Source of the DNA: Syncephalis plumigaleata
Taxonomy: Eukaryota; Zoopagomycota; Zoopagomycetes; Zoopagales; Piptocephalidaceae
Reading direction: 5' to 3'
DNA length: 45,696 nt
Assembly (NCBI GenBank): GCA_025201365.1
Contig: JAIXMF010000074.1
Span: 1-45,696, forward strand
The position numbers and the translations under genes were made by a program. Below are positions 1 through 45,696 of this stretch, piece by piece. The notes under the pieces are model-generated. The model was not told the DNA's origin and did no database searches. It saw only the letters and a program-made list of their open reading frames with translations. Within the stretch, counting starts at the first letter, position 1, and every line of letters starts with the position of its first letter.

Positions 1-75
1 AATAAAGATATTAATATTACAGAAAGAAGCAAGTAAATATGCATACGTATTATCATCTGCTTTTTTGTATTCAAC

Positions 76-1732
76 ATGTCCTTAAATGACAGCGAGTATG
101 GTTCTAGCAATCCTGATAGGTTACCAGGATTACTGGATAAGCTTACACATTGCGCGTGGAATTATTTATTAAGCACTTTGGATGCTGCTGAACTGACACG
201 TCTGAGCACTTGTTGTTGCTTATTAAGGAATGAAATACAAAATAATCACATCCTATGGAAGAACAAGTATAAAGACCGCTTTCTATCCGGCGTATACGAT
301 AAACATGAATGGGATTTTGTACTATGGTGTGCTCGAACTGACAAGAATAACGCGGTAAATTCAATGAAAAGAACCGAAGTACTAGCAAATCTAGACTGGT
401 ACAATATATATCGACGACGCGTAATCACCGAGTATAACTGGCGATTCGGTTATGCTAACACCACTCGCATTGACTTGCACCCTAGAAGAGGTGGACTATT
501 CGCGGAAATGAATGATGACACCGCTACAGGAGCCGTATTGTCTGGACATTGTTATGGCGATGGTTCAATAGTTTACCTCACCTATAATCTGGAATATCCT
601 GGTCATTCGGATCTTAGACGAAACAATAGGAACACTCGAGAGTGCACGCTATCGAATATGGACAATGTCGTCGTGTGGGATAAAGATGACAATGGTGGAC
701 AGCGTGTCTACTCGCAATTCCCCGTCATGAGTGATTATTATATCATGTTAGTATACAACTTGAATGCATCAAATGACGTTGCGGAGATACATACTCGTGG
801 ATATCCGAATATTCTGGGCAAGGTTCATGTTGCGCCGTATACGCTAGTCGATGCAATTGAAGGGAAATGGGCATTGCTATATAGTGTGGTCGACAAGAGT
901 ACAAATGAAATATCGTTAGAACCAGTTGGATCATCCCCTTATGATGGTAAGTAAAGGGAGAGCGGTATAATAAGCAATACTAACACGCGCGCTATTAATG
1001 GATGCAGCATACCGCACTAATATCACCGTAATGAATATGGAACTTACCACAGCGTGTCCTGGACGTATCGATGCTATTTGGGATGTTGCTTGCTTTTACG
1101 AAACAAAGGAGCACTCGGTAATTGTATACACGGCACGTATCAATAGGCAGGATAGCGATTACATGGAATGGGCATTATACCGCTTCTCTGATAATAATCC
1201 AGTAAGACAAATACGCAATGGATCTATACGATTGACCGGGATAGACACGCCAGCGCTATGTAGGCCCTATCCATTTGAAAAGACACGAATAATAATTGAA
1301 GTAGGCGAGATCAACTACAACTATGTGTATGTCGTGCATAGTGTGGCGCTATCGGGTGAAAGTCGAATGCCGCAACACGCTACGTATATTTCCACCGAAC
1401 GCATGCCTGATTCATTGCTGAAACTAGGCTTAATATACGATTATCCGCGTAGCATAACAATCTACAGCGATAAGTCATACGATAGCGAGAGGATGTCTCG
1501 TATTCGGGACACTGAACGATATGATCATATCATAGGAGATTTATACGCAGTCACGGTGGAGGAACCTGACGAGTTTGCAGTCCATTTAGTAGACGTCGGC
1601 ACAATGAAAAAACTAAGAAGATTGAATGACACTGACGAGTGTACCACTAAGGCCTATTACTCGATGACCGGTCTAATAACTTACGATAAAGGCGGTTGTA
1701 GAATGACTATGCATGAATATGGCGCGCTATAG
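76..1732 (+). CDS. F-box-like protein, paralogue A (two exons)
   Basis: Two exons, 76-946 and 1008-1732, joined across a 61-nt GTAAGT...GCAG intron with an ACTAAC branch motif. The phase-1 junction (G|CA) opens the second frame exactly and gives 531 codons. Residues ~17-65 resemble an F-box: an LPGLLDKL start, a run of hydrophobics, a double-cysteine CC at the helix (LSTCCCLL), then 'NHILWKNKY', which fits the usual lW ending. The rest is unrecognised; a WYNIYRRRV motif near residue 115 is conserved in two paralogues in this window (25225-26958 and 36832-38481). The known role of F-box proteins is as substrate adaptors of SCF ubiquitin ligases; that role is inferred here from the N-terminus alone. 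This copy is much more diverged than the other two are from each other, but has the same intron position and phase, so all three come from one two-exon ancestor. Confidence 0.62.
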
Positions 1733-1913
1733 TCATATAGCAATGATTTGACGTAATAAATCGATCATTTCTTACGCTTATTTGATAATAGAAAAGAGCA
1801 TGCCTACATGTTGCTTCATTAATCTTGTATATAAATTACGATCATGTTATTTCTTCTACTTTTAAATGTATATATTCAAAGATGCTTAATAAAAAATATC
1901 TAGTTTATTTGTC
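1733..1913. other. Short AT-rich 3' flank of the F-box-like gene
   Basis: No gene seen. It holds likely 3' UTR sequence (AATAAA-like words near 1755 and 1887) and leads directly into the dispersed repeat that starts at about 1914. Confidence 0.4.
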
Positions 1914-2347
1914 TATTACTAGCAATCAATAAGCACTAATACTAATTGACATGTTTGTTATTAGTGTCTAATGACATTAATGATTTACTGATCCATTTCT
2001 AAGTATCCATTCATTGTTGCTTCCCTTTACTTCTTTACCAATGTTGTCTTCTTAGTATTAACTACATTCCACTTGTCGTTGACTTCTTTCACATACTCTC
2101 TTCTTCGTGCTAACTTCATTTCCCTTATCATTAAACAGTAATTGCCTTCTTTGTGTCAACTACATTCCACTTGTCAGTAAACAACATACGTCTACTTCCT
2201 CTTAATTATATGCTAGTTATTCCTCTTTCTTCTATTTACTTGTTTACTTTCTCAGTAATACGCGTCTTCTTCGTGTCCTTCACATTCCACTTACTTCCTC
2301 TTTCACTTTAGCATACACATTCCCAATAGCAGCTATTCTGCCATACT
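1914..2347 (+). repeat. Dispersed repeat A, inverted copy at 17022-17466
   Basis: This pyrimidine-rich stretch matches the reverse complement of 17022-17466 almost base for base, for example the 'ctagcaatcaataagcacta' start and the 'gcagctattctgccatact' end. It carries a looser internal repetition of ATTCCACTTGTC and TTCTTCGTGTC words. No ORF of interest. Its distal ~200 bp also belong to repeat B (2140-3195). Confidence 0.85.
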
Positions 2348-3195
2348 GTTATTCTATTCTTTGTTTACTGCTTTCTGTTATTCTTTTTGCTTAGCGTCAG
2401 CCTTAACTCGTCTTCTCTTGTTCTATTCTGTTCATTCAGCTTAGTCTATTTATTTCAATACTGCTCCCCTACTTTGTTTTCTACTTCATTCGCAACCCTT
2501 TGCATACATATTCAATATTTTGCTCATTCCCGTGTTCATGTCTATTAACGATCAGCTGTTTATTTAGAAGGTAATTCAATAAAATTATCCTACTCGGCAG
2601 TGAGTTCAAATAGCGTATATGTTATGGTATTAATGAGTCAGCGATCGTTGTCATTGCACGATGAATTCTCTGTTGATTAACTATTCTGCACAGATATGAT
2701 GTGTGATTCATATGAACCGACTACAAGCGTGTAATCTGCTATTTAAACAGCTCTATTGCTTATATCATTATTCTTACTAAGACGCTCATTGACTAGTAGT
2801 ACTATGAAGTATTCCATTAATGAATTGATCTTTGCAAACTGCCTGTCAACTCCTTACTCATACGCATATCGTACAGCTAAATGCGAACAAGTGACGATAC
2901 TAGTCCTACTGAAGTTCGTTAGCCGCATACTATGGAATTAAATGACATAAGCTGACATTCTGACAATAATTGATGATACACTAGTTACGCCGTAGCATAT
3001 GGTCTATATCATTATTAATAGCGTGAAATAGCTCGGCATACTAATTGTGCCATACAATGCTCTTACTGTAAGATAGCGTATGATTAATATACAATGGTAT
3101 GCGATATTGAGCATGTGAATGCATTAGCAATAGTGCATGTATAGATTGTATATTAGTTCACATCATCGTCATCATTACCGAGTAGAATCGACTTA
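2140..3195 (+). repeat. Dispersed repeat B, direct copy at 11030-12078
   Basis: About 1.05 kb that reappears in the same orientation at 11030-12078 with scattered substitutions. Both copies stop at the same words, 'gccgagtagaatcgactt' at 12060 and 'accgagtagaatcgactt' here. In this copy that end is also the start of the eIF5B inverted-repeat arm. A 61-codon ORF (2756-2941) is conserved in both copies but has several substitutions and no recognisable motif. No terminal inverted repeats, target-site duplications or transposase were seen, so the class of element is unknown. Confidence 0.85.
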
Positions 3196-3217
3196 TCATC
3201 TATGTTTACGACGATAG

Positions 3218-5644
3218 AAACGTATGGAGGAGGCACTTGCTGCCCGATCAAAGGATGATCTTCGCTCGCCCATTTGCTGTATTCTTGGTCACGTAGATAC
3301 GGGTAAAACCAAGCTATTGGATAAGGTGCGCATTATTGGATTAGCTATTACCTATGCTAACCATTATTTCATATAGATCCGACAAACTAATGTTCAAGAA
3401 GGTGAAGCTGGTGGTATTACTCAACAAATTGGTGCCACCTACTTCCCGATTGATGCGGTTAAGCAAAAGACGGAATGCTTACCCGAGGTAATTCGATATT
3501 GCCACCGATCCACTAGTCAATAGTTATTAATGCTCGTTTACTTATAGGACATCAGAATTGAATACAAACTGCCTGGTCTATTGGTCATCGACACGCCAGG
3601 TCACGAGTCATTCACTAATCTACGATCTCGTGGTTCATCGCTGTATAACATCGCCATTCTCGTTGTAGATATTGTGGTAAGTAGATTGAGATAACGCGAA
3701 TGGAGTACATGAATACATTAGCTGATTGATTCATTCATTTGCAATATTATTATATAGCATGGTTTGGAGCCACAAACACTCGAGTCATTACGTCTATTGC
3801 GTGATCGTAAAACGCCATTTATTGTTGCACTAAACAAGGTTTGTACACTGCGAGGAATATACAAACGGAACAACTAATAATAATGTACAACGATATCGTT
3901 CGTATAGATTGATCGTGTCTACGACTGGAAACCAATTCCGAACAATGCGTTCCGCGACTCGCTTAGTAAACAAAAGCAACATGCACAACGGGAATTTGAG
4001 GATCGTACCAAAAAAGTCATATTGGAATTTGCTGAACAAGTGAGTCTAGTCGTCAGCTATTATAAAAGTAACACTAATGAATCATTCTATCCCCTGCGAT
4101 ACGATACGATACGATACGATTAGGGTCTCAACTCGTGTCTTTACTATGAGAATAAGAATCTTGGCCGTAATGTGTCGCTCGTGCCAACTTCAGCCATTAC
4201 AGGCGAGGGTATTCCCGATTTACTTAACCTGCTGGTGCAACTAACTTAAACGCGTATGAACGACAAGCTAATGTATTTGTCGGAACTGGAGTGCACAGTA
4301 TTAGAGGTAAAGGTGATAGAAGGCCTCGGCACCACCATTGATGTTGTATTGTCGAATGGCGTGTTGAACGAAGGTGACCGTATTGTGGTATGCGGCTTAA
4401 ACGGACCTATCGTCACCAATGTCCGAGCACTGCTTACACCGCAACCATTACGGGAATTACGAGTTAAGGTAAGGGAGACAAGCAATAGTGTCTTGATTAG
4501 TAGCATCAGCTTACCTGTAAATATACAATGATGATAGTCGGCCTACGTGCATCACAAGACCATTAAAGCCGCCATGGGTGTTAAGATTTGCGCGCCAGAA
4601 CTAGAAAAGACCATTGCCGGCTCCCGTCTCATGGTGGTTGGTCCGGATGACGATGAAGACGATCTAATGGACGAGGTCATGTCCGATCTGCAAACCTTGT
4701 TGAAGTCAGTCGACAAAAGTGGTCGCGGTGTTTGTGTACAAGCATCGACTATCGGTTCACTGGAAGCATTGCTGGAATTCCTGCGAGTATCAAAGATTCC
4801 CGTGTCCGGCATTAACATTGGTCCCGTGCATAAGCGTGACATTATTCGCTGCTCGACCATGTTGGAACGAGCCAAGGAATTCGCGGTAATGCTATGCTTT
4901 GATGTCAAGGTCGACAGGGATGCGCAAGAGTTGGCAGATGAAATGGGCATACGTATATTTACCGCCGATATCATCTACCATCTATTCGATCAATTTATGG
5001 CATACAATAAGGTAAACCTACTAGTGCACATAGCATAACAAGTGATTAGCAATGATGATGATGATGAACTAATATAGATGACTTTATTGTGGTATGTTAT
5101 TTAGGAAATTATGGAACAAAAACGCAAGGATCAAGCACCTGAAGCGGTCTTCCCTTGCGTATTAAAGATCGTGCCCGGTTGTGTATTCAACAAGCGTGAT
5201 CCAATCGTTTTGGGTGTCGACGTGGTAGAGGGTAGTCTCCGTCCTGGTACACCGATCTGCGTGATTAACACGGATCCTGAGACGAAGGAGAAAGAAATCA
5301 TCACGCTCGGTAAGGTGACCAGTATCGAGCAGAATCACAAGAGTGTCGACCTCGTAAAGAAGGGACAAGCTACCGCGGGTGTTGCCGTTAAGATTGAATG
5401 TCCCGTCTATGAAACACCGAAGATGGTAGGCCGTCACTTTACAGAACAGAATGAACTATACAGCAAGGTAAGCGCGGCACGACTATTGCTGTACTAATGG
5501 ATAGCATGACTAGAGTATTAATCGTCATGCTATTAGATATCTCGTCAATCAATTGATATTCTTAAGGAAAGCTTCCGTAACGATGTGTCCAAGGAGGAAT
5601 GGGCATTGATTGTTAAGCTAAAGAAGACGCTGGACATTCAATAA
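3218..5644 (+). pseudogene. 5'-truncated eIF5B copy with in-frame stop
   Basis: Exon remnants lie at 3218-3325, 3377-3487, 3548-3676, 3758-3838, 3908-4039, 4124-4468, 4538-5011, 5105-5467 and 5567-5644, with introns matching the full gene on the other strand. The G1 motif [13 protein letters not shown] is at 3279-3325, and the G3 region DTPGH and the C-terminal domains are present. It begins at the splice acceptor of the exon that opens [10 protein letters not shown], so the start codon and the charged N-terminal third are missing. A TAA at 4247-4249 replaces the CAA of the other copy (LVQLTQTR region), and TAT replaces TGT in the 'SSLCN' segment. It does keep the TTT (EFAEQ) that the full-length copy lacks. 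Best read as a pseudogene made by inverted segmental duplication. Confidence 0.85.
4098..4121 (+). repeat. GATAC pentanucleotide microsatellite in an eIF5B intron
   Basis: Four tandem GATAC-type units abut the splice acceptor (GATTAG) of the next exon. The same run is present in reverse complement at about 21091-21114 in the other arm, with the same unit number. Confidence 0.8.
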
Positions 5645-6341
5645 ATAAAATGACATGCTATTAGGTAGTAAATTACATAAGAGTGCATTTTTGTATTAAT
5701 TACATGCAGCGTGAACGGGTAATGATGATCTACGTCACATGGCTATTCAATAAATGGCTATACCATTATTTACATTTATGTAATATGATTATGAATTAAT
5801 AAACGGAATTGCCGTATTTACTTGATGTTCTTGCTTTGTACCAATACATGTATGATTATTTGGATTATTACGAAATAATAGAAGAATGATACATTCTGAA
5901 CGGTATGAAGCAATGGACAGCTTGTCTTTATTGGTATGTGTATGATGGTAGTAGAATGGAATAAATGACTTGCATCACTGATAAAATGCCAGAATAGTAG
6001 AATGGAATGAGTGTATGGAATCATTGATGCTGGATGAAAGAGAGGAATGAGCAGACTAAGATACAATGTCGTTCTGGCAAGTAGAAGGTAATGAAGCAAT
6101 AATGAGATAGAAGGGTATACAATAATGACATGTCGATACAGATCAAAATGATTCATGTTTATTTATGTTGCTAGTGGATGCTTGTCAACAATGGATGACA
6201 GCGAGTGTTGGCAATAAGCATTAGCATGGTTGATTATCCCGGTATATTGTCGTTATTGTTGAATATTAGTTGATTGACAATTAGAATGGGAATTAGTACA
6301 TATTGTCTGGATGTCGTCTCTTGTATTAGCAGGGAATAAAG

Positions 6342-6605
6342 CTATGTTATAATATGTTTATTAAGTGAAGGAAAACCCGCATAGGAAGCATATTTGTGTA
6401 CACCCAAAGCAATACCGGCCATAGACCAATAAGCTACCCCTATCCCTCCTAAGCCAAACAATGCTGGCTTAGGCAACCCAAATATGCTTCCTATGATTGC
6501 GATATCTAGACTATAATAGTAGCAATTAAATGATTGATAGCGTTGTAAACGAATAATAAAGAGTATAATTAGTAAACGGTAGCTATTAGTATTGATTGTA
6601 TGCAC
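6342..6605 (-). CDS. Hypothetical small hydrophobic protein or exon
   Basis: An open frame of 87 codons whose last ~45 residues look membrane-like: GSIFGLPKPALFGLGGIG, then YWSMAGIALGVHKYASYAG. A plausible acceptor (ATTATAG, then TCTAGATATC on the minus strand, near 6512) suggests that only the C-terminal half is coding. An upstream exon ending at a GTAAGT donor near 6624 is possible, but no start codon is evident. The coding segment is spanned by a perfect 17-bp inverted repeat (6380-6396 / 6479-6495). Family not recognised; it could be a small mitochondrial membrane subunit or a fragment. Confidence 0.3.
   Translation of the reverse strand: MHTINTNSYRLLIILFIIRLQRYQSFNCYYYSLDIAIIGSIFGLPKPALFGLGGIGVAYWSMAGIALGVHKYASYAGFPSLNKHIIT
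6380..6495. repeat. Perfect 17-bp inverted repeat with an 82-bp loop
   Basis: CATAGGAAGCATATTTG at 6380-6396 is repeated in exact reverse complement at 6479-6495. The arms lie inside the small hydrophobic frame and could form a long-loop hairpin. Confidence 0.8.
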
Positions 6606-6697
6606 AAGTGGCCATATTTACTTACCTTCTGGTTATTGTTGTGCGTTGCGTGTATCCTCGTAATATGAATAGACAGCTATCTAATTAATCAAAATAG

Positions 6698-7015
6698 TTA
6701 GTAGCAAAAGGGTAGCGAGGTGGATGCCGTTGTATGTCCTAGAATTCCCCACGGAATACTATTGAGCAATCTTTCGATCTGCGTAATAGCGGACATACAC
6801 AACATCCACCTACCGCGATAAATGAGGGTCTTGTAATAGCAGAACTCTGCTACGCGCGTAGCCTTCCGACTATCCAAGGTATTCAAGTATCGCTTACATT
6901 GATTGCGGATTACTACAGCCCATAGCAGCTTACTTAAGAATTTGGGTAGATAGCGCTCGGCGAAAACTGTCAACTCAATGCTTGTTCCGTTCTTGCGACT
7001 CGGCACCAGTCCCAA
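6698..7015 (-). CDS. Hypothetical exon or gene fragment
   Basis: An open frame of ~105 codons on the minus strand with balanced, protein-like composition (for example FAERYLPKFLSKLLW and AEFCYYKTLIYRGRW). It has no ATG where it opens; an AAG acceptor-like site lies just upstream (CTACTTAAG, then CGATTGGG), so it is probably an internal exon or a remnant. A short frame, MGHWLLDLQQKVAAT, lies 40-100 bp further upstream in another phase. No family recognised. It sits next to a graveyard of gene fragments, so decay is likely. Confidence 0.3.
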   Translation of the reverse strand: MGLVPSRKNGTSIELTVFAERYLPKFLSKLLWAVVIRNQCKRYLNTLDSRKATRVAEFCYYKTLIYRGRWMLCMSAITQIERLLNSIPWGILGHTTASTSLPFCY

Positions 7016-8185
7016 TCGCTTAAGTAGCTGCTACTTTCTGCTGTAGATCCAACAACCAATGTCCCATGCATGTGTACTTTCAAGCAAATAAAGCGCAAAT
7101 ATATAGTACCTATTAGCATACTTATTATTACCGCCATACGAACAAATACAATAAAGAATAACTCATTCTATGTATATAAACGGTAGTATTATGTAGGAAG
7201 TGTCATTACAAGAAAAGAGTAGCCGAATGATGGTGGAAAACGAAAGAAAAATAAAAAGCGCAAAAGACGTAGGTAGTTGAGATAGGTAACGGATGCAGTG
7301 TGCAGTCAGTTAGTTCCGATAGGCTAGAATTAAACAACAGTTTACGATGATGACATGCACAGGATTAAGCTAGGTAGCAGTGTGATGTTGTAGTGACGTG
7401 GCTGCAGTGCATAAGTGGAATAACGGTGTGAGAATTTTTTGGACGCGTTGTGTTACGTAAGTGGACAAAAAACGAAAAACGATAGTTTGCGATATCGGAA
7501 TTGACATGTCAATAGCGTTGGAAGAATACGATGAACTGCCTACGTCATAAACGTCAGTAAAAGATGGATGGATGGATGGAAATCCTAGTAAACGGTATCG
7601 GTGCGGGTCCTTTGTCAATAATCAGACAAATCGTGACTACTTTACGCAGAGTGAAACCGCCTTCCAAATAAAGACGATGCAAGTGCGCAGTCACTTTGCT
7701 TGTTTATCTTGACGACCAATATCTTATATGCCCTAGAAATTTATCATGAATAAAGATATTTACATTAAATGTGCACGGCGTATTCTACCAAGTGACAAGC
7801 TATACAAGCAAACTTGCCGCGTCGAAATCGGTCAAGTATTGGCAAAGATCGTAAAAAACATGTTATTATTGTAGTATTGGAGCTGCTCAGTTCTGCTCAG
7901 TATGAGTTTGAGACATTCCCAGGTACAAAGCGTCCTAGAGGAAGTATAGCGGTATAAGCTGAAGCTACAGTTATATGACGTAGTGTACTGAGTCATATAA
8001 AGCCACTAGTGATGGCGACGGTAGGTAATAGGCCATGAACAAGCTCATATTCTGCTACTCATTTAGTTCTATCCACTATCTAGTTCAACCTAGGCTTACG
8101 CACAAGCTTTTACTTAAGTCCCATACGGCTCCAGTCCCGCTGTTCATACTCTTACGGTGATATACTCAACAATTACGCTTTCAGA
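7016..8185. other. Intergenic region upstream of the FHA-kinase
   Basis: About 1.2 kb with no supported gene. It contains a GGAT-type short run near 7564-7580 and otherwise unstructured AT-rich sequence. The last few hundred bases presumably hold the promoter of the kinase gene at 8186. Confidence 0.4.
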
Positions 8186-10765
8186 ATGGAACAAGGTGCC
8201 GGTCCAGCTGCCAACAACAAAAGCGACGTGTCAACACCAAGCAAGGCTGCGATTCGCGATACTCTTACGAATGCCGCAGCTCCACCTACCTTGGGAGACG
8301 AACTGCAGCAAGGTGCCGTGTCTATTAGTGCCAGCAATGGCAGTAACAGCACTAAATCTTCAGCTTCAGTTTCAGCTCCAATACTAGTACCAGCATCAAA
8401 GTCCGCGCCTATTATAATACCAGCCACTACTGCTGGTATTAACGACGGAAGAGCACCTATTGCCGCTTTTAATTCTGCTCCTATTCCCTCTCCTGCCATC
8501 TCTCCTGCCATCTCTCCTATTCTCGTCCCCGCTCCCGCCACTTCTCCTGCTACTACCACTGCCATCTCTCCTATTATCGCTCCTACTACTACTGCCACTG
8601 GTACTGCCTCGGAGCCGGTGCCTGTTCAATCAGCGGAGGCATTACCGAATCCAGCACAACTATCAGCTGCTGGCGGCGGTAGTACAGGTGTAGGAAAAAA
8701 GCACAATAAATTTATTCATGTGCCTTTTGAGTGGCTCGAGCTTCAGCAGGAGAAACGCGCGAAGCTAGTAGGGTGGATAACGCCAGAAGAGGATAATAAG
8801 CAAGGTAAGCTGTGTTTAAATAGTACTGACAGCAATAACTAATCTATCTACAGAATTGCTACTTTACCGTGGTGGCAAGTTATCATTTGGTAATGAAGCT
8901 GGCTGGTAAGTCACTACTATGTCACCTTGATCTACTTACTAATTGCAATACATTAGTGATTATAAGCTTCCTCAGCATAATAACTCTGCTTTCGATATAT
9001 CAGAGGTAAGAGAATAATCATATTAAACGATGGGTGTAATCTAACCTGCAGCTCATTAGGAGAATGGTATGATTCACATAACAGTAAGTACTATGCTCAA
9101 ATGTATTGAATGTTTTGCTAATCATTTATTAGAATGAAGGCTCTGTTGCCTTAATTAGTAAGTTATTGGTATGAACGGTCAAATATGCATGTTAATCATT
9201 TCTGTAGTAAACGACCAGCAGGAAGCTGAAAACAGCACATTTGGAAATGTTGGTATTATTAAGATAAGCATTTATGATTGTAAGTTACAGCTTTCCTTAT
9301 AATCTTGAGCTAACAATATATATATATATATATAGACAATTTTATATATACCGCACTAGAACAACCAGAATCAGAGCAGGTGTCACCTGTTTATTATACA
9401 CAGGTAAATGGAGACAAATACATACAATATTACTACTAACACGATACAGATGCTGGGTGGTTATTATCACACCACAGAGCGTCTCGGCGGGTAGGTGACC
9501 AAATAGTTAAATGCAGGGAAGTTCTATAATGAATAGCTAACATGCGTATCTAGCGGTGCTTTCGGCACAGTATACAAGGGGGTATCGTGCACTACCGGAG
9601 AAGAAGTCGCGATCAAACAAGCCGGTAGCGACGATACGACACTGGTGAATGAATGGGGCATAATGCAAAAGTTTCGACAACAACAGCATATACTACGTGC
9701 CATTAGTTTCAACATAGACGATTATGGCACGTTTGTTGTTACCGAGCTAGCTAAAGGAGGCAGTCTAAAAGACTACGTTAACAAAAATCCTCCATATCTC
9801 CCTGAAACCAAGGTCAAGATAATTGTCCGGCAAATTCTGTTGGCGCTTCAGGTAAGTAATACAACCATAATTAATATCAAAACCATATTAACCCATACAC
9901 TATTAGGATCTGCACGAGGCCAACATGGCTCACCTTGGTAAGTAATTATGCTTATGATTAACTAATAATATTTACTCAGGATAACTTGTTTAATGTAATT
10001 CATTTACAACTAGATATCAAGGTAAGTTATTTGGTTATTTGCTTTATTATAAATATTAACACAAGTATAGCGTGAAAATATTCTTTTCAAGGACGAGGGT
10101 TGTACACACGCCCTCTTGGCAGATTTTGGGCTGTCGCTTATATTCACAAGCTCAAACACAAATACCAATGGGCCTATTGGCACGCCAGAATACATGGCAC
10201 CAGAGGTCCTTTTGAGCGGCACGGATGTAAACGCCGTTGTTGATTTTTTTGCCAAACAAGGCGATGGTGGCAAAGAGAAGGTTGCCCATCTCCACGGCTC
10301 ACATATCGGCTTCAACAAAAGCGCCGATCTATGGAGCCTAGGTGTACTTACATATTATTTGTTAAGCGGTAAGTTAATTTCTACTTAAAATTAACGATAG
10401 CTAACGTAGTATGTTACAGGTCAGTATCCATTCATGAAGGATCAAAATGAATACACTTATGAAGAGTACATCAAGACAATTTTTAATGAGCAAACGCCAT
10501 TTAAAATTATAAATTCTAATGAGCCCATGGTAGAAGGTACACTATTATTATTACACTAGTACAATCCACTAATTGCAATCAATCATGTTTAGCGAAACGT
10601 TTTATTAATGGCCTTCTCCATGTTAATCCGGCCCGACGCATGACGGCCGTGGATGCTTTGCAGCATCCATGGCTTAAATTCGCGCAGGAAGCAAAGCGAA
10701 AGCTTGACTGCTTCCTACAATCTGACCTGTCTGAGCCACCAGCAAAGCGACAGCGACGTTTTTAA
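8186..10765 (+). CDS. FHA-domain protein kinase, CHK2/Rad53-like, with anomalous catalytic loop
   Basis: Fourteen exons: 8186-8804, 8854-8905, 8957-9005, 9052-9066, 9133-9157, 9208-9279, 9336-9403, 9450-9490, 9554-9851, 9907-9937, 9980-10021, 10092-10368, 10420-10536, 10593-10765. The N-terminus (~190 aa) is Ala/Pro/Ser/Thr-rich and disordered-looking. A divergent FHA-like domain follows (LLYRGGKLSFGNEAG, FDISE, NSTFGNVG where FHA domains have NGTFVN). The kinase domain has the glycine loop LGGGAFGTVYKG, the VAIK lysine, DFG (LLADFGLS), GTPEYMAPE and DLWSLGVLTYYLLSG. The C-terminus is basic and NLS-like (PPAKRQRRF). FHA plus kinase is the layout of DNA-damage checkpoint effectors (Chk2, Rad53, Cds1, Dun1). 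At the catalytic loop, HRDLKPxN is not found: the exon ending in 'MAHL' (phase 1) joins one starting GATAAC, which creates a stop. The gene is therefore a pseudokinase, a pseudogene, or I have mis-spliced it. Confidence 0.75.
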
Positions 10766-11029
10766 CTGTCATCACTAATGTACCATACAATTCTGTTCAA
10801 TAAATGTACTACTATTGTCATTAACAATTTAAATTACTGCATGCAAACATTTCCATACTTGCTACTCCATTCATTCTACTATTGCTCTCTTTATTCACTA
10901 TGCTTATCTTCATCATTCTACTGTTCCACTACATACACCTGCTTGTCACTATTGTCGTTTCACACTGCATGTATTCACTATTCCACCTATTGCCCATTCC
11001 CCTTGTTATTTACTTCTTTACACAGCACG
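10766..11029. other. Intergenic, pyrimidine-rich
   Basis: A 3' flank of the kinase (AATAAA at 10799) that merges into T/C-rich sequence. The open frames here (10778-11092, 10882-11067) are rich in S, L, Y, C and H, as low-complexity pyrimidine tracts give, and are not taken as genes. Confidence 0.45.
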
Positions 11030-12078
11030 CGTATTCTTCGTGTCAACTACATTCCACTTGTCAGTAAACAATACACGTCTACTTCCTCTTAACTATATGC
11101 TAGTTATTCCTTTTCCTTTTATTTACCTATTTACTTTCTCAGTAATACGCGTCTTCTTCGTGTCCTTCACATTCCACTTACTTCCTCTTTCACTTTAGCA
11201 TACACATTCCCAATAGCAGCTATTCTGCCATACTGTTATTCTATTCTTTGTTTACTGCTTTCTGTTATTCTTTTTGCTTAGCGTCAGCCTTAACTCATCT
11301 CTTGTTCTATTCTGTTCATTCAGCTTAGTCTATTTATTTCAATACTGCTGCCCTACTTTGTTTTCTACTTCATTCGCAACCCTTTGCATACATATTCAAT
11401 ATTTTGCTCATTCCCGTGTTCATGTCTATTGACGATCAGCTGTTTATTTAGAAGGTAATTCAATAAAAGTATTCTACTCGGCAGTGAGTTCAAATAGCGT
11501 ATATGTTATGGTATTAGTGAGTCAGCGATCGTTGTCATTGCACTATGAATTCTCTGTTGATAAACTATTCTGCACAGATATGATGCGTGATTCAAATGGA
11601 CCGACTACAAGCGTGTAATCTACTATTTAAACAGCTCTATTGCTTATATCATTATTCTTACTAAGACGCGCATTGACTAGTAGTACTATGAAGTATTCCA
11701 TTAATGCATTGATCTTTGTAAACTGTCTGCCAACTCCTTACTCATACGCATATCGTACAGCTAAATGCGAACAAATGGCGATAATAGTCCTACTGAGGTT
11801 CGTTAGCCGCATACTATGGAATTAAATGACATAAGCTGACATTCTGACAATAATTGATGATACACTAGCTACGCCGTAGCATATGGTCTATATCATTATT
11901 AATAGCGTGAAATAGCTCGGCATACTAATTGTGCCATACGATGCTCTTACTGTAAGATAGCGTATGATTAATATACAATGGTATGCGATATTAAGCATGT
12001 GAATGCATTAGCAATAGTGCATGTATAGATTGTAGATTAGTTCACATCGTCGTCATCATTGCCGAGTAGAATCGACTT
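11030..12078 (+). repeat. Second copy of dispersed repeat B
   Basis: Same orientation as 2140-3195, differing by scattered substitutions and small indels. It ends at 'gccgagtagaatcgacttt', after which the sequences diverge completely. In this copy no eIF5B sequence follows. Confidence 0.85.
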
Positions 12079-12355
12079 TCCTTTGTCATTTGCATGGTGG
12101 TCAACCGATTAACTACTAGTAAACTGTGCTTTCCCTTATACAACATGTTCGATTGAGGATGATATACTATTGCGCGATAGCACTCAGAAGGATTGAGCAT
12201 ACATTAAAATCTTTGTATTAGCTTTTTGCTTTTTGTATATTACACCGTAGAATACGATACGATACAATTGATTAACGCACTATTGAATTTACGGTTCATT
12301 TGTTACTTATTTATTAACTGATAAATGCGTGTATAAGAATAATATTAATGCAGAA
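12079..12355. other. AT-rich spacer downstream of the P450 fragment
   Basis: No gene seen. It contains a short GATAC-type run (about 12250-12266) similar to the one in the eIF5B intron. Confidence 0.4.
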
Positions 12356-12861
12356 TTAAACACGACATGGTTTGGCCATTAGTTTGTTGCCTCTTGGACA
12401 GAGTGTCGCCCTAAAGACCGGTGTCATGTCATTGCCTGGTAGTTTGGTGAATGTAAAGCGCCGTAATACCTCCGCCAGTGTGAGTCGAAGTTCCATCCAT
12501 GCCAAACTATTGTGTGAGGGATTTGCATTGCAACGTTAGTATCAACATGCTGGTTGGCACTCGTTACTTGGTAAGTACTTACTTTCGGCCTAAACAGGCG
12601 CGCGGTCCGATAATGAACGGCATGAAATGTTGCCGCATCACTTCAAGTTGCTTGGGATCGGCGTCAATCCATCGCTCAGGCTTGGATGCCAGCGGATCTG
12701 GGAACACTTGCTCGTTGCGTTGCATCGACATTATAGCTACTGATATATTCGTCTAGTGTGTATACAATGCGTTAACCAACGATATCATCGGTAATCATGG
12801 CATACTTACACCATTCGGTATGAAATAGCCACCCAGTGTTGTTCCCTCTTCCGGGACAGTA
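12356..12861 (-). pseudogene. Cytochrome P450 C-terminal fragment
   Basis: Three exons on the minus strand, 12861-12810, 12752-12583 and 12506-12356, read as the end of a P450. They give VPEEGTTLGGYFIPNG (the strand region after the K-helix), then TNISVAIMSMQRNEQVFPDP, then a PERW motif, then the haem-binding loop FIIGPRACLGR with the axial cysteine, then NLAWMELRLTLAEVL. The chain closes at a TAA at 12358-12356 after CPRGNKLMA. Introns are canonical (GTAAGT...CACTAG, GTAAGT...AATAG), with phases that fit. Upstream of 12861, where the I-helix and the ExxR K-helix should be, I found no matching frame in ~200 bp before low-complexity sequence begins. It is therefore probably a 5'-truncated remnant of a fungal CYP. 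The family cannot be set from this piece. Confidence 0.8.
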
Positions 12862-13079
12862 CTGGGTCATATATTGTACCCGTATAGCCAGCATCTACAA
12901 TGACAAACCATCCGATCACCAACATATATTCAGCTCATGGTCCTACACATTACAGAATATTATACAGGCAAAATATCGCACAGCAATAGCGCTTTCGTCC
13001 ACTTCGACATTTCGTCGCAAGTGGCAATGGTTATGCGACGCTTTAAATGTAAATTTTCTTTATTAGTCAATAAACCATT

Positions 13080-13860
13080 ATTTCCTCCTCAGTAATACGT
13101 GTCTTCTTCGTGTCATTCTATTACTCTATTCCTTGTTTATTGCTTCCGGTTATTCTTTTGTTTACTACTAATCTTAACTCGTTTATGTGCTTATTTGTCT
13201 TTAGTATTCTAGCACCTTTGTTTATTGCTTGTTCTACTTATTAGCATACACTGCCCTGTCTTGTATGCGTAATGTTGCTTATGTGTCTGCTATCCTCGCT
13301 GATACACGTCATCCCCACCTTGTCTTTCTCCCACTCTTCGTTCATATATCACTCCACTCTATCATAATAATATCTACATGCGGTTACTTTACTACAAGCA
13401 CACGTCGTTTCTGCAAGTTGTTCGAGTATGCGTGTCTTTGTACCGAGTACTTATTACTTTATTCCTTGTTCCTTCGCTTTCATTCTTAACAATATATCAC
13501 TTGTCGTTAGTCTATTCCTCGGGCTTGTTCCATTCTATTCTCGACTACCGGTAACGTACAACCTGCTAAGCGTGCTGATCATTTATTCCTTCGCGGCATT
13601 TGCTATTCCTCGCTATACTGACAGCATTGCTTCTTGTCTATACAATAGCATGTTTATTTACCTTAACTGCCGCTGATTGGCATAATAGGACAGTGCAAAT
13701 AACTAAACGTACACGCTATATGCATTCTTCTCTTCTTCTCTTCTTCTCTTCTGCTTCTTCTGCTCGTTTTCTACCGTCACTCTATGCTTTCTTGCTCTCA
13801 CATATCACTTACACGTCTAATAAATTACCATGGATTACACCCGTCCATTTTATTTATCTC
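13080..13860. repeat. Pyrimidine-rich low-complexity tract
   Basis: T/C-rich sequence with recurring 'agtaatacgtgtcttcttcg' and TTCTTC words shared with repeats A and B. The frames here are rich in L, F, S, Y and C and are judged to be composition artefacts. No motif or splice structure supports a gene. Confidence 0.45.
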
Positions 13861-15340
13861 TCTCTTTGGTCACATACATGTAGACATTATCGTAGTGTTA
13901 TCAGGTGTAAGCGTATATGTATGATCCTTTGTCATATACATGCTAACAATCCATTAATTGGAATGATTGGTATATTGTTCGTTCTTGTTTGTACTATATT
14001 GCCAGCAAACAGAGTAGGCTCATTTTAGTTTAATCATTCTATTTTATTGCTGTATTATAATCTTGTCTTGACCGTAGGTTGCTTTGTGGCATGGACCTGT
14101 GCTTGTATGAGTGCGTTAACGTACCAATGTTGTCTTTATTGTTATGCTTGATGATCATTAAATGTACGATTAATTAAGCATCGTTATTATTACTGTAGCA
14201 TATCCAGACGTAGAATTCGATAACGACTCGATATACAGCATATGATTATGGAGTATGCGAGTATTTGTAATGTGCATCCGATTTATTTAGTATGGTATAG
14301 TTGACACTGTAAACTATCATTGAAGCATTTGGTAAAATCGAGTATTGCATTCTCGTTGTAAGCATATATGCATACGTGGTCATTCCATTCACTAGGTTGC
14401 TAACCATTAAATTGCTAATAACATTAATTGAATAGGATTACAAGACAGCACATGACTTATGGGTAGGATGATAGCAAAAGACATGTATATAAATCCATCT
14501 AATAAATTGCACTAGATTTATTGATTTTATATCGAATGAGGTAGAGCCAGTGGTCATAGCAGCAATGAATGGATTTGAACTAAGCGGCAATAATAACACA
14601 TTGTGTGCACATTCTAATACAGCGTAAACACGGAGATTTATTATGATATACTTGTTATCTATATTCTTGCCAATGCTATTACGCAATAAACATCCATCTT
14701 TACAATAACTATATGTTGATTCTTCGAGCAATCATTATTCTACATTAATGCAAATGGTGTATGTCGTGGATGAATCTATACTAGATGATTAGTCTTGCTG
14801 GGTTTTGACGATGACTGAAATGGCTAGTCCACCCACTGACCGAGAATAACGTCCGACTCCATTCTAATTACCGAATACTTGCTGTGGTATGTCAGCCATG
14901 TGATATGCTCAGTTTTATCTATTGATTGAGATGACGACTGCCCATACTCATATGGAAATGCCGTCAATGGTAATAATCGAGTGTTCGCTATGCTGGCAGT
15001 AATCAATGTAGTATAAATTGCATAATAGTAGTATCGCGTGTATTAATATCTATAATTGATCATATCGTATGGATGTTAATGGACTGATGATGATGATGAT
15101 GATGATGATAGTATCATTAGTAGTAATAATTGCTAGCTGATCATTCTAATCCATTCAACTAATAGTGAATATCGTACACGAATACTATATGATAAAGTAA
15201 CAGTTTATAATTGGTATGCATCTGACAACTTGGTTCCATGTGTTCATGATGATCGAATGAATTAGGTCGTTATTCAATAGGCTTGCTAGGACATCATCGA
15301 TGGGATGTTGCTATTAGTTACATGAATGCATAGCAGTAGT
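13861..15340. other. Gene-poor stretch
   Basis: No gene is supported. There is a GAT trinucleotide run at about 15085-15110. A minus-strand frame at 14824-15006 ends in an ordinary-looking sequence (for example NTRLLPLTAFPYEYG and VILGQWVD) that could be another decayed gene end, but I cannot name it. Confidence 0.35.
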
Positions 15341-15360
15341 AATGATGTGTCCCTTGTTAT

Positions 15361-16372
15361 TGTTCACAACAAGTCGGCATCGATTGCATAGACATTCCGG
15401 CTGATCAGATCGATAGCTCCAACATCTCGGCATTTATGTCGTGCCGATAAATGTAGAATCATTTGGCCAGATGCACCGTTCATAGTGTCTATTACGTTGT
15501 CGATCAATAGTCATTATCACGGCATACTCATACTGCATACTCCATGCTTACTTGGTAATGATATCGTCTCACTAATAAGGACAGTGTCATTTCTCGTGGT
15601 TAACGTCGACGGTGTAGCAACATTAGCCGATGCACATAAGAACAGTTCAGGTAGTTGTGATGCTAATGCATATTGCTTAGTAAATATGTACAAATAATAT
15701 CACTATCGCTATTATTATTATTGTCGTCTTACCGTATTTATGTAGCAATTGGCCTAGTGGAGACATTGCACTGTCTTCTAGTTCTAGTGTCAGATCGATT
15801 TGCGCGCTTGTCTTGATTCCCTTGTCAGCCAATGAGATTTGTAAATAAATCATTTAGTATACTTCAGATAGCACTTACTTGGCCTATCGCATCTTCTCGA
15901 CTAGCTGGTAGTACTGACTACGAAGGTGTCGTAGCACTGTCCAGTCTTGCTCCAAAGCAGTATTATGCCAACGACCATCCTATTCATTACCAATGCTCGA
16001 GTGTTAGACCATACGTAGCTCTGTGATTGCAAGTGTTTACCAGAGATATCCATCCCGTCTAGAATACGCTATCAAGTGGTGTCGACCAAGTTGACGAGGA
16101 AAAAGGCTGAATCTCCTCGGTTAAATGACAAGTAATTGGTGCGAGTGCGCGTGTGTACACCTCAATTATCTATGCGGCATTCCTTGCTTAGCTACAATTG
16201 CATATCAAGTATCCAGGGCTTCTTACGCGGTATACAGCAGTCTGTGCCGACCTTCGTGCCAACGATAATTTGTCGTCAGCATAAAGCCGCTCCTTGATAG
16301 ATTCAAAGTAGAATGCCGATAACTGTGAGTTGATAAAGCGATTCAATTCTTGAATAACTGCAATAAACAAGG
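15361..16372 (-). pseudogene. Isoleucyl-tRNA synthetase C-terminal remnant (organellar type)
   Basis: Minus-strand pieces in the right order for the anticodon-binding and C-terminal region of a bacterial/mitochondrial-type IleRS. At about 16367-16230: ELNRFINSQLSAFYFESIKE, then RLYADD, then RRSAQTAVY. Next come LAPITCHLTEEI, STPLDSVF-stop-TGW, then DWTVLRHLRSQYYQLVEKMR-stop, LELEDSAMSPLGQLL, and a final piece with an SARHKCRDV zinc-finger-like end. A TAG at 16061-16059 falls inside the conserved SVFxTGW segment and another TAG at 15886-15884 follows the 'EKMR' helix. Frames shift between pieces. The known enzyme charges tRNA-Ile; this copy cannot make it. Confidence 0.72.
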
Positions 16373-17021
16373 CAGATATTAGTTCTACCGTTGCGTATGC
16401 TATTCACCCTTCTTATCGACATACCTTTATTGAACGAAAATACTTGCTAAGCATTGCTAATAAGCGTGGCAGAGCAATGTAGTTCATGTAAAGTGTATTG
16501 GTCTATCAAGTAACGATGAGAATGCAAAAAGGTTGACGTAATCAATATGCGCATTATTGCATATAAGTAGCAACGAGTGAACAAATAGAATACAAGATAA
16601 ACAATGTAATAAACAAGCAGTAATTAGTAGAATGACTGACTTGTCACGAATGAGCAAGGAATGAGCAAGAAAGGGTGCATGAACACGTATGCCAGTTTAT
16701 TTGAAGAAGCAGTGTATGCTTGTAGGTCAATAGAGTATGGAGATGGCAGTAAACAAATAAAAATACAAGTAAAAGCATGACGTAATGGTGGCATACAAAC
16801 AGATGACGGAAAAGAGTGGCAAAAGTAAAAGGTGCATATTACAACGAGAGCAGTAAACGCTTAAGCATTGATAAATAAGCAGGACAGTGATAGAAAACAA
16901 ATGACTAGAACGAACAATAAACAAGGCTTATTGGTATAGTAATAATAACGACAAGTGAGCATGTAGATAGTTTAGAGGAAGAGGAAGAGAACAAAGAGAT
17001 AAATAAAAGTCATAGAGATAG
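16373..17021. other. Purine-rich gene-free stretch
   Basis: No gene found. The A/G-rich plus strand looks like the reverse complement of the pyrimidine-rich repeat family seen at 2-3 and 11-13 kb, though it is too diverged to align by eye. Confidence 0.35.
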
Positions 17022-17466
17022 TATGGCAGAATAGCTGCTATAGGGAGTGTGTATGTTAAAGTGAAAGAGGAAGTAAGTGGAATACGAATGACACGAAGAA
17101 GACGCGTATTACTGAGAAAGTAAACAAGTAAATAGAAGAAAGAGGAATAACTAGCATATAATTAAGAGGAAGTAGACGTATGTTGTTTACTGACAAGTGG
17201 AATGTAGTTGACACAAAGAAGGCACTTACTGTTTAATGATAAGGGAAATGACAAGGGAAATGAGGTTGACACGAAGAAGAGAGTATGTGAAAGAAGTAAA
17301 CGACAAGTGGAATGTAGTTAATACTAAGAAGGCAGCATCGGTAAAGAAGTAAAGGGAAGCAACAATGAATGGATACTTAGAAATGGATCAGTAAATCATT
17401 AATGTCATTAGACACTAGTAACGAACATGTCAATTAGTATTAGTGCTTATTGATTGCTAGTAGTAG
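17022..17466 (-). repeat. Inverted copy of dispersed repeat A
   Basis: Reverse complement of 1914-2347 with few substitutions and one short extra segment (a doubled 'gacaagggaaatga' word at about 17244-17265). It marks a second inverted link between the left end of the window and this region, outside the eIF5B arms. Confidence 0.85.
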
Positions 17467-18175
17467 ATGAATAAACTAAATATATACTTATTATTGAGCA
17501 TTTTTGAATGGTTCTATTTGAATGACAATGCATTGCGTTGTGTATTTGACATGTGTATAGATTAATTACAATAAAGATATTGCTACAATGATGTCAGCAT
17601 AATGACGTGACATGCCGTAATGTGTTAGTTGACGTATAGATTAGCAATATCAATGTGGCATCTTAGTCATACAAACTACGAGAATTCACATATAAAACTG
17701 AAGCTATACAAGCAGCTAGTAGGTTAGAACATCTGCCCTTTACTGCTTTTATCGCGAAGCATATTGGTTACAATCTTACTCACCTTTTTTTAGTTATATA
17801 AAAATTACCATTAAAGCTAAGTTCAAAGAGGGTAGTCAGCGCGTTTGTAATGCTATGGTGGTGTGCGCTTTTGCGTCAGTTGCTGTCCTCACTGGAAAGA
17901 GTGGCAACAAGCTTATCAGCACCACCAACGATGACGGTACCCTCGTTGGAATTAAGAACAGAGCCAGCGGCGCTGGTTGCGGTTACGGCTGCAGCAATGG
18001 CTTTCAAACTATAGCTGCATCACCATCATCTCCGCCACCACAATTTTCTCCCCTCAATTTTTCCACTATGTTGGCAACAACATCTAGTGTGATTAAACCG
18101 TATATATTTGATACGGAAGCGCAAATACATTAGTCGGTAGAACGTATGTTACCATGACTAACTGCACCAAAATAC
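17467..18175. other. Spacer with an unrecognised open frame
   Basis: A 92-codon plus-strand frame at 17855-18133 (Gly/Ser/Thr-rich, with a proline run near residue 58) lies just upstream of the Cdc20-like fragment and might be the N-terminal region of the same decayed gene. No motif supports it independently. Confidence 0.25.
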
Positions 18176-18310
18176 GACTCGCGCAGAGTTAAGCGCTTTT
18201 ATTCCAACCCTATAGATTGGTCATCAACCAATTTATTAGCGGTTGGAACTAAAGAACGCGTAAGCGTGGTGAATACTACCACAGGTGCTGATACTAATTG
18301 GGGTGAAATA
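18176..18310 (+). pseudogene. Cdc20/Cdh1-like WD40 fragment
   Basis: A plus-strand frame reading DSRRVKRFYSNPIDWSSTN and then LLAVGTKERVSVVNTTTGAD. The Fizzy family (APC/C activators Cdc20 and Cdh1) has at this point a D-D-F-Y-x-N-x-x-D-W-S-S-x-N-x-L-A-V-G-L block at the start of its WD40 propeller, and the agreement is good. The next WD repeats are absent: the sequence after about 18315 is AT-rich and unrelated. It is only ~45 codons long, so the call rests on one block. Confidence 0.5.
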
Positions 18311-18448
18311 TGCTTAAATAATCCAATAATAATATCTTTTCGTGTATGTTTAATCACTCTTTATTCGCACTATCCTACCGCATTTTAATTGTATCTTTTA
18401 TTCATATCTCCACATCCCAATCCCTTCATTTATTATGTTATGTCCTAT

Positions 18449-18580
18449 TAGCACAGATACATTTGTATCAATGTGCTAATTTACTGATCCTTCGTATGTG
18501 TCTCAGCTGGTATATCGCGAACACTACGACAATGTGTATATGGCCATTTATTACAGGTGGGCTTATATACATTGTCGTAG
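18449..18580. repeat. Two neighbouring stem-loops
   Basis: The first, 18449-18478, reads TAGCACA-GATACA-TT-TGTATC-AA-TGTGCTA, two perfectly paired blocks with a small bulge. The second pairs 18524-18540 (CTACGACAATGTGTATA) with 18566-18580 (TATACATTGTCGTAG), perfect except for one bulged G. No gene is linked to them. Confidence 0.6.
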
Positions 18581-18600
18581 CACCCACTGCTTAGTATTAT

Positions 18601-18900
18601 TACGTTAATATTCAGCAGTATAGCGGTATATTGTCGCAAGGCTATCCAGTTGCTTCAAAATAACATTCCGTATCCACCGTAGAGGCGGTGGCTACGTCTG
18701 TGGATATGATGGGGACATAACATATTTATTGCTTTATTCATTCATTCATTCATAATTATCAATTACAGGTAAGTTCATTTATTGAAATACACTAACAATA
18801 TTACAATTAGAACATCCAAATGTCAACGATATTGACTACATACTATTTCCATTCTATTCGGTAAGTTGACATTTCTATTCATTGCTAATACAAGTGACAA
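18601..18900. other. AT-rich spacer before the eIF5B right arm
   Basis: Nothing supported as a gene. Intron-like GTAAGTT...TTAG and ATTCAT runs occur near 18740-18870. Confidence 0.35.
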
Positions 18901-21900
18901 TATCCAGACAATATGTACTAATTCCCATTCTAATTGTCAATCAACTAATATTCAACAATAACGACAATATACCGGAATAATCAACCATGCTAATGCTTAT
19001 TGCCAACACTCATTGCCATCCATCATTGACAAGTATCCACTAGCAACATAAATAAACATGAATCATTTTGATCTGTATCGACATGTCATTATTGTATACC
19101 CTTCTATCTCATTATTGCTTCATTACCTTCTACTTGCCAGAACGACATTGTATCTTAGTCTGCTCATTCCTCTCTTTCATCCAGCATCAATGATTCCATA
19201 CACTCATTCCATTCTACTATTCTGGCATTTTATCAGTGATGCAAGTCATTTATTCCATTCTACTACCATCATACACATACCAATAAAGACAAGCTGTCCA
19301 TTGCTTCATACCGTTCAGAATGTATCATTCTTCTATTATTTCGTAATAATCCAAATAATCATACATGTATTGGTACAAAGCAAGAACATCAAGTAAATAC
19401 GGCAATTCCGTTTATTAATTCATAATCATATTACATAAATGTAAATAATGGTATAGCCATTTATTGAATAGCCATGTGACGTAGATCATCATTACCCGTT
19501 CACGCTGCATGTAATTAATACAAAAATGCACTCTTATGTAATTTACTACCTAATAGCATGTCATTTTATTTATTGAATGTCCAGCGTCTTCTTTAGCTTA
19601 ACAATCAATGCCCATTCCTCCTTGGACACATCGTTACGGAAGCTTTCCTTAAGAATATCAATTGATTGACGAGATATCTAATAGCATGACGATTAATACT
19701 CTAGTCATGCTATCCATTAGTACAGCAATAGTCGTGCCGCGCTTACCTTGCTGTATAGTTCATTCTGTTCTGTAAAGTGACGGCCTACCATCTTCGGTGT
19801 TTCATAGACGGGACATTCAATCTTAACGGCAACACCCGCGGTAGCTTGTCCCTTCTTTACGAGGTCGACACTCTTGTGATTCTGCTCGATACTGGTCACC
19901 TTACCGAGCGTGATGATTTCTTTCTCCTTCGTCTCAGGATCCGTGTTAATCACGCAGATCGGTGTACCAGGACGGAGACTACCCTCTACCACGTCGACAC
20001 CCAAAACGATTGGATCACGCTTGTTGAATACACAACCGGGCACGATCTTTAATACGCAAGGGAAGACCGCTTCAGGTGCTTGATCCTTGCGTTTTTGTTC
20101 CATAATTTCCTAAATAACATAACACAATGAAATCATCTATATTAGTTCATCATCATCGTTGCTAATCACCTGTTATGCTATGTGCACTAGTAGACTTACC
20201 TTATTGTATGCCATAAATTGATCGAATAGATGGTAGATGATATCGGCGGTAAATATACGTATGCCCATTTCATCTGCCAACTCTTGCGCATCCCTGTCGA
20301 CCTTGACATCAAAGCATAGCATTACCGCGAATTCCTTGGCTCGTTCCAACATGGTCGAGCAGCGAATAATGTCACGCTTATGCACGGGACCAATGTTAAT
20401 GCCGGACACGGGAATCTTTGATACTCGCAGGAATTCCAGCAATGCTTCCAGTGAACCGATAGTCGATGCTTGTACACAAACACCGCGACCACTTTTGTCG
20501 ACCGATTTTAACAAGGTTTGCAGATCGGACATGACCTCGTCCATTAGATCGTCTTCATCGTCATCCGGACCAACCACCATGAGACGGGAGCCGGCAATGG
20601 TCTTTTCTAGTTCTGGCGCGCAAATCTTAACACCCATGGCGGCTTTAATGGTCTTGTGATGCACGTAGGCCGACTATTATCATTGTATATTTACAGGTAA
20701 GCTGATGCTACTAACCAAGGTACTATTGCTTGTCTCCCTTACCTTAACTCGTAATTCTCGTAATGGTTGCGGTGTAAGCAGTGCTCGGACATTGGTGACG
20801 ATAGGTCCGTTCAAACCGCATACTACAATACGGTCACCTTCGTTCAACACGCCATTCGACAATACAACATCAATGGTGGTGCCGAGGCCTTCTATCACCT
20901 TTACTTCCAATACTGTGCACTCCAGTTCCGACAAATACATTAGTTTGTCGTTCATACGCGTTTGAGTTAGTTGCACCAGCAGGTTAAGTAAATCGGGAAT
21001 ACCCTCGCCTGTAATGGCTGAAGTTGGCACGAGCGACACATTACGGCCAAGATTCTTATTCTCATAGTAAAGACACGAGTTGAGACCCTAATCGTATCGT
21101 ATCGTATCGTATCGCAGGGGATAGAATGATTCATTAGTGTTACTTTATAATAGCTGACGACTAGACTCACTTGTTCAGCAATTCCAATATGACTTTTTTG
21201 GTACGATCCTCAAATTCCCGTTGTGCATGTTGCTTTTGTTTACTAAGCGAGTCGCGGAACGCATTGTTCGGAATTGGTTTCCAGTCGTAGACACGATCAA
21301 TCTATACGAACGATATCGTTGTACATTATTATTAGTTGTTCCGTTTGTATATTCCTCGCAGTGTACAAACCTTGTTTAGTGCAACAATAAATGGCGTTTT
21401 ACGATCACGCAATAGACGTAATGACTCGAGTGTTTGTGGCTCCAAACCATGCTATATAATAATATTGCAAATGAATGAATCAATCAGCTAATGTATTCAT
21501 GTACTCCATTCGCGTTATCTCAATCTACTTACCACAATATCTACAACGAGAATGGCGATATTACACAGCGATGAACCACGAGATCGTAGATTAGTGAATG
21601 ACTCGTGACCTGGCGTGTCGATGACCAATAGACCAGGCAGTTTGTATTCAATTCTGATGTCCTATTAATAAATGAGCATTAATAACTATCGACTAGTGGA
21701 TCGGTGGCAATATCGAATTACCTCGGGTAAGCATTCCGTCTTTTGTTTAACCGCATCAATCGGGAAGTAGGTGGCACCAATTTGTTGGGTAATACCACCA
21801 GCTTCACCTTCTTGAACATTAGTTTGTCGGATCTATATGAATTAATGGTTAGCATAGGTAATAGCTAATCCAATAATGCGCACCTTATCCAATAGCTTGG

Positions 21901-22028
21901 TTTTACCCGTATCTACGTGACCAAGAATACAGCAAATGGGCGAGCGAAGATCATCCTTTGATCGGGCAGCAAGTGCTTCCTCCATACGTTTCTATCGTCG
22001 TAAACATAGATGATAAGTCGATTCTACT
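18901..22028 (-). repeat. Right arm of the eIF5B inverted duplication
   Basis: Reverse complement of 3181-6313. It covers the 3' flank and the last nine coding exons of the full-length eIF5B gene. The arm ends inside the intron between the exons at 22055-22200 and 21884-21991, which is why the left copy lacks everything upstream. The arms are separated by ~12.6 kb. Confidence 0.92.
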
Positions 22029-23776
22029 TGCATGTAACTACATCACACGCTTACCTGACGACGTTCTGCCGCTTGTTTCTTTCGCTCTAATGCTTGCTTC
22101 TGAACTGCCGTAAGTTCCTCGTCCTCGCTATCTTCCTCGCTGTCCTCTTCGCTGTCTTCTTCACTCTCTTCCTCGCTTTCCGTCTCTGGTTTCTTCACTG
22201 CTGCATTTACGTTTACTATTAGTCATCACCACCACCATACTGATCATTATTTAGCATATACTTGCCTGTCTTCTTAGTTTCCTGCTTCTTTGGTTCTTGC
22301 TTCTTCACTTCTTGCTTCTTCACAACCTTTTCCTCTTCCTCTTCTGATTCATCATCCCATGCAGCCTTTACATCCTCCTCTTCAGACTCGTCTTCCCAAG
22401 ATGCCTTTTCCTTTCCTGCTACTTCAGCTTCCTCCTCGCTTTCTTGCTCCCATGATTCCTTCTCTTTATATGCTAATTGTTAGTTACATAATAACAATAA
22501 TCATTGCCTCATATTACTTACCGTTCTTGGCTTCCTCTTCCTTTTCTTCCTTTTCCTTCTTGGCCTTCTTCAATGCCTCCTCTTCTGCCGCTTTCTTCTT
22601 GCGTGCCTCCTCTTCCTCTTCCTTCTTCTTCTTTAATGCATCGTCACCTTCACTCGACTTCTCCTTTTGCGGCTTCTTCTTCTTATTGCTATATACCACT
22701 CGCTTTTTGGTAGACTCAGCCTCCTTATTCTCTAGCGCACTAGCAGATATCATGCCCGATGCTAATAATTGCTCGCGTAGTTGCTCGGCCTTTCGTTGCT
22801 TTTCTTTTTCCGCCTTGCTAAGCAATTTGCCCTCCTTACGCAGTTGCTCTCGTTTCAACTAATGTATCAATGCTTAGTTTTCCGCGTTTAATGCCATTGT
22901 CGCATCTAGCAACATCCTACCTTCTTCTCTTCTCGTTTACGTTCTGCAGCTTCGGCCGCCAATCTCTCCTCCTCTTCGAGACGGCGCTCCTCCTCCTCGA
23001 TACGTAGTCGTTCCTCTTCCGCTAGTCGACGCGCCTCCTCTTCGGCAGCTCGTTGAGCCTCAAGCATTTTCTATTTATATATACACACAGCATTAAGCAT
23101 TTAGTATCTATCACTGTACTTGACTTTCCTTTGACTTACACGTAGCTTAGCAGGCACACCACCAGCCTTCTTCTTTCCTTTACCTTTGGCACCGCTGCCT
23201 GCATCCTCATCCACTTCAACCGCCACAGGCTCTTCAACAACCGGCTGATTTTGCTTCTCTTTGTTGCCCTTGCCTCCTTGCTCTTTAGCCTTTTGTGCCG
23301 CTAATCGTTTCGCTTCTTTTTGTCTTTCCTTCTTTTCACGCTCTTTCTCCTTCTTCGACTTGATACGAATCTCGCCATCGTTATCAGCTGTGTTCTCACT
23401 AGCAGCTGGCGTTTGCTCCTGCTCCGGTTGTTGCTGTTGCTTCTTCTTGTTCTTCTTGGCTGCGCGTGACGCTTGCGCCATCAAGCCATACTCTTCGTCA
23501 TAATCGGGTTCTTCGCCAATTTCAAATCCCGTTTTAATTGCGGTGACCTCGACTGGTGCTGCTGCTGCTGCGGGTGCTTCCCCCGCTGTCTCTGCAGCTT
23601 CCTGAGCAATAGCTTCTATATCCTGCTCGAATGCTTCATCCCTAGTTGTGATTCAATATATGTATCCATTGTATTTATTAGTAAGAGCGGCGATACTTGT
23701 ATACGTATGTATAGATAGATATGACTTACCAATAATCATCTTGGGCCTTCTTCTTTCCTGCCTTCTTTTTTGCCAT
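19570..23776 (-). CDS. FUN12: Translation initiation factor eIF5B (full-length copy, one frameshift)
   Basis: Fifteen exons from the ATG at 23776: 23776-23730, 23641-23140, 23070-22921, 22858-22522, 22472-22266 (GC donor), 22200-22055, 21991-21884, 21832-21722, 21661-21533, 21451-21371, 21301-21175, 21087-20743, 20673-20200, 20109-19747, 19647-19570. The N-terminal third is a K/E-rich, highly charged low-complexity region, as is usual for eIF5B. Then come the GTPase motifs GHVDTGKTK (G1), DTPGHES (G3) and NKID (G4), the beta-barrel and the C-terminal domains ending KKTLDIQ. The known role is GTP-dependent ribosomal subunit joining. At about 21181 this copy reads GGAATTGCTG where the truncated copy reads GGAATTTGCTG (EFAEQ, the family consensus), so the phase into the next exon is wrong by one base: a real lesion or a base-calling/assembly error. 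Confidence 0.9.
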
Positions 23777-24033
23777 TTTAACTTTCTGCTACTACTCTGC
23801 GATATAATAAACACTACTATGCAGTATTTGCTGGCTCCACGATCACGCTTGTATCGATCGTGATAGGATCAGGGAAATATCAAAAAAGAATAGAAGTGAA
23901 AAATTGCTAGGTCAAAACTGGAAAAAAATAACTATACCGATATATTATGGTTAATGTTGACAGCATCATGCGTACTATTCGTCGTGTAAAGTTTACCACC
24001 CGTTAGATTCGATAAACACTCTTTCATTTCCTT
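23777..24033. promoter_or_regulatory. Shared divergent promoter of eIF5B and PSF2
   Basis: Only 257 bp separate the two start codons, which face apart. It contains an A/T-rich core (about 23880-23945) and a hexamer palindrome (ATCGAT) at 23853-23858 in 'tatcgatcgtgata'. No specific factor site can be named from sequence alone. Confidence 0.5.
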
Positions 24034-24836
24034 ATGGCAATACCGCTTGAATTAACTCGCGGGCTATCGCCGGCCGAGATCGAATTCATAGCTGAAAACG
24101 AACTGATTACCATTGAACCAATGGTACGAACACAGTCACTGGAATTGATACAGGTAAGACGAGATAGATATACATCGATATCTATCAATACGATACTATA
24201 TCTATAGCGTATACTATTGCTAGGGCACCTATGCACCGCTACAACCACAACCGCCTAAACTAACGCAAGTGCCTATATGGATGGCATTGGTACTTCGTAA
24301 ACGCAATCAATGTCGAATTGTACCGCCAGACTGGCTTACTGTTGGTAAGTAAGGAGAGGACCAGTAAAGATGATTTTATTCTTAATACTAGGTGAATCCA
24401 TTAGAGTTCTTGAGTAAGAAGCTCGAAGAGGAGCAAGAGGATGCGCCATTTAGTGCACTGCCCTTGAATTACATGGAAATAGGTCATTTACTATTGGACA
24501 GGTATGTATATCACTAGTGTATTCATCGATGCCACATGTATTGATCCGTTCTGAAGTGCCATGGAGGATATTCCACGATCTGCTATGGTACGTCGTTTAC
24601 TAAAGGATTTACGAGAGATACGACAAGCAAAAGCACGACTAGGTCTCACGCTTATTAACGGCAATCATATGCAGGTAATCTACGAATAGTACATAAGCTA
24701 TAGATTTATGAAATACCAAGTAACACACACGCTATAATAGATGGATAATATTGGATGGATGGAGTTGAATGAGATTCGACCGTTCTTTACCAAAGCTTTC
24801 GAACAACTACAACAATTAGAACCGGAAGAACAGTAG
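24034..24836 (+). CDS. PSF2: DNA replication GINS subunit Psf2
   Basis: Six exons: 24034-24153, 24224-24344, 24405-24501, 24557-24674 and 24741-24836, with every junction in phase (five introns or fewer depending on the 24345-24404 intron, whose true acceptor is CCATTAG rather than the earlier ACTAG). The N-terminus has the Psf2 signature: LSPAEIEFIAENELITIEP, then GTYAPLQP, then VPIWMALVLRKRNQCRIVPP and DWLTVEFL. The C-terminal helix has the family's R-x-L-L-K-D-L-R-E-I-R pattern. The length (~183 aa) is normal. Known role: one of four GINS subunits, part of the CMG helicase at replication forks. No lesion seen. Confidence 0.93.
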
Positions 24837-25144
24837 TAGTAATAGTAGCTTGCTTCGTATAAACGAGCCACGACTCAATCGTTGTATCATGTAATGTTGA
24901 TTCTACTATCAATAAAAATCGTATCATTACTTACTTGTAAGCTATGCCATTTACAGTGTTTTTCCAACCAGTTAACATTGCTAAACTTTTGCTGTTTATT
25001 AATAAATAAATTTACACAATTGTTAACACCATTATTGCATTGCTATTATTATTGAGTAGTTGTCATGGCCTTAGCAGTTGAGAGAGATGTTAAGGATCGC
25101 GATATCATGTACTACAATGAGTGATAATAAATAATAGTTATTCC
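24837..25144. other. Intergenic region between PSF2 and the second inverted repeat
   Basis: Holds the PSF2 3' flank (AATAAA at 24910) and AT-rich sequence. No gene seen. Confidence 0.4.
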
Positions 25145-25224
25145 TCATTATTAGTCAACAGAAACATATTGCTCGCTCTCTATAATGTAATCAACAACAA
25201 TATAGTATGATTTATTGATACTTG

Positions 25225-26958
25225 TTATAGTTCACCATATTCTTGCATCGTGTACACATCGCCGTCATAGGAACTACTTATCATACCAAGCATTGTGTCA
25301 ATTTTCAAATGCCCACCAGCGATAGGTGCTTCCAATTTACGTATTATTTCTTTTGTATTGATGTCTACAAGCAATCGATTGTATACATGATTACGCTCTT
25401 TTGTAATAAAAACATAGAGATCTCCAATAAAATTTCTAGTGAAAATCGTACCCGGTAAATGCAATACTTGATCGTCATTGTAGGATAAGTCTGTCCATAC
25501 TTTTGTCGGTTTGGAATCAAACATCGAATATCTGCATCCAGCTCTTAACAATGGAGCAAGTATATGCTGGTCTGTCATAATATAACTATTACGTGGAGTA
25601 TGGCTTTGACCATTGGATGCTACGCTATGCATTATGTATGGGTTATAATCAGGATGACCACCAAATTCAATTATCATATGCGAATCATATGAATTATACG
25701 GAATTGGCCATGCCGTCGGCATCTTCTCAGGTAGATGAAACCAGCCATTTCGCAATTGTACAACAGGATTATTACTCGAGAACTGGTATAATGCCCATTC
25801 AATACGATCTGTGTCATCATCGTGAACTATTCTTACCGTGTATACTATCGCTGTATTGTTAGTTGTTTTATGGAAACATATCGCATTCCATGTATCATCA
25901 ATGTTTCCTGGACACATGATACTATTATCTATATCGAATACCATTATATCGTCTAAATATATTGATTATTAGTACTAGTTATATTGCATTGTTGTATACT
26001 TACTACATATACAAATTGGCAAATCATCGGATGACTCGTATGATTCATGCACTAATAATACCCATTTCCCCTCGATTGCCTTCACTCGATATTGTACTGA
26101 AACGTCGAATGCTGTGAAGACACCACCATGTTTTCGAGAAAGTATTTTTATATTATAGTTGGTATCGCTCTCAATCACATAAGGAGATGTGGCTATATAA
26201 TGGTCACCCAGGACATAACTATGCCGAACTTCATTAACGCTACCCAAAGAAAGAACGTTTGGCGATGTGGAAAATGTACTGCTATACACAATGTTATTGC
26301 TTGATCTAAGATTTGAATGTGGCAAGTATTGTAAAGTATAATTATGGATTGACATTTTGTCTGGACGACCTTGCTGCGTTATAAATATACGATTATTATC
26401 AACATCTTCGCGATAATCTATTCCATCCCCGTCCTGTTCCATATCGATATTTGTGATATTGCATCGTCCATATCGCCAATTATTCTCAGTGCTCACTCGT
26501 CGACGATATGTGTTGTACCAGTCTACATTCTCTAGTAGATCGGCTCGTTTATCCGATGTACATGGATGGTTGACATCCGTGCGTATACACCATAGTACGA
26601 ATTCCATTTCTTTATCGTAATAGGCTCCCGATAGGAAATCCCTATGGTATAGTTCTTGCCATAATATTTGGTCATTTCGAATACTGCTTCTTAACGAGTG
26701 ACAACATGCTGATAAACGCAATAATTCGATATGATCAAGTTGACTACGGAAGGCACGCTGGTCATGAGATGGAAGAGTATTCAAACAAACTAGTAATCTA
26801 CAAGACAAGTTGGAATTACTCGATATTTCAGTAGTAGCAGTAGTAGTAGTAGTAGCAGTAGTAGTAGTAGTAGCAGTAGTAGTAGTAGTAGCAGTAGTAG
26901 TAGTAGTAGCTGTAGTAGTAGTAGTAGCTGTAGTAGTAGTAGTAGCTGTAGTAGACAT
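25225..26958 (-). CDS. F-box-like protein, paralogue C (two exons)
   Basis: Exons 26958-26004 and 25952-25225 flank a 51-nt intron (GTAAGT, TACTAATAAT branch, TTTAG), phase 1; 560 codons. It opens with a very long threonine run (~40 residues, from ACT-type codons), then an F-box-like block: LNTLPSHDQ, ELLRLSACC, then SIRNDQILWQELYHRDFLSG. WYNTYRRRV follows. The remainder, including EGKWVLLVHES near the end of exon 1, is shared only with the paralogues at 36832 and, more distantly, at 76. An SCF adaptor role is a family inference. Confidence 0.65.
26833..26955. repeat. Coding trinucleotide repeat (Thr run) in F-box paralogue C
   Basis: GTA/GCA trinucleotides on the plus strand, ACT/GCT-type on the coding strand, interrupted regularly by one variant unit about every six. 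The paralogue at 36832 has only about a dozen units, so the run has expanded or contracted since the duplication. Confidence 0.85.
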
Positions 26959-27045
26959 AGTGGAATGGAATAAGAAAGGCGATATGGGGTAGAGAAATAC
27001 GATGACGTTATTTTAATCAAGAATACACAAATAAATCATACGCAC

Positions 27046-27378
27046 GTGTGGATAATAATGAAACATGGTGTTCAAGTCTTTCTAATTGACGAGATATCCT
27101 ATTGTCACTTGTCATGCCTTCTTAATATGAGTACAATCTATAACAATATACTAATTCATTATTCTATTAGATGCACACATCATAATTGTAAAGATGACAT
27201 GAAAGGTAAAGGATTCGAGTATCGTGTATGGAATTGGGATATGGCAGCATGTCTAAATTTTATTCAGATTATTCTCAGTCTTTGCAATGGAAATGGTGTT
27301 CCAATACAATTTCATCAAAGTGCCATTACTTGTAAACATTCAAGAAATGAAGGACAACAACAAACAACTTATCCGTGA
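27046..27378 (+). CDS. Hypothetical protein divergent from F-box paralogue C
   Basis: An open frame of 110 codons, MWIIMKHGVQVFLIDE through NWDMAACLNFIQIIL. An apparent intron (GTACAA...ATACTAATTC...ATTAG, about 27129-27170) is also conserved in the other arm, so the mature chain is probably shorter. In the other arm a two-base difference at the 'ILSL' segment shifts the frame. No family recognised. It may be a real small gene sharing a promoter with the F-box gene, or conserved duplicated flank. Confidence 0.35.
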   Translation: MWIIMKHGVQVFLIDEISYCHLSCLLNMSTIYNNILIHYSIRCTHHNCKDDMKGKGFEYRVWNWDMAACLNFIQIILSLCNGNGVPIQFHQSAITCKHSRNEGQQQTTYP

Positions 27379-27484
27379 TGAATATCGCTATCACACATAA
27401 ATACGTAGGCTTTATTATCATACCTATTATTTATTCATAAAAACGAAAGGCTAACTGCGTTAAGCAGAAGGAGGAATTCTGTAT

Positions 27485-28130
27485 TACGAACCAGTCAGTC
27501 AGTCATCATTGCTGTAATTGAATTCCTTTTTAATAAAACAATAAGCAGTATCTGTATAAGCATTCATTATTTGTCTATCATTGCTAATACATTAATGTAT
27601 GATTTGTATCGACTAGCATGTCTACGTTCGATGGATCATTACATCAATGATAATGGAATGATGCACTGTCATCATCATGGTATGAATTGATTTACATTTA
27701 ACTATATTCATATACATGATGTTCAATACAATCATTTCAATAGAATATAACCAGCCATAATGGTTGTAACAGGTGTACGCGTCATTATTGACAGAGTATT
27801 CTGAAATGATAATGATGTGTAGATTCAGACAATGAAGGACACTAGTCAAATATTAATAAGCAATTATATTATATTGAAGAATACACTGCCATTGATGAAT
27901 ACTAAAGATTTGTCATAATGAGCATGAAGATGCTAACATGAACACTAGAATACAAATTACAAATAAGCCTGTATACAAAACTGATTGCTAAACAAAATAT
28001 GGTACTGAATAATACTGAATAATACTGAATGATGTTTTTGTAATTTCGAATTGCTGCTATTGTAAATGTCCATGGAGCCATGTGGTAATACTCCATTCTA
28101 TGCGTGGTTGTATATGGATCTTGAATTGGA
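27485..28130. other. AT-rich spacer
   Basis: No gene supported. It contains an 'aatactgaat' short tandem run at 28008-28031. Confidence 0.4.
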
Positions 28131-29234
28131 TTAGTAGGTATCAAGTAGCATAGCATCTTTCGTCAAATCAAATGAAGGCATCGACAACATGTGCTGCTTG
28201 GCCCAATCCTGTTTGGCTGTGGTCATCCACGGTAGTTCTTGAGTCAGAGAGAATGACATTATCGGAAGGTGCGCATCATTTGGCGTAGTTGGTGTATTAA
28301 GCATATAGTCATCGTCTACATCCATTGGTGGGCAGACGAGTACTAAGCCAGGCAGCTTGAATGAGGGCTGCATACGACGTCGCATGGCTGTGCGTTTACG
28401 TGTTCGTGGCCATTGGCACGTATTGACCGTGATTTGCAATCGACCCTTCTTTGTTCGTGGCATGCAGCTTGTAGCGAGATCAGCTTCATCCTCTAAAGGT
28501 CGTTTACGCGGATTGGATGCTATCTTATCCGCGTAGTCCTCGATTACAAATATCAGCTCTTCTTCCGGTGTATTTGGCAGCATGGATGGGTGCTGGTCGT
28601 TATCTGATTCGAGTGCCAATGCCTCTATCGAGTTGAGCGAGTGCTGGATGCTATCTGATTCGAGTGGCGATTCCTCTATCACGTAGAGAGTGCGCTGGAT
28701 TGGTGGTGGTGCAATATGCGATGGTCTCGCTGCTCGGTTACGAGGCATAGTCGTAGTATTGTGAAAACGTGACACCAGCGTCTTCGTTTCATTGCTTTTA
28801 AATGGTGCACCCGCATAAAGCACCTTACTCACCGGATCAAGAATGGCTGATAGGAAATGTTCGGCGCAACAGTCTTGTAGGGCTGCTTGCTGATAACTAC
28901 CGCTAATGCAATAGAAAAACGATACAATTGCATTAAAGAGCCGTTGGTGTAGTCGCTTGCTCATTACACTAACAATACTGTCTAGTAAGTATTCCGCGCA
29001 GCAAGTTTGTCGGGAGAATGTAGCGGCTGCAACCGAATTCGTTTGAACCGGCGATGCAATTGTGCGGAGTGGCACGTTTGCGGGGTTATGAGCGCTATGA
29101 CCTAGGAATATAGAAGGGTGCACAGTATAAACACAAGCCATGATTACGAGAAATGTAACTATACCTACAACACAGCATATAGTCGTTAGTATACTTACTA
29201 TAACGGTTATTAGCACGACGAAGGATAAAAGCAC
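28131..29234 (-). CDS. Hypothetical protein with basic, NLS-like segments
   Basis: A long open frame of 367 codons. If it starts at the first ATG it has a ~38-residue hydrophobic N-terminus (possible membrane anchor). A splice acceptor (CCTAG) near 29101, or the downstream ATG of MPRNRAARPSHIAPP (about 28747), could be the true beginning. Two related blocks are seen, CCAEYLLDSIVSVMSK and CCAEHFLSAILDPVSK, about 43 residues apart. Further on are NPRKRPLEDEAD, PRTKKGRLQI and RTRKRTAMRRRM (nuclear-localisation-like) and an acidic/Pro stretch. No family recognised. Its length in AT-rich DNA and its varied composition argue that it is coding. Confidence 0.6.
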   Translation of the reverse strand: MLLSFVVLITVIVSILTTICCVVGIVTFLVIMACVYTVHPSIFLGHSAHNPANVPLRTIASPVQTNSVAAATFSRQTCCAEYLLDSIVSVMSKRLHQRLFNAIVSFFYCISGSYQQAALQDCCAEHFLSAILDPVSKVLYAGAPFKSNETKTLVSRFHNTTTMPRNRAARPSHIAPPPIQRTLYVIEESPLESDSIQHSLNSIEALALESDNDQHPSMLPNTPEEELIFVIEDYADKIASNPRKRPLEDEADLATSCMPRTKKGRLQITVNTCQWPRTRKRTAMRRRMQPSFKLPGLVLVCPPMDVDDDYMLNTPTTPNDAHLPIMSFSLTQELPWMTTAKQDWAKQHMLSMPSFDLTKDAMLLDTY

Positions 29235-29824
29235 TTACTATGACTATGACGAGATAAACGAATAAAAATAGCGTGTAATTGTAGGAGAGAAATACGATAA
29301 ATACAACGGCAATGAGCACAGCAGGGTGTACGGCTTTGTTGTACAGAAAGAAATGAAGAATAAACTAGTTAGACAAGAGTAGATCGTGGCAAGATCAAGT
29401 GCTACGGAAGAAGTGTTTCTCTGCAGTAATCGTAGTTTACAAGCAGTAAAAGTGTACGCAATAGTATGAATAACTATGCAGAGTAGAGTAGAATAAAGGC
29501 TATGAGTAATTACTATCGTAAGCTAGTGAGAGTACAAACGTGTAGAAGGCACAAAGGAATACAACGCAAACTGAATACGCTTATGCTTAGAAAACGTATG
29601 GAAACACGAAAAAGAACACGAAGAAGAAACACGGTAAAGAAATGCAGAAGTGGCAAGGTGTCAATGTGGTGTCGTTTAAATTAATCAAACGTGCCTGTGC
29701 TACTTCCCTAGAACTACCATACTGTTTGACCATATCCCTCTTTTTATTCTATTCTATACTCATTACTCCATTTCGCTTGTTTGTTTGTTTGTTTCTCTTG
29801 CTCTTCCATTAGGACAATATCAAC
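29235..29824. other. Upstream region of the micro-exon gene
   Basis: A purine-rich stretch (29340-29690), then a T-rich stretch with a TTTG repeat (about 29777-29795) ending in an acceptor-like 'tcttccattag' at 29803-29813, 11 nt before the ATG at 29825. This fits a 5'-UTR intron. The 60-codon Lys/Arg-rich frame at 29502-29684 is judged to be composition. Confidence 0.4.
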
Positions 29825-30494
29825 ATGGAATTATCTGATAATAATAACAATAGCCAGCCTATAGTCAATGCTACAACATCCGTATCATCAAATTCCACTG
29901 GTATTTCTATTATCATCATCATCATCGATACTAGTCAACATACTAATCGTAATACTACTATCTAATGGTCTTTCTAATGACAATCAATAGATGGTAAGTC
30001 TATATCGTATGACATTGATTGCGATACTGATGATGATGCCACATACGATGCTGTCAATCATAGCTGGTGAGTTAAACAACGAGTGATCATGGCATATGTC
30101 GTGTTGGCTGGAATGTAAATCAAAATCATATGTCACTATTATAGAAGCAGCCGTAAGTTGATATTCTGTCTAAATAAACATACAACGTACTAATTGCAAT
30201 ACTCGTATGATAGGAGGTGAGTTGTGAATCACGATAATACTATGCATACACTCATTGAAATGTGGCAATCGATTCCCGTATGATTATGGTGCATAGGAAC
30301 ACGTAAGCTACTAGTATCATTGTAATGAGCCATTTGATTCACGTATGATCGCATGTATTAGTGGGTAAGCGAGCACTCGTTGGAATGTGGCATTCGATTC
30401 ACCGATGATGACGCGTAATAGATTGTAAGTGGGCGGTATTCTGATTGCAGTATACGTCATGCTAATTGCAATGGCACAATTGCTTCACTTGTCA

Positions 30495-30531
<37 letters not shown>

Positions 30532-33500
30532 TGACAGTATGTAGGTGATCATTTCGATCATAGCATACGATGTGCTCATTACAAGTTGACATGTCATGAT
30601 ACGTGTACGATGACCTGTAACAGGATGTAAGTTGTTAGTCTAGCATTACTGTATAGTGTACTAATAACAACAACGATCATCATCATTCTCTTCGCATATG
30701 ATTGCACTAGTATGTAAGTGGACATTTCCATACTAATGCATGATATGTTAATAACAATGCATCACACACATATATATATACATAATAGATTGTAAGAAGT
30801 TAGCATTCCAGTCATACTAGTCGATGTACTCATTACTCTATGGCATACAATTCACATATGATTACGAGTAATAGGTTGTAAGTGATCATCGTTGCAGTGT
30901 ACGATCGATTAATTACAAGCTGATTGACAATTCACGTATACATCCATGTAACAGAGGGTAACTAGACATTCCTATCGTGATATGTGTGATGTGTTAATCG
31001 AAATGAGGAACATGGTTCATGATGGATGATTACACGGCATAGACTGTAGGTTGTCATTCTAGTATCAGTATACGGCATACTAATCATAGTATATATTTAT
31101 TATTACGAATAATAGGAGGCAAGTCATTATGATGACTATAAGATACGATATGCTGATTGTAGTATGATACATGATTGACTTGTAATAACACATGCAGAAA
31201 GATGTAAGCTAGCACTCCAATAATAATCACAATAATCATAATGCGATATACAATTCATATACATTTGTGTGTATGATGATCACACGACATAGACGGTAAG
31301 TTAACACGTGAACTACAATCCCAAATTGTAGCTCACCTATGACTATGGAATACAATAGGCCGTAAGTTATTGTTTCGATTGAAGCATACGAGACATTAAT
31401 TGAAGTGTGAAATACAATCAATTCACGTACTATCACGTACAACAGATGGTAAGCTAGCATTCTAATCACCGTAGAATGTATGCTAATTGGGGTGTGGCAC
31501 GTGATTCATGTATGATTATGAATGGTAGATGGTAAGCTAGTATTATAACGACAGTAGGTGATGTGTTAATTGTAATGTGGTATACAATCCATATGCATTT
31601 ATGAATGATAGCCTGTAAGCTAGCATTCTAATGACAATAGAGCACGCATTAATTGGAATATGACACGCGATTTGCATACGACTATGCACAGCGAATAGTA
31701 AGCTAGCACTATGATGACAATAGGTGCTGTGCTAATTATAATGCGGCATACAATTTTTGTATGATTATGAATGATAGACTGTAAGTCAATGTACCGAATT
31801 TAGTATGCAATGAGCTTACCGTAAATTGAAATATGATTCCCCTATGATTATGAATGGCAGTATGTAAGCTAGCACGATGATTACAGCGTGCAACCAGCTA
31901 ATTATAAAATGATATGCAACCCATCTATGATTACGAATGACAGGATGCAAGTTGACATATCAATTACATCGTACAATGAATTAATTGTAATGTGGCATAC
32001 GATTCACATATGATTGTGAATGATAGAGAGTGAGTGAACGCGTTGGTAACAGCATGTGATAAACTAACTGTAGATTGGCATATGATTCCCGTATGATTAT
32101 GAATGGCAGTGGGTAAGCTAGTATTCTAGTGACAATGGGCGATGTGCTAATTGCAATGCGGTGTATAATCCAATGCGTTTATTAATGATAGGGTGTGAGT
32201 TAGCATAATGGTTATTGCATACAGTGGACTGATTATAATGTATCATACGATTCACATATGATTATGAATGGCAGTATGTAAGTTGGAATAATGATAGCAG
32301 CATGCGATGGACTGATCATAATGCATCTTACGATTCTCGTACAATTACACGCTACAGGATGTAAGTAAGCATACAAATTACAGCGTATGATGAACTAATT
32401 GTAAATTAAATATAATTTTGTATAATTATGCGTGACAGGAGGTTAGTTAACATGTCGATTGCAGCATACGATGGACTAACATACAAAACTTGTGTATGAT
32501 TATACCTGACAGTATGTAAGTTAGCACGATGATTACAGCATACGATAGTCTAATTGTAATTAACATGTGACTTGTTTATAATTACGCATGACAGTTGGTA
32601 AGCTAGCACATTGATTATGGGTTTAATGGCTTAATCGTATTACGATACTCGATTTCTATACAATTGTATGGGACAGGGAGTAAGCTACCATACCGCCTGA
32701 AGCATACCATAAGTTAATAATATATATTGGAATCCACGTATGCTTATGGGGGCAGCTTGTAAGTTTATATACAGGCTGTATCAAACAGTATACTCATTAG
32801 AATGCGCTTTACAATCCCATAGCTTTCTGAACGGGAGAAAGTAAGTCAATATACAGAATTTAGTATGCAATGCGCTGATTGTAATGCGGTATACCATTGA
32901 AATATGCTTGTAAATGATAGGAGGTAGGCTAGCATTACCATTACCGCATGCAATATGTTAATCGTAATGTGGCATATGATCCATATATAATTACAAATGA
33001 TAGATAGTAAGTTATTTTCTCGATGTTAGTGTAAGATGAACTCATTGCAAGATGTCCTATAATTCGTGTATGCTTACATGTAATAGAGAGTAAGCTGATA
33101 CGTTGATTACAAGATGTGATACGTTAATGGTAATGTCATTGAATGATTCACATAAAACTACAAATGTTAGAGGGTAAGCCAGCATTCTGGTTACAATCTA
33201 CGGTATATTAATCGTATTGTGATACAATATTGACCGTTGTTTGTGTATGAAAGGAAGTAAGTCACCATTTTGTTTACATTCTACGGTATGTTAATCGGAA
33301 TGTGATATGTGCTTGTATTATTGTTACAGGAGGTAAGTTGATATCCGAATGATGAAGCATCATTCATTTATTACAATGAGGCATTCATCCCACGTAGAAT
33401 CGTATACGGGAAGAAGTAAGCTTTGTTGTTTGATTTGGTCAAGTATGTTGTGGCGCTAATCGATTGTTGTATGTCCTAGTTGAAGGCTGAGAATCGACGT

Positions 33501-36155
33501 GTAGGTTGATGTCACGATTACAATCTATGGTATACTAATCGGAATACGATATGTGATTGTATTATTGCTATTATAGAAAGTAAGCTGATATCCGAATGAT
33601 GAAGCATCATGCACTCATTACAATGGGACATACAATCCACGTATAATCATACAAAGAAAGCAGTAAGTTTTATCGTTTGATTTGGTCAAGCATCGTGTGA
33701 AGCTAATTCACTGTTGTATGGCCTAGTTGAAAGAAGCGAATCAACGTGTAAGTTGATGTCACCAGTACAATCTACCGTATACTAATCGGAATGTGACAAA
33801 TGTTTAACATATGACTGCATGATAGCTTGTAAGTTAAACGTGTCAGCTTGTAGACATGAAGCATTAATCATAGTGTGACATACAACTCCCATATAATCAT
33901 GGATACTAGGATGTAAGCTAGCATTGTTAGCATTGATACGTCGATCTAATTGCAATGTGGTAAACAACTCGCGTGTGATTACATATAACAGCTTGTAAGT
34001 GGGCATTGTAATCACGATATGCGGTGTACTGATTGCATTATGACACATGATTCACGTATGGTTGTATGCGGTAGTTTGTAAGTTTATTATTCTTGTTACG
34101 ACATACGAGACATTAATTGGAATGGGACATACAATCCACGTATGATTATGCACATCAGGGAGTAAGTCAGCATTCATGTTGTAATACGATATTGATAGCT
34201 GATAGTAATTTGGCATACCATTGATGTGTGTGTATGTGTGTGAATAATAGACCGTAAGCTAGCATTCTAATGGCAATTTGACGATGGACTAATAATCGTA
34301 ATGACGTGGTGTACACTCACAAATGATCATGAATGATAGATGGTAAGAAAGTCTACCTATTCATTCGAATAGTATAGTCGCTAACAGCAGTATGACATCT
34401 CATTCGTATATGTTTACGTGTCATAGGCAGTAAGTGGGCATTCGAATGTTATCGTATGGTAGATTGATTGCAGTATGATGGTATACGATTCATGTATGGC
34501 CACATTCTATAGTTTGTAAGTGGGCATTTTGATTGTAATGTAACATACAACTCACCTATGATTATGCATGATAGACGGTAAGCAGGCATTCCTATCCCGA
34601 TATACGACATGCTAATGACAATGTATGGCACACGATCCATGCATGATCATGTATGATAGAAGAAGGTAGGCTAGCATTCTAGTGGCACGTATTTCCCACT
34701 AATTGCAATACGGGATACGATCCATGTCTATGTGATTGCGTATGATAGCAAGTAAGTTGACGTATTGTTGCCGTGTATGTCGTGCTAACAGCAACAACAT
34801 CATGTCATATGATTGACGTATAACTATTGAACAGAAGGTAAACTAGTATGCCGATCAGTATAGACGATGTGCTCATTGTAATGCGAACACGATTCATGTA
34901 CACTTCCATACGATAGGATGTAAGTCGATAGTACTGTTACATTCTATGGTGCACTAATCACGAGACAACATACGAATCACATTTGATTACGTAGAATAAA
35001 GGGCAAGTGAGCATTTCAATGGCAATTTGCAATACGCTAATTACATTGCAACATTCAATTCCCGTATGATTGTGAATGACAGGAGGCAAGTTGGCATTTC
35101 TAATGACAATCTATGACGTGCTAATTGCAATGTACGCCATATGGATTGTGTATACTCACGTATAATAGCATGTGAGTGAGCACTTTTACTTGCAATATGT
35201 GACATGTTAATAACGATATGTGGCATACGATTCACGTATTACCGGATTAACAGAAGGCAAGCCAGTGATTCGATCGTGATATGTCGTGTGCTAATGGCAA
35301 TACGACATGCAATCCATGCATAATCACATACAATAGGAGGCAAGTCAATGGATTGATGACAAGCTATGCTATGCTAAATGCAATACGAGTTGACTAATAT
35401 ACGATAATGGGCAATAGAAAGTAAGCTATCATCTCGACTACGATGAATGATTCATTGATAGCAACATGTAACATGGCTCATTCACAATGGCACAACATAG
35501 GATGTAAGTCAATAGATGGCATAGTCACGATGCATGATGTACGACTAATCGATGTGCGATACGCAATCCAATACAATCATATCGAATAGCAAGTAAGCTA
35601 GTATTTCCGATGACAGTGTATGATCACTCAACCATAATGTGCTACTCGATCCATGTGGATTGTAAATAATAATAATAATAATAATAGGAAGTAAGTAGGC
35701 ATGCCAATCAATGTATACGCATTACTCATTGTAATGTGGCATGTTCTTCACGTATGCTGACATACATCAGATTGTAAGCCATCTTTCCGATTATCATAGA
35801 CTATACACTGATTACAATCAATGTAAAATACAATATGTGTATGATTGTATGATAGCTTGTAAGTGGGCAGTATGACGATAACAAATACCGCATTAATTGT
35901 AATGGAATACACGTCAATTGTTAAGACATCTTGAGGAATGGTAAGGCAATAATCCACAATGATCATACCCATACTAATGCATTATGATTACAGAGCAAGA
36001 CGAGGACATCATCAAGTAGATATTATAGGTATTCAAGTCAAGAATGGATTGGTGCAAGACCGTCATTTAGTGTCCATACCATTCAAGTCATTATTCCTTG
36101 GTACAACAACAACAAGTATATTTACAAGATTATCATTCAATCATTTATTGAATAA
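29825..36155 (+). CDS. Putative micro-exon gene: ~75 exons, most a single codon
   Basis: Exon 1 (29825-29900, ATG in context ATCAACATGG) reads MELSDNNNNSQPIVNATTSV then SSNST and ends in phase 1. Exons 2-4 (ATG 29991, CTG 30064, AAGCAGCC 30145-30152) give D-A-E-A-A and return to phase 0. From 30214 to 35858 come 3-nt exons, with a few of 6 nt and two of 21 nt, all keeping phase 0, without one stop. The product begins E, EH, W, I, Y, D, Y, I, V, R, T and becomes K/E/Q-rich, including LKAENRR and LKEANQR. The terminal exon at 35994 is open in phase 0 for 53 codons to the TAA at 36153-36155, overlapped by AATAAA at 36151. An extra GAATG exon (35936-35940) would instead end the chain early. Three acceptors are non-canonical (before 32838, 33410 and 35000). 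Function unknown. Splicing is inferred only from sequence. Confidence 0.5.
29994..33332 (+). repeat. Intron-unit array, first half (exon table)
   Basis: Units run GTAAGY...YAG and are usually 76-84 nt. Exon start and bases: 30214 GAG, 30297 GAACAC, 30362 TGG, 30422 ATT, 30538 TAT, 30624 GAT, 30711 TAT, 30789 ATT, 30875 GTT, 30955 AGG, 31043 ACT, 31116 GAG, 31198 AAAGAT, 31293 ACG, 31359 GCC, 31446 ATG, 31529 ATG, 31612 CCT, 31692 CGAATA, 31778 ACT, 31861 TAT, 31944 GAT, 32027 AGA, 32110 TGG, 32192 GGT, 32275 TAT, 32358 GAT, 32439 GAG, 32513 TAT, 32595 TTG, 32677 GGA, 32756 CTT, 32838 AAA, 32921 GAG, 33004 ATA, 33087 AGA, 33171 AGG, 33254 GAA, 33330 GAG. Donors are GTAAGT/C in most; GTGAGT, GTAGGT, GTTAGT and GTAACT are variants; GC donors occur at 31119 and 31947. 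The introns resemble each other: GTAAGCTAGCATTCTAAT at the start, CTAATTGTAATG in the middle, then CATACGATTCACGTATG, then TGATTATGAATGATAG. Confidence 0.85.
30498..30527 (+). repeat. CA dinucleotide microsatellite inside an array intron
   Basis: Fifteen CA units lengthen this one intron to 113 nt (30425-30537), the longest clear unit of the array. Its splice sites (GTAAGT, GACAG) are intact. Confidence 0.9.
33257..33747 (+). repeat. ~245-bp tandem duplication of three units within the array
   Basis: 33257-33500 and 33501-33747 align throughout. Each half contains a 3-nt exon (GAG 33330 / AAA 33577), a 6-nt exon (GAAGAA 33410, preceded by GG instead of AG / AAAGCA 33657, preceded by AAAG) and a 21-nt exon (LKAENRR 33480-33500 / LKEANQR 33727-33747). 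The halves differ at several coding sites yet both 21-nt exons stay open in phase 0. Confidence 0.88.
33748..35993 (+). repeat. Intron-unit array, second half (exon table)
   Basis: Exon start and bases: 33826 CTT, 33910 GAT, 33992 CTT, 34075 TTT, 34159 GGA, 34251 ACC, 34340 ATG, 34427 GCA, 34513 TTT, 34575 ACG, 34660 AAGAAG, 34749 CAA, 34835 AAG, 34917 GAT, 35000 AGG (uncertain: the preceding bases are AA), 35083 GAG, 35169 CAT, 35254 AAG, 35337 GAG, 35418 AAA, 35501 GAT, 35590 CAA, 35688 GAA, 35771 ATT, 35856 CTT. GC donors cluster at 35003, 35086, 35257 and 35340. One unit (35593-35687) contains an AAT microsatellite. The last interval (35859-35993) has a GAATG candidate exon or is one 135-nt intron ending in GATTACAG with an ACTAATGC branch motif. 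Confidence 0.83.
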
Positions 36156-36299
36156 ATATGTCGTATTCTGACCATTATAATCAATAGACGATATGTGTTG
36201 TTAATATCACGTAGAAGTAATCAGTGTCATCTAAGAGCCTTTCCTAATGGAATGATGACGATTAATGGAAAATCGAATTGTGTTGGCCACTGTCTTTTT
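36156..36299. other. Short spacer between the array gene and the right inverted-repeat arm
   Basis: No gene seen. It ends in a run of nine T at 36294-36302 that abuts the arm boundary. Confidence 0.45.
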
Positions 36300-36456
36300 T
36301 TTACAGAATTCCTCCTTCTGCTTAAAGCAGTTAGCCTTTCGTTTTTACGAATAAATAGTAGTTATGATAATAAAGCTTACGTATTTAGATGTGAGTAGCG
36401 GTAACCATCACGGTTAAGTTGTTTCTTGTTGTCCTTGTCATCCTTTTCTTGAACGT

Positions 36457-36744
36457 TTACAAGTAATGGCACTTTGATGTAATTGTGTTGGAACACCGTT
36501 TCCATTGCAAAGACAGAATAATCTGAATAAAGGTCAGACATGCTGCCATATCCCAATTCCATACACGATACTCGAATCCTTTACCATTCATGTCATCTTT
36601 ACAACTCTGATGTGTGCATCTAATAGAATAATAAATTAGTATATTGTTATAGATTATACTCATATTAAGAAGGCATGACAAGTGACAGTAGGATATCTCG
36701 TCAATTAGAAAGACTTGAACACCATGCTTCATTATTATCCACAC
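36457..36744 (-). pseudogene. Divergent small ORF, frameshifted copy
   Basis: Counterpart of 27046-27378. The shared part, MWIIMKHGVQVFLIDE to NWDMAACLTFIQII, is intact, including the intron-like GTATAA...ATACTAATTT...ATTAG. Two bases present in the other copy (TCTCAGTC versus TCTGTC) are missing, so the C-terminus is out of frame. Confidence 0.4.
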
Positions 36745-36831
36745 TTGTGTATGATTTATTTGTGTATTCTTGATTAAAATAACGTCATCATATTTCTCTA
36801 TCCCTTACCGCCTTTCTTATTCCATTCCACT

Positions 36832-38481
36832 ATGTCTACTACTACTACTACTACTACTACTACTATTACTACTACTGAAATATCGAGTAATTCCAACTCG
36901 TCTTGTAGATTACTAGTTTGTCTGAATAGTCTTCCATCTCATGACCAGCGTGTCTTTCGTAGTCTACTTGGCCATACCGAATTATTGCGTTTATCAGCAT
37001 GTTGTCGCACGTTAAGAAGCAGTATTCGAAATGACCAAATATTATGGCAAGAACGCTACCATAGGGATTTCCTATCGGGAGCCTATTACGCTAAAGAAAT
37101 GGATTTCGTATTATGGTGTATACGCACGGATGTCAACAATCCATGTACATCGGATAAACGAGCCGATCTACTAGAGAATGTGGACTGGTACAACACATAT
37201 CGTCGACGAGTGAGCACCGAGAATAATTGGCGATATGGGCGATGCAATATCACAAATATCGATATGGAACAGGACGAGGATGGGATAGACTATCGCGAAG
37301 GTGTTAATAATAATCGTATAATTATAACGCAGCAAGATCGCTCAGACAAAATGTCAGGTCATAATTATACTTTAAAATATTTGCCACACTCAAATCTTAG
37401 ATCAAGCAATAACATTGTGTATAGCAGTACATTTTCCACATCGCCAAACGTTCTTTCTTTGGGTAGCATTAATGAAGTTCGGCATAGTTATGTCCTGGGT
37501 GACCATTATATAGCCACATCTCCTTATGTGATTGAAAGCGATACCAATTATAATATAAAAATACTATCTCGCAAACATGGTGGTGTTATCATTGCATTCG
37601 ACGTTTCAGTACAATATCAAGTGAAGGCAATCGAGGGGAAATGGGTACTATTAGTGCATGAATCATACGAGTCATCCGATGATTTGCCAATTTGTATATG
37701 TAGTAAGTATACAACAATGCAATATAGTTAGTACTAATAATCAATATATTTAGACGATATAATGGTATTCGATATAGATAATAGTATCATGTGTTCAGGA
37801 AACATTGATGGTAGATGGAATGCGACATGTTTCTATAAAACAACCAATAATACAGCAATAGTATACACGGTAAGAATAGTCCACGATGATGACACAGATC
37901 GTATTGAATGGGCATTATACCAGTTCTCGAGCAATAATCCTGTTGTACAATTGCGAAGTGGCTGGTTTCATCTACCTGAGAAGATGCCGACGGCATGGCC
38001 AATTCCGTATAATTCATATGATTCGCATATGATAATTGAATTTGGTGGTCATCCTGATTATAACCCATACATAATGCATAGCGTAGCATCCAATGGTCAA
38101 AGCCATACTCCACGTAATAGTTATATTATGACAGACCAGCATATACTTGCTCCATTGTTAAGAGCTGGATGCAGATATTCGATGTTTGATTCCAAACCGA
38201 CAAAAGTATGGACAGACTTATCCTACAATGACGATCAAGTATTGCATTTACCGGGTACGATTTTCACTAGAAATCTTATTGGAGATCTCTATGTTTTTAT
38301 TACAAAAGAGCGTAATCATGTATACAATCGATTGCTTGTAGACATCAATACAAATGAAATGATACGTAAATTGGAAGCACCTATCGCTGGTGGGCATTTG
38401 AAAATTGACACAATGCTTGGTATGATAAGTAGTTCCTATGACGGCGATGTGTACACAATACAAGAGTATTGTGAACTATAA
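36832..38481 (+). CDS. F-box-like protein, paralogue B (two exons)
   Basis: Exons 36832-37702 and 37754-38481, with a 51-nt intron identical in position and phase to paralogue C; 532 codons. The Thr run is short here (~14 residues with one Ile). F-box-like block: LNSLPSHDQRVFRSLLGHTE, LLRLSACCRTLRSSI, NDQILWQERYHRDF. The second exon (MVFDIDNSIMC...) differs from paralogue C by about ten residues in 239 with no stops, so both copies look maintained. No regulatory site identified. Confidence 0.67.
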
Positions 38482-38659
38482 CAAGTATCAATAAACCATA
38501 CTATATTGCTATTGATCACATTAGAGCGAGTAATATGTTTCTGTTGACTAATAATGTCGACTCATACAATCAATTGTAATTACGATTCAACTTGTTTAAC
38601 GAACACTTTAATGACATTTTATTGTGTATTCAATCATTAGTCAAGTAGAATAGTTTACT

Positions 38660-39532
38660 CTACGATAATTCATGACGCTTCATACGAGCTTCAATCACCA
38701 TTCGTACAAAGTAATGATGCCAGCGATTATCACCGGTCAGTTCCGGGTGGAAGGCACAAGCGAGTATATCATGATAGCGTACGGCTACAACTTCTGCCGG
38801 TTTACCGGGTACACGCTCCACTCGTGTTAATACTTGAACATCCTCGCCGACTGCTTCTACCACGGGGGCACGAATAAATAATGCAGGGAATCCTTTAGCT
38901 TCGTCGGCGGTAGAACCTGTTGCACAGAGTACGGCCTTTGGTTCCGAGAGAGTAGCCTCGAAACTCTCCACTTGTGATCCAAAACGATTACGATACACGG
39001 TAATGGGGAGTGCTCCCAGTAAAGCTTGTCCATCCTGCTTCTGATTATGCGCCTCCGATGACAATAGAATCATACCGGCACATGTACCCTAAGCAAATAA
39101 AAAACATATATAGGATGATGATTACTATGACTTTGATGCTACCGTTTAACATTGAGATGATAGGTCATGGATGCTTACCCAAACAGGACGGTTTCGTACT
39201 AGTTCCTGTAGCGCGGACCAGGCACCACTACGCTGCGCAACAATGGACATGGTAGTGCTTTCGCCACCAGGAATAATAAGTCCATCAAGACGTGGATCTT
39301 CAATATCTGCCTTGCTACGCACTTCGACTGCCTCGATATCCGGTCGTACCTGCCGTAGCATCACTAAATGTTCGTGAAAACCACCCTGTATCGCTACAAA
39401 GCAAAATGACAATATCACATTAGTGGATGCTATCTATAGAGTGAGTATGACTCGTTTACCAAGTACACCAATACGTAGTGCAGGTGTAAACTCGCTTGTG
39501 GATGTTGTACTAGTGCTGATAGCGTTCGTCAT
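38660..39532 (-). CDS. PDX2: Pyridoxal 5'-phosphate synthase glutaminase subunit (PdxT/Pdx2/Sno)
   Basis: Three exons, 39532-39460, 39393-39179 and 39088-38660, all in phase (239 codons including the stop). Class-I glutamine amidotransferase of the SNO/PdxT family: GVLAIQGGFHEHLVML (N-terminal strand and family motif), LIIPGGESTTMS (oxyanion region), GTCAGMILLS with the nucleophilic cysteine, and FHPELTGDNRWH with the catalytic His-Glu. The known role is to hydrolyse glutamine and channel ammonia to the Pdx1/Snz synthase subunit for vitamin B6 synthesis. No Pdx1/SNZ gene is in the window. In many fungi SNO and SNZ are divergent neighbours; here the upstream neighbour is MED13. Confidence 0.94.
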
Positions 39533-40173
39533 AGTAAGTTATAGTTAAATGAAATAAAGAGAGAAAAGTAAGGAAAAAATCAATGTCATCCGCTGAATAA
39601 ATTAGATCATCATCATATGATCAGGGAAAGCGTGAGTACTTTTCATTCTCATTCAAGTGATAAGGAATAGACGAGATAGTGTATAATTAGGTAGTATATC
39701 TACATGTATGTATTTAACATTCTTATATAATGCTTATTCAATCGCTAACTGACATAGAAGACTAGTTATCAATAATACGCTCGCTTAATAATGGTCAATG
39801 TAGATGATCCTATGCGTGCACACTACATCAGAATGAACTAAACTGGGTGACCTCAGTATCTTTCTGATTTCTCTCATTAATCATCACACTAGTCTGCCCG
39901 TGTCTATTCTATCCATCCAATACAACAGCAGCAACAACAACCATTACACACCACGATTGTCACATTCCTTACATACACTACTACACACTTTTGCTTTACT
40001 TTTATCGGCGTGTGAACGCGTCGTCTCCATTCCATCGTCTACCACCTTACTTTGACGAAAAGTGAGCTTGCGTCTGTTGGTTACAACATAGCTTTTTGTG
40101 TTTTGTTTTGTTTTGTTGTTTGTTTAGTGTCTACAAGAGTGATTACGCGGATTCTTGCTGAAACCATAAGAAT
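39533..40173. promoter_or_regulatory. Divergent intergenic region between PDX2 and MED13
   Basis: 641 bp between two divergent start codons. Seen: a T/TG-rich run (40090-40127) ending in a TTTAG acceptor-like site at 40123-40127, which may close a 5'-UTR intron of MED13, and CAG/CAA-rich sequence at 39924-39945. No factor site can be assigned. Confidence 0.45.
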
Positions 40174-43100
40174 ATGCGGCTTACAGATGCCGCTCTTACG
40201 AATGCTGTGGCCATCGTATCCTTTATGTGCTGTTCCTAGACTAATATTGTTACGCGTAGGATGTTATAACCACTTGACCCTAGTTGCTGTTCCCTTCTTT
40301 CTTTCGTTTAGTCAGGATTGGCTCAGGTTAAATGGCGATGTATTATAACGCGACCAGAATCACCACCGTCGTCCGTACAGTCCGACTGCCCTGTAGACGA
40401 TCCTCTACTCGCCACCTATCGACAACTATTGGCTAGTGGTGTGGCATGCCATTGGCGCATCGTTAAGCGTAATACTACTACTAGTAGCAGTATTCCTAAG
40501 ACATTAAATGATAATACGATAGAAGCAACGGATTCTACAGCAGATATGATGGCGGTTGACTATGATGCTCATGATGATGCTACTAATAATAACAATGATG
40601 AGCCTACCAATACAGCATCAATGACTACACCTATGGAAGATATAGCGATACTACAGCATGAACTATGGCTATTCTGGTGGGGACAGGAGGAACCGGCATT
40701 ATCGATAGATGTTGAACAAACTGGTATGCTTTATTACAATTACGACTATTACATTCAACTCGTCTAATTATACTTGATTAGAATCACGTTTAGGCAGTTT
40801 CTCTTGGGATGCAATCAGTTCATCGACTGGTGCTGCATCACGTCTTCCAATCCATTTGGCGGTCACCCTACCAGAAGAGTGTGATTTATTTCTGGAAGCA
40901 TTAAGGAATCTATGTACTCGGTAAGTGTATTCTATGCACTAGTCTTATCATCATAAGCTTACTCATATATTATCTATATATGATTAGAGGACTTGCCCAT
41001 CAGCATATAATATCATTAGGAAATCTGTTTATCTTTGACGGATTAAATCATCATCGCTCATCAACAATATCGGATAATAGGTAATTATTGCAACTATAGT
41101 ATGCTATACAATGTAGATATGTAGAATATTAATAGATACAATCACATATATAATTAGACTTGATGGATTTCGATTACATATTCAGATTACCGCATCCAAT
41201 GTTCTATTATTACCAGAACGCTGTCAACTACCAATACGTCGTTTAACAGCAGATGATCTTCATTATACAGAAGCTGAATCACATCTATATTTACCAGGTA
41301 ATTGACGACTATTACTCCCATCTCTACTCTATACTAAATGATATTGATTTATAGTCAAATTGTCACCATTCGGTATCAATGGACAACTACTAAAGCATCA
41401 TGAAGTATATCGACCAATATGTGATACATTGGCAGAGCAACAACTCGATCGATGGTCAACACTACACGCTATACCATTGGATGTGTTAAGAGCACCGATG
41501 ACATCAAATCTACCTCTATTTGTAATGATACGTATAGGCAACATGGTACTATCCTATCCAACTGCACTTGTATTCCCATTGATTGATACAAATGATTCAG
41601 CATTATCTAGTTCAAATGACACACCACATTTATCATCAGTATTACGTGTATCAATACGTGATCCAGTCAAAATGAATGCATGGTCATACGTGGATCATTG
41701 TAACAATCTTGCTTCAGCAGTACTCGCTCAATGTGCTGCACATGAACCAACATCATTGGGTGAATCACCTAATAACAGCGAATGGAAGCCAGTAATTATC
41801 GATTCAGCATCCAATATTGATGCGACAAAGCAGTCAAATGTAGCAAACAAATCAGTGAATGAAGATGAGATAATGACACAGTTATGTGATATATTCCAAA
41901 CAGCGTAAGTGAATGTATATGTATACTTGTACTACTACATACTAATAATACTATTGTGCTTATTCTAGTCCACCTTCCAATAATGAATCAGTAACAGCAG
42001 TAGCCAGTAGTAATCTAGGCGGGTCAATCACCACACCAAATGATACTGGTGTAGGCACACCTGCACCCACACTTAATACACTTGGCAGTAATATATCAAG
42101 TAATGTCAATGATGAGAGTAGGAGAACAAGTGGATTATCTGCACTAGATGGTTTAAATGATTTCTACAACTTTGTCGATGATCCTGACACAGAAATGGTG
42201 ACAGAAGATGATTTCAACTTCTTCGATGATGTAAGATGAATTAGCATGCATCTAGTATTAACATCATATAATCTAATTAGTATTTGTATTGATAGGATTC
42301 AACTAATATCAGATCTATGGAGACATCTCATGCATCTGACATCAAGAACACTACAGCAATGAATGACATGCTCACTAATAGTCTATTGACTTCTATGGCC
42401 ACTACCACTGCCAGCATTAATGCAGCTACTGCAACATCATTATCCAATGTTGATTTGTCATTAGCCACATCGACCATCATTAATGATGCAGCTCATTCAT
42501 CTATTATAGCAGATATGGAAAATGACAACATAGACCATATGAATCTACCTGGATCCAATCTAACTGCTGTGGATACAACAACGTCACACATTGATAGTGC
42601 CAATGCATTGTTGACACCAAAGGATACACATCACTCGGATGGGGTAGTGAGTCCGGCATTTGCAACCACTGCAACTACAACTGCTACTACAGCTATTACT
42701 ACTACTACTATTAGTACTGTATGTGATGATATGAATGGCACAGATTCTACTAGTCATCAGCTGGCTTCACCATTATCCTTATCCGAATTACGAACAGCAT
42801 TGATTCCAGTGGAATTTGCACCATTAGTAGATGATACAACCATAGCACTAGATGCAAAGTATCGTCATGGTGGTCGCTATGCATATATGGCACAGAATAC
42901 ACCACCTAACACAGATATACCACATACAACGAGTAGTCCAGATGATAAAATGCCTTACACGGTAGATTATCAACCTAGGAATTCATTGAAATCAACAATC
43001 GATTCAGCATTAATGAAATTGAAAGGACCCTCCGAATTGCCAACTAAACACAAAACAAATAGCATGATTGTAGATGTCAAATTAGAGAACAAACAAGCAA

Positions 43101-45696
43101 CAACAACATCTACACTTGATACTAGCAATGATAATGACGACAATAACAGCGATAGTTCATCGTATGATTCCTCATCATCTGATAGTGAATGCGATGTTGA
43201 TGATGTTGATCTAGTGCATTGTTCAGATGCATCACAAATTGCTATTCGTTTAGCAATAGTAAATGATAAACAGGATACATCAGATATGACGATGTCATCA
43301 TCATCTACTATTACTACATCTGCCGTAAAACTATTTAATAAGTTTAAGGAAGTAACATGGAGGGAGTTTACCTGGCAAGCAATCTACTCATTGAATCTAC
43401 ATCAATTAATACAACAATCAAATGGTGAGTCATGTTTAGATACTATAGTTACATTTATCACTCATCATATATATGATATTATTAGTATGCACGACACTGT
43501 TAGAACAAGGAGAAGAGTATGCTATTGTGAATACTATTAGTCAAGTGGCAGAGCAACTATTCATTCAAGATGAATCGCATAAATCGCCACAACGTACTCA
43601 TTCCACAGTTCGTGGTCAACTCACCGTGAAACAACTCTATGAACTCTATGGTAAGCAAGTGTCATTTGTCATCTGTATGTATGTATGTATGTATATATTA
43701 ATCAAATAATGTATTAGAATCGGGTCAGCCTCAGTCAAAGTATGGTCGATATCAAGTACGGAAACGTACACATAAACAAGGCTGTATCGAGCCTATAACA
43801 GATGAACCAGAGATTATAGTGCATCAACAGGAGCAGACATTGGCATTGAATGCGACAGCTATTCGATTTTGGGAAGCATTGCGGTTAGAACCATTTGGTG
43901 GTAAGAAAACGCTCATTCCAGTAATGTTATGTCCAGTGGGTGATGCCATGGAAGCATCAGCACGTCAAATGATAAAGGAAATTAGTGCTGTCTATGAGGT
44001 GAGTATACACTATATACTATTACATATATGTATATTAACTAGTGGTTAGGCATGTCTACTTGGTACACATCGTGCCATTAATGGAATGGAAGTAGTGCCG
44101 GTTATTTTATTACGTAAGTGTTCTATCTTGTATTAATGGCAGCAATAGTAGTAATACTATAAATGATTAGCATCGATGACTGAGGAATCCACATATAATC
44201 GACAGTTACGTAGTTTAACGGCAGCATTCGAGAAATTAGGTAATGTATTCAATGGTAGTATTAGCTTGTTAGTAGCTAATGGAATATTCATTGCTTACTT
44301 TATAGGAGGACAATTACCTGCACCGACAAACAGAGACACAAGCACCATTGTAATTTATGTTATTAATCCATTCCCTGATCATTTCAAGCATCTACTGGCC
44401 ATTTGTCAATGCTTTGAAGCTATGGTGTATGCATATCGTAAACGAGGACTTGATGCTGAACAACTGGCATTACAAGTAAGTGGATCTATAAATATACGTA
44501 TGTATATGTTATGATCTAATGAATTAAATATGATAGATTATTCCGTATCAATTGGTTAATAATCCAAATCAACGAGCAACTGACCATGCAGCAGTGTGTA
44601 AGACACTTGCTTTCTCTGCATATACACGAGCATTCCGACGACTTACCGTACTTGATGATCATGTATGAATAATGAGCACTCATTCATATTATTTTATAAG
44701 ATTAACACATTGTGTCTATTGTTGACTTGATTATAGGGATTAACATTCGGTTGTGATTACAAGCGTAAATCATCTAAACCTGCTATACCCATTTATGCAC
44801 CACCCTACACTCTCGTTAATGATGCATTGCGAAAGTTTGAACTAAATCTACCCGCTGATATACATGCACCTCCACTCTTTAGGGCGAATCATTTGCACGT
44901 AGCTTATACGGGACCTCTAGTTGGTTCACGAATGATTTGTGTGTGGACCGATGATAGTGGTGAGGTATTAGAAAGTGATTCCTGGATTCAATCGACTACT
45001 ACTGCTACTACCATTGAAGAATCAATTAAGGAAACTGTAACTCAAGTATGGCAACGATCACAGTTGATGGTGCAAAGATGGTTCAACGAGCCATGCTCCA
45101 TTACCATCGTACGCAAGGGCATTATGAATAGTGTAGAGTTTGAAGGTAAGTCTACTAACTAGTTAGTGATTAATGACAGCAGTAGCTAATTATTCATTAT
45201 TCATTTGTGTAGCATGGCTCGCTATCTGTGGCGATGACTCGCCTCATGTGATACTGGCGTGTATGGCGGATGAACCGACACTTCGTATTCAACTGCCAAC
45301 CACGGAACGATGTAGCGGTGAACCGCCCAATGGCAATATCAAATCGCATACGGCACTCGCACCCGATGCCGGTTTACTAATGAAAACGGTGGTGGGCGAG
45401 GTCTACCTCGTTGATGTCGGTCATCGATTAGCGATCAGTAATGAAACGATTGAACCTAAAAACAGCGTGTCATCTAACTACTACCGACGACAACTACTGC
45501 CTTGGCCAGTGGATCTCTCTTCTGGTTACCGGATGCGGAAACACTACCTGATGCCAGTACATGTCGCTTGCAGGTAAGTGGATCATCGACGAGACTGGTC
45601 ATTTGATTACTATGGTAGGATCTAATGTTTTGTGCTTCCTCCTCCATTAGATTCATCTATTACGCTCTCCCTCGAGTGTATCGGCTAATATGACAA
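40174..45696 (+). CDS. MED13: Mediator complex subunit 13 (partial, runs off the window)
   Basis: Exons: 40174-40215, 40312-40723, 40782-40920, 40988-41080, 41158-41297, 41355-41904, 41969-42230, 42296-43424, 43486-43650, 43718-43998, 44050-44113, 44171-44475, 44537-44662, 44737-45145, 45213-45573, 45651-end. All junctions are in phase. The start MRLTDAALTNAVAI joins SGLAQVKWRCIITRPE, the N-terminal Med13 block. Diagnostic motif: EDDFNFFDD at the end of the 41969-42230 exon. Then a long Ser/Thr/Asn/Asp-rich linker (42296-43300), FWEALRLEPFGGKK, and a PIWI-like module with ISLLVANGIFIAYFIGGQLP and VIYVINPFP. Known role: Med13 links the Cdk8 kinase module to core Mediator. No lesion seen; the C-terminus lies beyond 45696. 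Confidence 0.93.

Follow-up and report, generated by a model that had tools for sequence, protein, structure and literature searches.

Syncephalis plumigaleata is a Zoopagales fungus that parasitises other fungi, and one contig of its genome raises the question of whether a gene can be built almost entirely from exons of a single codon. The window, that is, the whole 45,696-nucleotide stretch of DNA analysed, contains on its forward strand a long array of three-nucleotide intervals separated by intron-like units; the contig also carries an inverted duplication. The analysis supports the preliminary description, which had interpreted the array as one-codon exons, and the window gene is very probably a protein-coding member of a large S. 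plumigaleata family whose coding triplets would mostly be separate spliceosomal exons.

A regular expression for AG, three nucleotides and a donor gave 65 matches between 29991 and 35858, two of which are nested and false (34431 and 35692), leaving 63, and a splice-signal parse of the gene yielded 70 exons, 61 of them exactly 3 nt long; the 62 such intervals counted previously were therefore right within a few. The 8-mer and two 21-mers described before are present in the parse, which also has an 18-mer (32823-32840), of which the 3-mer at 32838 would be the tail, as well as a 12-mer and, at 36020, a doubtful final 9-mer. Several of the 6-mers described before were located: 31692-31697 and 34660-34665 in the parse, and GAACAC (30297-30302) and AAAGAT (31198-31203) by reading the sequence, the parse having passed over the latter two. 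GAACAC is taken as an exon under other parse settings, and at the positions of GAACAC and AAAGAT homologous proteins have EH and KD. None of the in-phase triplets is a stop, as had been stated. With 61 of 70 predicted exons at 3 nt, the gene has the mostly tiny, symmetric internal exons that define a micro-exon gene as a descriptive class. The parses were constrained by fixing the exon 1 donor and allowing weak acceptors (AAG); an unconstrained splicer returned wrong frames or no gene because it did neither. Several parses were unstable, and since those of the mid-array vary between settings, single codons in the middle of the gene are uncertain.

Exon 1 (29825-29900, 76 nt), parsed with its donor imposed, reads MELSDNNNNSQPIVNATTSVSSNST plus G and ends in phase 1. 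It has no signal peptide, unlike the array loci read, which mostly have a signal-peptide exon, and four public models (P0030, P0032, P0033 and P0036) use an upstream start instead of 29825. Two phase-1 one-codon exons found by both the regular expression and the parse, ATG at 29991 and CTG at 30064 (29991-30066), are followed by the 8-nt exon AAGCAGCC (30145-30152), which restores phase 0, so that exon 1, ATG, CTG and the 8-mer together read GAT GCT GAA GCA GCC, or DAEAA. The intronless homologue L070 reads DSEAAG contiguously here, upholding the role in phase correction that had been proposed for the 8-mer. A 5' block of one-codon exons, E (EH) W I Y D Y I V R T E (KD) T A M (30214-31448), is colinear with the intronless homologues L069, L070 and L071, and is succeeded by a variable middle run of one-codon exons (31529-33332) that includes the 6-mer at 31692-31697 and the 18-mer, LSEREK; the public model BDF22DRAFT_658496 reads TYRGYDEYLLSEREKEIRKEE in this run. 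The parse places two 21-nt exons next, LKAENRR (33480-33500), inside a 247-nt tandem duplication, and LKEANQR (33727-33747), homologous to QAANQH of L069. The one-codon run L D L F G T M A F T (KK, 34660-34665) Q K D (33826-34919) is colinear with LDLFGAAAFEKRQKD in L069, and is followed by AATAAAGGGCAA (or AATAAAGG) at 34995 and one-codon E H K E K D Q E I L (34995-35858), with the ten codons at 35083-35858 identical between the window gene and its paralogue L039.

A candidate terminal exon, ACATCTTGAGGAATG (35926-35940), was recognised by eye and carries an in-phase TGA, although it was not chosen by the parses; alternatively, the C-terminus may arise by splicing that joins 35858 to 35994, the stop then lying further downstream. 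Positions 35994-36167 are a family-wide 3' block with AATAAA, which follows the stop in intronless members, and are probably 3' UTR. The segment 35994-36155 had been described as coding, a view that is probably mistaken because the family-wide block in which it sits trails the stop codon in other members. A search of Rfam over 29400-36400 gave no match.

The parse contains 69 introns (29901-35993), mostly of 70-90 nt, with GTAAGY, CTAAY and YAG signals. Among 265 introns examined, the donors comprise 190 GTAAGT, 38 GTAAGC and 10 GC, and a YTRAY branch-point-like motif is at the expected place in 250; because units were selected by donor and AG, independent evidence comes only from the branch point, the spacing and the wider consensus. 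By sequence, the units have the GTAAGY-type donor, branch-point-like motif and YAG acceptor of spliceosomal GT-AG introns. They also resemble the introns of an ordinary gene of the same genome in size and ends, judged by eye on one eIF5B-like gene in the window, whose introns measure about 55-95 nt and have GT..AG ends. The 324 introns of 10 array genes constitute one diverged sequence family, with a mean pair identity of 0.616 versus 0.544 for shuffled cores.

The layout extends across the genome. A pattern of two adjacent units has 817 + 680 = 1497 matches genome-wide and the reversed pattern 0 + 1, so the array layout is not due to chance. The common first exon has 178 genomic matches and the 3' block core 155 (control, 0), both counts including intronless members as well as contigs that are duplicates. 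Of 15 regions read, seven are open intronless members (L053, L054, L057, L060, L061, L063 and L067), in which the first exon and the 3' block are joined where predicted. In 11 of 13 array loci, the YAG acceptor nearest to the stop is in phase with it, 10 of these being recognised by motif and L041 by eye; the last YAG acceptor of L068 is out of phase, and of the 13 loci L049 gave no terminal motif. L041 has a first exon that meets a stop, and in L043 the first exon is outside the usual frame. Most of the family members read would encode secreted peptides processed at dibasic sites, and some of these have C...CC...C cysteine patterns; the window gene is a long member. A Pfam scan of six proteins gave nothing above cut-off, and no contiguous copy of any of six mature peptides was found, although this search had no positive control and shows little.

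The preliminary description had suggested that the peptide should occur in ordinary exons elsewhere, and it was found in the same genome without introns, at L069 (an open frame at C318:1455923-1456258) and at two further loci with homologous intronless chains, L070 and L071. The window W-I-Y-D-Y-I-V-R, from eight one-codon exons (30362-30957), corresponds to intronless WIQDYIVR, and LKEANQR (21-mer) plus L-D-L-F-G-T-M-A-F, from nine one-codon exons (33826-34515), corresponds to intronless QAANQHLDLFGAAAF. L070 starts MELPANNNNNSRN and shares 57% identity over 49 amino acids with the window peptide. The spliced window peptide, as a query in which EH and KD were inserted by eye with the homologues in view and LSEREK was omitted, gave BLASTP values of 2e-15 with P0013 and 2e-11 with L070. 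When the order of the one-codon exons was shuffled, 0, 4 and 0 of 2000 shuffles matched the three intronless homologues as well as the window gene did, and 0, 10 and 12 of 2000 did so for L039. The homologues therefore bear out the order and phase previously assigned to the triplets.

Public gene models chain the same codons as the predicted one-codon exons. Residues 34-68 of BDF22DRAFT_685685, for which no contiguous match was reported, agree as a chain with the parse of L068, but the model omits five predicted small exons: a 9-mer, TGC, GGA, ACACCT and CCT. Constitutive inclusion of every codon in array mRNAs is therefore predicted at most. The units could be true exons whose inclusion is largely alternative, with frame-safe codon skipping generating many peptide isoforms per gene. 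The symmetry of the units, and the absence of some predicted codons from BDF22DRAFT_685685 and BDF22DRAFT_658496 with the frame kept, are consistent with this, but the intronless homologues have residues at most positions compared and the skipping in public models may be an annotation artefact, which leaves largely alternative inclusion rather unlikely.

The intronless members also bear on the direction of change. Introner-like elements are intron sequence families, each repeated over many genes as scattered insertions, and such an element may have invaded an intronless gene codon by codon, making the intronless copies ancestral and not cDNA-derived. Consistent with this direction, the introns are one sequence family whose similarity decays little with distance inside most genes, and L064 and L065, which are intronless but not intact, have by eye the TATA region of the array genes L044, L045 and L052, a region that would be missing from a plain retrocopy. 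It can be argued, however, that random insertion would hardly reach nearly every phase-0 boundary, and L069 matches the window only between 29735, some 90 nt ahead of the ATG, and 36162, immediately beyond AATAAA, the extent expected of an mRNA copy. Invasion of an intronless ancestor is accordingly considered doubtful.

The triplets themselves behave as codons. Among the 1497 genome-wide units, TAA and TGA together occur twice (one haplotig pair) and TAG not at all, versus 23 for TAT and TGT. In eight secreted array genes, a third-base purine is present in 2/81 fourfold-box versus 43/81 split-box triplets (p 5e-14; 0/5000 third-base shuffles as good), in a test picked after the outcome of the codon-usage likelihood test was known. 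The same pattern is seen in exon 1 (13/166 and 37/82) and in five intronless members (11/101 and 31/77); in the window gene plus L039 the result is marginal (13/30 versus 52/81, p 0.054). The absence of stops in 162 local triplets is modest evidence, as 124/5000 third-base shuffles also have none. The whole codon-usage likelihood test did not favour coding, the codon-usage model being worse than position composition in both gene sets, with reference ORFs that have a different codon preference and include one stretch of nine out of frame (46 stops). Between the window gene and L039, intron divergence is 6.2% in 29990-31440 and 36% in 31440-33300. Across the two flanks that align well, the pair differ at 10 of 140 exon bases, introns diverge by 6.2% and 5.7%, all seven changed codons are nonsynonymous, and no purifying constraint was detected. 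This lack of constraint would suit a non-coding minisatellite of intron-like units, untranscribed or cut out as one long intron, with the triplets as spacers, as would the tandem, related units, near-identical where adjacent in L042 and L045; but the colinear intronless homologues, the scarcity of stops, a third base that follows the amino-acid box and the public models that chain the codons make it highly improbable. Multiplication of the array by an assembly or haplotype artefact, suggested by sequences of long contigs that recur on short ones and by the inverted duplication, is hardly credible, given that arrays with different codons are present on long contigs, among them C1 (3.0 Mb) and C2 (0.8 Mb).

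For a gene made of one-codon exons, the pre-mRNA would be spliced by intron definition, one intron after another, with each intron of 70-90 nt recognised by itself and each 3-nt exon joined to the growing upstream exon, giving a predicted mRNA of about 0.5 kb. Since each unit consists of a whole codon and a phase-0 intron, units could be duplicated, lost, exchanged or skipped with the frame kept, and the peptides could therefore vary residue by residue while the first exon and 3' block are kept alike. We infer that the family provides a rapidly varying peptide repertoire. It may, more tentatively, be a dedicated peptide-diversifying superfamily in which residue equals exon and each amino acid is independently duplicable, exchangeable and skippable between a constant first exon and 3' block, with occasional intronless, cDNA-derived copies fixed; this is a possible rather than a favoured reading.

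The Syncephalis introns may resemble introner-like elements in that those of the ten array genes compared are one sequence family, but unlike them they alternate with single codons in arrays. Schistosome micro-exon genes are described as having exons of 3-81 bp and introns of up to 5 kbp (PMC10526429), and they too are a family of many genes that encode secreted proteins in very short exons; compared by that description, the Syncephalis introns differ in being 70-90 nt long and of one sequence family, and the gene layout differs in its dozens of consecutive exons of exactly one codon. Aphid bicycle genes are described as fast-evolving putative effectors with many micro-exons, about 17 exons on average and almost all in one phase (PMC9168663). 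The Syncephalis family would similarly be rapidly evolving, with many micro-exons nearly all in one phase, but by the same account bicycle internal exons are phase 2, whereas the Syncephalis exons are predicted to be one codon long and, after the 5- or 8-nt exon, in phase 0. The gene was assigned to neither group because intron length or phase differs. Exons of 1 nt are reported in Arabidopsis APC11 (PMC4674806) and Fusarium CYP621A (PMC12940212), where exons of 1-3 nt are presented as manageable for spliceosomes, with intron definition and sequential removal proposed; as described there, these exons are isolated in ordinary genes, whereas those of Syncephalis form runs of tens. No report of runs of one-codon exons or of Syncephalis micro-exons was found among the top matches listed from the open literature searched, in which preprints are thinly covered.

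If the reading is true, many genes of one genome have dozens of consecutive one-codon exons per transcript, far exceeding the isolated 1-3-nt exons of the published cases as described, and such runs would open the minimum size of an exon, intron definition and sequential splicing to direct testing. Ordinary annotation may overlook or misread genes of this kind. The arrays also suggest a route by which a parasite could vary its secreted peptides one residue per step without frameshifts.

A parse of the window gene based on splice signals, frame and a preference for exon length and with the donor of exon 1 imposed, yielded 70 exons, 61 of which are exactly three bases long. The preliminary description had read 62 intervals of 3 nt as one-codon exons, and a scan of 29400-36800 for an acceptor, three bases and a donor recovered them with 65 matches, two of them nested and false. 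The 3-mer at 32838 is better taken as the last three bases of an 18-nt exon (32823-32840), an exon that a near relative's public model has too. The 8-mer (30145-30152) and the two 21-mers are likewise present, and the 6-mers at 30297-30302 and 31198-31203, missed by the parse but found by eye, fall where homologues have EH and KD. Candidates for the C-terminus are a small exon with TGA at 35932, read-through of the 3' block common to the family (35994-36167), and the ending of the public models. A genome search placed residues 1-33 and 69-92 of the public gene model BDF22DRAFT_685685 (92 aa) 3.8 kb apart and found no match for residues 34-68; a parse of its locus gave the same chain with five extra small exons and a different end. 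In the gene model BDF22DRAFT_658496, window-like codons are strung together likewise, also with gaps.

Three related ORF pairs flank the array gene (37-1732, +; 25225-27012, -; 36778-38481, +), and two of the three tested give an F-box-like match that scores under the curated cut-off. An eIF5B-like gene with an IF-2 domain is present in two inverted copies, at 4538-5497 (+), with an in-frame stop, and at 19717-21087 (-), without one, possibly a haplotype or assembly effect. A SNO glutamine amidotransferase domain lies at 38660-39088 (-), matching part of the family profile.

The spliced window peptide has homologues encoded without introns: it matches P0013 (BDF22DRAFT_742100; BLASTP 2e-15, 40% over 100 residues), residues 1-111 of which are encoded by a single open frame at C318:1455923-1456258 (L069), also in a duplicate contig. 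Two further intronless homologues are L070 and L071, the former matching the spliced peptide with 2e-11 (BLASTP, 57% over 49). The window's 60 one-codon exons alone, a string that excludes exon 1 and the 21-mers, score 57, 47 and 49 against the intronless L069, L070 and L071, scores matched by 0, 4 and 0 of 2000 order shuffles, respectively; for the paralogue L039, 0, 10 and 12 of 2000 were as good. A pattern with the 3' junction joined occurs at 28 places in the genome (control 0), two of which, C1:1663760 (as read in L043) and C146:88100 (judging from its TTACAG), resemble the intron ends found in array genes. Seven of 15 small regions (L053, L054, L057, L060, L061, L063 and L067) are intronless members, joined at the predicted junctions, whose frame stays open between the signal exon and a stop immediately preceding the 3' block; the remaining eight are not open throughout.

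The triplets of the units, each followed by an intron-like sequence, behave as codons. Among 1497 units genome-wide, TAA and TGA together occur twice, in one haplotig pair, and TAG is absent, compared with about 37 stops expected from the base frequencies of 312 local units, or about 16 after scaling by the shortfall of TAT and TGT (23 seen, about 53 expected). Both stops are TGA (G000:C112:2052664 and C226:2683). The local units contain 0/312 stops against 7.7 expected, and shuffling the third bases of 162 triplets left 124/5000 shuffles stop-free. Whole codon usage did not speak for coding in a likelihood test, and a test of third-base purines by amino-acid box was devised after that outcome. 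In eight array genes with presumably secreted products, purines occupy 2/81 fourfold-box and 43/81 split-box triplets (p 5e-14; 0/5000 shuffles equal this dependence). Units found by regular expression only gave 8/127 and 56/121 (p 1e-13), and the same pattern appears in exon 1 of the eight genes (13/166 and 37/82) and, for five intronless members, in their mature portion (11/101 and 31/77). Triplets from related genes are not independent. For the window gene and L039 the test was marginal (13/30 and 52/81, p 0.054).

A pattern describing a pair of neighbouring units (ATAG, three bases, GTAAG, 58-88 bases, AG, three bases, GTAAG) has 817 + 680 matches genome-wide and 0 + 1 when read backwards. 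Since the strict pattern finds 122 units where a looser one finds 326 (14 loci), the total is likely a few thousand, duplicate contigs counted. The conserved first exon occurs at 178 places and the 3' block at 155 (control 0 for each); these counts take in intronless members and duplicate contigs, and array genes are therefore fewer. In 13 of 14 inspected loci, between 6 and 61 one-codon units cluster together with no stop; L047 has no such cluster.

The typical anatomy was taken from reading L044 and L045 and from clean parses of six genes. A first exon of 94 nt (M-K-F-S-A-V-I-A-I-A...), ending in phase 1 and in most members with a dibasic pair, is followed by two small exons (three in L044), phase 0 is reached through a 5-nt exon (2-nt in L042), and a run of one-codon exons leads to a terminal, stop-containing exon. 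In 11/13 loci the nearest YAG acceptor puts this stop in phase (10 recognised by motif, L041 by eye); L068 departs from this rule and L049 lacks the motif, and for L045 and L050 an AAG lying closer would put the stop out of phase. L041, whose first exon reads into a stop, and L043, where that exon leaves the usual frame, may therefore be dead copies. Predicted mature chains differ widely, with C...CC...C patterns in L044, L051 and L052.

L039 (on C1) and the window gene share about 93% identity at both ends, and their introns diverge by 6.2% and 5.7% in two flanking stretches but by 36% in 31440-33300. The alignment covers 63 exons, 34 of them identical and 29 different. Within the flanking stretches, 10/140 exon bases differ, affecting seven codons, all nonsynonymously (read from the printed list); the codons there thus change at about the rate of the introns, suggesting either relaxed or diversifying evolution. 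The 324 introns of 65-100 nt from ten genes form one family (mean identity 0.616 vs 0.544 for shuffled cores), and for 145 of them the closest relative is in a different gene, for 89 it is in the same gene, and for 90 the pairing is between the window gene and L039. L042 and L045 contain clear cases of near-identical adjoining units.

Each short intron would most likely be recognised on its own and the introns removed one after another, as has been put forward for a 1-nt exon in Arabidopsis (PMC4674806). A unit would comprise one codon and one phase-0 intron, and the frame would therefore survive its gain, loss, exchange or skipping. The intronless copies may be cDNA-derived: the match of L069 to the window is confined to a span that starts about 90 nt upstream of the ATG and stops shortly after AATAAA, as expected of an mRNA copy. 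Alternatively, cDNA recombination may have taken place, or the intronless form may be ancestral; either would fit the TATA-box region 5' of the signal exon that, by eye, the intronless L064 and L065 share with the array genes L044, L045 and L052.

In a descriptive sense, the window gene is a micro-exon gene, with no membership claimed in the schistosome or bicycle families. It is far more extreme than these. Schistosome micro-exon genes combine exons of 3-81 bp with long introns (PMC10526429), and aphid bicycle genes contain many phase 2 micro-exons (PMC9168663).

The intronless L054 is identical to the NCBI protein BDF22DRAFT_673979 of Syncephalis plumigaleata, a mycoparasitic fungus of the Zoopagales. 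Mycoparasitic Zoopagomycotina include Syncephalis (PMC10386755). Typical family members would carry a signal peptide and undergo dibasic cleavage, and we infer the secretion and function of their products. A similar signal exon is present in P0019, P0020, P0022-P0025 and P0027-P0029 (jgi/ena contigs), some of which continue as if into the first intron; related organisms carrying the one-codon-exon family may therefore exist.
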